In this document: piece by piece, positions 1-42,860 of the stretch
Numbering within the stretch: the stretch's first letter is position 1
Layout of the letters: the number at the start of each line of letters is the position of its first letter
From: Citrobacter amalonaticus
GTDB taxonomy: Bacteria > Pseudomonadota > Gammaproteobacteria > Enterobacterales > Enterobacteriaceae
DNA: 42,860 nucleotides
Reading direction: 5' to 3'
NCBI RefSeq assembly: GCF_018323885.1
Contig: NZ_AP024588.1
Location: 1 to 42,860 of the forward strand
Translations under genes and position numbers: made by a program
Notes under the pieces: model-generated
The model's input: the letters and a program-made list of their open reading frames with translations, nothing else
Told to the model about the DNA's origin: nothing
The model's database searches: none

Positions 1-2
1 AA

Positions 3-47
3 TGGCGCCCCCTACAGGATTCGAACCTGTGACCGACGGCTTAGAAG
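3..47 (-). other. Prophage attachment site: 3' fragment of a tRNA-Arg(UCU)-like gene
   Basis: Read on the minus strand this is the 3' part of a tRNA: anticodon loop CTTCTAA (anticodon UCU, arginine), the 3' half of the anticodon stem, a variable loop, a T-arm with stem ACAGG/CCTGT around TTCGAAT, an acceptor 3' strand and an encoded CCA. No matching 5' acceptor (GCCCCCT), D-arm or 5' anticodon stem follows upstream, so the gene is incomplete and the homology breaks at the anticodon loop. That is the usual picture at a prophage end where the phage uses a tRNA gene as attB. It resembles argU, the DLP12 target, but differs at several bases from the argU I remember. Confidence 0.7.
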
Positions 48-100
48 TTCCTAGGACTATCTAAGATAACAGTAACTTACCCCATCACCACGGCGCTCAC

Positions 101-162
101 ACGTCCCACCTTCTAAAAACATGCAAAGCCTTGCAAACCGATGCAAAGCTTTGTGTGTCCCA
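101..162. repeat. Possible integrase arm-type or phased protein-binding repeats
   Basis: The word TGCAAA occurs at 122-127, 132-137 and 142-147, exactly one every 10 bp. Flanking it are two copies of GTCCCA (103-108 and 157-162), the same core as the repeats in the 3' end of int at 42795-42813. Phased short repeats near an att core are typical of integrase arm sites or Xis/IHF/Fis sites. The function is inferred; the repeats themselves are visible. Confidence 0.45.
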
Positions 163-170
163 TTCTTGTC

Positions 171-560
171 TCACATCACCGGACAATCATCAAACTCACC
201 TGAGCGAGCATCGTTGATGATGTAGGTGATCACCCCAAACACAGGCGATGAAACATTGTAGTCTCCAGTCTGCCCAGGTATCTCTTCACGCTTGCCGTTC
301 TCCAGATTCACCAGGTGAGGTTTTGGGTGAATACGGTAACGCTTTATCCTTAACTCATTCTCTATGTTGCAGACGAGAAGAGAGCCATCACATGGCGTAA
401 GTGAGCTATCCACGACCAGCAGTGCACCGTTCTGGATGCCTTCTCGCCAGTATGTCTGTCCCGCTCTCATGAAGTATGTGGATGCTGGATGTTCAATAAA
501 TTTTTCGTCAAGCGAAATGCTTCGCTCTACGTAATCAGTAGCAGGTGATGGAAATCCCAT
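171..560 (-). CDS. UmuD'-like protein with a substituted catalytic serine
   Basis: The 129-residue product aligns along its length with UmuD' (LexA/UmuD S24 family), the processed polymerase V subunit. I chose the ATG at 560 because GGAGGG lies just upstream and translation then begins MGFPSPA, with Gly2 matching UmuD Gly25, the first residue after self-cleavage. The gene therefore encodes the already processed form. The UmuD Ser60 position is Tyr37 (in GQTYWREG), followed by a one-residue deletion; the catalytic lysine is kept as Lys73. Self-cleavage or cleavage in trans by this protein is not expected. It starts 1 base after the stop of the preceding gene, in one SOS-controlled operon. A longer start at 608 is less likely. 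It may form heterodimers with host UmuD or UmuC, like P1 HumD; that is inference. Confidence 0.85.
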   Translation of the reverse strand: MGFPSPATDYVERSISLDEKFIEHPASTYFMRAGQTYWREGIQNGALLVVDSSLTPCDGSLLVCNIENELRIKRYRIHPKPHLVNLENGKREEIPGQTGDYNVSSPVFGVITYIINDARSGEFDDCPVM

Positions 561-561
561 G

Positions 562-801
562 TCATAGCCCTCCATTCGGGTTATAGAGCATGAACAAACG
601 CTCCTCACCTTCTGTAGGTGAAATATCCTTGAACGTGCTAACGCTGGACTCTATCCAGGCATTTGCATCCCGTAAAGAGAAATCCCAGTTAACCTTCTTC
701 AGTTCCCGCACAAAATCAACGGTTCGTAGTGTCCTGCGTCCGCTTGGCTCAACAACTACAGCAGATCGGAATGCGGACTCAATGTCATAACGACGCGGCA
801 T
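562..801 (-). CDS. Small LexA-controlled protein of unknown function
   Basis: A 79-residue basic/acidic protein starting MPRRYDIESAFRSAVV. I do not recognise a family; it has no membrane segment or signal peptide. It is the first gene of the operon behind the LexA box at 818-837, and its TGA stop is 1 base from the start of the UmuD'-like gene, so the two are probably translationally coupled. Its place suggests a DNA-damage role, perhaps tuning polymerase V or prophage induction as DinI-like proteins do, but it does not look like DinI in sequence. Confidence 0.75.
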   Translation of the reverse strand: MPRRYDIESAFRSAVVVEPSGRRTLRTVDFVRELKKVNWDFSLRDANAWIESSVSTFKDISPTEGEERLFMLYNPNGGL

Positions 802-817
802 AAATCACCTCACCAAA

Positions 818-837
818 TACTGTTTATTTATACAGTA
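818..837 (-). promoter_or_regulatory. LexA (SOS) box
   Basis: The palindrome TACTGTTTATTTATACAGTA has the full LexA core CTG-N10-CAG with TA flanks on both sides. On the minus strand it contains a TATAAA -10-like hexamer (832-827), and it lies 17 bases upstream of the start codon at 801. LexA bound here would block the two-gene operon until DNA damage. Confidence 0.9.
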
Positions 838-840
838 CAC

Positions 841-1151
841 ATGACTGAGAAACTGATCAACACTGTTCAATGCATAATTGCCAACTACATATCTGCTTCA
901 CATCTAAGCCTTTAAAGATATTAAGTTTATTTTTTTGTAAATTTAAGCTTTAGCGGTTTAATTAGCACATCACTAATGCCAAAAATTAATTTGGTATCAA
1001 AAAAGCGCTGTTATTGCGTGTAACACTGCGACAACATTAAACTCTAATCTAAAACAATGATAAGAGCGACTAGTGCACCTCTCATTAATATTTACTAATG
1101 AGCACCAATAATTAATTTATTTTAAGTTTTCTATAGTACAGATAGGCATAT
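841..1151. other. AT-rich intergenic stretch, no gene seen
   Basis: About 310 bases between the SOS operon and the acyltransferase terminator. Strongly AT-rich, like the acyltransferase gene next to it. I see no ORF with a ribosome site, no tRNA and no clear repeat. It probably arrived with the acyltransferase. Confidence 0.5.
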
Positions 1152-1188
1152 AAAAAGGCAAGACCACCATTAATAAGTTTATCTTGCC
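1152..1188 (-). terminator. Rho-independent terminator after the acyltransferase gene
   Basis: On the minus strand GGCAAGA (1157-1163 on plus) pairs with TCTTGCC (1182-1188 on plus) across an 18-base loop, followed by TTTTTA. It lies just past the stop at 1212 and would end the late or acyltransferase transcript. Confidence 0.65.
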
Positions 1189-1211
1189 AAGTGTAAAAGT
1201 AATTACATAAA

Positions 1212-2291
1212 CTAATTAGTTTTCTGTTGTGCAAGACTTTTTTCTATCTTGCTACGTTTGAACACTACATTAGTTAATAACTTAATTGCAGGCTTCTCAA
1301 AGTAAATACTAAAGATTATTGACGTTATCAAAGCAAAGCTTATCATACCCATATAAAGAACAATTGTTTCTGTGTATGTGGTTAATTTATAGTCTACATA
1401 TCTCAAAAATGTAGAGAGTACAATAAACGAAATTGTATGAATTAAATAAACAGAATACGATGCGTCACCAAGCTTCATTAGCATTTTGTGAATAATTGTT
1501 TTTTCAGAGAAAGATATATTCATCGCTCCGAGTACGCATAAAAGTGATGGCACTCCTACATATATAATGCGTTCATCGCCTATGCCCCATTCATTTGTCC
1601 CAACAATTAAAAATAGTCCAACAATAAGGCATAACACAGATAGCTTTATATTTTGGAAAATCTTTTTCTGATACGCATAACCACATATCATGCCGAAAAT
1701 AAACTCAAGATGTATTGGGCTAAAAATTAATCTTTGTATAAAATTCAGACTACCCCAATTATAAAATAAGAATGTGTAAGCGCAAAACAGGATTCCAGTA
1801 GCAACCCTTCCATATTTACCAAAAATACAGCACATTAATGCCAGAGACATATAGAAATAAACTTCAAAATTTAGAGTCCAACTTATTGCATAAATGGTCT
1901 CTGCCTTCCCTGCTTCAGATGGATAAAACAAAAACATAGCACTTGTTAAAAACTTCCTGAATGCATCCTCAGGCATCTTGCCGGTTACCATTAAGGCTAT
2001 AGCATATAGTACCAGAGACATCCAGAATGCTGGAGCTACACGAATCAATCTTTTGATTATAAAATCACCGATTCCACGATCACTTCTCATGCACTTTCCG
2101 ATAGTCATGTACATAACCATCCCAGAAATGACGAAGAATATATCGACTCCGTACTTACCGAACTGTACGAACCCCTGATCAGGGAGAATAAATCGCGTAG
2201 ATGGCACGAAGTGGTTTACCGCTACTTTGGCGTGAATGAGCACTACCATCAAGGCCGCGATGCCTCGTAAATACTGAAGCCCGAAAATCAT
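1212..2291 (-). CDS. Membrane acyltransferase family 3, probable O-antigen acetylase
   Basis: A 359-residue protein of the acyltransferase-3 family (OafA/Oac-like). It opens LQYLRGIAALMVVLIHA, which carries the family's conserved Arg and His, and has about ten hydrophobic segments separated by short basic loops. Such phage-borne enzymes acetylate host O-antigen sugars at the inner membrane, changing serotype and blocking reinfection. The gene is far more AT-rich than its neighbours and sits alone behind the tailspike with its own leader hairpin and terminator, the usual look of a lysogenic-conversion moron. Start ATG at 2291 has AGGAG 8 bases upstream. Substrate and sugar position cannot be told from sequence. 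Confidence 0.88.
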   Translation of the reverse strand: MIFGLQYLRGIAALMVVLIHAKVAVNHFVPSTRFILPDQGFVQFGKYGVDIFFVISGMVMYMTIGKCMRSDRGIGDFIIKRLIRVAPAFWMSLVLYAIALMVTGKMPEDAFRKFLTSAMFLFYPSEAGKAETIYAISWTLNFEVYFYMSLALMCCIFGKYGRVATGILFCAYTFLFYNWGSLNFIQRLIFSPIHLEFIFGMICGYAYQKKIFQNIKLSVLCLIVGLFLIVGTNEWGIGDERIIYVGVPSLLCVLGAMNISFSEKTIIHKMLMKLGDASYSVYLIHTISFIVLSTFLRYVDYKLTTYTETIVLYMGMISFALITSIIFSIYFEKPAIKLLTNVVFKRSKIEKSLAQQKTN

Positions 2292-2300
2292 GAGGTTCTC

Positions 2301-2326
2301 CTAAAATGACATCCATATCATTTTAG
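2301..2326 (-). promoter_or_regulatory. Perfect leader hairpin touching the acyltransferase ribosome site
   Basis: CTAAAATGA and TCATTTTAG form a perfect 9-bp stem with an 8-base loop. Its 3' arm runs directly into the Shine-Dalgarno sequence TAGGAG of the acyltransferase gene, so folding could limit ribosome access. There is no T-run, so it is not a good terminator. Confidence 0.5.
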
Positions 2327-2385
2327 CGATTAAACCGCGATGGTAAAGATAAACATTACAGCTATTCAACAGTAATGCGGAGTGT

Positions 2386-4458
2386 TTAGTACGTAACAAA
2401 CGTTCCTGGAGACCCAGAGGCAGTGCATCGCAACCTGAATGGCGCCGTAGTTGCATTAATCAATACAAAATCATCACCCTTTCTCCAATAACCACCCGTT
2501 GGCGTACCTTGAATCCCGTTTTGATTATAACCTACGTTGTACGTCATTTCTCTCAAGTAGGGTCCAAGGTTTGTTTGCCAGGTACCTGTTTCTACCCACA
2601 CATTACTGTGCCGGAGTGATCTCCCCTGAAATGCAGCATTTGGTTGAGGGGTTACACCATCAACCATTAGACCAATAAATTTCAGAGATCGCAGATAGCT
2701 AGGCGCTGAAGGTGAAACAGGAAATTCAAATGGTACAGTTACTGTAGTTGTTGACAGATAATTGTTTCTATCCCAAAATTTTATACTTATATCACCAAGA
2801 TTAAACCTGTTAACATTTCTTAGGTCTGCAATCCTAGCATCCATCAAAGATGGATTATACACAAACAGAAGATCACACGACCCAATTATCAAATTAGTCA
2901 ATGTACCTTTATCACATGATAGAAAACGCACCCCCTCTATTTCACCTGTTATTCTTCCTATAGACACTTCTCCTGCTAGAGTATTAGCGGACCTGGCATT
3001 CATAACAGATTTTGGAGTGTTCCCATCTGTACCACGGAAAATATGCAAATGCTCAATATTTATTCTTGAACAATCTGCATAGCTAACTGCACCAAGTCCG
3101 GTTCCGCCAACTTCAGCATATAGTATTGTCATGTTTGCATCTGTTGCACCGGCGATAGCTTCTTCACTTCCATCATAGTGGAAATAATCTATATGTATGC
3201 GACCTCCTCCGTATATACCATTGTCTGCACAGTTTTTTAGATACATTCTGTTTACGGTGACTTCGATATCCTGCGCTGAATTAAGTATAGAGCAGCAGTC
3301 AGTGGAGGATATTGATTTAATAGTGTTATTTTTTGACCCATCAAAGAAGTGCAACAGTTGAGGCATGGAAGCGTTACTATTACCAGTATTTACACAATCG
3401 TACCCACTAATAACTCCAACAACATTATTTGAACCCCTGAATTGTATTCCAATTACACCTGTACCTGAGCCTGAAGGTGCGTAGAGTCCAGTTATATACA
3501 CTGTCTTAAATGTATTATTACTTCCAGACACCCTTACAGGCATGCAAGCTGTTTTATTAGCATCAATATTGAGATTAAAACATCCATTTTCTTTAGTGAT
3601 ATTTACAACATTCCCATAAGTTGACGATGTGGTAATTAACTTGCCACCGTTAATACAATTTATCGATCGAGCAACGATTACTGATCCTGTTAGTTTTACT
3701 GTAATTCCGTCTATCAATACAGGACCACCGGGGTAAGACATGGCAGTGTTAAATACAACAGTCTGATCTAGCGTATCACTATTTAATAAACCAAGAGACT
3801 CAGCATTTACCTGTTCAGAAGTAATTTTTGCAAATTTACCTCCATTTATTTCATGCACGTTGCAGTCGTCAGCTACTGCAGATGAGATGATTGTATATAC
3901 TGCCCCACCTTTATCACCTGGAGTTGCAAATCCCCTAGTTGCTATCACATCTCCAACTGATAGTGTATCATCTGCCTTCATTGCTGCTACGTTGTCAAAC
4001 ATTCGATAAAAGTTATTACGCAACCCACCAACAAGTTTATATCCTTCTGAATCTGCGAGGTTAGTTCGTAATGTGGCATCCCCAACGCCAATCCATGCTC
4101 CGATTCCAACCCCACCTGTTGATTCTGGTGTAGAACCTGCAGGAACGCTCTTTGGTAATACGCCATCCCAGCGGTAATATTCTCCGTCACCATCTGGCAA
4201 TGCCCAGCGCAATGCTTCATCCGCTCTTGTTAAATTTGCACCATCCTGGAATGAATCTATCAGCAGCCATCCCATAGATGACAGTTTTTCCTTGTATCTT
4301 GTTTCCATACCATGCCATGTCAACCTGTTCTTCCCAAATCGGTCAGGCCACGCCTCATTTTCAAGATCATTAGAAAGGTGATCAAGGTTTTCAGCGTTGT
4401 CATATATATCTTTTGCAGCAGCAGACCCCAGCGGATTGCCGGTATTGTAAGTCGTCAT
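2386..4458 (-). CDS. Tailspike protein, beta-helix receptor-binding
   Basis: 690 residues. The N-terminal 130 or so (with NPLGSAAAKDIYDNAENLD and a GxWxGxG-type turn region) match the virion-anchoring head domain of enterobacterial phage tailspikes. From about residue 150 a motif of the GDVIATRGFATPGDKGG type leads into long stretches rich in Asn, Gly, Ser and Ile/Val, as in right-handed parallel beta-helix spikes of the pectin-lyase fold. It should bind, and may cut, host surface polysaccharide. It is the last virion gene of the late operon, behind a terminator at 4472-4494, with GAGG 5 bases before its ATG. The body is AT-richer than the anchor, which suggests swapped receptor specificity. 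Confidence 0.88.
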   Translation of the reverse strand: MTTYNTGNPLGSAAAKDIYDNAENLDHLSNDLENEAWPDRFGKNRLTWHGMETRYKEKLSSMGWLLIDSFQDGANLTRADEALRWALPDGDGEYYRWDGVLPKSVPAGSTPESTGGVGIGAWIGVGDATLRTNLADSEGYKLVGGLRNNFYRMFDNVAAMKADDTLSVGDVIATRGFATPGDKGGAVYTIISSAVADDCNVHEINGGKFAKITSEQVNAESLGLLNSDTLDQTVVFNTAMSYPGGPVLIDGITVKLTGSVIVARSINCINGGKLITTSSTYGNVVNITKENGCFNLNIDANKTACMPVRVSGSNNTFKTVYITGLYAPSGSGTGVIGIQFRGSNNVVGVISGYDCVNTGNSNASMPQLLHFFDGSKNNTIKSISSTDCCSILNSAQDIEVTVNRMYLKNCADNGIYGGGRIHIDYFHYDGSEEAIAGATDANMTILYAEVGGTGLGAVSYADCSRINIEHLHIFRGTDGNTPKSVMNARSANTLAGEVSIGRITGEIEGVRFLSCDKGTLTNLIIGSCDLLFVYNPSLMDARIADLRNVNRFNLGDISIKFWDRNNYLSTTTVTVPFEFPVSPSAPSYLRSLKFIGLMVDGVTPQPNAAFQGRSLRHSNVWVETGTWQTNLGPYLREMTYNVGYNQNGIQGTPTGGYWRKGDDFVLINATTAPFRLRCTASGSPGTFVTY

Positions 4459-4471
4459 ATTGGCCTCATAA

Positions 4472-4494
4472 GAGAAAACCAGCCGAAGCTGGTT
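4472..4494 (-). terminator. Hairpin terminator between tail tip and tailspike genes
   Basis: On the minus strand AACCAGC-TTCG-GCTGGTT is followed by TTCTCTT. A UUCG tetraloop on a 7-bp stem is very stable. It lies between the tail tip stop (4506) and the tailspike start (4458), so late transcripts must read through it or the spike is made at a lower level. Confidence 0.65.
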
Positions 4495-4505
4495 ATGATT
4501 ATTTT

Positions 4506-7220
4506 TTAAGCTACATTGCCGGGGTAGGAGGCATTGTCGTATTGATAGAAGGAATCACGATATTCTTTTGCTGTTACCTGACATGTTCCGTCAGATTGTG
4601 GTGCTATCTCTGATATTAACGCGCTGTATCCAACTCGGGATGATTCGCAGAATATCAGGCGCGGCGGTTCAATTGCTGGATCATTCATTATGATGTTGCT
4701 GAATTCAGGTTGCTCAGGAACAGATAATTCATAATCTCCTGCTTTCGTAACAGTCATTAAACCAGAAGCAGACCCATCCTGATAACGAATCAATGCGCGT
4801 GGGTTATTGAATGTCCAATCAAGTGGTTCTGACAAAGTAAATGTAGTCACGCCGCCACTTGTACTCATATCATCAATCAACGCGCTTATTGTTTTACTAC
4901 CAGGAATATCATCGGTAAATACAATCCTGTCTCCAACGTTGTAACAGAGAGCATCCATCTCAGTAGTGGTGGTATGAGTCATTCTCTGTTGTTTGTACTT
5001 CATCAGACGTCTCATACCTATCTGATAGGCTCTGTCCTGGTCAAGAACACCATCGAGTGTGTAGTCCTCAATTTTTACAGGCGTAGGATTATCTGATGTT
5101 CGGCACTGTACCGTTTCTTCAGCCCAGGTTGTCCCATTAATATAGGTTACATCAACACCATCATAGTCATCTACTGAAGGTGCAATGAAAGCTGTCTGTA
5201 AAGGGTCAATCATTTCCTGTGGGCTAATAACACCTGTCCACGTTTTCACTCCTTCCCTTGCTACAGATGCAAGAGCATCACTAAGAAGGAAATAGCTTTT
5301 ACCTGCGTTAGTTACCTTCTGTAACATTTCAAGAGCAGATACAGAATCGGTAGTTGCGTAGTCAAAGAATTCGCTGTTTGGCGTCCAGTACGCAGACTCC
5401 AGATAATCTATTGCGTCATGGTCCATTAACAGACCAAGTTCATCTCCAATGTGATACAACGCACCAGAAATGCTTCGTGATACGCCAGTGTCATATATGC
5501 GCGTAGCAACAACGTTTACTCGACGATCTGATTGAGCTGCCAACTTACCACCAGTTTCAACAGTGACAGCCATCGTAGTCACTCCACTATAAGATGACGG
5601 TCTTACTAATAAACGCCCTCTCAGTGACTGCCAGTACATCTGGTCCCTGCTGTTATCTTGTCCCTGCTCATTAGTTCGCCTTGCACGAACCTCAACTAAA
5701 GATGGAGTTGATAAGGTGATGCGCTCAGTAAATCCAAGACCGTTAATGTTTCGCTGGTTGTATGTTCCTGTTCTGCTGGTCCATCCAGAACCGGAACCAT
5801 ATGCTCTGTACTGGATCTCCCATGCTACCGTCCTGTCTCTCTTATGCCCTTTTTTGTCATAACCACATATGCCATTAGGAAAGAAGAAATTAATTTCAAA
5901 CATGTCAATTTTTTCGTTTTCAGGACATGCTAAAAATGGCCCCATCCATGTGGAGTTTTCATTCATCCCGTTAGCTTCGAAATCAAGAACAGTGCGAGGA
6001 GAAAATCCAGGCCAGGTTGGGTCAACGACTCCATTAACTAAGCGCTGCAAAGTTACTGTGTTGGTATCAACATCCAGAATTTTGTATTCGCTACCTGCAT
6101 GAGATAGAGAAAGGCGTATATACCCCTCTGGAATTCCTGTAAAGGGAGTCCCTGTTGCACTGTCGTATGCAAGCTTTATAGACGCTGTTACGACATCGCC
6201 ACCAGGTGGTTCTGAATGTGGCGTGTACTGAGCTATGAATAATTGATAATCAATACTGTTGTACCAAAGTGTAACTGGCATTCCAACGTATGGAGCAATC
6301 TCTGAAAGTACATCACTGGTAATTCTGCTGTACGCACCATCGTTAGTTACGACATAAGAATCAGGAACAATAAGCTCTACAATGGCACCTACCACCCATG
6401 AGTCTGGCAGTGTATTTGTTGTAGTACCATCATCGTTAGTTATGCCGTTAAATGTTACTGTTGCTCCAGAAACAGTAAGAGACTGAGCAACTACATCATC
6501 TGAATCTGGAGCGGTTTGAGCCATATCAAGACCAGAACCGGATGCTGTTCCTCCAACCTCTGTGGAGTTGAACCAGTTTTCTGTTCTTCTGTCTCCGCTG
6601 ACATTAGCGCCTGGTTCATATTTGGTATAGCTAAACCCTTCCTCAAGAGAGGTAGATGGCGTTGAACCAACTCTGATATCCCCATCACCAAATGAGAATC
6701 TTCCTCTTCCGAGAACAACAAACATTTCCACTGTCATAACAGTCGGATCAGATGGTGAGAATCTGGCAACCGGCTGAACCGCGTAATCAGGGTAAATACG
6801 ACTGCGACCGAATAGCTCACGAATAGGATCGCCGAGCTTAGCGTTGTTAGCTTTAGCTGGATTTACGTCAAGCGGGTTGCCTGTACCTGATGAATACCCG
6901 CCAAGATCGCCAACTCCGGGAGCGAAGAAAAGAGCATAAGCAACTGATGCTACTGAAACCGCAACAGCAATCCAGGCCAAAGCCACAGCACCATAAGGAA
7001 CTGGATAGATGCGTACATCGCTATCTGATTTTATGGCGTATTCAAACCATGCCTGTGGTGGAATATTCTCACCGTCAACATCAATAGCAATAGGATGCTT
7101 CATGTCTGGCTTGTAGCCATTAACATTTTTAGCAAGCCACTGATGAATGGTTAGAGAATCATGCTCATGCGTTTCAAGAGGTTCACCAGGCAGGCGTGAT
7201 GGATAGATTCGGATTGTCAC
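4506..7220 (-). CDS. Tail tip / host-specificity protein, gpJ-like
   Basis: 904 residues. It begins with a short ubiquitin-like segment (to about residue 75), then a strongly hydrophobic stretch around residues 78-105 (AVALAWIAVAVSVASVAYAL) and the G/N-rich linker seen in gpJ-type central tail proteins, followed by the long baseplate-hub body. It would sit at the distal tail end, crowning the tape measure and carrying the receptor-binding parts; here the separate tailspike likely supplies specificity. It overlaps the NlpC/P60 gene by 4 bases (ATGA-type coupling). Gene order NlpC/P60 then J-like is that of lambda K-I-J without an evident I. Confidence 0.85.
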   Translation of the reverse strand: MTIRIYPSRLPGEPLETHEHDSLTIHQWLAKNVNGYKPDMKHPIAIDVDGENIPPQAWFEYAIKSDSDVRIYPVPYGAVALAWIAVAVSVASVAYALFFAPGVGDLGGYSSGTGNPLDVNPAKANNAKLGDPIRELFGRSRIYPDYAVQPVARFSPSDPTVMTVEMFVVLGRGRFSFGDGDIRVGSTPSTSLEEGFSYTKYEPGANVSGDRRTENWFNSTEVGGTASGSGLDMAQTAPDSDDVVAQSLTVSGATVTFNGITNDDGTTTNTLPDSWVVGAIVELIVPDSYVVTNDGAYSRITSDVLSEIAPYVGMPVTLWYNSIDYQLFIAQYTPHSEPPGGDVVTASIKLAYDSATGTPFTGIPEGYIRLSLSHAGSEYKILDVDTNTVTLQRLVNGVVDPTWPGFSPRTVLDFEANGMNENSTWMGPFLACPENEKIDMFEINFFFPNGICGYDKKGHKRDRTVAWEIQYRAYGSGSGWTSRTGTYNQRNINGLGFTERITLSTPSLVEVRARRTNEQGQDNSRDQMYWQSLRGRLLVRPSSYSGVTTMAVTVETGGKLAAQSDRRVNVVATRIYDTGVSRSISGALYHIGDELGLLMDHDAIDYLESAYWTPNSEFFDYATTDSVSALEMLQKVTNAGKSYFLLSDALASVAREGVKTWTGVISPQEMIDPLQTAFIAPSVDDYDGVDVTYINGTTWAEETVQCRTSDNPTPVKIEDYTLDGVLDQDRAYQIGMRRLMKYKQQRMTHTTTTEMDALCYNVGDRIVFTDDIPGSKTISALIDDMSTSGGVTTFTLSEPLDWTFNNPRALIRYQDGSASGLMTVTKAGDYELSVPEQPEFSNIIMNDPAIEPPRLIFCESSRVGYSALISEIAPQSDGTCQVTAKEYRDSFYQYDNASYPGNVA

Positions 7221-7597
7221 TTCCAGAACTCCACTTTAACAAATCTACGTTTGAAACGCTCAACAGGAAGGAAGGTTGCGTTCATTCCGGGATTACATTC
7301 AGCTACGTGAAGTTGTCCGTTAATTTCTACCACCACCCCAACGTGAGTAACGGTAGAACCTGAGTAACACGCAGCGCCAGCTCCAATACAAGGTTCACAC
7401 TTTTCCAGGAAAAGCATGAGCTTTCTTGCCTCCCGGTTTAAACCTCCATCATCCTTTGTAACTCCAGCAAAATCAGGCCAGAGTGGCAGTCCGAGGTCTT
7501 TACGTACCTCATTGACGATACCGAAACAGTCAAGTTCAGGGTAAACGCGACCTCCCTTCTGCCATGTGACAGAAAGGTATTTGTCAGGATTAAACAT
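7217..7597 (-). CDS. NlpC/P60-family tail peptidase (lambda gpK-like)
   Basis: 126 residues with the papain-like NlpC/P60 layout: Cys24 in YPELDCFGIV, His at THVGVVV (about residue 85), and a polar third position in LHVAEC. Such phage tail proteins cut peptidoglycan cross-links during DNA entry or help tip assembly. It is shorter than lambda gpK, keeping only the peptidase domain and lacking the N-terminal JAB domain. Confidence 0.82.
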   Translation of the reverse strand: MFNPDKYLSVTWQKGGRVYPELDCFGIVNEVRKDLGLPLWPDFAGVTKDDGGLNREARKLMLFLEKCEPCIGAGAACYSGSTVTHVGVVVEINGQLHVAECNPGMNATFLPVERFKRRFVKVEFWK

Positions 7598-7606
7598 TGC
7601 TGCTCC

Positions 7607-8089
7607 TTAACTCATGTAACGGAGACCAGGATAATACGGAAGGGTGTAGCGATGACGAGGCCATGCTGTATCAAGAACGTTCATATAGCCAGCTGTAATT
7701 TGTGCCTGTGTCGCTGTCCATGAACCACTTTTTATAGCCAGAGTGTATGGAACTGAAGCTGGAGCGCTCAGATCGGTAGACACGTAGTTACGGTAAGTTA
7801 ATGATGCCTCTGAAAGATTATCAAGTGCATTACGTATCGCTGTTGAAGTAACGCCATCTATATTGTCGATAGCAAACTGTAGGTCCTGCGTACCATCGCT
7901 GTTTCTTGCAGGAAGAGCAATATCAATAGCCGTTGCCTGGAATGTCACAACATTCCCGTTCTCTGTAGTTGCGGTGATATCATCGAACCCCTTACACAGA
8001 TAATAAACCTCGCTACCAATGTTTATCTGGAGGGTTTCTATAATCACCTCTTCACCAGACGAGGCATAAAGGCGATTCAGGATTGTCAT
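7607..8089 (-). CDS. Minor tail protein, DUF1833-like
   Basis: 160 residues, beta-rich, starting MTILNRLYASSGEEVIIETL. The pattern matches DUF1833 phage proteins found between the tape measure and the NlpC/P60 gene. The position is that of lambda gpM/gpL, tail tip components. It overlaps the preceding gene by 4 bases. Exact structural role is inferred from position. Confidence 0.75.
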   Translation of the reverse strand: MTILNRLYASSGEEVIIETLQINIGSEVYYLCKGFDDITATTENGNVVTFQATAIDIALPARNSDGTQDLQFAIDNIDGVTSTAIRNALDNLSEASLTYRNYVSTDLSAPASVPYTLAIKSGSWTATQAQITAGYMNVLDTAWPRHRYTLPYYPGLRYMS

Positions 8090-8559
8090 GGTTCAGGCCA
8101 CTCCCTGTTAAGCGCAATATCAATAATACTGCTGTTGATAATGTAATCAGGGAAATCAGCCCAGCCAGGAGCAAGAACAGGCCTTTCCCATAGCTCTAAC
8201 GTTGCCGTGTAACGCCAGTAGTTACCACCTTCAATCGTTGGCCCTTCATAGATATCAGTGAACCGACATACATAAATATCGGTGTTACCAAGCGGAGAGC
8301 GAAGAGGCATATTGAACCAGTAAGCACCATCCGTAATGGTGTCTCTGTACCACGCCTCAAATAGTTGCGCCTCTGGATCAGTAAATAGCCATGCAACTGA
8401 TGCTTGATTAGGTGTAGATGTGTAAAGCCTGCGTTGCCTGGCCCTTCCTGATGTTAGTTCTGTCCTTATCAGAGGGCTAACAGGCTTCATTCCGAAACCT
8501 TCCTGTAGCGGGATGGGAAGGTATTCATTCGGGTAATTAATGCTGGTAGTTTTAGCCAT
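8086..8559 (-). CDS. Minor tail protein following the tape measure
   Basis: 157 residues rich in aromatic residues, including WLFTDPEAQLFEAWY and YWFNMPL. It lies directly after the tape measure gene (TAATG overlap) and before the DUF1833-like gene, the slot of lambda gpM or a distal tail protein. I recognise the type from other siphophage tail clusters but cannot name a tested function. Confidence 0.72.
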   Translation of the reverse strand: MAKTTSINYPNEYLPIPLQEGFGMKPVSPLIRTELTSGRARQRRLYTSTPNQASVAWLFTDPEAQLFEAWYRDTITDGAYWFNMPLRSPLGNTDIYVCRFTDIYEGPTIEGGNYWRYTATLELWERPVLAPGWADFPDYIINSSIIDIALNREWPEP

Positions 8560-11084
8560 TACCCTGTTCTCCTGTTAGTGTTCCAGCGCATCATAGCCTT
8601 CGATATATCACCCTTCCCGCTTGCAAGATCGCTGGCTGCTTGTTGATATCCCATCTTTGCACCTTCCGCCGTAGCCTGTTTCATCATGGCAATCTGCGTA
8701 TCTGAAGGGTCACCATTAACATTCATGTTGATAACGGGTGAGAAGCTTGCCCCTTGAGTTGACTGCTGATTTACTCTATCCAGAGTTTCATCAAGCTTCG
8801 CAGATGTCTGTGATGTGACAACTCGCTCGCCTTTCTGCAGGAGCCACGTACCTGTTTCCGGTACGCTATCGATACCATCATGTGCCATACCTGCCAGCGC
8901 AGAAGTCCCTACCGCTGCAACAAGCGGAGCGGTTACAGCAGCTGCCGTTGCCATAGCCGCAGGTGCTAACGCTGGACCGACAATTGGAATGGCAGCTGTA
9001 GATGCGTAAGCAGCTATCTGAGCTTGCAAAGATGATGCCTGTGCATTTGCCAGCATTGATGCCGCAGCGCTTGCCTGAGTTGATTTCCCGACGAGTAATT
9101 GCACCCCCTGATATACCAGCCACTGCGCAGCCATATCAGAAAGCGTTTTGATAATGGTCTCGCCAAGGCTGGAGAAAATGTTACTGAAGAAATCACCCAG
9201 GTCTTGAGCGCCATGAACAAGCTCATTGAGGTTGTCAGAAATAGCAGATGTAGCACCACCAAGAATAGATGTCATTGCATCTGCAGCAGTCTGATAGTAA
9301 TCCGCAGAATTGTCGGCATAATCGTTCAGCGCATCCATGATGCCACTTTGCCAGTCTCCCATCTGATCATCAGACTTTTTGTAGTAGTCTTCCTGAATTT
9401 CCAGCCTTTCATCTAGAGCTTGTTGTAAAGCTGCTGTCTCCTGGTCATAAAGAGACTTACTAATATCTCCGCTTTGAAATTGCTTCTGCAGGTCAGCCTG
9501 TTTTTCCAGAAATCCACGCTGAATTTCCAGTAGCTCTTTCATCCGCTGTCTGGTTTTGTCGCCCATTCCGGCACCAACAAAATCAGCATCGTTTGCTGCC
9601 TGGTCGTTCTGATTCTGCTTTCTAAGATTGGCGGTAAACTCAACAAGCTTCAGGTTTTCCTCGTTGGCTTTCTTGAGTGAGTTGAGTCTATCTATCTCAG
9701 TGGCGAGTTGCTCTAATCTCTCTTTTTGAGATGCGTTTATTCCCGTTAGCTTCCCTGATGTCAGGTCAAATCGTAGCTTCTCAAGCTCTGTAACTTGTTG
9801 TGTTTTCTTGCCAGTCGTATCGATTAATGCAATCTGTCGCTGGTAACTCATTTCCAGTGACTTAAACGCAGAGTCTAATTTCTTCACGCCTGCGTCAGTA
9901 GCTACCTTGCTATTTGTCTCTCCTTTACCAAGACTGTAATCGGTTCGCGTTGGAGTTGTTGCTCCAACAGAGGCAGGTGTCAGTGGAAGATTATTACCAG
10001 CCTTCATAATTGATACGCGGCGCTCAAGTTGGGCTAGTTCAGCCTTCTTGCCACTCTCGTCCATGCCAATTCTATTGACGCTCGCAAAGAAACCCTCATC
10101 CTCAAGATCAGCCTTAAGATTTCTTATGCGACGTTCTATATCTTCTAGTGAAGCGTTATCGCCAACTGGACTACCGCCTTTATAAAGATCTATTAATTTT
10201 CCTGCCTCAGCACCTACCCTTACAAGCCATGTTGCAAGGTCTACAACTCCACTGACTAAATCCGTCAGACCTTGAATTACTTGTGGGTCTTTGAACACAT
10301 CACCCATGTCAGTGATTGCATTCTGTAGCCCGGAAAGATCAACGCTAGCCAGTCCTGTCGCTATCTCGATTTTTACGCCATTGACCTGAGTCTCCATGTC
10401 TTCAAACAGGGAGTTTACTTTTACAAGCTTCTCAATATCTGCATCGTCTGGAGCCACGCCGAATTGTTTGGCGGCATCCATGTACTGGCGAAGCTTTTCG
10501 CCTCCCTGATCTAACAGTGGAAGAAGTTTTGAAAGGTCATTACCCAGGCTTTCTAGAATTGTGGTTTTTTCGGCATTTGTATTGATTTTTCCGAGAGCGT
10601 TGCTGATAGCTATTAATTGCTTATCAGGCGATTCACCTGCTAACTTCTTTGCTGATAAACCAAGCGCATTCAGTGCATCTACCGCTTCACCAGACTTATT
10701 TAATACAGCATCACCAATTTTATCACCGATATCTTTAAAGATATCAGCCATCTGGTCACCTGAAACACCGGCTTTTTCTGCAGCATATTGCCAGGCTAAA
10801 AGCGACTTGGTTGACATATTGAGCGACTTTGCCCAACGGTCAGTTTCAGTAATTTGCTTTGATGTCGTTTTAAGAAGGTTATAGCCAGCGACACCAACGC
10901 CAATTGCTGCAGCGCTGGCAGCTGTGGCAAAAGCAGTGAATGCTGTAGCAGCGGCCTTAGCATCTGATTGTACTTGTTTACGCCATTTTTGAGATGCTCT
11001 CTCAGACTGGCTAAGGCCAGAGACAAAACCACCAACCTTAGCCACCAGGTCGATAGTCAATGTACCGAGGGATTTACCAGCCAT
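8559..11084 (-). CDS. Tail tape measure protein
   Basis: 841 residues, the longest head-to-tail spanning gene after the tail tip. It has long Ala/Gln/Lys-rich helical and coiled-coil stretches (about 30-60, 380-560), hydrophobic Ala-rich segments near residues 640-720, and a C-terminal loop with the tape-measure end motif MAHDGIDSVPETGTWLLQKGE, typical of lambda gpH-like proteins (the run is conserved around residues 730-750). It sets tail length and is ejected with DNA. By the usual rule of about 1.5 angstrom per residue the tail would be roughly 120 nm, near lambda size. It follows the frameshifted chaperone gene. Confidence 0.9.
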   Translation of the reverse strand: MAGKSLGTLTIDLVAKVGGFVSGLSQSERASQKWRKQVQSDAKAAATAFTAFATAASAAAIGVGVAGYNLLKTTSKQITETDRWAKSLNMSTKSLLAWQYAAEKAGVSGDQMADIFKDIGDKIGDAVLNKSGEAVDALNALGLSAKKLAGESPDKQLIAISNALGKINTNAEKTTILESLGNDLSKLLPLLDQGGEKLRQYMDAAKQFGVAPDDADIEKLVKVNSLFEDMETQVNGVKIEIATGLASVDLSGLQNAITDMGDVFKDPQVIQGLTDLVSGVVDLATWLVRVGAEAGKLIDLYKGGSPVGDNASLEDIERRIRNLKADLEDEGFFASVNRIGMDESGKKAELAQLERRVSIMKAGNNLPLTPASVGATTPTRTDYSLGKGETNSKVATDAGVKKLDSAFKSLEMSYQRQIALIDTTGKKTQQVTELEKLRFDLTSGKLTGINASQKERLEQLATEIDRLNSLKKANEENLKLVEFTANLRKQNQNDQAANDADFVGAGMGDKTRQRMKELLEIQRGFLEKQADLQKQFQSGDISKSLYDQETAALQQALDERLEIQEDYYKKSDDQMGDWQSGIMDALNDYADNSADYYQTAADAMTSILGGATSAISDNLNELVHGAQDLGDFFSNIFSSLGETIIKTLSDMAAQWLVYQGVQLLVGKSTQASAAASMLANAQASSLQAQIAAYASTAAIPIVGPALAPAAMATAAAVTAPLVAAVGTSALAGMAHDGIDSVPETGTWLLQKGERVVTSQTSAKLDETLDRVNQQSTQGASFSPVINMNVNGDPSDTQIAMMKQATAEGAKMGYQQAASDLASGKGDISKAMMRWNTNRRTG

Positions 11085-11085
11085 G

Positions 11086-11729
11086 CTATGTCCACTCCTG
11101 CATAGCCTGATCCAGTGAGATAGCAGGCTCGTTAATGTGTGGTGTGAAGTCTGTTACTTTGAAGGAAGGAGAATCTTTTCCTCGGTTTACGTTAGCCAGC
11201 ACAGAAGAAATAAGGCCTGCAGCCCATTCAGTACGCATCATTCCGTTAAGGCTCCCATACTTCTGTCTGTAAAGAACCCAATCACGGTATTCAGTTACGC
11301 TAACGCGCTCCTTTGCCTCGGCAATGGTGCGACCGCCTATCCCATTGAGAACTAATTCACACCAGAATTCGTCTTCTGCGCTGAGTTCGTCTTTCCCAGT
11401 TCGTTGACCTGCTGAATAGCAACTAGCAACGCAACGGTAAGGTTTCCGTCTAACGCACCGCGTTCAGGATCTGCCTCTCCTGTAACGTCAGCAACAGTAA
11501 AGACAGGATGCCCATTCTCATCACAAATTGATGAAGCAATACGACCAGCTACACCATCAATCTTCCCAGCAGCAGAAAGAACAGTCGATACTGCTTCGTG
11601 ATAGCCCATAGGACGGATATAGACGGTTGCGGTGAGCTCTTTTTCACCTTGCTTCCAGGTGATTTCCTTCTCAACAGGACGACCGGTAAATGCGCCTGCC
11701 TGCTTTAGTGAATCCAGAGTCAGTTTCAT
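11086..11729 (-). CDS. Tail assembly chaperone frameshift product (gpGT-like)
   Basis: The zero-frame chaperone (11352-11729) can shift -1 at the slippery heptamer at 11391-11397 and continue in an open frame to a TAG at 11086-11088, giving a fusion of about 214 residues. I translated the extension by hand: it stays open for about 100 codons, starting TGKDELSAEDEFWCELV and ending QAMQEWT, and contains TEYRDWVLYRQKYGSLNGMM, like lambda gpT and related tail T proteins. It stops 2 bases before the tape measure start. GpG and gpGT-type proteins coat the tape measure during tail assembly at a set ratio. Confidence 0.88.
11352..11729 (-). CDS. Tail assembly chaperone, zero-frame product (gpG-like)
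   Basis: 125 residues, starting MKLTLDSLKQAGAFTGRPVE, with the family motif VYIRPMGYHEA near residue 40. It sits between the major tail protein and tape measure genes, as lambda G does. Its last codons overlap the slippery site, so most ribosomes end at 11352 and a few shift to make the longer product. RBS AAGGA lies 8 bases before the ATG, right after a hairpin. Confidence 0.87.
   Translation of the reverse strand: MKLTLDSLKQAGAFTGRPVEKEITWKQGEKELTATVYIRPMGYHEAVSTVLSAAGKIDGVAGRIASSICDENGHPVFTVADVTGEADPERGALDGNLTVALLVAIQQVNELGKTNSAQKTNSGVN
11391..11397 (-). promoter_or_regulatory. Programmed -1 frameshift site GGGAAAG
   Basis: On the minus strand the zero-frame codons CTG GGA AAG contain GGGAAAG, the X XXY YYZ heptamer and the very sequence used by lambda G-T. 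Ribosomes slipping back one base read ACT GGG AAA GAC and enter the T frame. Confidence 0.9.
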
Positions 11730-11745
11730 TGATTATCCTTGATAT

Positions 11746-11761
11746 GCGGGGTTTCCCCCGC
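11746..11761 (-). promoter_or_regulatory. GC-rich GAAA-tetraloop hairpin after the major tail gene
   Basis: On the minus strand GCGGGG-GAAA-CCCCGC forms a 6-bp stem with a GNRA tetraloop, followed by ATATC and then the AAGGA of the chaperone gene. There is no T-run. It may stabilise the end of the major tail mRNA or insulate the next ribosome site. A near-copy lies at 16505-16522 after the capsid gene. Confidence 0.6.
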
Positions 11762-11781
11762 TGTTTAATGACTTATACCGA

Positions 11782-12279
11782 TTAGCTTGTTGGCTGTGCT
11801 TTTGGAACCCATACACCCTGCCCTGAGCGTTGAATAGTCGCTGAGGTCTGGACTACGGTGTTTGCCTGGAAGTCGAACGGGAAATCTGAGACATAGCCCT
11901 GGAATACATACCAGGTGCGCGTATTCGGCAAGGAAAGACCATCAACCGCGTCTGGGTCGCCAGAAGTAGCTACAGTTGGTGAATCCGTACCGTCAGCCCA
12001 TCCGATAGCAAAGGTAAGGTTTGTCTGGTCGCTTGATTCTGCCAGGTTACTTAACATCACATGGCTGGCATTTGCTGGGTCTGCGTTAAGAGCAACGGTA
12101 GCCTGACCAGGTGTGCGCAGACCTTTTTTATAGGAACGAGTATTGGTTTCGCTCAGGCAGGTATCTTCAATCTGATCTGCCGGGCTACTACCTGGTGAAA
12201 ACGAAGTAATACATTCTACTTCGCTGACCACACCGTTATTCAGAACGTACATCTGAGTGCCTTGAGTCACTACTGACAT
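11782..12279 (-). CDS. Major tail tube protein
   Basis: 165 residues, beta-rich, starting [18 protein letters not shown], of the lambda gpV/phage tail tube type. It carries the motifs expected of this group: an early acidic CLSE segment after [10 protein letters not shown] and a C-terminal beta-hairpin region. It follows a terminator at 12296-12318 and precedes a GNRA hairpin. Tail tube subunits are needed in hundreds of copies; the flanking elements suggest its expression is set apart from its neighbours. Confidence 0.88.
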
Positions 12280-12295
12280 AATTATCTCCGGGTAT

Positions 12296-12318
12296 AAAAA
12301 ACCGGCTCAAGGCCGGTT
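12296..12318 (-). terminator. Rho-independent terminator just before the major tail gene
   Basis: On the minus strand AACCGGC-CTTGA-GCCGGTT followed by TTTTATA. It lies between the tail terminator gene stop (12331) and the major tail protein start (12279), inside the late operon, so Q-modified polymerase is probably needed to pass it. Confidence 0.75.
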
Positions 12319-12330
12319 GTGGAAGGTTTG

Positions 12331-12696
12331 TTATCGATTGACTATCCAGTCAACGTCGAATGAATATCGATACCTGAGCGTTTCAGGGTCTCGCGTCTGA
12401 TTACCCCATCGAACAATGTTGGCCTTCACTTCAATCGCATTACGCATAGCTTTAGCGACAGCAATGGCTTCATCAGGGGTATTGGCATAGATATCAACCT
12501 GAAGCGAATACATATCCGCATCTGGTCGTTGGTTGAGGAAATTTTCGGGTGAACCACTGATGTTCTGCCAGACGGCGTATGGATAAACAACGTTATCGTC
12601 CTGAATGCCGAAAGGGTAAATTCTTACCGGATTACTTCCCAGCAAGGTGGTGACTTCTGGACTCGACGCACAAACAGGAAAGATTGGTGTAATCAT
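12331..12696 (-). CDS. Tail terminator / tail completion protein
   Basis: 121 residues with the DUF3168/gpU-like pattern: an early segment, YPYAVWQNISGSPENFL around residue 40, and SLQVDIYANTPDEAIAVAKAM with an alternating helix-strand layout. It lies just before the tail tube gene, as in HK97. Such proteins cap the tail tube and contact the connector. It overlaps the gp10-like gene by 4 bases. Confidence 0.78.
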   Translation of the reverse strand: MITPIFPVCASSPEVTTLLGSNPVRIYPFGIQDDNVVYPYAVWQNISGSPENFLNQRPDADMYSLQVDIYANTPDEAIAVAKAMRNAIEVKANIVRWGNQTRDPETLRYRYSFDVDWIVNR

Positions 12697-13178
12697 GCAG
12701 TCTCTCCTTTCTTCTGTGCTCGCTTGATAGCCCTGTCAATCCCCGCTTCGTAGTTGACAGAGAAGGCATTGAAAACCTCAATCAGTCTGGAGTTAGCAGC
12801 GGCGCGAACCAATGGCTTTGCTGCCATCTTTTCAGTTCCGAACTCAAGAAGACGCCAGTGAGGAGTGGGGGCATCTTTCGCAGTGCTTGGATGCTTTTTT
12901 AGTACGGCTCCCTGAAGGATTCCTATCCTGAAGGCAAGATCTCCGGTTTGTTTAAACATACGACCATTCCAGCGCAACGCAGCGTTATCAGCAATGCTAC
13001 GCGCGGTGTGAGGATCGTCTAGCCGCTCTGCGTTTCTCTTTATCTGAGTTACGATAACGTTTCCCGCTTTCCTCAGTGCGGATCGCCCTGTTTTTCGCTT
13101 AGTTTCCGTGGTAATGGCTTCCAACTTACCAAGCAGTGAATCTACACCTTCAAGCTTAAACTCAATGCTGTCAGCCAT
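12693..13178 (-). CDS. HK97 gp10-like neck / tail completion protein
   Basis: 161 residues from the ATG at 13178. I chose this start, not the upstream one at 13268, because an AGGGGGTTAAGG element precedes it and the N-terminus MADSIEFKLEGVDSLLGKLE matches the family. The KAGNVIVTQIKRNAERLDDP region and the C-terminal PLVRAAANSRL segment are typical of HK97 gp10 proteins, which join head and tail. It overlaps the stopper gene by 8 bases. Confidence 0.8.
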   Translation of the reverse strand: MADSIEFKLEGVDSLLGKLEAITTETKRKTGRSALRKAGNVIVTQIKRNAERLDDPHTARSIADNAALRWNGRMFKQTGDLAFRIGILQGAVLKKHPSTAKDAPTPHWRLLEFGTEKMAAKPLVRAAANSRLIEVFNAFSVNYEAGIDRAIKRAQKKGETA

Positions 13179-13503
13179 CCTTAACCCCCTCTGAGCACGG
13201 AAGCGTGAGATATTCAAGTCCACTATCAGGGTCAGGAAGAATCCCCTCAATGCTGTAGATTTTGCCACGGAAAAGAATACGGTCTTTCTCCTGGATATCT
13301 TCCCGGTATCGGATAGTGATTCTGGCCGTTACTTTTACGTTTGATGCCTGGGCTGTAATGAAATCCCTGACTGAGGAGGCAACCACGCTACCCCACACAT
13401 CTGCAAGATCATTCCATGTGTATTCCATTGCACCAGTAGTAGGTGACTGGATAGCCGTTCGACGCTGAATGGTGACGCGGTGACGTAGTTTTGCTAATTC
13501 CAC
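13171..13503 (-). CDS. Head-tail joining (stopper) protein
   Basis: 110 residues, matching the phage head-tail joining family (SPP1 gp16, HK97 gp7-like): it starts MELAKLRHRVTIQRRT, then WNDLADVWGSV, and ends RGKIYSIEGILPDPDSGLEYLTL. It plugs the portal after DNA packaging and receives the tail. It is placed between the connector and gp10-like genes as expected. Confidence 0.85.
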   Translation of the reverse strand: MELAKLRHRVTIQRRTAIQSPTTGAMEYTWNDLADVWGSVVASSVRDFITAQASNVKVTARITIRYREDIQEKDRILFRGKIYSIEGILPDPDSGLEYLTLPCSEGVKDG

Positions 13504-13505
13504 AA

Positions 13506-13700
13506 TTACCTCGGCTTACCGCTAAGATAGGTCTGCGGTGGTAGCTCATCTTCAATTTCCTCAACGAGCGTTCTTGCAATCAGAGAAACCAGCGTTTCAT
13601 CAGCTTGGGCAAGACGGTTTATCGCCTCCGCCTGTTTGAGTTGAGACGCTGCCAGTGCCTTCAGCGTTACCGTTAGTTCTTTTACCTGCTGCTCGTTCAT
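13506..13700 (-). CDS. Small helical protein in the connector cluster
   Basis: 64 residues from the ATG at 13700 (AGGA 8 bases upstream). The longer reading from 13766 would begin in a low-complexity stretch without a ribosome site. The sequence MNEQQVKELTVTLKALAASQ then RLAQADETLVSLIARTLVEE predicts two helices. I do not recognise a family. It lies between the gp6-like and stopper genes. Confidence 0.65.
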   Translation of the reverse strand: MNEQQVKELTVTLKALAASQLKQAEAINRLAQADETLVSLIARTLVEEIEDELPPQTYLSGKPR

Positions 13701-13770
13701 AGGCAATCCTCGTCCACTTTTTAATCCACTCGCGCCTTTTGGCGCATCCGGCGCATGCCATGCCACCCCC

Positions 13771-14097
13771 TTAAAGAATTGTCGGCTTACGTAGGTCGTA
13801 AATCAGCATTGAGACTGAAAATGGAAGTTCCCCCTGCTTCAGTTTCTCTTCCTCTTCGCCGCCACGGTTACGGTCAAGATACCCAAGAAGAACTAACAGG
13901 GCTGTCTGTACCCGGTTAAGTGGCTCACCTTCGATAAGATTACCAGAGTCATCTACTACTAACGCACGGCTCCCCTGAATGTAGGAAAGGATTGCTGCGC
14001 TGCCGCCCTGAATTTTCATTGTCAGGTCAGAATCTCCATAATCATCATCAATACGGAGATGCATTTTTGCCTCTTCGAGCGTCACCAGTTCAATCAT
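13771..14097 (-). CDS. Head-tail connector protein (HK97 gp6-like)
   Basis: 108 residues with the gp6-family start MIELVTLEEAKMHLRIDDDYGD and the following helix that packs against the portal. These adaptors form a ring beneath the portal. It overlaps the upstream gene by 4 bases and sits in the expected order after the portal. Confidence 0.85.
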   Translation of the reverse strand: MIELVTLEEAKMHLRIDDDYGDSDLTMKIQGGSAAILSYIQGSRALVVDDSGNLIEGEPLNRVQTALLVLLGYLDRNRGGEEEEKLKQGELPFSVSMLIYDLRKPTIL

Positions 14098-14978
14098 GGC
14101 TTATCCCTCAGGTCTCGACCTTTCTTAACAGCGAGTGTCCATCCCTTAGAGCCTGTTTCACCTGGTTTATCCGTGGTAGATTCGTTGCAGTGCCACATCG
14201 AACCACCCCAGGTTACTGTGTCACCAGGCTGATACTCGGTACCGGCTTTAAACACGTCACGGTAGATAGTTACCGGAATATCAAAGGATTTAACCTCAAT
14301 TGCCCCACTTGCTCTTTGGAGTGAGATTGAGAATTTCCTCTGGTTATCCTGTTTGATATCTACATTCGATACGCCGTCAACGATGCATTCCCAGCCACGC
14401 ATGCCGTGAGTCTTTTCATGTGAGCGCCATAGGCCGCCGTTGTGTGTTGCATAGGTTCCGCGAGGGTAGCATTTCTGCTCATCAATAAATGGTTCAAGCT
14501 CAATTGATAAAGCGTCTTTCCCATCAGCACCTGGCTCAGGAACAGGAATCTTCGCAGCCACATCTTCTGTAAGTTTTTCTACGTCAACAGGCTCCGGGAT
14601 GGAGGCTTTAACAACTTCTTCCACTAATGGACGTAATTCATCCACTGTGACGCTTTTCCCATCCTCTGGAATACGAATAGATTCTGCTATTTGTTTAACT
14701 GCATCTGAAACTGCGTCACTTACGAGTTGGTTTATATCTGGTAACTCTGGCGCTTTTGGCAACTCAATAGCACTTACCGCTTCTGTAACCATTTTGGATA
14801 CATCAGGAGTTTCTACTGGTTTAATTTCAGGTATTGATTTCCTCAGTTCTTCCAGTTGAGATTCAAAATTACTGGCTGTTTTCTCCAGCGCTTGCTGAAA
14901 GTCATCTGCCATTTTTTGAATGGCTAACCCAAACTCTTCGCCAAGCGCTTTAATCAGGGATAATTCACGTTCATTCAT
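14094..14978 (-). CDS. Head-cluster protein with coiled coil and carbohydrate-binding-like modules
   Basis: 294 residues. Residues 1-50 are a helical coiled coil; 50-150 are Pro/Glu/Val-rich with repeated PEP/PEI turns; the C-terminal half has two modules of a type seen in carbohydrate-binding domains: CYPRGTYATHNGGLWRSHEKTHG and YQPGDTVTWGGSMWHCNESTT, each with a Trp after a Gly-Gly. It lies between portal and gp6-like genes (ATGA overlaps on both sides), where most HK97-like phages have no such gene. It may be a head or neck decoration that binds glycans or mucus; that is inference. Confidence 0.7.
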   Translation of the reverse strand: MNERELSLIKALGEEFGLAIQKMADDFQQALEKTASNFESQLEELRKSIPEIKPVETPDVSKMVTEAVSAIELPKAPELPDINQLVSDAVSDAVKQIAESIRIPEDGKSVTVDELRPLVEEVVKASIPEPVDVEKLTEDVAAKIPVPEPGADGKDALSIELEPFIDEQKCYPRGTYATHNGGLWRSHEKTHGMRGWECIVDGVSNVDIKQDNQRKFSISLQRASGAIEVKSFDIPVTIYRDVFKAGTEYQPGDTVTWGGSMWHCNESTTDKPGETGSKGWTLAVKKGRDLRDKP

Positions 14979-16327
14979 TTTGTTAATAATCCTCTGAGCA
15001 TTGATTTCGCCGCGAAAAGTTCTGTTTCGCTTAGTGCCTTTCCACTTTCGTCTTCAGGCTCTGGTGATGGTTGCGATTGCTGCTGCCCTTTTCCGAAGGG
15101 GTCTTCTGATGCGTCGCGTCTTGCCAGTGCTGCCAGGCTGAAGTTCTGCTGTTGCAGGAACAAGGAATCACCGCCTTCAACTGGAGGCAGGTTTTCGCTT
15201 TTACGAGCTTCATTTGGTGTAAGGATGGTATTTTTAACACCATCACCAAGCGCCTTCATTCTGCGCTCGCTGTCCATGCGTAACAGTGCGCCGATATCAA
15301 GCTCAACGCGCTTTTTCGCATCAAGTTCGAAAGCTTCTTTCAGCAGCGATTCAATAGACTCAATCAGTACCTGAAGGCATTGTGAATAATATTGTTGTTC
15401 TAGTGCTTCAACGTTATCAGAGCTTGGTATTTCGCCAACGCCAGCCTTATATGCCGGGACGTGAAAAGCTGAGCAAACCATTTCAGCAGAAAGTTTCTGC
15501 TGCTCAACAGTCTGCGCATCAACTGCAGACATTGTGATCGCTTTGTATTCTGCGCCACCAGATAACAGACCAGTCTTACCTGCGTTTTCACCTGTGTAAC
15601 CTGCATCCCATGCTTCTTTTATTTCTTTTGCTTTTGTAGCATCAACAGAGCCTGGAATCGTGATAACGCCACTAGGTTTCCCACCATTTTTAAAGAAGAA
15701 AGCAGAGCTTTCCTGAATGTGCTTACCCTGCATTGCTGCAAGACCGCAGGCATAAATAGGTGAAACACCAATCAGAGGATGAAAGAGGCAGTTGAAGCGA
15801 TCGTGAATGATTTCGCGAGCAGGAACGGTAACTTGTGTCGGTAAACCACTAATTTGGTCAGGACTGATTTGATAAAAGACAGAACCATCATCAGCTACAA
15901 GCGGCGTGACTTTATCAGGGTCAAGAATGCGTAGCTCTGTAATCTTACCGGCACTGTTTTTTACCTTCATGACGTAGGTGTTACCGCGAGAAAGCTTTGA
16001 GTTCATCCATGTTTCAAAGAACTGAATGGTATTCTGAAACTGGTTAGGCTTGCTGATCAGGCTGTCGAAACTGGAATCTGATATTTCTTTCCAAATACCG
16101 TTAGTATCTTTGGCCTGAACTGCCGGGTACATTTTTGAAATGTCACTGGCAATCAATGTGATGCAGGAAAACACCGCATAGTAGGAAAGTACGGTTTCAT
16201 TCCTGATCTCCATGTTTCTTTGCCATGCACCAGCGAAAGGCTCTCTGACAAAAGAAAATATCCGAGTCCAGTCGTGAGATGATGGTTGCTGTAGTGCTTT
16301 CTCTTTACGACTAAAAGGATTCCACAT
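14975..16327 (-). CDS. Portal protein (HK97 family)
   Basis: 450 residues matching HK97-type portals: the N-terminal MWNPFSRKEKALQQ, SYYAVFSCITLIASDISKM near residue 50, LSRGNTYVMK near 110, and the MQGKHIQESSAFFFKNGGKPSG clip/stem region near 200. The portal ring is the DNA channel of the procapsid and docks the terminase. It overlaps the 56-residue gene by 1 base (TGATG). Confidence 0.92.
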   Translation of the reverse strand: MWNPFSRKEKALQQPSSHDWTRIFSFVREPFAGAWQRNMEIRNETVLSYYAVFSCITLIASDISKMYPAVQAKDTNGIWKEISDSSFDSLISKPNQFQNTIQFFETWMNSKLSRGNTYVMKVKNSAGKITELRILDPDKVTPLVADDGSVFYQISPDQISGLPTQVTVPAREIIHDRFNCLFHPLIGVSPIYACGLAAMQGKHIQESSAFFFKNGGKPSGVITIPGSVDATKAKEIKEAWDAGYTGENAGKTGLLSGGAEYKAITMSAVDAQTVEQQKLSAEMVCSAFHVPAYKAGVGEIPSSDNVEALEQQYYSQCLQVLIESIESLLKEAFELDAKKRVELDIGALLRMDSERRMKALGDGVKNTILTPNEARKSENLPPVEGGDSLFLQQQNFSLAALARRDASEDPFGKGQQQSQPSPEPEDESGKALSETELFAAKSMLRGLLTK

Positions 16328-16497
16328 CAGCCAATCTCCGCTTTACCTGTTTTCTTTTTTGGTCGTCCAGTCTTTTTACCGGATATGTATTCTGCTTTAT
16401 GAAGCAAGACCAGCACCTTTGCGCACTGGTCATTCACAATCTTCTCATCCCCTGGCAATGAGTCATGTGTACGCTGTAGGTATCTGATCTTCGCCAT
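16327..16497 (-). CDS. Small basic protein between capsid and portal genes
   Basis: 56 residues, MAKIRYLQRTHDSLPGDEK... ending in a Lys-rich tail (GKKTGRPKKKTGK, AT-hook-like GRP). Its stop overlaps the portal ATG (TGATG). It is preceded by a hairpin that sits between an AAGGAGG and the start, so the ribosome site may work only when the hairpin is folded. I know small ORFs in this slot from HK97-like phages but no tested function. Confidence 0.75.
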   Translation of the reverse strand: MAKIRYLQRTHDSLPGDEKIVNDQCAKVLVLLHKAEYISGKKTGRPKKKTGKAEIG

Positions 16498-16504
16498 ATG
16501 AAAT

Positions 16505-16522
16505 GGCGGGGTTTCCCCCGCC
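16505..16522 (-). promoter_or_regulatory. GC-rich GAAA-tetraloop hairpin after the capsid gene
   Basis: On the minus strand GGCGGGG-GAAA-CCCCGCC is a perfect 7-bp stem with a GNRA tetraloop, 7 bases after the capsid stop. AAGGAGG lies immediately 5' of it and ATTTCAT-ATG immediately 3', so folding would bring the Shine-Dalgarno sequence to about 7 bases from the start at 16497. No T-run follows, so it is probably not a terminator. Confidence 0.6.
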
Positions 16523-16529
16523 CTCCTTC

Positions 16530-18467
16530 TTAGCTTGTTGCGCCAGTGCTGTAATCGACACCAGAGATAACAGCTACTGCTGCATCACGGCGACGTTTCC
16601 AGTTAATCCAGCGCTCTGCACGAATTGCTACGCTGTTGGTCTGGAACATGGATACCAGTTCAACAGGGGTTGGTGTCGTGCTGTCATGGGTAGGAGTGCT
16701 CTGCATTTCCAGAGAAGCTTCGCGAGACATATCAACGGCAACACCGCCATCATCTGCCAGATAAACATCCGGTGCGTTAACCAGCACCAGTTGATTACCA
16801 ACGTACTGGGATACGATCACCGGCAAGCCCTGGAATGTACCACCCAACATGGTCATATCCGGGTACTCTTTCTGGCCTAGTGCGTTTTTGCGCATAGACA
16901 GAGTTAGCGCGGTGGTGCTTGACATCAGCCATACAGCGCCATTTGGTTGCAGGTTGTTGGTAATGAACTGACCGAAAGCAGCCGCAGCATCGGTATCCGG
17001 ATCACCGGTTGACGGAATAGCAGTAATGCCATTGGTGATGGATGCCGGAGAAACATCAGCAACTGCCGCCTTAGCAGGGTCAATGAAGTCGGTATCCAGG
17101 CGAGCAATAACCGCTTCTGCCAGCGCGTTACGCACCAAAGCATCTGCAGACGGGTTAGAGAAGCGGATCAGTTCTTCAGTCAACACCGCGATTGATGCCA
17201 CTTTTGAGAAGCCAAAGGTGATGGTCGCAAAGTCAAACTTAGTCAGAGGCTTGGCTTTACCCTGACCTACCCAGCTTGCAGAGCCACCTGAAGTTTGCGC
17301 AGGGATACGAACGTTGAAAGGAACCTGGCGCAGAGAAGGAATATTACCCTGACCAAAGCGACCGATGATGGTTTGCGGACGCAGGAATTCAACGAAGTCC
17401 TGTGCGTAATCCTGATATTCAACCAGAGCGCCAGCCCAGGTTGGGTCAGTAGTGGTGCCTGCACTTACGGCAGCCTTCAGAACGTGATGAAGCTTGGTGT
17501 CTTCTGGATACTGGTTTTTCGCAATCTGGAGCGCTTCAGATCGGCTACCGTTACCGGCAGCAAGAGACTTGGCGAATCGAGCAAAGGCAATACCTTTTTC
17601 CAGTTTCTGCTCAACACGGATGATAGAAGGCGCATTATTTACCACCGTCACTTCACCAGACGCTGCTTTAGTTACCGGCTTGGCGGTTGATGCCATGCTG
17701 GTTTCCATGTCGCGGAGGCGCTTCAGGTGTTCGTCTACTGATTTGATTTCGGTAGACGTGTTGTCATAGCTTTCGGTTTCTTCTGCATCCAGAGTGCGAC
17801 CTTCATCAGCTGCTTTGCTCATGATGTCATTCAGCGAAGCGGCCAGCGCTGCACGCTTGTTTTCGAAACTTTTGATTTGTTCAGCGATATTCATCGTTGG
17901 TTTTCCTTTTTGAGAAGTTTGTTTTTGTGCTGTAGCGCCAGCGGATTGATTTGCTTTAACCACGGGTTTCTCATTGCCAATCGCGGCGAGTAACTGGCGG
18001 TCAAAAGATTTAACTGTCTGAATTGAGCAGTCAGAATTTGCAGGGATTGTTACAGCGGAGACTTCGAGCAATTCCCATTCGAGAAAATGAACGCCACCGC
18101 CGTCGAGATATGCGTATTTGATTGGCTTGAAACCAATCGAAAGCCCTTTTACAAGGCCTGATTTGATGGATGCCCACGCTTCCTCAAGCCTTGCCGCTAA
18201 TTGCGAAGGCATATCAGGAGTTGGCTTTACCAACTGTGCTGTGATTTGCAGCCCCTCTTTAACTTTTTTCGCTGCGCAATTTCCGATTGGTTGTGAGCGG
18301 TCGTGTTGCCATAGAAAAGGGTTTTCGCTGCCAAATTTCGCACCATCAGGCTCCATAATGTCGCCGTCACGGTCCGGTGATGGTGTGGAGGCAATGCCGG
18401 TGATAATCCGTTTATCCTCATCCACCGCTTTCACCGTCATGATGGTACATGCGCGGTCAAGCTTCAT
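16530..18467 (-). CDS. Prohead protease fused to HK97-fold major capsid protein
   Basis: One 645-residue frame joins two normally separate genes. Residues 1-155 are a U35/S78 prohead protease with His55 (LWQHDRSQPIG) and Ser110 (VKGLSIGFKP). After a Gln/Lys/Ala-rich linker (about 160-190), residues 192-275 are the helical delta/scaffold region and about 280-645 the HK97-fold capsid (for example PSLRQVPFNVRIPAQTSGG, SASWVGQGKAKPLTKFDFA). An in-frame ATG at 17894 (Met192) has AAGGA 9 bases upstream, so a free capsid of 454 residues is probably also made. A strong terminator lies upstream at 18487-18507. Confidence 0.92.
   Translation of the reverse strand: MKLDRACTIMTVKAVDEDKRIITGIASTPSPDRDGDIMEPDGAKFGSENPFLWQHDRSQPIGNCAAKKVKEGLQITAQLVKPTPDMPSQLAARLEEAWASIKSGLVKGLSIGFKPIKYAYLDGGGVHFLEWELLEVSAVTIPANSDCSIQTVKSFDRQLLAAIGNEKPVVKANQSAGATAQKQTSQKGKPTMNIAEQIKSFENKRAALAASLNDIMSKAADEGRTLDAEETESYDNTSTEIKSVDEHLKRLRDMETSMASTAKPVTKAASGEVTVVNNAPSIIRVEQKLEKGIAFARFAKSLAAGNGSRSEALQIAKNQYPEDTKLHHVLKAAVSAGTTTDPTWAGALVEYQDYAQDFVEFLRPQTIIGRFGQGNIPSLRQVPFNVRIPAQTSGGSASWVGQGKAKPLTKFDFATITFGFSKVASIAVLTEELIRFSNPSADALVRNALAEAVIARLDTDFIDPAKAAVADVSPASITNGITAIPSTGDPDTDAAAAFGQFITNNLQPNGAVWLMSSTTALTLSMRKNALGQKEYPDMTMLGGTFQGLPVIVSQYVGNQLVLVNAPDVYLADDGGVAVDMSREASLEMQSTPTHDSTTPTPVELVSMFQTNSVAIRAERWINWKRRRDAAVAVISGVDYSTGATS
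17894..17912 (-). promoter_or_regulatory. Internal ribosome binding site for the free capsid protein
   Basis: Within the fused frame the sequence AAAGGAAAACCAACG precedes an in-frame ATG (MNIAEQIKSFE) that marks the natural start of the capsid scaffold region. This gives AAGGA at a workable distance from the start, allowing separate, stronger synthesis of capsid than of protease. Confidence 0.7.
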
Positions 18468-18486
18468 TTTCTGTCCTCCAGAAACG

Positions 18487-18507
18487 AAAAAACCCGCCGA
18501 AGCGGGT
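18487..18507 (-). terminator. Strong rho-independent terminator between terL and protease-capsid
   Basis: On the minus strand ACCCGC-TTCG-GCGGGT followed by TTTTTCG: UUCG tetraloop, 6-bp GC stem and T-run. It lies after the terL stop (18526) and before the protease-capsid start (18467), inside the late operon. Confidence 0.85.
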
Positions 18508-18525
18508 CATTAACTGACGTGAATG

Positions 18526-20184
18526 TCATATGAAAAATACCTGGTAATCTTGTTTCTTCGCCTCTGGGTTCAATGCCATTAACGAGACCGCGTTAAATAG
18601 CGCCATAAGGGGGTCAATCTTTCCTTTACCGCTGGCCTGTTTGGTTATCAGGATTGCGTTACCCTTTGGCTCTACTCTTGCGTTCCCAACGCACCAGGCC
18701 ATCATTGGCTGACCACCATGAATCAGGACACCTTCTGCAAGTTTTCGCTCAGTAGTCTTGATTGCACCACCAAGTTTCCACCCCTGACTAACACCTACTA
18801 CGGCATCTTCAGGTATTTCAGCCTCTACAAGCGCATCCAGAATCTGACCTACGCCTGACGGGTCAATGCCAATTTTGTCGAGCAGCTCCGCATCATGAAT
18901 GCGGCTGACGTACTCTGCCACCTCTTCAGTGTCTTGACCTACTCTCTTAACGATTGTCAGGTCTCCCGCTCTCACAAAGTCGTAAAAGCGTGATTCTTCG
19001 CTCTTACGCCTTCGAACAGCGATTTCATGCGCCCATGCATGGCCCCAACCAATCCATTCTCGAGTTTCTGTATCGCGTCCAATGACATAAAGCCCTAAAA
19101 GGTCATCGAGACCACCGCCATCAATACCAACGGTGACAACTTCTGAGCGAGAAAGGATATCGTTAAAGCTGACAGGTCTGATCTGAGCTTCCCAGAAGTC
19201 AACGCCAGCCCATCTGTCACTGCGCAGGTTGAGACCGATCTCAATATTGAGGTGTTTAGCAAGGAATTGCTGTAACGTGCCGTCAGTTTTGTTCTGGTTC
19301 TTCAGTAGTTGGTCAGCAATCCATTCTTCACTAACCGAGCGCCCGATGTTTGGATTGGTGATGTAGAAGTTTTTTGGCTCAAGGTAAGCCTTGCTTTCAA
19401 CCATCGAATCAGGAAACTCATAAAGTATTCCCAGCGTTTTTTGGTCTTTTATCTTCCCGTCACGCACAGAACGCCAGTAATCAAGGCGTTCCTTGAACAC
19501 CCCTGTTGGCGGCTCATCACTTTGCGTCGTCAGGAAGATTACCCACCCCTCGTTACGCGATACCTGACCACCAAGCGCTTCCATAAACATGGCTTCGGCA
19601 TTAGCACGCTTGCCAAACAACCAAAGTTCATCAACCAGAATGCGCCCAGACTTCTTACCTGAAACCGTGTCGGTGTCAGCAGCTACAACTTTGAGCGTAT
19701 TTCTCGTTACCCGATGCGTGATAGTTCTGATATGGTCCTGAATCTGGAACATATCTGAAAGCTCTTCATCGGCGCGTATCATCCCGGCAGCGGGTTTAAA
19801 ACTGTTATCAGCGACCTCTTTAGTCGGCGCGAGAATCAGGTGCTCTTCATCTTCACGCCAGCACAGGATTAATGCAGTCAGCATAATTCCTGCGGCGATG
19901 GTCGATTTTGTATTTTTTTTCGAGATAAGCAGACCATATTCGCGGATTAGCTGCTTCCCTGTCTCAGCTTCATAGCCGCCGAATATGGCATTAACAAAGT
20001 CAAATACCCACTCCTCTGAGCATTCACCAAATGTCGGCTTACCTGGCAAATCAGAAACGCGCAACTCTTTGAAGATGGAAAGCGCCTGCTCTGCCTGGTG
20101 TGGAAAAATGGGTGGAGGAATGATTGACTCGCCTTTAATCAGTTTCGATTCCCAGTCAGGACAAGCAGTAGACCATTCAGACAT
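18526..20184 (-). CDS. terL: Terminase large subunit (HK97 type)
   Basis: 552 residues. The ATPase half has the HK97-type degenerate Walker A (LLISKKNTKST, about 92-102) and Walker B RILVDELWLFG (about 182-192); the nuclease half has acidic motifs GIDGGGLDDLLG (about 355) and a later Asp in KIGIDPSGVGQ. It powers DNA packaging into the procapsid and cuts the concatemer. It follows terS by 3 bases. The pairing with an HNH gene upstream suggests a cos-type phage. Confidence 0.92.
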   Translation of the reverse strand: MSEWSTACPDWESKLIKGESIIPPPIFPHQAEQALSIFKELRVSDLPGKPTFGECSEEWVFDFVNAIFGGYEAETGKQLIREYGLLISKKNTKSTIAAGIMLTALILCWREDEEHLILAPTKEVADNSFKPAAGMIRADEELSDMFQIQDHIRTITHRVTRNTLKVVAADTDTVSGKKSGRILVDELWLFGKRANAEAMFMEALGGQVSRNEGWVIFLTTQSDEPPTGVFKERLDYWRSVRDGKIKDQKTLGILYEFPDSMVESKAYLEPKNFYITNPNIGRSVSEEWIADQLLKNQNKTDGTLQQFLAKHLNIEIGLNLRSDRWAGVDFWEAQIRPVSFNDILSRSEVVTVGIDGGGLDDLLGLYVIGRDTETREWIGWGHAWAHEIAVRRRKSEESRFYDFVRAGDLTIVKRVGQDTEEVAEYVSRIHDAELLDKIGIDPSGVGQILDALVEAEIPEDAVVGVSQGWKLGGAIKTTERKLAEGVLIHGGQPMMAWCVGNARVEPKGNAILITKQASGKGKIDPLMALFNAVSLMALNPEAKKQDYQVFFI

Positions 20185-20187
20185 GGA

Positions 20188-20646
20188 TTACCCCTTGTTA
20201 TTCACGACCAGTTTAGGTGGCGTCATTGCTCCAAATTTATTAACAGCTTTTTTAGCAGCCTCGTTCTTGGCAGCTTTCTTCCCGGGCTCTGCGATTTTCT
20301 GGCAAACATATGGAGCAAGCTTTGCAGCAGCTTCAAGACTCAGTTTTGGATCGACAAGTATGTTGTCGTTCATGATTTTCTTCATGACTTCAATCGGGTC
20401 TTCGTACCGTGGAGGAATTTCGACATGAAGGACCGACTCTATTTTATGTTCTTCCACTTCGTCGCAAACTCCATCTGGAAGATTCTTCACTCGCTCCATG
20501 TAAGTCAGCACATCTTTGTCTTTAGCCAACTGACTGCCTTTTATCTTCGCTGTCTTTTCGCTATATCCTGCCGATTTTGCTGATTGTGTTTGGTTTTCGC
20601 CCCGTATCAGGGCATCAGCAAACTTCTTTTTTTGCCCTGTAAGCAT
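20188..20646 (-). CDS. terS: Terminase small subunit
   Basis: 152 residues from the ATG at 20646 (GAGG 5 bases upstream); a GTG two codons earlier is weaker. The start MLTGQKKKFADALIRGENQTQSA with the helix-turn-helix KSAGYSEKTAKIKGSQL is typical of the Terminase_2 DNA-recognition family. It recognises the packaging site. The C-terminus is Lys/Ala-rich. Confidence 0.88.
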   Translation of the reverse strand: MLTGQKKKFADALIRGENQTQSAKSAGYSEKTAKIKGSQLAKDKDVLTYMERVKNLPDGVCDEVEEHKIESVLHVEIPPRYEDPIEVMKKIMNDNILVDPKLSLEAAAKLAPYVCQKIAEPGKKAAKNEAAKKAVNKFGAMTPPKLVVNNKG

Positions 20647-20652
20647 GTACAC

Positions 20653-20782
20653 CTCATAGGTTTATAGGGTTAACGCTGGGGTTAACTATTCCGATTCAGG
20701 GGAAATTTTCTGCGCGTGAGAGGGGGCGCGGTGTCTTAGGTTTTTAACCTTTTCCTCCGCTCATACCCCCCCATGTATTTGG
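20653..20782. other. Non-coding stretch between HNH and terS, candidate cos region
   Basis: About 130 bases with no ORF. It has two GTTAAC palindromes in a direct repeat GGGTTAAC (20668-20675 and 20681-20688) and a G-rich run GAGAGGGGGCGCGG (20717-20730). In HK97-like phages the cohesive-end site lies between the HNH gene and terS. No cut site can be read directly, so this is inference from position and base pattern. Confidence 0.4.
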
Positions 20783-21151
20783 TCAGAGGATTACGATGCC
20801 ATTCTGCGAATTATCTTGCGGTACAGGATGCTTGAGCGCCTCACTGTCAGGTTGATTCGTTGATGCTTCACGCGATGACTTACCAGAGTGACACTCTATG
20901 CACAGCGTCCATAGATTGCGCTCATCGTTGTCGCCACCGAACTGTAGCGCTATGCGGTGATCAAGCTCACTGTCATGCAGGTCGACTACTCTTTTGCACA
21001 TGCAGCAATGACCGCCATCACGCACATAGATACGACGCTTGAGGCTTACCCTGGCACTACCACTGATACGACGATGTTCACCATAGATAGGTTTGATTCT
21101 TCTTGTGTCGATAACCTTCAGGCGTGGCTGTAGCGTCTTTAGCTTAGACAT
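20783..21151 (-). CDS. HNH endonuclease
   Basis: 122 residues with two CxxC pairs (CCMCKR near 49 and CIECHSG near 87) and the HNH core ELDHRIALQFGG...NLWTLCIECH. HK97-type phages place such an enzyme beside terS, where it works with terminase to cut cos DNA. Start MSKLKTLQPRLKVID overlaps the upstream gene by 8 bases. Confidence 0.88.
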   Translation of the reverse strand: MSKLKTLQPRLKVIDTRRIKPIYGEHRRISGSARVSLKRRIYVRDGGHCCMCKRVVDLHDSELDHRIALQFGGDNDERNLWTLCIECHSGKSSREASTNQPDSEALKHPVPQDNSQNGIVIL

Positions 21152-21737
21152 GTAACCTCCATGCTCTTCGGCGTTCTGTCCGAGGCTGGTTGTCTCTGGC
21201 TGGCTCTACTGGTTGTCCGTCTGCATGGTCAACGAGTGAGTAACATGGATAGACAACAGGACCACCGTAAGCATCACCGACTGCATAGTCTGCTGCTTTG
21301 CTGTGATTCCATTTATCCAGCACTCGCTTGATGTGCTGCTGCGGTACGCTGTAGCAGACGCCATGTATGAGCCGAGGAAGAGTGATGTAGTCTGCTCTTG
21401 CCTTATCTGCTGCCATTAGCTTTGTAGCTATGTCGAGTTGATACTGAGGCGGACGCCCAGTACCGAGATAGAAAGAAACCAGAGCATCAGGGAAGCGAGC
21501 TATCCATTCAGCCGCCTTGTCAGCGAACCCGTCCACGGGTAACGCATCGTCTTCTACGATGACTACTCGACATGATTGCTCGGCTGCCCACTCAATGGCT
21601 CGACGGTGATTCCAGTTAGCGCCGTGATTACCTTCATCAATGAGCAAATGTGCATCGAGTTCATGTGCGAGGAACACAGCCGCTGCGAATCGTTCATGAT
21701 GGGCAACAACAACAAACTTTACTTGTGCTTCCACCAT
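21144..21737 (-). CDS. Glycosyltransferase-like protein (GT25-like)
   Basis: 197 residues. Contains RVVIVEDDALPVDGF (about 58-72), the acidic EDD motif of GT25-type sugar transferases, after NHRRAIEWA, a donor-binding-like segment. It has no signal peptide or membrane segment. It overlaps the larger glycosyltransferase by 19 bases and the HNH gene by 8 bases, so it is in the late operon. It might sugar a phage protein or DNA; O-antigen modification is less likely because no flippase or membrane partner is present. I cannot name the substrate. Confidence 0.65.
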   Translation of the reverse strand: MVEAQVKFVVVAHHERFAAAVFLAHELDAHLLIDEGNHGANWNHRRAIEWAAEQSCRVVIVEDDALPVDGFADKAAEWIARFPDALVSFYLGTGRPPQYQLDIATKLMAADKARADYITLPRLIHGVCYSVPQQHIKRVLDKWNHSKAADYAVGDAYGGPVVYPCYSLVDHADGQPVEPARDNQPRTERRRAWRLHV

Positions 21738-23179
21738 GCCAACTCCTTGCCGATGCCATCAGACTTAAATATCGTGTGGATAAGCGGTCCGGTAATTACC
21801 TTATCGCCAAATGACTTAGCCACAATGCCGAACGCACCCATATCAACTTTCGTTTCAGGGGCTTTCTCAATCTTCCAGAATCGATGGCTTTCAATCAGGT
21901 AATGCTGGCGAATGATTCGATGAGCGAACTCCATAACGTCTTCACGGCTACCACCTAACAAACCTGCATTGAGCAGTGGTTCATTACGATGTTGTTCAAT
22001 GAAGTCGCTGTACGCCTTTCCGTGATGGTTTGCCTTCATCCACTGGTCATCGTAGGTCTTATGCTCAGAGCCAACGTATATTTTGCCAGGCTCCATTTCT
22101 GCCCATGGTTCTCTTAACATCTCGACATCGGTTCCATCGGTACACCAGACGAAACCATATTCAGGGTGTTCGCGCAGGTGCTGATAGATATGCAGCCAAC
22201 GGGCAAAGTAAGGACTCATTGAAACACATGGCACCTTAACCAATTGGGCACCATCAGGTGAATCATTCAACTCATCTGCAAGGACTACTGCTTTAGCTCC
22301 TGATATTGATTTAGCCCACAACTGAAGCATGTCAGGCGAGGATATCATCTTCGTGCCGCGTTGAGGGTCTGGCTGGCTGGTCAGTAGAGTAGTGATTACA
22401 ACGTTATTCTGTTTGCGATATGGTGCATATCCTGCATAGCCACTGTCTCGACGCTCGTTGTAGATTGTCACATTACGCTTTACCAGTGCTTCACGGTCAG
22501 GGCGTGGAATTGACCTATTTCCTTCTTCGTATTCATCCATTGAGTGAATCAGCTTTTCAGAGCCAACCACATCAGCAAACGCCCATGTCGACAAACCAGC
22601 ATTGTAGATACGAAGAGCTAAGTCAGGATGCTCGTACATACCACGACCGTATACCGGATCAAAGCCGCCAACCTTCTCAATGGCGCTGCGGTGGTAATAA
22701 AGCATTACACCGCGCTGACCTGTGTATGCAACATGCTTATCATCGCGATAAAGCACGGTCATATCGTTAATCTTTCGTGGGCCAGCGAGGTCAAGAAACT
22801 GATAAGCCAAATGGGGCTCTGGTGACTCGATGTAGGGCAGATGCCAATTATCAGCTATTGGCCATGCATCATCGTCCCACAAAAACAGATATTCACATCC
22901 AGCATCAATTAGAACTTCAAGGCTTGCATTCTTGGATGCCACAATCCCTAACGAAATTTCATGCCTGATCAGTTTGATGTTATCTGGAGCAATAGCAGGT
23001 GGATTCGAACCATCATCAACAACCACGACAAAAGCATTACTCTGTAGATGCTTCATGTGCTGCTCAATGGCGCGTTTCAGTACATCAGGCCGATTGTGAG
23101 TGGTTATGGCTATACCAATTCTGCTACTCACCTTATCTTCTGGTACGTATTTCACACCATCAATTTCAACATTCATCAT
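21719..23179 (-). CDS. Two-domain glycosyltransferase, GT2-type N-terminus
   Basis: 486 residues. The N-terminal half is a GT-A fold of family 2: IGIAITTHNRPDVL (about 21-34), VVVVDDGSNPPA (about 51-62), LFLWDDDAWP with the DxD-like metal site (about 97-106), and a GGFDPVYGRG acceptor-side motif near 172. The C-terminal half (from about 255) is a second, different domain with FVWCTDGTDVEML. No membrane segment. It lies between lysis genes and the packaging genes and is co-transcribed with them, which suggests late activity on a phage component rather than lysogenic conversion. Start Met1 or Met2 are both possible. Confidence 0.75.
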   Translation of the reverse strand: MMNVEIDGVKYVPEDKVSSRIGIAITTHNRPDVLKRAIEQHMKHLQSNAFVVVVDDGSNPPAIAPDNIKLIRHEISLGIVASKNASLEVLIDAGCEYLFLWDDDAWPIADNWHLPYIESPEPHLAYQFLDLAGPRKINDMTVLYRDDKHVAYTGQRGVMLYYHRSAIEKVGGFDPVYGRGMYEHPDLALRIYNAGLSTWAFADVVGSEKLIHSMDEYEEGNRSIPRPDREALVKRNVTIYNERRDSGYAGYAPYRKQNNVVITTLLTSQPDPQRGTKMISSPDMLQLWAKSISGAKAVVLADELNDSPDGAQLVKVPCVSMSPYFARWLHIYQHLREHPEYGFVWCTDGTDVEMLREPWAEMEPGKIYVGSEHKTYDDQWMKANHHGKAYSDFIEQHRNEPLLNAGLLGGSREDVMEFAHRIIRQHYLIESHRFWKIEKAPETKVDMGAFGIVAKSFGDKVITGPLIHTIFKSDGIGKELAWWKHK

Positions 23180-23185
23180 GGTGCC

Positions 23186-23470
23186 TCAACGTCTAACAGC
23201 AGTATCGCGCATGATTTTCCCAGAGTTGCCTTCAACCGCTTCTTTAATTTTATTTTTGAGAAGTTCTGGATCGCCACTCAAATTAATTGCAACTTCAGGA
23301 TAATGGGATAGTGTCGTCTTGCCAGTGATTTGAGTAGTTACTGACAAAGTAGGAAGACCTTCTCCTACTGCATGGTTAAAACTTATCGAGGTTAAGCCAT
23401 CAACCAAGACGCCATCCACAATGAGGTGTACGTATTTTCCTTCCTCATATTTAATTTCAAGGTTTTTCAT
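23186..23470 (-). CDS. Small unknown protein behind a C4-like leader
   Basis: 94 residues starting MKNLEIKYEEGKYVHLIVDGV, mixed strand and helix, with no membrane segment. I do not recognise a family. Its ribosome site (AAAAGG) is the last bases of the 120-bp repeat at 23479-23598, the same leader that precedes the broken antirepressor gene, so the two genes likely share an RNA-based control. It lies 6 bases before the glycosyltransferase start. Confidence 0.65.
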   Translation of the reverse strand: MKNLEIKYEEGKYVHLIVDGVLVDGLTSISFNHAVGEGLPTLSVTTQITGKTTLSHYPEVAINLSGDPELLKNKIKEAVEGNSGKIMRDTAVRR

Positions 23471-23478
23471 GTGCGTTT

Positions 23479-23598
23479 CCTTTTAGAAAGTGAGCCTGTC
23501 TCACAGAAAAGCCGCCCGAGAGAGGTCGCCACCTATAACGGCATTTCTCAGGCTCGCTTACTGAAAGGCTCTCGTTGTAAATTGCGCGTGAGATGCGC
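23479..23598 (-). repeat. 120-bp direct repeat, copy 1: C4-like antisense RNA leader
   Basis: Identical over all 120 bases to 25715-25834. On the minus strand it can fold as an outer stem GAGCCTG/CAGGCTC, an inner stem GCCG/CGGC and a small hairpin AGGT-GGCG-ACCT, with CGAGAG near its 5' end complementary to CTCTCG in a loop. This cloverleaf and the word GGTGGCGACCTCTCTCGGG resemble the C4 antisense RNA of P1/P7 and many prophages. It ends in AAAAGG, the ribosome site of the gene at 23186-23470. That it acts as a C4 RNA is inference from structure and context. Confidence 0.6.
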
Positions 23599-23604
23599 GG
23601 TAAC

Positions 23605-23630
23605 AAAAAAAGCCCAACCGGAGTCAGGCT
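23605..23630 (-). terminator. Terminator after the lysis genes
   Basis: On the minus strand AGCC and GGCT close a stem-loop followed by TTTTTTTG. It lies between the Rz stop (23653) and the C4-like repeat, so transcripts reaching the glycosyltransferase and packaging genes must pass it. Confidence 0.6.
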
Positions 23631-23652
23631 GTTCTGTTTAGTTGATGACGAA

Positions 23653-24114
23653 TCACTTTAGGCACTGCGTCCTGATATATTCCTGCAGATAGCCAACCTG
23701 TTTCGTCACTGTGACGATTCGCTCTCTGAGGGTGAAATAATCCCGTTCAGCGGAGTCATTAAGTCTGGGGCTGGAAGCATCGCCCATGCTGCCGGTGCTG
23801 GTCGCTCCGTTCGCTGGACATTTGGCGTTGATGCGCAACCCACACTTGCCAGTGCGAATACAGTGCTGAAGATCATCAAGCTGCTTTTTCGCATCTGCAA
23901 GTTCTCCGGTGTATTTGGCATCCAGTGCAGCGGCATCACGCTGGCGAGTCTGCATGTCTTTGATGGTGTCGTTAGCCAGGCTGAGACTCTTGGTGGCTTT
24001 GTCGCGCTGGTCTTTGTAGGTGATGGCGTTGTCGCGGTAGTGATTAACAGCCCAACCCAGCGACACTATGATGCAGACAACCACAGCGATGATGATTGCA
24101 GTTACCCTGCTCAT
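23653..24114 (-). CDS. Rz: Rz-like inner-membrane spanin subunit
   Basis: 153 residues from the ATG at 24114, giving [20 protein letters not shown], a signal-anchor very close to lambda Rz, followed by [11 protein letters not shown] and a long coiled coil, then [19 protein letters not shown] as in lambda and P22. Rz spans the periplasm with Rz1 to fuse the membranes in the last step of lysis. Rz1 is encoded inside it in another frame. A longer start at 24132 is possible but lacks the family N-terminus. Confidence 0.93.
23706..23894 (-). CDS. Rz1: Rz1-like outer-membrane lipoprotein (spanin)
   Basis: 62 residues in a different frame within Rz, as in lambda. [20 protein letters not shown] is a lipoprotein signal ending in a lipobox (ASVGC); the mature part is Pro-rich (RPAPAAW) and ends with the shared [11 protein letters not shown]. 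An internal Met7 is an alternative start. Confidence 0.9.
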
Positions 24115-24599
24115 TTCTGACTCCAGGTACAAACCTCATATTCAACGTCTCGCCGGTTCATTAGCCCTTTCCACTTCTTGCCACCTGCATATACCCAGCG
24201 CTTAAGCTCAGAGCATGCTCCAGCATAATCTTTCGCATTGAGCTTCTTCAGTAGAGTGGAGTTGATGGTTGCGGTAGCGCCGACGTTGTAAGCAAAGCTG
24301 TATATTGCTGCTCTCTGAGTTTCAGTGGTCGGTACTTTGATATGCGGATCAACCTGAGTTGCAATCCGTTTTAAATCTTTCCTGGTTAGAGCATCGCATT
24401 CTTTGTCGGTATATCGCTTATCCTGAACAATGTCAGATCCAGTGTGACCATCACAAACAGTCAGCACACCGACGACATCGCGATAAGGGACATACTCCCT
24501 TCCCTCTAATCCATCCTTTCCTGACAACATGACTGTAGCGATAGCAATGGCACCACCACCTAAAGTGGCAGCGATTTTATTTCGCAAGGTGCTGTTCAT
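24111..24599 (-). CDS. R: SAR endolysin (T4-type lysozyme)
   Basis: 162 residues. Residues 12-25 ([14 protein letters not shown]) are a weakly hydrophobic Gly/Ala-rich signal-arrest-release segment. The lysozyme triad fits E-x8-D-x5-T: Glu32, Asp41, Thr47. It resembles the phage 21 and P22-group enzymes. It is tethered to the membrane until the pinholin depolarises it, then cuts peptidoglycan. It overlaps the holin gene by 1 base and Rz by 4 bases. Confidence 0.93.
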
Positions 24600-24871
24600 C
24601 AGATTTCCTTGGGTGCTTTCTGACCGAGTTCGGCGATAACCGTGGCTGTAGCTGATGGATTTCTGGAGTCTGTTTTATTCAAAATGTCCTGCAGTATCTT
24701 CGTTCGCTTCATTTGCTCACGCTTGTTGAGCCGGTAAGTCAGAACGCCGAGGATAATGCTGAACGCGACGCCAATGATGAAGCCCCAGTCCTGTAGAGAA
24801 AGGCTGGCAAAGAAAGCCGCAAGACCAGCGCTACCGTATGAAGCATTGCTGTATCTTTCGTCCATCTTCAT
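24599..24871 (-). CDS. Class II (pinholin-type) holin with a dual start
   Basis: 90 residues from ATG 24871. The start reads MKMDERYSNASYGSAG, with a second ATG at 24865, copying the phage 21 S dual-start design where the longer form with an extra Lys is the antiholin. Two membrane segments are visible: about residues 13-27 (Gly/Ala/Ser-rich, SAR-like TM1) and 31-48 (FIIGVAFSIILGVLTY). It is paired with a SAR endolysin, as pinholins are. A hairpin covers the ribosome site. Confidence 0.85.
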   Translation of the reverse strand: MKMDERYSNASYGSAGLAAFFASLSLQDWGFIIGVAFSIILGVLTYRLNKREQMKRTKILQDILNKTDSRNPSATATVIAELGQKAPKEI

Positions 24872-24879
24872 TTTCTCAC

Positions 24880-24894
24880 CCCCTGATTTCGGGG
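24880..24894 (-). promoter_or_regulatory. Hairpin over the holin ribosome site (sdi-like)
   Basis: On the minus strand CCCC-GAAATCA-GGGG is a 4-bp GC stem whose 3' arm is the AGGGGG Shine-Dalgarno sequence of the holin, 9 bases before the first ATG. In lambda and phage 21 a comparable structure sets the ratio of the two holin starts. Equivalence here is inference. Confidence 0.5.
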
Positions 24895-25040
24895 ATCTGT
24901 TCAAATTAGGAATTAACGTGGTTGTTGTGTGAACAAATCCAGGATACGTTTATTAGTAACGTGGTTTGTTCGTGACTAAAGGCATGAGCAAATCAGGCAG
25001 GAGGCTGTTAGCGCAGTCTCTTGCCACCCATCTTCACGAA

Positions 25041-25066
25041 ACCCGCCATTGAGCGGGTTTTCTTTT
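25041..25066 (+). terminator. Plus-strand terminator upstream of the holin
   Basis: ACCCGC-CATTGA-GCGGGT followed by TTCTTTT on the plus strand. It lies in the 255-base gap between the holin and the broken antirepressor gene and faces against the late operon. It may stop antisense transcription; on the minus strand the tail TTTCG is poor. Confidence 0.6.
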
Positions 25067-25159
25067 GGTCATTATCAAGCGCCCAGATATAGACGCTTTG
25101 TAATGAAGAGCCGTTGTGAAAGTGACTCTCGATTATTTCCAGGTCAGGTCGTTAATCTC

Positions 25160-25705
25160 TCATGCAGCTTTACCTTCCATTAAAGCAACCATGTCAGGAT
25201 CCATCTGGTCTATAATCCGCTCACGCGCTGCATTTAGAAGTTGTTTACGCCCACCAACACCCCATTTATTCATTACCTTGGCGCAGGAGCTTACTTCTTT
25301 GGTCTCCATATCGATAAGCAGGTCAAGGCGATTAAGACGATTCATATTTCCAAGTCCATTCAGGACCGCTTCGCGAAATGTTTCTTATACGCGAATTTCA
25401 AATTCCGGCTTAATCCATGCTGCGTAACGTATGGCAAGTAATTCTGACGCCCAAACACCAGGCTCATCGCCACCTCTGAAAACTTTAAGTGCTTGATTAT
25501 TTTCCAGGGGACAATTTTGTCCTTTGCCAACAAGTGCGATTACAAATCGCTTAACTGAACCATTCCTAATGAATTTGCTAGGCTTTTGAGATTCAGTTGC
25601 TTCGCCCTTTAATACGGCTGCAGCATGCAGATCGTTAAGGTTGTAACGGCCTTCAGCGTCAACTCTAACAGATACACCGTTTACTATTACTGTTGGGTAT
25701 TGCAT
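25160..25705 (-). pseudogene. KilA-N antirepressor gene broken by one in-frame stop
   Basis: One continuous frame encodes a KilA-N-type protein. The first part (codons 1-106: MQYPTVIVNGVSVRVDAEG, YNLNDLHAAA, GGDEPGVWASELLAIRYAAW, KPEFEIRV) is the KilA-N DNA-binding domain. At 25385-25387 a TAA stands where related proteins have Tyr before ETFR; after it the same frame continues with ETFREAVLNGLGNM and RLDLLIDME through to ...EGKAA at 25160. One base change (TAT or TAC to TAA) explains the split. The truncated 106-residue domain could still bind DNA. The gene lies just behind a C4-like leader, as phage antirepressors do. Confidence 0.85.
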
Positions 25706-25714
25706 AGCGATTTA

Positions 25715-25834
25715 CCTTTTAGAAAGTGAGCCTGTCTCACAGAAAAGCCGCCCGAGAGAGGTCGCCACCTATAACGGCATTTCTCAGGCTCGCTTACTGA
25801 AAGGCTCTCGTTGTAAATTGCGCGTGAGATGCGC
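25715..25834 (-). repeat. 120-bp direct repeat, copy 2: C4-like antisense RNA leader
   Basis: Exact copy of 23479-23598, located directly before the KilA-N gene and supplying its AAAAGG ribosome site. In P1, P7 and Gifsy-type prophages a C4 RNA is made upstream of the antirepressor and blocks its translation; this placement fits that model better than copy 1 does. It lies in the late leader, downstream of the late promoter and terminator. Confidence 0.65.
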
Positions 25835-25945
25835 AGAAGATGTGAAAACGCCCTTATCTCCGTAACCACGAAAGTTAGAGGGTATCTGTATGTGTTCTGG
25901 TGTTTGGTGATGAGGGCGCTTTCAGAAATGTCGTGCCAGAAATGC

Positions 25946-25972
25946 AAAAGCCCCGAGCTATTAACTCAGGGC
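25946..25972 (-). terminator. Late terminator tR'-like, downstream of the late promoter
   Basis: On the minus strand GCCCTGAG-TTAATAG-CTCGGGGC followed by TTTTGC. It lies about 80-100 bases past the late promoter, as in lambda, 21 and 82, where Q antitermination is needed to pass it. The leader before it has no ORF with a ribosome site. Confidence 0.8.
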
Positions 25973-26056
25973 ATTTTTAATGCAGTGCCGGTAAAAGTGT
26001 TTAGGCTTTGCGGTCTTACCTGCTGCTCTGTTCGCTTTTGCTCCGAGCATACATAA

Positions 26057-26085
26057 AATGTACTACTTCAATTTTGCGAAATCAA
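26057..26085 (-). promoter_or_regulatory. Late promoter PR' candidate
   Basis: On the minus strand TTGATT (26085-26080), 17 bases, TACATT (26062-26057), between the Q-like gene and the late terminator. The expected start is near 26050. Spacing and place fit a lambdoid late promoter; a Q-binding element cannot be read with certainty. Confidence 0.6.
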
Positions 26086-26111
26086 GTTATTTAGGACAAT
26101 TTACCTAAATA

Positions 26112-26723
26112 TTACGCTGATTGTGGAAATTCATTCTCAATTTCGCGCCTCATCGCATAAAAGATTTCTGAATCTAGCACATTCTCGCACCAGACAACTC
26201 TCCGTCTGCATGACTGGATATCCATTCCTGTGACTGCATTCATCATCCTGGCGATATCTTGCGTGCAATTGCGATTGCAATATCGCTTAATAGCTACATC
26301 GCGGACGGGGCTTTCACGGTGAAACGTCTTGACCATCACGCGTTCAACGAAAGCAGCATCATCGGATTCTTTGGCGAGACCGATGATGTTGCTGAACGAT
26401 GATTGAGGGATGACCAGTTCGCGAGCTTTCTTGTATAGCGCATCTCCACGCAGTCCATCTTCTTCGTACAGGCGCATGACGACAGATTCAATCTGCTTGG
26501 CCTTGTCATCACTCCACTGGCTACGAATCATCAGCCGACCGATAACGTTGATTGCACCACCTGGAGAATCATCACCGGCGTTAACCTTGCCCCATACCTG
26601 AAGCATGTAGTGAACCCATGCTCTCTGTCGTGTGCTGATGGTTTTCTTTGGATGTTTCCATACTCGACGGAAATGCGCATCGTCGATGAAGTTGACCATG
26701 CTGAATATAGGAGTGTGTTTCAC
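26112..26723 (-). CDS. Q: Q-like late antiterminator (DUF1133 type)
   Basis: 203 residues, starting MKHTPIFSMVNFIDDAHFRR, with the region STRQRAWVHYMLQVWG and a C-terminal Cys/Arg-rich segment (CNRNCTQDIARMMNAVTG). The pattern fits DUF1133 phage proteins that take the place of Q. It is the last gene of the nin cluster, directly upstream of the late promoter and terminator. Assignment rests mainly on position and remembered family pattern. Confidence 0.75.
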   Translation of the reverse strand: MKHTPIFSMVNFIDDAHFRRVWKHPKKTISTRQRAWVHYMLQVWGKVNAGDDSPGGAINVIGRLMIRSQWSDDKAKQIESVVMRLYEEDGLRGDALYKKARELVIPQSSFSNIIGLAKESDDAAFVERVMVKTFHRESPVRDVAIKRYCNRNCTQDIARMMNAVTGMDIQSCRRRVVWCENVLDSEIFYAMRREIENEFPQSA

Positions 26724-27058
26724 AATAACTCTCCTTTAGGCCAGCTACCCTCTTGCTTGATGATGTATGGCTTATAGTCATCGCTCTTTGTTTCCTTATG
26801 CGCGAGATTACCTACCTCGTTGGTCTCGAACATTCCTAGCGGGAGATATTGACGAGGGAATACCTTGTGCCATTTTCCGTACTCTGTATCTTCACCGTCG
26901 CTGTATTTTACCGGTCCGCACGCGCTGCATAGCCTCATCCCCTTTCGTTCTGGAGCATATGACCAGTCGTATAACCTCTCGAAATATCCATTGAACCCTT
27001 GTGATGAAAGCGCCGTGTTTTCTACGCAACCACAATTCTCACACTGGAATAGGCTCAT
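26720..27058 (-). CDS. Zinc-ribbon phage protein in the nin region
   Basis: 112 residues with an N-terminal CENCGC and a second CSACGP about 40 residues on, a likely zinc ribbon. The rest is polar. It overlaps the Q-like gene and the next gene by 4 bases each. Function unknown. Confidence 0.72.
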   Translation of the reverse strand: MSLFQCENCGCVENTALSSQGFNGYFERLYDWSYAPERKGMRLCSACGPVKYSDGEDTEYGKWHKVFPRQYLPLGMFETNEVGNLAHKETKSDDYKPYIIKQEGSWPKGELL

Positions 27059-27237
27059 GCTGCATCTCCTCCAGTTGGCTTATTCGTTCCCAGCCGATTA
27101 CGCACTTCCCGCAGCTGCTCTCGTACATACTCAAGACTGCGCTCAAGCTCATGCTCTTTGCCAATCAGCACCTGCTCGGTATGCATATCGCGCTGACGCT
27201 GCCATTTGACTTGCTGGATGTTAGTTACGCTGCACAT
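27055..27237 (-). CDS. Small coiled-coil nin-region protein
   Basis: 60 residues, MCSVTNIQQVKWQRQRDMH then a long charged helix (EHELERSLEYVREQLREV). No family recognised beyond its usual place in nin regions. It overlaps ninH by 13 bases and the next gene by 4 bases. Confidence 0.68.
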   Translation of the reverse strand: MCSVTNIQQVKWQRQRDMHTEQVLIGKEHELERSLEYVREQLREVRNRLGTNKPTGGDAA

Positions 27238-27428
27238 GTTTTACCTCGACCGCCTTGATGAACCATGAGAACGCCGTTAACGATGGCGTGGAATTGAGCT
27301 TTGGTGTCTCGTGAATACCTGAGGATGGTGTTTCGGCTGCAGGCTAATTGCCTGGCTGCTTCCGACTGATTCCCTCGGACTTCAACGAGAATGTCAGGGA
27401 TAGTTTTGATGGATGGTTTGGCTACCAT
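27225..27428 (-). CDS. ninH: NinH, Fis-like DNA-binding protein
   Basis: 67 residues from the ATG at 27428 ([20 protein letters not shown]). The stretch KTIPDILVE, GNQSEAARQLACSRNTILRY (helix-turn-helix) and HAIVNGVLMVH is the NinH signature of lambda and P22. The reading from 27455 adds residues inside the upstream gene and lacks a ribosome site. Confidence 0.88.
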   Translation of the reverse strand: MVAKPSIKTIPDILVEVRGNQSEAARQLACSRNTILRYSRDTKAQFHAIVNGVLMVHQGGRGKTCAA

Positions 27429-27619
27429 GGATAAACCTCCCCGCTTCCTCCGCATTTATCACATGGCTTATGCGGCACTGCAGATGTGCTTCCATATGGC
27501 CAAGTCGAATAGTCCGTTACCGAACCGGCACCTCGACATTGCGAGCATTTTTGCTTAATGCTGAAATGTTGCTTAGCCATGTGCTGATATGCACCCTTGA
27601 TAACTTCTTCGTATTTCAT
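27422..27619 (-). CDS. DnaJ-type zinc-finger nin protein
   Basis: 65 residues with two CxxCxGxG units (CSQCRGAG near 25 and CDKCGGSG near 53), as in the DnaJ zinc domain. Found in nin regions of several lambdoid phages, next to ninG. The role is unknown. It overlaps ninG by 4 bases and ninH by 7. Confidence 0.8.
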
Positions 27620-28224
27620 GCTGCCTCACTTCTGCTATCACGCAGGTCTTTAAGCTTCTGCTGATACTCCGCCTTAATAGCTTTGCACTCTTCTGTAGTC
27701 CAGCGATGGCGCTTATGGTCAGATTCGATTTCGTCTACAGCTGCATGCCCGATGCGTTCGATGAGCATCACGCGATAAGGAACCAGATTCCCGCTCTTGT
27801 GCTGATTGCATACGACGCATTGCTTATGGATATTGCGTTCATCAAATCGGAGTTGAGGTGCCGCAGCGGTCGTCCGGTAATGCCCGGCATCCCACTGAGC
27901 GGACGTGAACGTTCCGCACGAGATACATGGTAAGTCGCGGTCTCTTTCTCTGATGAAGGCGTTTACTGCTTGTTGGGCTTGTTTAATCCAGTAACTGCGG
28001 GGCTTTAAGGCGAGCTTTCGAATCTTTAACTTGTCTTTCTGCTGTTGTTCCTCTCGTCGTCGTTTCTTGTCTGCTGCTTTCTCTGCTTTTTCGCGCTCCT
28101 TGCTTCGTAGTTCAAGTGCTATCTTCGTACCGCAATCAGCGCAACACCATTGCTGGTTCTGAAACTTTGGATGAAACCACTCTCTGCACTCTTCGTTCTT
28201 ACACCTGCGCCTTGGTGTTCGCAT
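27616..28224 (-). CDS. ninG: NinG (Rap), Holliday-junction-associated recombination protein
   Basis: 202 residues. N-terminal zinc site ([16 protein letters not shown]), a Lys/Glu-rich coiled region, then [20 protein letters not shown] and [11 protein letters not shown], the nuclease-like Cys/His part, matching lambda NinG/Rap. Rap cuts branched DNA and aids recombination with phage Red or host RecBCD-type paths. It overlaps both neighbours. Confidence 0.92.
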
Positions 28225-28423
28225 ACTCCCTCCAGTGCTTCATCATGATTGAATGTGGTACACGAAGCTTAATGCAGTGAGCATTAGCCCATTGCTGTAC
28301 GCCGCTTTCTGGCCTGTTAATTGTCGATGCGATAACCGGAAGTGGAACCTTACCGGCTACTCTGGTTATGTAGTCTTTCTCTTTCTGTGAGTAAGGCTTT
28401 GGAGGAGTTTTAGGTCTTGCCAT
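28199..28423 (-). CDS. Small helix-turn-helix-like nin protein
   Basis: 74 residues from the ATG at 28423 ([19 protein letters not shown]); a start at 28438 is also open. The pattern [24 protein letters not shown] suggests a Myb/GcrA-like DNA-binding helix. It resembles in style the gene at 40278-40583. Function unknown. Confidence 0.65.
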
Positions 28424-28592
28424 TGTCATCATCCTCATGCATTGCGCTATTCGGATCGCTCATTAATTCGCAGCAGCACTGTTCGCACAGATGGACTTCT
28501 AGAATGTGCAACTTGATTCCGCAATTAGCACAGGTTAATGCTCGCTCTATGCTTTTCTGCTCGTAGGCTTGGGCTTCATGTGGGCTAAGCAT
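28410..28592 (-). CDS. ninF: NinF
   Basis: 60 residues. ALTCANCGIKLHILEVHLCE and CCCELMSDPNSAMHED match lambda NinF closely, including the paired Cys residues of a zinc site. Function unknown. It overlaps the ninX-like gene by 8 bases. Confidence 0.9.
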   Translation of the reverse strand: MLSPHEAQAYEQKSIERALTCANCGIKLHILEVHLCEQCCCELMSDPNSAMHEDDDNGKT

Positions 28593-28905
28593 GTTTGGCG
28601 TCCTGCATCATGAGGAAGCACTCCATTGCACAGCGCAGAGGATTTTTACCGTTGCTGTGATGCACCGGGTCGCTGGCAAACATCCAGTCACCCTCGTACA
28701 AAGTGAATTCGTTGAAAGCAACCCACTCTCCTGCAGCAGTGTCTGGAATAATTGCTATCCTGTTTTCAGTGATAATCTGATATGCATCTGCTGGGTTAGT
28801 GCATGGATTGAATTCACCTTCTTCCGCACGCTCTACTGTCTTAAGCCCAATGTGATAGGCGACCTTACAATTAATTTCAAAATCTGATAACTGTGAATAG
28901 TACAT
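28585..28905 (-). CDS. ninX: NinX-like protein (DUF2591)
   Basis: 106 residues starting MYYSQLSDFEINCKVAYHIG, the P22 NinX N-terminus, with NPADAYQIITENRIAI and the conserved C-terminal NPLRCAMECFLMM. Function unknown. The gene lies in the usual place between ninE-side genes and ninF. Confidence 0.85.
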   Translation of the reverse strand: MYYSQLSDFEINCKVAYHIGLKTVERAEEGEFNPCTNPADAYQIITENRIAIIPDTAAGEWVAFNEFTLYEGDWMFASDPVHHSNGKNPLRCAMECFLMMQDAKHA

Positions 28906-28906
28906 A

Positions 28907-29143
28907 TCAATGCAACCTCGCTATAGTCTCTGGTTGTTCGTCCTCAGTTGGGCGGATAATGATGATTAAATCCATGTCTTCAAACTGATACATGTATCCA
29001 TCACCACCTTCTGCCTCGAGAGCACCTTCAACATGACTTGCAACTGCACTCATCAGGATTCGAGTAGCGTCAACACCATCGCTTTCCATGTCCTCAAGCA
29101 GGTCTTCAAGCCTTTCTGTGTATTCATCGTCTAAGTTGCTCAT
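28907..29143 (-). CDS. Small acidic protein in the nin region
   Basis: 78 residues, very acidic (many Asp/Glu in DDEYTERLEDLLEDMESDG), with a C-terminal strand DMDLIIIIRPTED. The acidity recalls nucleic-acid mimics or inhibitors, but no family is recognised. It starts just after ninE and ends one base before the ninX-like start. Confidence 0.6.
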   Translation of the reverse strand: MSNLDDEYTERLEDLLEDMESDGVDATRILMSAVASHVEGALEAEGGDGYMYQFEDMDLIIIIRPTEDEQPETIARLH

Positions 29144-29145
29144 AG

Positions 29146-29322
29146 CTATTTCCTCGCACGATTACGGAGCCATCTGATATCCCAGAGATGAGCCGTATAG
29201 TTGAAGGTTTTAATGTCTGATTCGGTAGGTACTGGCTTAGGTTTGTTTCTGGAGCGTTTGGTGGGAAGGAATTTGCAGTTTTCACAAACTATGTCGGTGA
29301 TACTTCGTCGCTGTCGCCTCAT
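29146..29322 (-). CDS. ninE: NinE
   Basis: 58 residues read by hand: [41 protein letters not shown]. This matches lambda/P22 NinE closely. Its ATGA start overlaps the ninB stop. Function unknown. Confidence 0.9.
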
Positions 29323-29756
29323 GCCGCATCTCCGAATCTGTCTTTCAACTCAAGCGCTAATCTGGCTTCGTCAGACCACTTAACATTCTTCTCAGCACCA
29401 AATGCCTGGATAAGCTCCAGAAGCTCTGCAAATTCACTCACCCTCATCTTGCTGGTTGACTGGCCTAACACTACGAATCCATCACCGTTAAGGTTAGGAA
29501 CGACATCCTGCTTCTTGAGTGCTGCGGTGAAGATGCACTTCCAGCTTTCAGCATCCAGCCATCGACCATGCCAGTTAACCTGACGCGAGACGTCACCGAG
29601 ACAACTCCATAGCATCTTGTTCTGCTGGAGGCTTCTGGTTCTGTCCTGGATGGTTACGATGATTGGCTTGTCATAGGAGGGTAAAACTTGCTGGATGGCT
29701 TGAATGGCGTTCTGCTGATGAATTGGGCTTCTTAGTTCAAATGTTAGTTTCTTCAT
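29319..29756 (-). CDS. ninB: NinB, recombination mediator (Orf)
   Basis: 145 residues, starting [21 protein letters not shown], with [21 protein letters not shown] and [18 protein letters not shown] as in lambda NinB (Orf), which binds single-stranded DNA and stands in for RecFOR. Overlaps ninE by 4 bases. Confidence 0.93.
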
Positions 29757-29922
29757 CTCCTGCTCTCCGCTCCCAGGCTAATGCCGCCTTTGCCGCTGTT
29801 GATTCCTCTGGTCCGTCTGCCCCGCATTCATGGCAAGACACGAAGAACCATTCTTCATTGCTGTAGCTTTCAATGCCCACATCTCCGCTTCCGCAGAATG
29901 GACATGGTTTTGGTAAGCTCAT
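29737..29922 (-). CDS. Lar-like zinc-finger protein, possible restriction alleviation
   Basis: 61 residues from the ATG at 29922 (AAGGAG 5 bases upstream; a GTG at 29928 is weaker). MSLPKPCPFCGSGDVGIE followed by VSCHECGADGPEE and a helix AAKAALAWERRA is the pattern of the Lar/Ral-side restriction alleviation family. It might protect unmodified phage DNA from type I restriction; not proven. Confidence 0.72.
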   Translation of the reverse strand: MSLPKPCPFCGSGDVGIESYSNEEWFFVSCHECGADGPEESTAAKAALAWERRAGDEETNI

Positions 29923-29924
29923 AC

Positions 29925-30215
29925 TCACTCCTTCACTTTGATTCCAGCGGCGCGGATGGATTCTTCATAAGCATCCATTGCATCACCGAAGCCATTGGAA
30001 TAGTCCACTGTGTATCCTTTGACTAGCGCTTCTCTGCTGATGATAAATCGTGGTGCTTTTATCTCGATAGCTGAGCGAGACAGGTTCCAGAATTTCCAGG
30101 CTAGGCCTACATCCCATGACATGTATTCCTCATTGCCATTCTTTGCTCGGCGCATATCTACGCAGTCGCCAAGTTTTTCCATTTCCGCTTCAAAAGCCTT
30201 TCTTGATTCGTCCAT
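29925..30215 (-). CDS. Phage protein of unknown function
   Basis: 96 residues from the ATG at 30215, which has GGAGAGG just upstream. Mixed helix, with YMSWDVGLAWKFWNLSRSA and a C-terminal FGDAMDAYEESIRAAGIKV. It resembles Ea-type phage proteins of early operons, but I cannot name a function. Confidence 0.65.
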   Translation of the reverse strand: MDESRKAFEAEMEKLGDCVDMRRAKNGNEEYMSWDVGLAWKFWNLSRSAIEIKAPRFIISREALVKGYTVDYSNGFGDAMDAYEESIRAAGIKVKE

Positions 30216-30230
30216 ATTCCTCTCCATCAC

Positions 30231-30422
30231 CTATGCCGCCAGGTCAAAATAAACGTTAATAACGGCATCACCTTTTCCTTTTCTGGTGCGTCGCATTTGG
30301 CGTTTGGTAGGCTTCGTAAGAAATAAATACTCAGCCCACAGGTTTCCGCCTGACGTCCAGCCTGTCATTGCCGATGGATACACATATCCCGATCTGTAAC
30401 TCAATTGCCATTCAATCATCAT
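30231..30422 (-). CDS. Small basic phage protein
   Basis: 63 residues, aromatic N-terminal half (MIEWQLSYRSGYVYPSAMTG) and a basic segment KPTKRQMRRTRKGKGDA. GGAG lies 4 or 7 bases before two adjacent ATGs. Known as a hypothetical in lambdoid early operons; function unknown. Confidence 0.6.
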   Translation of the reverse strand: MMIEWQLSYRSGYVYPSAMTGWTSGGNLWAEYLFLTKPTKRQMRRTRKGKGDAVINVYFDLAA

Positions 30423-30431
30423 TACTCTCCA

Positions 30432-30908
30432 TCAGTGTGCTGGGGTGTTAGCTGGCAGTAATAATGTCTCAACAGGCTTCTTTCCAAACTTTTCCAATAG
30501 TGCTTCTGTGATTGAATGAGAGATAGAGTCAAAACCAGAAGCATCGATAGGCTCTTTAGTAAAACCATGAAACTCAAGAAGACGTAATGTCTCTTCAAAT
30601 GCTGGTTTATTTAGTGAGTCAGGAAGCCAAAAATGGAAAGCTTCACCAGAGCGATGCTTCTCCGCGAGAAGTCTGCCCTGCTTAATAAGCTTATGAATCT
30701 TCTTCATCGAAGCTGAGTTCCCAATTGGCAGTAATAGCCTGTTTGTTCTGAATGCTGTGCAGATGTGAGTTGAATAACGCATATAAAAATCATCGTTTGG
30801 AACCAATCCGCGTTTGTTACCGAAATAGTTATGAGTAGCCGCGTATGGGAGATGATTAACCACCGCTCTCCATACGGCTTGCAGAAATTCTTCGTCTGTA
30901 ATCTTCAT
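30432..30908 (-). CDS. Phage protein of unknown function downstream of the helicase
   Basis: 158 residues, starting [20 protein letters not shown]; winged-helix-like pattern with NKRGLVPNDDFYMRYSTHIC and a C-terminal amphipathic region. No family recognised. Its start overlaps the stop of a 30-residue membrane peptide by 4 bases (ATGA). Confidence 0.68.
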   Translation of the reverse strand: MKITDEEFLQAVWRAVVNHLPYAATHNYFGNKRGLVPNDDFYMRYSTHICTAFRTNRLLLPIGNSASMKKIHKLIKQGRLLAEKHRSGEAFHFWLPDSLNKPAFEETLRLLEFHGFTKEPIDASGFDSISHSITEALLEKFGKKPVETLLLPANTPAH

Positions 30909-30997
30909 CTCTTACTCACTCTGTTTCTGATGCAAATAAAAAAGGCCGCGACGATGGTCAGCAGCCCTGTTAGTGTTTCTGCGATGTAGGCAGTCAT
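30905..30997 (-). CDS. Thirty-residue single-membrane-segment peptide
   Basis: Translates to [20 protein letters not shown] then [10 protein letters not shown]: one hydrophobic segment of about 16 residues with a basic C-terminus, a positive-inside C-tail design. Start and stop overlap both neighbours by 4 bases (ATGA at the helicase stop and at the next start), a strong sign of coupled translation. Function unknown. Confidence 0.65.
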
Positions 30998-32370
30998 ACA
31001 TCCGCTCCTTTTGCGTAACGCTTGCCTCTGGGTGCCGGCGCATTTGCTGAAGTGCAAACCCCTCTTGCTTCGTCCTGGTCGCATGAGACAAAGTGACCAT
31101 TCTGGAATCGCTGATAAACAGTACCCAGCGAGCCAAAGCGGTTTTTCGTTACGATGATTTCAGCGAAAGGTGCAGCCTGGCTGTTTTCGTCATACACAGC
31201 TTCGCGATACAGCATGATGATTGAGTCTGCATCCTGTTCGATACTTCCTGAGTCGCGCAGGTCTGCGTTGGTTGGGCGTTTATTTGGTCTCGTCTCAACT
31301 TGCCGGGAAAGTTGGCTGAGTGACACGACAGGCGTTTTAAGCTCCTTCGCCATTGCCTTAAGGCTTCCGGATATGTGAGCAATAGCCAGGTCGTTTCGTT
31401 CTGCTTTTGGCTTCTGAATGAGACCTAAATAATCAGCCATGATGAGAGACAGGTGTGGATTTTCCTGCTTGAGACGTTCGGCTATAGCCATGATTTCCTC
31501 AACCGAAAGGCGACAAGCATCGACTACCCAGACGTCGAGATCTGCCAGACGCTTCATGCCTTCTGCAACCCTTCCCCATGCTTCGTCGTTCATGCGTGAT
31601 GGGTTTCTTAAAGCGCTAACTGGCATCATACCTGCACCGGCAATGCTTCGCTCGGCAATCTGCAATGCGCTCATCTCCATTGAGAAAATCAGCACTCCGC
31701 GCTTTTGCTCTGAGTTAGGCAATTTTCGACTTGCCACACTTTCTGCCAACTTCAGCGAGAATTCCGTTTTACCCATACCTGGTCGTGCGGCAACGATGAT
31801 CAGGTCTTCGGCGTTAATCCCGCCAAGGATTGCATCCAGTTCGTCGATACCGGTCTTCAGGTTGTCTGACTCTTCACCATTGCGCAGGCGCTTATCAAGT
31901 GTCTCTGTGTAGTCTGTGATGATATCGCCAAGGTGAACAGGTTTAATCTCATCACGTGGCTTCCTGATGGCTGACAGGCGCTTTACCAGTTCGTCCATTG
32001 CCTGACCTGACGCATCAATGGTTCCGTTCTCGATAGGGTCACGCATTTCGCTAATCAGCTGCAGTACCAGGCGGCGATGATAGTTATCAGCAACCATGCT
32101 GGCGTAGCCTTTCAGGTTTGCAGCGCTTGGGCATGACCGCGCAGTCATCATCACGTCGGTAGCGTATTCATCTCCGCATTCCTCGGCGACCATCAGGGCG
32201 TCAATCAGGTTACGGTTACGCGCTTGCTTGCAGATTACCTCAAAGGCTTTCCGGTAGAGTGGGATGGAGAATGCTTCAGGTTCAAGCGTCGCCAGGACGT
32301 CACTTGCTGCAGGTGTTAACCCTCCCAGGAGTAATCCGCCGATAACACTGGCCTCGATATCCTGTCTCAT
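30994..32370 (-). CDS. dnaB: Replicative DNA helicase, DnaB type
   Basis: 458 residues. N-terminal helical domain, linker, then RecA-like domain with Walker [12 protein letters not shown] (about 195-205), Walker [11 protein letters not shown] (about 305) and DnaB motifs [14 protein letters not shown] and [15 protein letters not shown]. It replaces lambda P by supplying its own helicase, as P22 gp12 does. It overlaps the O gene by 4 bases. Confidence 0.94.
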
Positions 32371-33410
32371 AGTGAGCCCTCCTTGACCTTGCGTAGAGTC
32401 TTCAATTCCATCAGTGTGTCAAAGTTTGCACACCACCCGGAGCCATCAGGACCTCCAAAGTAAAAATCTCTAGCATTTGCAATAAACGCCTTGAAATAAT
32501 TACGGAATCCTTCGACGTTCTTCCTTGCAAGGTGAGTTGCCAACTCTCGAATTGCTATTTCACGGTCACGATATAATTCAGCGAATGGCATTCTTCCATC
32601 AGCGACTTCGTTGTAGGCATCAATGACAGCCTGGCAATCAATATCCACACCTTCCCGCTGCCACTTTTCAGCATCTGTGAGATATCCATCGAATCGCTTA
32701 ACTCGGCAAATATTCTCTGGCTTTGGTATCGAATTCCCTTTACGTGACCACGCAGTAACAGCCCACTTTGTTACCAGGCAAACGTCTTGCAAGGTGTAGG
32801 CCTTTCTTGATTGCGTTGCAGTCATGAGACGAAGATATGGCTCAGCAGAGCGACATGACGAGTTGGTAAGTTGGTTGTAGTATTCGAGAGCTTTCTGCGC
32901 CCCATCAAAATCCCCCTGTGGGGGTATGGGGGATCTTTCTTTCTTTTCTTTTGTAATAGTTTCTTTTGTGTGACTCTGTTTTGGTGACAGGTCTGTCACT
33001 GTTTTGGTGACATTTTTTGTCATCAATGCGGTGACATTATCACCAGAGTAGTGACAGCCTTCGATTTGCCATTCTGCTATGTTCTTGTTTGGCCCTATTT
33101 GACTGCCTTCGCGAAGGATTACCTTCATTGCGATAAGCTCGTTCTTGGCCTTGTTAACTTTCTGTCTTGGCAGACGTGTAAGTTGAGCCAGTTGACTGTC
33201 AGAAATGCGATCAAGTTTCTTGCCAAACCCGTATGTTTTACGACAAATGGCATGAGCAACCTTGCTCTGATTCTTCGTTAAATCTGCGCCGATAAGCTCG
33301 TCATACAGGGCATTTGCAAGACGGGTATATCCATCTTCAAGTTCTGCCACACGACGCTCCACAGGCCTATGAGATGGCCTCAATTGTGTTACGGTTGCGA
33401 GATTACTCAT
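32367..33410 (-). CDS. O: Replication initiator O
   Basis: 347 residues. The N-terminal domain ([40 protein letters not shown], and the winged helix [21 protein letters not shown]) is the phage O DNA-binding part; the C-terminal part would load the helicase. The mid-region is coded by the iteron origin at about 32941-33056. It overlaps the helicase by 4 bases and the 47-residue gene by 8. Confidence 0.9.
32941..33056. other. Replication origin inside O: iterons and AT-rich tract
   Basis: GGTGACA occurs at 32983-32989, 33006-33012 and 33030-33036, and AGTGACA at 33050-33056, with inverted pieces (TGTCAC at 32994, TATCACC at 33037) between. A pyrimidine/AT-rich tract (32935-32970) lies beside them. 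This is the lambda ori plan: repeats bound by O plus an unwinding region, all within the O gene. Confidence 0.75.
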
Positions 33411-33546
33411 GACCTTTCCTCTTCAGCATTAGCTTCACTTTCTCCAACTCAGCCCGAAATCGACCAGGCTGTTTGAAGCTGGATAAGAACCGATCACGAA
33501 GTATGTTTTTGTGTAATTTGTCCTGGTCAGGACTGAGTGATTTCAT
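33403..33546 (-). CDS. Small conserved gene between cII and O
   Basis: 47 residues read by hand: [40 protein letters not shown] then KRKGHE. I remember near-identical small ORFs at this place in P22-group phages. Charged helix, AGGAGA ribosome site, 8-base overlap with O. Function unknown. Confidence 0.75.
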
Positions 33547-33553
33547 CTATAAT
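33524..33553 (+). promoter_or_regulatory. Promoter PO for the oop antisense RNA
   Basis: TGGTCA (33524-33529), 18 bases, and a perfect TATAAT (33548-33553) on the plus strand, facing the cII gene. It would start a short RNA near 33560. Confidence 0.65.
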
Positions 33554-33559
33554 TTCTCC

Positions 33560-33628
33560 TGTGTGGTTGACATAACACAGTGTTCTCAAGCGTCCAGATT
33601 GCTACCAACAACTGGACGTTTTTCTTTT
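33560..33628 (+). ncRNA. oop: oop antisense RNA against the 3' end of cII
   Basis: From the promoter at 33524-33553 a transcript would run to a strong terminator: CGTCCAG (33591-33597), loop, CTGGACG (33612-33618), TTTTTCTTTT. It is about 65 bases long, and about 40 of them are antisense to the cII end (stop at 33586). Lambda oop (77 nt) lies in the same place and lowers CII. Ends are approximate. Confidence 0.8.
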
Positions 33629-33864
33629 GTGAGATAATTAGCCAGTCGCTTTGTAAGCTCTGCCATTTCCTCGTCTTCGATTCCGTATTCCAGAACCGCC
33701 AGCATCATGCTCACCTGAGAGAAGAATCCACTCTTCCATCGGCTTACCTGGTATTCAGGAATGCCCATAGCTTTAGCGAATGTCTTCTGACCCATCAGAG
33801 CCAGTTTGTTCAGTAGTGACGACTCGATTCGAGCTGCTTTCTTGCTTTGAGTTGCAATGTCCAT
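33586..33864 (-). CDS. cII: CII transcription activator
   Basis: 92 residues. MDIATQSKKAARIESSLLNKLA, GQKTFAKAMGIPEYQVSRWK (helix-turn-helix) and the C-terminal ANYLTKEK region match lambdoid CII. It activates promoters such as PRE, next to its own 5' end, to start lysogeny; its 3' end is the oop target. Confidence 0.93.
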   Translation of the reverse strand: MDIATQSKKAARIESSLLNKLALMGQKTFAKAMGIPEYQVSRWKSGFFSQVSMMLAVLEYGIEDEEMAELTKRLANYLTKEKRPVVGSNLDA

Positions 33865-33874
33865 TTCGTATTAT
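33842..33874 (+). promoter_or_regulatory. CII-dependent promoter PRE
   Basis: TTGC-TTTGAG-TTGC (33842-33855) is the exact CII box TTGC-N6-TTGC. A -10-like TATTAT follows at 33869-33874, 17 bases from the central hexamer. It points toward cI, antisense to cro, as in lambda. Confidence 0.85.
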
Positions 33875-33897
33875 TTCCATAGTTAAATAGTTGAATA

Positions 33898-33913
33898 CGC
33901 ATCGATTGATGCG
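33898..33913 (-). other. CGCATC/GATGCG hairpin near nutR (tR1 region)
   Basis: CGCATC-GATT-GATGCG (plus) is a perfect 6-bp stem between cro and cII. No T-run follows on the minus strand, so it may be part of a Rho-dependent tR1-like stop or an RNA structure near nutR. Confidence 0.4.
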
Positions 33914-33922
33914 ATGTGTTAT

Positions 33923-33964
33923 TTCCACACGGGCGGAGAAGATGACCAAAAATGTTAAAGAGCG
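33923..33964 (-). promoter_or_regulatory. nutR: boxA and boxB for N antitermination
   Basis: On the minus strand boxA is CGCTCTTTAAC (33964-33954), and about 14 bases on is TTCTCCGCCCGTGTGGAA (33940-33923). The loop core GCCCGTGT matches nutL GCCCTTGT. N, with host Nus factors, would bind here to read through terminators in the right operon. The outer stem of boxB is weaker than in nutL. Confidence 0.7.
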
Positions 33965-33971
33965 GTACTGC

Positions 33972-34181
33972 TTAAGCGACTCTAGGTGGGAATAGGTCGT
34001 CAAAACCTACTTCAGCACCATGCTTGTTCAACACAAAAAGAATCTGACGACATTGAGTGGCACTTAGATCGCGACGGCCATTTTCGTAATGACCAATTGC
34101 ACCCTTAGTGAGTCCAAGCTCCGTTGCCAGCTCTCCCTGTGTGAGCCCAAGCCTTTCACGAATGTCTCGTAGCTTGTTCAT
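33972..34181 (-). CDS. cro: Cro-like repressor
   Basis: 69 residues, starting [24 protein letters not shown], with helix-turn-helix [20 protein letters not shown]. First gene of the right early operon, directly behind PR. It should compete with CI at the six operators. RBS GGAGGA lies before the ATG. Confidence 0.9.
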
Positions 34182-34205
34182 AAGGTTCCTCCGTAACTAA
34201 TATCA

Positions 34206-34234
34206 AGTATACGTTTCGTATTCGCAATTGGCAA
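34206..34234 (-). promoter_or_regulatory. Rightward early promoter PR
   Basis: On the minus strand TTGCCA (34234-34229), 17 bases, TATACT (34211-34206), upstream of cro. The -10 region overlaps the operator at 34209-34221, so repressor binding would block it. Confidence 0.85.
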
Positions 34235-34280
34235 GCTAAATATACATTTTGTGTCTCGCAAAAAGGAATACAGTTCGTAT
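34209..34280. promoter_or_regulatory. Right operator cluster OR (three sites)
   Basis: Three copies of an ATAC-N5-GTAT palindrome: 34209-34221 ATACGTTTCGTAT, 34242-34254 ATACATTTTGTGT, 34268-34280 ATACAGTTCGTAT. They match the three sites at 35010-35081, so CI and Cro probably use all six. Centre spacings are 33 and 26 bp. Confidence 0.85.
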
Positions 34281-34295
34281 GATCAGGACATGAAT

Positions 34296-34952
34296 ATGAA
34301 ATGGTATGAACTAGCCAAAGACCTCATGAAGGGGCGCGGCGTATCTCAAGAGACGTTGGCAGAGCACCTCGGCATTACAAAGGGTGCTGTTAGTCATTGG
34401 CTTAACGCAAGACGCGAGCCAAGCCTTGAGGATATAGCCAAAATCATGACTTATCTTGGGCTTCGTAGTTTCGAGGTCAATGCAGACGGCACCATCAGGG
34501 ATAAATCCTCCGCTACAAACGTAACTTTCCACGGAAAGAATGAGCCAAAGGGAAGCTATCCCGTAATCAGCTGGGTAAGTGCAGGTGAATGGATGGAAGC
34601 CGTAGAACCGTATCATAAGCGAGCTATCGACCGCTGGTATGAAACAAATATAGATTGCTCTGAGAACTCATTTTGGCTGGATGTTAAGGGCGATTCAATG
34701 ACATCACCTGTAGGCCTGAGTATTCCTGAAGGTATGGTTATACTTGTTGATCCAGAAGTTGAGCCCATCAATGGGAAGCTGGTTGTAGCTAAGTTAGATA
34801 GCGAAAATGAAGCCACCTTTAAAAAGCTTGTAATAGACGCCGGGAGACGTTTCCTGAAGCCTCTAAACCCTCAGTATCCCATGATTGAAGTGAATGGGAA
34901 TTGCCGCATTATCGGCGTAGTTGTAGACGCCAAAATCACCAACCTCCCCTAA
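34296..34952 (+). CDS. cI: CI prophage repressor
   Basis: 218 residues from the ATG at 34296 (AGGA 7 bases upstream); a start at 34251 would run through an operator and lacks a ribosome site, and 34290 is too close to AGGA. Helix-turn-helix VSQETLAEHLGITKGAVSHW lies near residue 16-35. The C-terminal S24 domain has the cleavage site AG in WVSAGEW, Ser in KGDSM and Lys in TFKKL, so RecA-dependent self-cleavage should work. Confidence 0.93.
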   Translation: MKWYELAKDLMKGRGVSQETLAEHLGITKGAVSHWLNARREPSLEDIAKIMTYLGLRSFEVNADGTIRDKSSATNVTFHGKNEPKGSYPVISWVSAGEWMEAVEPYHKRAIDRWYETNIDCSENSFWLDVKGDSMTSPVGLSIPEGMVILVDPEVEPINGKLVVAKLDSENEATFKKLVIDAGRRFLKPLNPQYPMIEVNGNCRIIGVVVDAKITNLP

Positions 34953-34958
34953 TATAAA

Positions 34959-34980
34959 GGTCGCTTAAGCGGCCTTTTTT
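34959..34980 (+). terminator. Terminator after cI
   Basis: GGTCGC-TTAA-GCGGCC (one G-U pair) followed by TTTTTT on the plus strand. It separates cI from PL. The same stem sequence recurs at 35637 and 36550. Confidence 0.88.
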
Positions 34981-35009
34981 GTATTCCTCCAAAAATAAAT
35001 TCCTTTTGT

Positions 35010-35081
35010 ATACATATTGTTACCTGTTTTCTTGCACTTTCGTATACATTTTGTATTGCGCTATTGGGATACGTTTTGTAT
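35010..35081. promoter_or_regulatory. Left operator cluster OL (three sites)
   Basis: ATACATATTGTTA (35010-35022), ATACATTTTGTAT (35044-35056) and ATACGTTTTGTAT (35069-35081) share the ATAC-N5-GTAT pattern of OR. Centre spacings are 34 and 25 bp, almost the same as OR, which fits cooperative or looped CI binding. Confidence 0.85.
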
Positions 35082-35084
35082 ATT
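35056..35084 (+). promoter_or_regulatory. Leftward early promoter PL
   Basis: TTGCGC (35056-35061), 17 bases, TATATT (35079-35084) on the plus strand. It overlaps the third operator and points to nutL and N. The -35 is poor, so exact hexamers are uncertain. Confidence 0.6.
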
Positions 35085-35130
35085 TACCCCATCAGCAGGA
35101 CGCACCACCGAGACAAGGAATTGAGTCTCA

Positions 35131-35175
35131 GCTCTTTAACATAGATGGGGTTACTTCTCCCGCCCTTGTGGGAGA
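35131..35175 (+). promoter_or_regulatory. nutL: boxA and boxB for N antitermination
   Basis: BoxA GCTCTTTAAC (35131-35140) is followed 15 bases later by boxB: TCTCCC-GCCCTTGT-GGGAGA (35156-35175), a 6-bp stem that can extend by a G-U and a C-G pair. Placed between PL and N as in lambda. Confidence 0.85.
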
Positions 35176-35351
35176 CCAAAGAGTAGTTGGCTTTGGGATT
35201 GGATGAATGCGCAGGCTGATGCGCAGTGGGACGTGGCTGACTCACGAGGATGGCTCAAGCGAATAAGCAAGCTAGACGCCGCCGAATAAGCGCCTTATGC
35301 CGGAGATCAGCACCGGCCATCCAATCACCAAAGCTAACCACTGGAGGACAT

Positions 35352-35633
35352 ATGACCAACTTTACCGCACACAACAGCGTTACACGTCGTTATCTGAAGC
35401 GTGGTGAGCTGATTGCTAAGCGACGCGCTGAGGCTTCTCAGAATGCGTTACATAAAGCCAACGACATGCATCGGGTAGACAGAGCCACTTCGCTCGGAAG
35501 TCTGCGCGATAAGAAAGAGCAGGAAGCACCACAGAAAACTAATCGCCTGTACTACAGAAATCCTCGCAGTGAAATGGGAGTGACTTGTGTAGGACGGCAG
35601 AAAATGAAATTAGGCAGTAAGCCACTCATCTAA
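35352..35633 (+). CDS. N: N antiterminator, phage 21 type
   Basis: 93 residues from the ATG at 35352 (GGAGGACAT directly upstream); the frame opens earlier at 35250 without a ribosome site. An Arg/Lys-rich N-terminal motif (TRRYLKRGELIAKRRAEA) would bind boxB; the C-terminus YRNPRSEMGVTCVGRQKMKL, ending GSKPLI, is nearly that of phage 21 N. It binds nut RNA and makes polymerase ignore terminators. Confidence 0.92.
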   Translation: MTNFTAHNSVTRRYLKRGELIAKRRAEASQNALHKANDMHRVDRATSLGSLRDKKEQEAPQKTNRLYYRNPRSEMGVTCVGRQKMKLGSKPLI

Positions 35634-35636
35634 TCA

Positions 35637-35657
35637 GGTCGCAACGCGGCCTTTTTT
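35637..35657 (+). terminator. Terminator after N
   Basis: GGTCGC-AAC-GCGGCC followed by TTTTTT, the same stem as after cI and after the repeat-protein gene. N should read through it. Confidence 0.85.
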
Positions 35658-35683
35658 ATTACCTCATATTCAGGAATAACAAC

Positions 35684-36559
35684 ATGACCAAAGAAATTGT
35701 TACTTTCAAGGGATTCAATAAAGAACTCAAGTGCCGTGACTTCCAGTTTGAAATTGGCAAAACCTTTCACCATGAAGGAAAGGTTGAGGCTTGCGGTTCT
35801 GGTTTTCATGCCTGTGAATGCCCTTTCGATGTGTTTGGATATTACTCGCCGGCAGATAGTCGTTTTGCCGAAACCATTTCATTCGGTGTAACTGATCGCG
35901 AAGAAGATGGTGATACGAAAATAGCCAGCGCCAGCATCACTATTAAAGCTGAACTGACACTTCCTCAATTCATTCATCGTGGTATCGAATGGATATGGAG
36001 CAAGATTGATAAGTCACTTGAGCAGCAGATCATGACTGGCGACTGGTCAGCGGCAACCAACACTGGCAACCGGTCAGCGGCAACCAACACTGGCGACTGG
36101 TCAGCGGCAACCAACACTGGCGACTGGTCAGCGGCAACCAACACTGGCTACCAGTCAGCGGCAACCAACACTGGCGACTGGTCAGCGGCAACCAACACTG
36201 GCGACTGGTCAGCGGCAACCAACACTGGCAACCGGTCAGCGGCAACCAACACTGGCAACCGGTCAGCGGCAACCAACACTGGCAACCGGTCAGCGGCAAC
36301 CAACACTGGCGACTGGTCAGCGGCAACCAACACTGGCGACTGGTCAGAGGCAGAGGTGTCAGGATCACAATCCGTAGCTGTATCACTCGGCATTGAAGGT
36401 AAAGCGAGAGCATCTGAAAACGGTGCAATCGTGCTCTGCTATCGAGATGAAGATGGAGAGTTAATTCATATCCGGTCCAGCAAGGTTGGCGAGAATGGAA
36501 TTAAACCTGATACCTGGTATCAACTTGATGAAGATGGTGAGTTTGTAGAGGTCGCGTAA
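35684..36559 (+). CDS. Repeat-rich solenoid-like protein in the left operon
   Basis: 291 residues. Residues 1-115 form an N-terminal domain (MTKEIVTFKGFNKELKCRDF, ACGSGFHACECPFDVFGYY, RFAETISFG) that I remember from phage proteins of the DUF7666 type. Residues 119-226 are 12 tandem nine-residue units, eleven of them G-[D/N/Y]-[W/R/Q]-S-A-A-T-N-T, then a degenerate one; the C-terminus has GSQSVAVSLG and a further acidic tail. Such short repeats with Gly and small residues suggest a beta-roll or solenoid like YadA-type heads. The gene is flanked by near-identical terminators. Function unknown. Confidence 0.78.
   Translation: MTKEIVTFKGFNKELKCRDFQFEIGKTFHHEGKVEACGSGFHACECPFDVFGYYSPADSRFAETISFGVTDREEDGDTKIASASITIKAELTLPQFIHRGIEWIWSKIDKSLEQQIMTGDWSAATNTGNRSAATNTGDWSAATNTGDWSAATNTGYQSAATNTGDWSAATNTGDWSAATNTGNRSAATNTGNRSAATNTGNRSAATNTGDWSAATNTGDWSEAEVSGSQSVAVSLGIEGKARASENGAIVLCYRDEDGELIHIRSSKVGENGIKPDTWYQLDEDGEFVEVA
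36038..36361 (+). repeat. Twelve 27-bp tandem repeats within the solenoid-like gene
   Basis: Units start GGC and read GGC-[GACTGG / AACCGG / TACCAG]-TCAGCGGCAACCAACACT; the order of the variable six bases is D W, N R, D W, D W, Y Q, D W, D W, N R, N R, N R, D W, D W. Only the last unit is degraded elsewhere. The constant part is identical at the DNA level, a sign of recent expansion or gene conversion. Confidence 0.95.
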
Positions 36560-36575
36560 TGCGGCCTTTTATTTT
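36550..36575 (+). terminator. Terminator after the repeat-protein gene
   Basis: GGTCGC-GTAAT-GCGGCC followed by TTTTATTTT, formed partly by the last codons of the gene. It repeats the stem found at 34959 and 35637. Confidence 0.85.
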
Positions 36576-36598
36576 GGCAGCAAGCCACAGAGGTGAAT

Positions 36599-36820
36599 AT
36601 GAAAGATACAAGTGGACCAGCATTTCCTTATTCAGGAGTGCACAAAGGAAGCGATATGAACTACATCATCGATAACCATGGTATGACGTTACGTGATTAC
36701 TTCGCAGCAAAGTTCATGCATGGGATTTGTGCAAATCCAGACTAACTTTATGACGACGAACCACTTGCTAAAGAAGCTTATGCGATGGCAGACGCAATGC
36801 TCAAGGCTCGGGAGGAGTGA
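36599..36820 (+). pseudogene. Small early protein gene broken by one in-frame stop
   Basis: The frame starts ATG at 36599 (MKDTSGPAFPYSG, MTLRDYFAAKFMHGICANPD) and hits TAA at 36743-36745. The same frame then continues LYDDEPLAKEAYAMADAMLK, AREE to TGA at 36820, which is the C-terminal half of the intact proteins of this type in other enteric phages. A single base change accounts for it. The 48-residue product may still be made; AGGTGA precedes the start. Confidence 0.75.
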
Positions 36821-36960
36821 TGATTTGCCAATCATGCGGTGGTCAGGTTGTCTGGAAGGGCTCATGGCCAAACCTGACTCATACAGAATGCGAGTCATGC
36901 GGCGCAGTGAATAACCGGGCGGTTGATGAGCCTGATGAAAGCGATCAAGAAAGCGAATAA
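36820..36960 (+). CDS. Small zinc-ribbon protein
   Basis: 46 residues: MICQSCGGQVVWKGSWPNL, THTECESCGAVNNRAVDEPD, then an acidic end. Two CxxC pairs form a likely zinc ribbon. Start overlaps the preceding stop (TGATG), so it depends on reading of the broken gene for coupling. Function unknown. Confidence 0.75.
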   Translation: MICQSCGGQVVWKGSWPNLTHTECESCGAVNNRAVDEPDESDQESE

Positions 36961-36964
36961 GCAC

Positions 36965-37045
36965 CTATAGCAGATTTACGAGTCTGCTATGTGAGCAATA
37001 TCGCTCGTAACCATGACAGGAGACGAAGAACTGTCTGGTTAGATT
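36965..37045 (+). other. Structured non-coding stretch with stacked hairpins
   Basis: Between the zinc-ribbon gene and the 329-aa gene three short stems can form: AGCAGA/TCTGCT, GAGC/GCTC, and ACAG/CTGT. No ORF is seen. It could be a small RNA or a leader structure; nothing identifies it. Confidence 0.35.
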
Positions 37046-37069
37046 GAGAAATCATCCCTTGATAGTCTT

Positions 37070-37097
37070 GCCGCTCTATATGGGCGGCATTCTTTTT
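37070..37097 (+). terminator. Terminator before the 329-aa gene
   Basis: GCCGC-TCTATATGG-GCGGC followed by ATTCTTTTT on the plus strand. Needs N to be passed. Confidence 0.78.
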
Positions 37098-37110
37098 GCC
37101 TGGAGGAGAT

Positions 37111-38085
37111 ATGAGTAACGCATTGCAATTAAGTATTATTAAAACCGACGCTGGTAAATGTTTTATCACTGATTGCACAGAAAAGGACGGTTATTACTAC
37201 CAGTACCATCAATCTAAAATTGCCGATCTCCTATTTGACGGAGTTAAACCTAAAGCCAGCTTTCACAAAAACTGGTTTGATATTGAACATTACCCTGAAA
37301 AGGTTGAGCGAATTATCTCTGGTGAACGAATTAATGTTCGCTACGAGCTAAAAGATGCTGAACTTGAGAGCAAAAAATACCCTTTAACGCTTAGTTACAA
37401 TGAGCGTGACGCAGTGGATGAGGATATCAGAGGCTCTCTTTATGAATACAAATACGATACTGCACCTGATTACACCTCTCCAGTTGACGTTGAATTAACG
37501 TTAGTATGTGAGGTTGAAAATTTTCGTGACGCACCAGAATTTAATTATTCTGCAATCAGAAAGGTTGAGTTCCGCGAGGAGCGCTACACCGTAAAAAACG
37601 TTAACGTAAAACACTCTCTTGTTGACTGCATCATAATTCCTGAGCCTTTGCGTGCTAACAGCCCTTGTGAGATTTCATCGAAAGAAATGTATGACATTGT
37701 ACGCCAGCACGTAAAAGATAACATCGACAACAAACTGGCTAGAATAACAAGTGATTACGCATTTTGCTTTACCGTTAAAAAAATAATACCGCTCCTTAAG
37801 CCTCACACATATTCATATCAGGATATTTTTGCCAGAACCAAGAAGCAAAGAGCAAAGTTGCACTTTAAGACTGACACGGCGAAAGAAGTTGAAATCTTCC
37901 AAATGACACATGAACAGGAAAATTACAAGGGTTATACGGCGATTAAAGGATTCAAAGCCAATAACGAATGGGAGCTAAAGGAAATGATTGATAACTTCCT
38001 TACGACGCTTATGGATACCATTCACGCGCCAATAGAGCAATGCTCATGCTGTGGCGGTACAGGCTACACGCAAGACATGAAATAG
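37111..38085 (+). CDS. Conserved phage early protein, unknown function
   Basis: 324 residues from the ATG at 37111 (GGAGG 5 bases upstream); an earlier frame start at 37096 lacks one. No clear fold from sequence; a C-terminal CSCCGGTGYT is a short zinc-knuckle-like motif. AT-rich with many Lys, Asp and Glu. It stands alone between two terminators, the layout of a moron. No function assigned. Confidence 0.7.
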   Translation: MSNALQLSIIKTDAGKCFITDCTEKDGYYYQYHQSKIADLLFDGVKPKASFHKNWFDIEHYPEKVERIISGERINVRYELKDAELESKKYPLTLSYNERDAVDEDIRGSLYEYKYDTAPDYTSPVDVELTLVCEVENFRDAPEFNYSAIRKVEFREERYTVKNVNVKHSLVDCIIIPEPLRANSPCEISSKEMYDIVRQHVKDNIDNKLARITSDYAFCFTVKKIIPLLKPHTYSYQDIFARTKKQRAKLHFKTDTAKEVEIFQMTHEQENYKGYTAIKGFKANNEWELKEMIDNFLTTLMDTIHAPIEQCSCCGGTGYTQDMK

Positions 38086-38105
38086 CCGCCTGAGTGCGGC
38101 TTTTT
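38085..38105 (+). terminator. Terminator after the 329-aa gene
   Basis: GCCGC-CTGAGT-GCGGC followed by TTTTTC, starting at the stop codon of the gene before. Confidence 0.85.
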
Positions 38106-38181
38106 CATACCAGCATATCAACAGAGATTCATTCGAGTCTCTTTCGCTATGACAACAACATTCAACTTAAGGAACTTCCCC

Positions 38182-38316
38182 ATGATGCAACTCAGCTATG
38201 CGGGAAGCGGCGTCATGTCCGCTTTCTATCCCGCTGAATCAGAATTATCCAAACGTATTCGTCGTCTTATTCGCGCTGTTCGCAAGCAACTGGAGGCGTT
38301 ATGCAAAACACATTAA
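38182..38316 (+). CDS. cIII: CIII, protector of CII
   Basis: 44 residues: MMQLSYAGSGVMSAFYPAES, ELSKRIRRLIRAVRKQLEAL, CKTH. The order YAG...PSES-like, L-R-rich amphipathic helix matches lambda CIII (YAIAGW...PSESLLERITRKLRDGWK), which blocks FtsH. AAGGA lies before two adjacent ATGs. It overlaps kil by 16 bases, as in lambda. Confidence 0.85.
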   Translation: MMQLSYAGSGVMSAFYPAESELSKRIRRLIRAVRKQLEALCKTH

Positions 38317-38495
38317 CCGTTATTCGCCAGTGCGTAACTCCAGGGATGTTAGTTATGCACCACGGAAAGCCATGGAGAGCAGCAGTAAACAAAGACGGTA
38401 AGCTGCACATCCACACACTAACCGAAGCTAAGCCACTTAAAGACCTGCTGGTAGACATCGTTCTTAACCATAAAAACGAGCCGGAGATTATCTAG
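38301..38495 (+). CDS. kil: Kil-like protein (FtsZ inhibitor family)
   Basis: 64 residues: MQNTLTVIRQCVTPGMLVMHH, KPWRAAVNKDGKLHIHTLTE, AKPLKDLLVDIVL. The RQCVTPG core and spacing resemble Rac KilR and lambda-side Kil proteins that block FtsZ. GGAGG lies 4 bases before the ATG. Its place after cIII fits. Confidence 0.72.
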   Translation: MQNTLTVIRQCVTPGMLVMHHGKPWRAAVNKDGKLHIHTLTEAKPLKDLLVDIVLNHKNEPEII

Positions 38496-38602
38496 TGAGC
38501 ATTGCAGATACCTGGGCAGACGATGCGTTTATTCGCCTTATGAAAGACATGCTCAATCAGCAGAAAGAACAGGAGAAAGATGATGATTCTGACTCTGAAT
38601 GA
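38495..38602 (+). CDS. Very small acidic protein after kil
   Basis: 35 residues from a GTG that overlaps the kil [37 protein letters not shown]. It overlaps the next gene by 23 bases in another frame. Weak evidence beyond coupling. Confidence 0.5.
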   Translation: MSIADTWADDAFIRLMKDMLNQQKEQEKDDDSDSE

Positions 38603-38891
38603 TAAACGTGAAATATCGCAAATCATCGCATGTTTTACTGACGAAGATTACGAACGAATTAACAGTGAAGTTGATCGACTTTGCAAACGTTGCGACCCAA
38701 TAAGCGAAATGCTTCGCTCCTATAAACCTGACGAGCACACAAAGGACGCCATCGACTGGTTAGAGGATGACGACTGTAGCTATCAGGAAAAAGCAGCTGA
38801 GTGGTTCTGGGATGCAATTACGGAAAGGGTCAAAGCTGAATATGCATTCGACATATTCAAGCGCAGAAATGCTTATGGAGAGGCAGCATGA
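38580..38891 (+). CDS. Unknown early protein upstream of the exonuclease
   Basis: 103 residues starting [20 protein letters not shown], acidic, all-helical; [11 protein letters not shown] and [20 protein letters not shown]. It holds the place of Gam-like nuclease inhibitors next to phage exonucleases, but no sequence match is seen. It overlaps the exonuclease by 4 bases. Confidence 0.65.
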
Positions 38892-39709
38892 AGCCTGGAG
38901 TTTATTATGGAATGGCTAACGAGGATTACCATGCTGACGAGGCGATAGGATCAACGTCTGTTAAGGCGATTAGCGTTAGCCCAGCAAATCTCTTCTTCAA
39001 CAAATTCACTGGAAGTAAATCAGCTCACATTGGAAGTGCGATTCATGCGGCATTGCTGGAGCCTGAATTATTCAGAAACGATTATCTGCTGATGCCAGAT
39101 GTCACATCGCGCAGTTCAAAGGAATATAAGTCAGCAACAGAATGTACAAATCCAGAATACATTTTAATTGGCAGTGAAGTAGATACCGTAAACAGGATGT
39201 TTGACTCTTCTCGTCTTAATGAAGACTTCATGGACTATATGAACACCAAAGGAAGTTCAGAGGTTTCCATGTTTGCAGAGTGTCCAGAAACAGGACTGAT
39301 GCTCAAATGCAGATTTGACAGGCTATCTGACACCCTCGCCTACCCTCTCGACGTTAAGAGCTGTAGAGACGCATCTGAACGCGGATTCAGTAACGCTTTC
39401 GGTCAGTATAAATACCACATTCAGGCAGCCTTTTATCTCTACGTTCTCAAGTTGGCAACTGGCATCGAATACAACCAGTTCGCATTCTTCGCTATCGAAA
39501 ACTCACCGCCATATCGCAACTGCATGTACTACATCGGTGAAGAATCTCTGGAGCTTGGCTATCGCGAAATGTATGCAGCATTAAACAAGCTCGTTGCCTG
39601 TAAAGAAAACGACTCGCTGAAGTACGAAGGAATTGTACTTCCATCCAATGAAATTAACGTTCCGGCATATCTGCTGGATGATGAATATTCAGATGAGGTT
39701 ATTCTCTAA
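38888..39709 (+). CDS. RecE-like exonuclease (PD-(D/E)XK)
   Basis: 273 residues. N-terminal [20 protein letters not shown] with SPANLFFNK and [14 protein letters not shown] is the RecE/exonuclease VIII C-domain start; [16 protein letters not shown] carries the D-x-K nuclease core and [10 protein letters not shown] follows. It should resect DNA ends for phage recombination. It overlaps the next gene by 1 base. Confidence 0.88.
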
Positions 39710-40278
39710 TGGACCTTTCACGCACAATCATTCCAAAGTCAGACCAAATTAACTTTGAGGATGTTCAGACGCAGAGCATTACAGCGGTAATTAAAGCTGT
39801 CCGCGCTGGAAACTCAGAGCAGCCTGTGTTCATAGATCTTGAAGGTTTCGATGGGAGACCTTACAAGCCGTCTAAATCAATGCGTCGCGTGTTAATCGGT
39901 GGATGGGGTGCTGATGGTCATTCCTGGGTTGGGCGCTCTCTTATGCTTGTAGGCGACCCATCGGTTAAATTCGGCGGTGTGGCTGTTGGCGGTATAAAGA
40001 TTTATGCAATGAGCGATATTGAATCAGATTTCTCAATGATGCTTTCGGTATCGCGAGGTAAACGAGCAGAACACCGCGTCAAAAAGCTGGAAGCAAAACA
40101 ACAGGCAACTCCTGAATCTGCATTGTCATGGTTTTCAGAGAATGCATTAAACATGGATTCAGCAAAGCTCGAAACAGCATACAGCCGAGCTAAAGGCGTT
40201 ATTGGAGATGATTCTACCATGAATCAAAAGCTCGACGAAATTTACCAACTCCGCAAAAAGGACTTGGAGACCGCCTAA
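39709..40278 (+). CDS. RecE-partner protein of unknown activity
   Basis: 189 residues, [41 protein letters not shown]-type core, GRSLMLVGDPSVKFGGVAVGG, then a helical tail. The same pair (RecE-like plus this) occurs in other phages, where it may be a DNA-binding annealing partner; it does not look like RecT or Red-beta. Overlaps both neighbours by 1 base. Confidence 0.7.
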   Translation: MDLSRTIIPKSDQINFEDVQTQSITAVIKAVRAGNSEQPVFIDLEGFDGRPYKPSKSMRRVLIGGWGADGHSWVGRSLMLVGDPSVKFGGVAVGGIKIYAMSDIESDFSMMLSVSRGKRAEHRVKKLEAKQQATPESALSWFSENALNMDSAKLETAYSRAKGVIGDDSTMNQKLDEIYQLRKKDLETA

Positions 40279-40583
40279 TGAAATGCATCCCATGGGAGAA
40301 ATGGGAAGAGGATTTCTTGCGCGAAGTAGCGGCAACCATGCCAGTTGAAGTTATCGCCGAAAAGCTGGAGCGAACAGAAAAAGCTGTTATGGCTAAGGCG
40401 ACACGCATCGGCGCTGACATGGTTAGCCGCTTGCGCGGTAAGCGCTGGACTCGCGCAGAGGTATCACTCTTCGAAAAATTCTCCGCAGAAGAAATAGCAA
40501 TCGCAACCTGCCGATCAATCTATTCAGTCAGGTCCATGAGATACAAATTAACGAGGCTCAAAAATGAACGGATTAACCTATGA
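40278..40583 (+). CDS. DNA-binding-like protein with two Myb/SANT-like units
   Basis: 101 residues: PWEKWEEDFLREVAATMPVEV, AEKLERTEKAVMAKATRIGA, then a second unit RWTRAEVSLFEKFSAEEIAI, RSIYSVRSMRYKL. Each looks like a three-helix GcrA/Myb unit. Function unknown. Confidence 0.7.
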   Translation: MKCIPWEKWEEDFLREVAATMPVEVIAEKLERTEKAVMAKATRIGADMVSRLRGKRWTRAEVSLFEKFSAEEIAIATCRSIYSVRSMRYKLTRLKNERINL

Positions 40584-40734
40584 CCCCGGTATTTCCCCTC
40601 ACGAATTAATAGCCAGACACAAATTCAAGCCAATGCCAGATAAGCAGGAGTTACTCAAGCGTGACTCTTTTAATACACATGAACGACTCCAGAACAACAA
40701 GTGGCTGAATGCGATGCTGAGAGGTGGAAAATGA
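40564..40734 (+). CDS. Small conserved early phage protein
   Basis: 56 residues: MNGLTYDPGISPHELIARHK, FKPMPDKQELLKRDSFNTHE, RLQNNKWLNAMLRGGK. It overlaps both neighbours (20 and 4 bases). Seen as a hypothetical in P22-like left operons; function unknown. Confidence 0.68.
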   Translation: MNGLTYDPGISPHELIARHKFKPMPDKQELLKRDSFNTHERLQNNKWLNAMLRGGK

Positions 40735-40970
40735 AACCAACATACGAAGAACTTGAAGCCCAAATCGCTGCGCTGGCTGCGGAGAATGCTGGGCTGAAGA
40801 ATCCAGATAACTGGCTGTCACAGAGTGATTACGGCTATGAGGCGTCAGAAGTAGCCACCAGTAACGGCGCGTCTGAGGATGAAGCGCTGCGCGCCGCGAT
40901 GATTACCTTCCTTTTAATGCAGGAGCTTCCCAATGTTCCAGCTAATTCAACGGGGTCAGATTTACGCTGA
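40731..40970 (+). CDS. Ea-type coiled-coil protein
   Basis: 79 residues from the ATG at 40731 (AGGTGG upstream). KPTYEELEAQIAALAAENAGL is a coiled coil of the Ea22/EaD type; the rest has a helical EDEALRAAMITFLL. It overlaps the next gene by 38 bases. Confidence 0.68.
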   Translation: MKPTYEELEAQIAALAAENAGLKNPDNWLSQSDYGYEASEVATSNGASEDEALRAAMITFLLMQELPNVPANSTGSDLR

Positions 40971-41172
40971 CCAGCACGGTTGGCCCGTCATTATCCATAG
41001 CTGCACTTCTCAGATAGTCCGCTACTGGCGACAGGGCCGGATCAACACCGCTTCAATCGACCGATTCAACAATGATTTTGAGCACCTCGATCACCGTGAG
41101 GCGGCACAGATACGCGCCGAACTGGAGACGAGTGAGCACATTAAATCGCTGCGCGCCCAGCGCGCGGCATGA
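40933..41172 (+). CDS. DUF4222-type small phage protein
   Basis: 79 residues: MFQLIQRGQIYADQHGWPVI, IVRYWRQGRINTASIDRFNN, FEHLDHREAAQIRAELE. I recognise this highly conserved lambdoid protein (DUF4222). Function unknown. Confidence 0.82.
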   Translation: MFQLIQRGQIYADQHGWPVIIHSCTSQIVRYWRQGRINTASIDRFNNDFEHLDHREAAQIRAELETSEHIKSLRAQRAA

Positions 41173-41181
41173 GGAGAGACT

Positions 41182-41346
41182 ATGTCAGCATATGATGAAA
41201 TTATGAACGCACTCGCCTTCTACTTCGGTGATGGAGAAGGTCTAAACCCAAGCGAGGAAAGCATCCGTGAAATTATCAGCCAGGAGCATGACCCAATTGA
41301 GACGATTGCTAAAGCGCTAGACGATTACCGCGCATCGAAGCCATGA
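41182..41346 (+). CDS. Small acidic protein before xis
   Basis: 54 residues: MSAYDEIMNALAFYFGDGEG, LNPSEESIREIISQEHDPIE, TIAKALDDYRASKP. GGAGAGAC precedes the start. Acidic and helical; function unknown. Confidence 0.65.
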   Translation: MSAYDEIMNALAFYFGDGEGLNPSEESIREIISQEHDPIETIAKALDDYRASKP

Positions 41347-41417
41347 CGCAACTGATAGCCAGTTATGAGCTGGCTATTGGGTGCGAAAGCACTGCTCCGT
41401 TATCCCTTGATGTTATT

Positions 41418-41441
41418 GCCCACTCCGGTGGGCTTCTTTTT
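41418..41441 (+). terminator. Terminator before xis
   Basis: GCCCAC-TCCG-GTGGGC followed by TTCTTTTT on the plus strand. It would stop PL transcripts lacking N before xis and int. Confidence 0.85.
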
Positions 41442-41456
41442 GCCTGGAGAAAGCCA

Positions 41457-41828
41457 GTGGAACAATTCAGCCTTACCCTCGATGAAGCATGCGCCCTGCT
41501 CGGCATATCCAGACCAACTGCAACAAACTGGATCCGTTCAGGAAGGCTACAAGCTACACGTAAAGACCCATCAAAACCTAAATCCCCTTACCTCACAACC
41601 AGGCAGGCCTGCATTGCGGCACTCAGATCGCCGTTGCATACTGTCGTGGTGAGCGCGGGTGATGCACATAAAGAGGATCGCAAATGTCCATCTTCCGCAG
41701 AGGTGAAATATGGTACGCCTCGTACTCGCTCCCGGGCTGGAAGCGAATTAAGGAATCTCTTGGCACAGCGGACAAACGGCAAGCGCAGGAGTTGCACGAC
41801 AAGCGAAAAGCCGAACTCTGGCGAGTAG
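41457..41828 (+). CDS. xis: Excisionase (P22 type)
   Basis: 123 residues from a GTG at 41457 with GGAG 8 bases upstream; the frame upstream runs back through the terminator. [55 protein letters not shown] match P22 Xis closely. It bends att DNA to favour excision. It overlaps int by 145 bases, as in P22 and DLP12. Confidence 0.88.
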
Positions 41829-42847
41829 ACAGACTCGGTGACTTTCCTGATGTGACTTTTGAGGAAGCATGTTTACGCTGGATTGAAGAGAAATCAGATA
41901 AGAAATCGCTCGATACAGATAAAGGCCGGATGGGATTCTGGCTTGAGCAATTTGAAGGAGTGAGACTGAAGGATATTACTGAGGCAAGGATTTACTCAGC
42001 AGTCAGCAGGATGCATAACCGGAGTCATCTGGAGATATGGAAGGCAAAAGTGGCAGCAGCCAGGAAGAAAGGAAATCCAGAACCGGAGTATGTCGCTAAG
42101 CCTGTCACAACCTCTACCAAAGCCAAACATCTTGCATTGATGAAAGCCATTCTGAGAGCGGCAGAACGCGACTGGAAGTGGCTGGAGAAAGCACCAGTCA
42201 TCAAGATACCGGCAGTGCGAAATAAGCGAGTGAGATGGCTGGAGAAGGATGAAGCAAAAAGACTGATTGATGAATGTCCGGAGCCGTTAAAGTCTGTCGT
42301 CAAGTTTGCGCTGGCAACAGGTTTGCGGCGTTCTAACATCATCAATCTGGAGTGGCAGCAGATAGACATGCAGCGCCGGGTAGCATGGGTTAACCCGGAA
42401 GACAGCAAATCAAACAGAGCTATTGGCGTAGCGCTGAATGATACCGCATGTAAGGTTCTGCGAGATCAGATAGGCAATCATCATAAATTTGTGTTCGTCC
42501 ACACAAAAGCAGGAAGAAGGCCTGATGGTTCTGTCACGCCGGCAGTCAGGAAAATGAGAGTCGATGATGGTCGTGCATGGAAATCTGCATGCAAGAGAGC
42601 GGGGATTGAAGATTTCCGGTTCCACGACCTGAGGCATACATGGGCAAGTTGGCTTATTCAGTCAGGTGTACCGTTGTCTGTTCTTCAGGAGATGGGGGGC
42701 TGGGAGTCGATAGAAATGGTGCGTCGGTATGCCCACCTCGCGCCTAATCATCTGACCGAACATGCGAAGCAAATTGACTCGATTTTTAACGATGATGTCC
42801 CAAATATGTCCCACGAGGGAAATATGGAGGCTGGCGGAAATGGTTAA
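41684..42847 (+). CDS. int: Tyrosine integrase (P22/DLP12 type)
   Basis: 387 residues. N-terminal [20 protein letters not shown] arm-binding domain, core-binding domain about 75-190, catalytic domain with Arg in ATGLRRSNI (about 213), His-x-x-Arg in [11 protein letters not shown] (about 317-320) and nucleophile Tyr349 in RRYAHLAP. Near the end, [13 protein letters not shown] is coded by DNA that contains paired GTCCCA repeats. It integrates the phage at a tRNA gene. The start has a weak ribosome site and relies on xis coupling. Confidence 0.95.
42795..42813 (+). repeat. Paired ATGTCCCA repeats in the 3' end of int
   Basis: ATGTCCCA at 42795-42802 and 42806-42813, 11 bp apart (about one helical turn). 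GTCCCA also occurs twice near the other prophage end (103-108, 157-162). These may be integrase arm-type sites placed on both sides of the attachment core. Confidence 0.5.
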
Positions 42848-42860
42848 CTCGTTGATTTCT

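Follow-up and report, generated by a model that had tools for sequence, protein, structure and literature searches.

What does a perfect 120-nt direct repeat on both sides of a set of lysis genes represent? In the window, by which we mean the whole stretch of 42,860 nucleotides of Citrobacter amalonaticus DNA that was analysed, the repeat is borne out as originally predicted, being identical over 120 nt at 23479-23598 and 25715-25834 with the sense on the minus strand and a start-to-start distance of 2236 bp. A repeat search of the window returned two direct copies of 123 nt at 99% identity, and these were the only matches at E <= 0.001 in a genome-wide repeat search. The adjacent 60 nt of the copies are unrelated (ungapped identity of 22% upstream and 28% downstream), and the boundaries of the repeat are those of one whole RNA element, extending from the first base of a small hairpin, P1, to the GG of the Shine-Dalgarno (SD) sequence. 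Because the sense strand is the minus strand, each copy is a 5' leader, and the copies end, also as predicted, in the ribosome sites of two different genes, namely the SD of ORF 23186-23470 and that of ORF 25385-25705. The locus is laid out as follows.

25715..25834, minus strand: RNA leader, copy 2 (KilA-N gene), perfect 120-nt copy; 146.6 bits at 25690-25844 with model R1, both window copies being among the sequences used to build R1, so that the score is on a training member
23479..23598, minus strand: RNA leader, copy 1 (94-aa ORF), perfect 120-nt copy; 143.4 bits at 23455-23608 with R1, likewise on a training member
25385..25705, minus strand: KilA-N gene, stop after 106 codons (Pfam PF04383 at 2e-14; one-frame alignment of relatives)
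23653..24904, minus strand: holin-lysozyme-Rz lysis cassette, flanked by the leaders; lysozyme and Rz by Pfam, holin by PHROGs
23186..23470, minus strand: 94-aa ORF, function unassigned (phrog_10282 at 1e-15, of unknown function), 6 bp before the glycosyltransferase gene
21719..23179, minus strand: glycosyltransferase gene following the 94-aa ORF (phrog_1579 at 1e-231; Pfam Glycos_transf_2)

The KilA-N gene thus lies between the copies together with holin, lysozyme and Rz, the holin being assigned from a PHROG match at 2.5e-32, with Pfam holin matches below the cut-off only. The KilA-N gene is of antirepressor type, as had been proposed, but it is not intact: its frame is interrupted by an in-frame premature stop after residue 106, giving a product of 106 aa, whereas four of the five relatives compared (175-176 aa) can be aligned in a single KilA-N frame up to residue 163-175, the fifth giving no match. 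The 94-aa ORF had no Pfam match, PDB matches only at E of about 0.05, and PHROG matches only to families of unknown function.

The element itself is predicted to fold into several helices, with the following parts, all on the minus strand.

25820..25834 in copy 2, 23584-23598 in copy 1: P1 hairpin, GCGC-ATCTCAC-GCGC, with covariation
25824..25829 in copy 2, 23588-23593 in copy 1: P1 loop L1 (UCUCAC), complementary to K, with covariation
25805..25810 in copy 2, 23569-23574 in copy 1: A (CGAGAG), pairing with A', with covariation
25775..25804 in copy 2, 23539-23568 in copy 1: 5' arm of the long hairpin (Ba, Bb, Bc)
25759..25770 in copy 2, 23523-23534 in copy 1: P2a apical hairpin (helix 6)
25753..25758 in copy 2, 23517-23522 in copy 1: A' (CUCUCG), pairing with A
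25715..25750 in copy 2, 23479-23514 in copy 1: 3' arm of the long hairpin, which includes bulge K and runs to the SD (AAAAGG)
25735..25740 in copy 2, 23499-23504 in copy 1: bulge K (GUGAGA), complementary to L1

As predicted structures, P1, the pseudoknot between the P1 loop and the bulge (L1-K), helix A-A' and the SD-pairing long hairpin are supported by compensatory changes. In a sequence-only alignment of 36 elements, tested on five measures with 500 shuffles, both sides had changed in 22 of 48 pairs vs. 11.7 in the shuffles, and none of the 500 shuffles was as high on any measure, with the caveat that many rows are related and that shuffles of related sequences overstate covariation. Sliding of the helix partners lowered the paired share from 86.9% in register to 38-51%. 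P1 (helix 1) was paired in 99.3% of alignment cells with both-side changes in 2 of 4 pairs, and P2a in 87.4% with such changes in 3 of 4 pairs; the lower shares of L1-K (69%), Bc (78%) and A-A' (81%) probably stem in part from misplacement in the alignment. For L1 x K, the mean match was 5.26 vs. 3.59 +/- 0.20 over 27 distinct pairs, the segment finder leaving out 7 of 219 rows, and in a second comparison the score was 14.6 vs. 11.4 +/- 0.23 (86 distinct pairs); for A x A', the score was 17.1 vs. 12.0 +/- 0.49 (36 distinct pairs), with 6 of 219 rows left out, including the diverged phi80 and SP-016 copies. A few elements (L315, the second of L147, and L321) showed no recognisable P1 and L1 by eye. 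The partner of the SD is CCUU in the 5' arm, the two covarying as CCUUU/AAAGG vs. CCUUA/UAAGG; by prediction and covariation the SD is paired in a stable hairpin, as in T4-type RBS-sequestering hairpins. The predicted fold of the leader had z = -3.4, and that of a distant leader z = -3.9.

The resemblance to a C4 antisense-RNA leader that had originally been suggested stood only in part: the leader reading holds, with an RNA ending in the RBS of two genes, but membership in C4 (RF01695) does not. A covariance search of the window with the Rfam models gave neither C4 nor c4-a1b1 above the gathering score, whereas the same search in phage P1 yielded both C4 (68.8 bits) and c4-a1b1 (51 bits); conversely, the model of our element found no match in P1. 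The c4-a1b1 (RF03163) target region upstream was absent from the window and present in P1, and a C4 covariance search of the Citrobacter genome itself had no match, as was also the case for the 14 control genomes of that search. In Rfam scans of 30 related loci, the leader was likewise matched by none of the families; in the window, where hits were below threshold only, the low-scoring mir-627 on the leader (E of 1.3 and 6.5) was taken as chance. The element is a folded RNA outside every Rfam family, matching none over threshold. It shares with C4 and c4-a1b1, as annotated in P1, a leader-borne RNA beside antirepressor genes and pairing near the RBS, but here the leader appears to pair in cis. 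Like IsrK of Gifsy-1, it would be a leader with alternative structures before an antirepressor gene, that of IsrK being a prophage leader before an antirepressor operon (PMC4825925), although IsrK acts via orf45 and a trans-acting short form; isrK had no match on the leader in the window or related loci, in a search that carried no positive control. The sar RNA of P22 (RF00262) likewise serves antirepressor control in a late-operon moron (PMC2629481), but it was rejected as the family, with no sar match on the leader in the scans of the window and related loci; in one such locus (L166), sar at 5994-6058 is separate from the leader at 7030-7171. Within the accessible portions of the literature searched, mostly open access and including PMC4825925, PMC2629481, PMC11364771 and PMC2988022, no published description of the element was found, nor did term searches within the available text of PMC8632094, PMC11109978 and PMC6429828 find one.

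The element is present in 119 of 392 genomes of the family Enterobacteriaceae, our own genome counted, and in 11 genomes from three other families of Enterobacterales, with KilA-N, Rha, Bro-N, Ant, HNH and other genes behind it. A start codon follows 211 of 219 elements, so that the covarying structure lies directly before start codons, as in a structured cis-regulatory leader; an ORF of 50 aa was lacking for 5 of 95 elements. Another reading is that of a DNA-level cassette, kept as homology for the swapping of phage modules, with RNA structure being secondary. Consistent with it, 602 of 805 pairs of leaders at least 95% identical (113 leader-gene combinations) precede proteins of no detectable similarity, and leaders with identical compared cores stand before KilA-N in HK620 and before Rha in phi80. 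However, compensatory changes across the whole element point to selection on RNA, and swapping can be a by-product, so that we deem such a cassette highly improbable.

A terminator-like site precedes 68 of 95 elements vs. 24 of 270 and 21 of 281 control stretches, and 61 of the 68 end 7-26 nt before P1. The window has two such sites.

23611..23630, minus strand: terminator-like site 12 nt ahead of copy 1
25950..25972, minus strand: terminator-like site lying 115 nt ahead of copy 2 and following a Q-like gene (26112-26723)

A promoter in or before the leader was rejected, as promoter-like sites, of sigma-70 type only, were found at 3 of 95 leaders vs. 9.3 expected; a short upstream ORF was rejected as well, the AUG-CCG-UUA-UAG of the window being missing, by eye, in many relatives. 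We surmise, with a probability of about two in three, that the repeat is a cis-acting translational mRNA leader, probably with two states, whose genes lie within reach of antiterminated late transcription. The leader, which has no evident promoter of its own, would be transcribed by read-through, probably from a Q-antiterminated late operon, and would fold into P1, the L1-K pseudoknot and the long hairpin with its 5' arm on the SD. Translation would be off or low with the SD paired, and formation of A-A' would pull the anti-SD strand away and expose the SD, making A-A' the putative on state. What sequence comparison shows are the helices, the pseudoknot and the SD pairing, as well as the gene and terminator context.

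In agreement with an off state, the predicted SD unpaired probability was 0.17 for 90 leader genes vs. 0.41 for 185 control ORFs (p = 4e-13), the controls being mechanical ORFs picked for a perfect SD match; this computation and that of the minimum free energy consider nested folds, ignoring pseudoknots. On geometric grounds, A-A' and the complete long hairpin should be mutually exclusive. Since the nested fold with A-A' enforced is 16 kcal/mol worse (-32.3 vs. -48.5), the on state would depend on the pseudoknot and on kinetic effects outside the computation.

The known systems closest in logic are the RBS-sequestering hairpins of I-TevI, segB, soc and e of T-even phages and of mobE of phage Aeh1, in which a late or mobile gene on a long transcript likewise has its SD paired within a hairpin of the phage mRNA (PMC2988022). 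Were the same timing to apply here, as described for I-TevI, segB and mobE (PMC2988022), read-through transcripts would be off, with shorter transcripts, their SD free, arising from a promoter within the 5' arm; that HNH genes too carry a leader of the same class fits this scheme. In the T-even and Aeh1 cases, however, the SD of the homing endonucleases is freed through a late promoter, whereas no promoter is indicated for our leader, given the scarcity of promoter-like sites above, from which promoters other than the sigma-70 type would escape. Furthermore, P1 and L1-K, which would lie upstream of a start of this kind, are conserved, and our leader is a conserved pseudoknotted family common to unrelated genes. 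We therefore hold this timing scheme to be very unlikely.

The duplication itself allows for another arrangement, one similar to C4, in which one leader would yield a processed RNA that binds the RBS of the other gene, both genes being repressed. In each leader the SD arm has its antisense in the 5' arm; in the window, where the copies are identical, pairing in trans equals pairing in cis, so trans pairing may occur there. Two leaders flanking lysis genes do recur elsewhere, but the copies there have diverged: near-identical copies are confined to the window among 17 two-copy loci, those of the other 16 being 57-80% identical. Cis pairing was stronger than pairing between copies in 28 of 32 arms of the diverged pairs, the opposite being true of 4 arms, and compensatory changes fall within copies. 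A second sense copy of at least 40 bits was present in only five of 214 loci with a match, in short stretches that may miss copies. Together with the Rfam results, these data make C4-like repression in trans unlikely, and one regulator for two targets, as initially envisaged, is unsupported as a general mode. The identity of the copies had been ascribed to recent copying or strong constraint; the structure is indeed strongly constrained, and the uniqueness of the window pair among the 17 loci suggests recent copying of one leader within the phage lineage. In line with this, the window copies agree with each other at 98% over the compared core, and with the closest of the remaining 93 elements at 95-96%; the best E. 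coli matches among those listed reached 96.8%, and a search of viral contigs gave no exact match to the linker common to the window copies. Recombination between the copies could in principle delete the lysis genes, but no such deletion was observed.

As to what sets the state of the cis-acting leader, a ligand or a host or phage factor may bind the pseudoknotted core, like a riboswitch or protein-binding sensor. This is a special case of the cis-leader explanation and not an alternative to it. The compact pseudoknotted core with invariant residues, the two competing helices and the use of one leader class on unrelated genes would be in keeping with a sensor, but no ligand or factor is indicated and the genes have no common metabolic theme, rendering it doubtful. 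Somewhat broader, and advanced tentatively, is the idea that an uncatalogued pseudoknotted RNA class acts as a portable translational switch across Enterobacterales phages, its on and off folds answering to a single cue common to many phages (ligand, factor or antitermination itself) that would trigger unrelated moron genes of the same late transcript but leave the intervening lysis genes exempt. If the switch reading is true, antirepressor, homing-type and other moron genes would be under a common trigger. Phages commonly carry genes of antirepressor type (Rha, KilA-N, Bro-N, Ant), whose silencing inside late operons is, in our judgement, largely an open question; a common, testable RNA leader would offer a shared handle on them. 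DH5alpha and DH10B carry a leader of the same class followed by a rha gene, presumably phi80-derived, so that probing and reporter work could proceed without phage isolation.

The 120-nt repeat is a genuine structured RNA leader that is widespread and has no Rfam 15 family; we infer a regulatory role in which it most likely hides, in cis, the Shine-Dalgarno (SD) sequence of late-operon moron genes and is also able to form a second fold. Sequence comparison confirmed the perfect direct repeat of the original prediction (120 nt, 100% identical), as well as its ending at two different genes:

23479-23598, minus strand: copy 1, leading into a 94-aa ORF
25163-25705, minus strand: KilA-N region
25715-25834, minus strand: copy 2, leading into the KilA-N gene

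The copies are the sole matches in their own genome at E <= 0.001, each running on the minus strand from the initial G of a small hairpin to the SD of its gene, with unrelated 60-nt flanks (22% and 28% ungapped identity). The interval between them holds KilA-N, holin, lysozyme and Rz genes, and a glycosyltransferase gene starts 6 bp past the 94-aa ORF. The KilA-N region has an in-frame stop after codon 106, the remaining frame being still alignable to relatives; the gene is interrupted here, since the alignment of four of five relatives continues in one frame beyond this stop to residue 163-175 (the fifth gave no match). The window is the complete 42,860-bp contig of its assembly, possibly a phage genome maintained outside the chromosome or a prophage that was left unplaced; it also harbors 27-bp tandem repeats at 35981-36433, within the frame of the ORF at 35684-36559 (plus strand).

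Comparison among relatives lends strong support to the predicted leader structure. In a sequence-only alignment of 36 elements (A1), the proposed 48-pair structure had 86.9% paired cells vs. 82.4% in shuffles and changes on both sides in 22 of 48 pairs vs. 11.7 +/- 1.8; its covariation score was 0.170 vs. 0.105, and none of 500 shuffles reached any observed value. Slid versions of the structure fell to 38-51% paired cells, a comparison that favours the proposed structure as it was drawn on one A1 sequence. RNAalifold, unaided, returned the P1 hairpin and the long hairpin, with compensatory changes in 11 of 23 pairs. The anti-SD strand tracks the SD (CCUUU with AAAGG, CCUUA with UAAGG), and the A1 column pair 53-141, joining SD and anti-SD, reads UA in 22 elements, AU in 13 and otherwise in one.

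Two further pairings co-vary. The loop L1 of the P1 hairpin is complementary to bulge K in the 3' arm, as exemplified by UCUCAC/GUGAGA, UCGCA/UGCGA, UUCACC/GGUGAA, UUCACAC/GUGUGAA, UUCGUAC/GUACGAA, UUAGCAC/GUGCUAA and others; the mean match over 27 distinct pairs was 5.26 vs. 3.59 +/- 0.20 with mixed partners (top of 2000 mixes, 4.37), and over a wider set of 86 distinct pairs the score was 14.6 vs. 11.4 +/- 0.23 (top of 300 mixes, 12.2). By eye, P1 and L1 were not recognisable in some elements (L315, L321 and the second of L147). Segments A and A' likewise vary together (CGAGAG/CUCUCG, CCCGAG/CUCGGG, CACAGAA/UUCUGUG, CCAAGAG/CUCUUGG), scoring 17.1 over 36 pairs vs. 12.0 +/- 0.49 when mixed (top of 1000 mixes, 13.75). 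By coordinates, A directly adjoins the long hairpin at its base and A' is located close to the hairpin tip; on geometric grounds, A-A' pairing should therefore preclude formation of the complete long hairpin, and vice versa. The on state of the leader would be this second fold. Taken separately, the helices have energies of about -5.1 (SD helix), -7.3 (A-A') and -6.6 kcal/mol (L1-K); when A-A' is imposed, the nested fold is far less stable than the MFE (-32.3 vs. -48.5), in energies that leave out pseudoknot terms.

The proposal that the repeat is a C4 antisense RNA did not hold, as an Rfam 15 search of the window leader gave weak matches only, with no family over threshold, nor was any family over threshold on the leader in 30 related loci. 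The same search works on phage P1, the positive control, in which R1, a covariance model built from 36 elements, gives no match. Elsewhere, a sar RNA sits roughly 1 kb away from a leader (L166:5994-6058, minus strand, 47.9 bits), and therefore both kinds of antirepressor control can share one phage region.

The repeat is a member of a family and not a local repeat. A blastn query of 251 bases around copy 2 matched 72 phage records, including phi80, HK620, HK639, CUS-3, epsilon34 and Actinobacillus phage pPE4; among the 60 matches listed, many involve genes with a rha, KilA-N or antirepressor annotation, the others being hypothetical. In E. coli, 635 of 5426 genomes had a match, at a maximum of two places per genome. 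Pattern scans found 61 stretches for one variant and at least 120 for another in viral contigs, and 24 in species genomes, including Xenorhabdus, Photorhabdus, Pantoea, Rahnella, Morganella and Providencia. With stricter filters that may miss weak members, and in overlapping sets that each contain the own genome, R1 matched 11 of 59 related genomes, 119 of 392 genomes of the window's family (61 of 154 genera) and 25 of 394 at order level (14 in the own family, 9 in one other, probably Pasteurellaceae, and one each in two more); among 369 genomes drawn at class level, the window's own was the sole match.

In the first set, a start codon follows 211 of 219 elements (ATG in 208, GTG in 3). Of the 95 elements aligned by R1, which include near-duplicates, 68 are preceded by a terminator-like site in a stretch that extends 70 nt upstream of the first model position, vs. 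24/270 and 21/281 control stretches of the same length, the stem ending 7-26 nt upstream of the P1 hairpin in 61 of the 68; promoter-like sites were not enriched (3/95 vs. 9.3 expected). The SD was predicted to be less accessible in 90 leader genes (mean unpaired 0.17) than in 185 control ORFs of the same loci (0.41), these being mechanical ORFs of at least 100 aa with a perfect SD match. We scanned 86 downstream proteins, comprising 84 of the 90 behind these elements (six near-duplicate, cut or very short ones were omitted) and two further. They matched KilA-N (31), Rha (21), ORF11CD3 (15), Bro-N and P63C (6 each), HNH_3 (5), P22_AR_N and tail-tip (4 each), TerB (3), ANT, AP2 and DUF533 (2 each), and AntA, T5orf172, MUG113, Packaging_FI and zf-His_Me_endon (1 each), with no lysis family among these 17. 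Among 113 leader-gene combinations, 805 pairs of leaders are at least 95% identical, and in 602 of these the proteins have no detectable similarity. Two leader-bearing stretches carry tRNA gene pairs (L288:1676-1827 and L283:4730-4884).

A second sense copy of at least 40 bits was present in 5 of 214 loci with a match in the first set (the window, L005, L008, L134 and L162), and R1 found two copies in 17 of 78 sources, several of which had been picked for having two. In the other 16 two-copy loci the copies are 57-80% identical, each being closer to an element elsewhere, and for 28 of the 32 arms the 5' arm pairs better within its own copy than with the 3' arm of the other. In the window, the compared core of the two copies is 98% identical and each copy is the other's closest relative, and no exact match to their common linker occurs in viral contigs; we take the pair, on these grounds, to reflect probable recent copying within the lineage. 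Two leaders flanking lysis genes are not unique to the window: L288 reads leader, gene, holin, lysozyme, Rz, leader; Actinobacillus phage pPE4 reads leader, TerB-like gene, two holins, endolysin, leader, KilA-N; and in L162 the two leaders enclose a lysozyme-like gene (genes inspected, some partly, in 5 of the 16 other loci: L003, L134, L162, L287 and L288). The near-identical L283 and L284, which are not independent loci, have two different leaders 160 nt apart (L283:2470-2939, L284:2320-2789), with no ORF of 50 aa following the first, an arrangement that would fit insertion of a new leader-gene unit downstream of an older leader.

The nearest of the published mechanisms considered is that of T-even homing endonucleases and some late genes, whose hairpins sequester the RBS (PMC2988022); for the endonucleases the SD is freed by a late promoter, whereas this leader has no sign of such a promoter. 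In phi80, two leaders flank rha, PHI80_63 and PHI80_64, the latter two corresponding, by number, to taiEcA and atiEcA of PMC11364771. The text of that paper on these two makes no mention of the leader; it places atiEcA in a Q-controlled late operon and reports that TaiEcA fell upon Q expression. Both phi80 (L005:784-2514) and SP-016 (L008:3017-5144) have two leaders around an opposite-strand gene, PHI80_63 in phi80, and a small gene.
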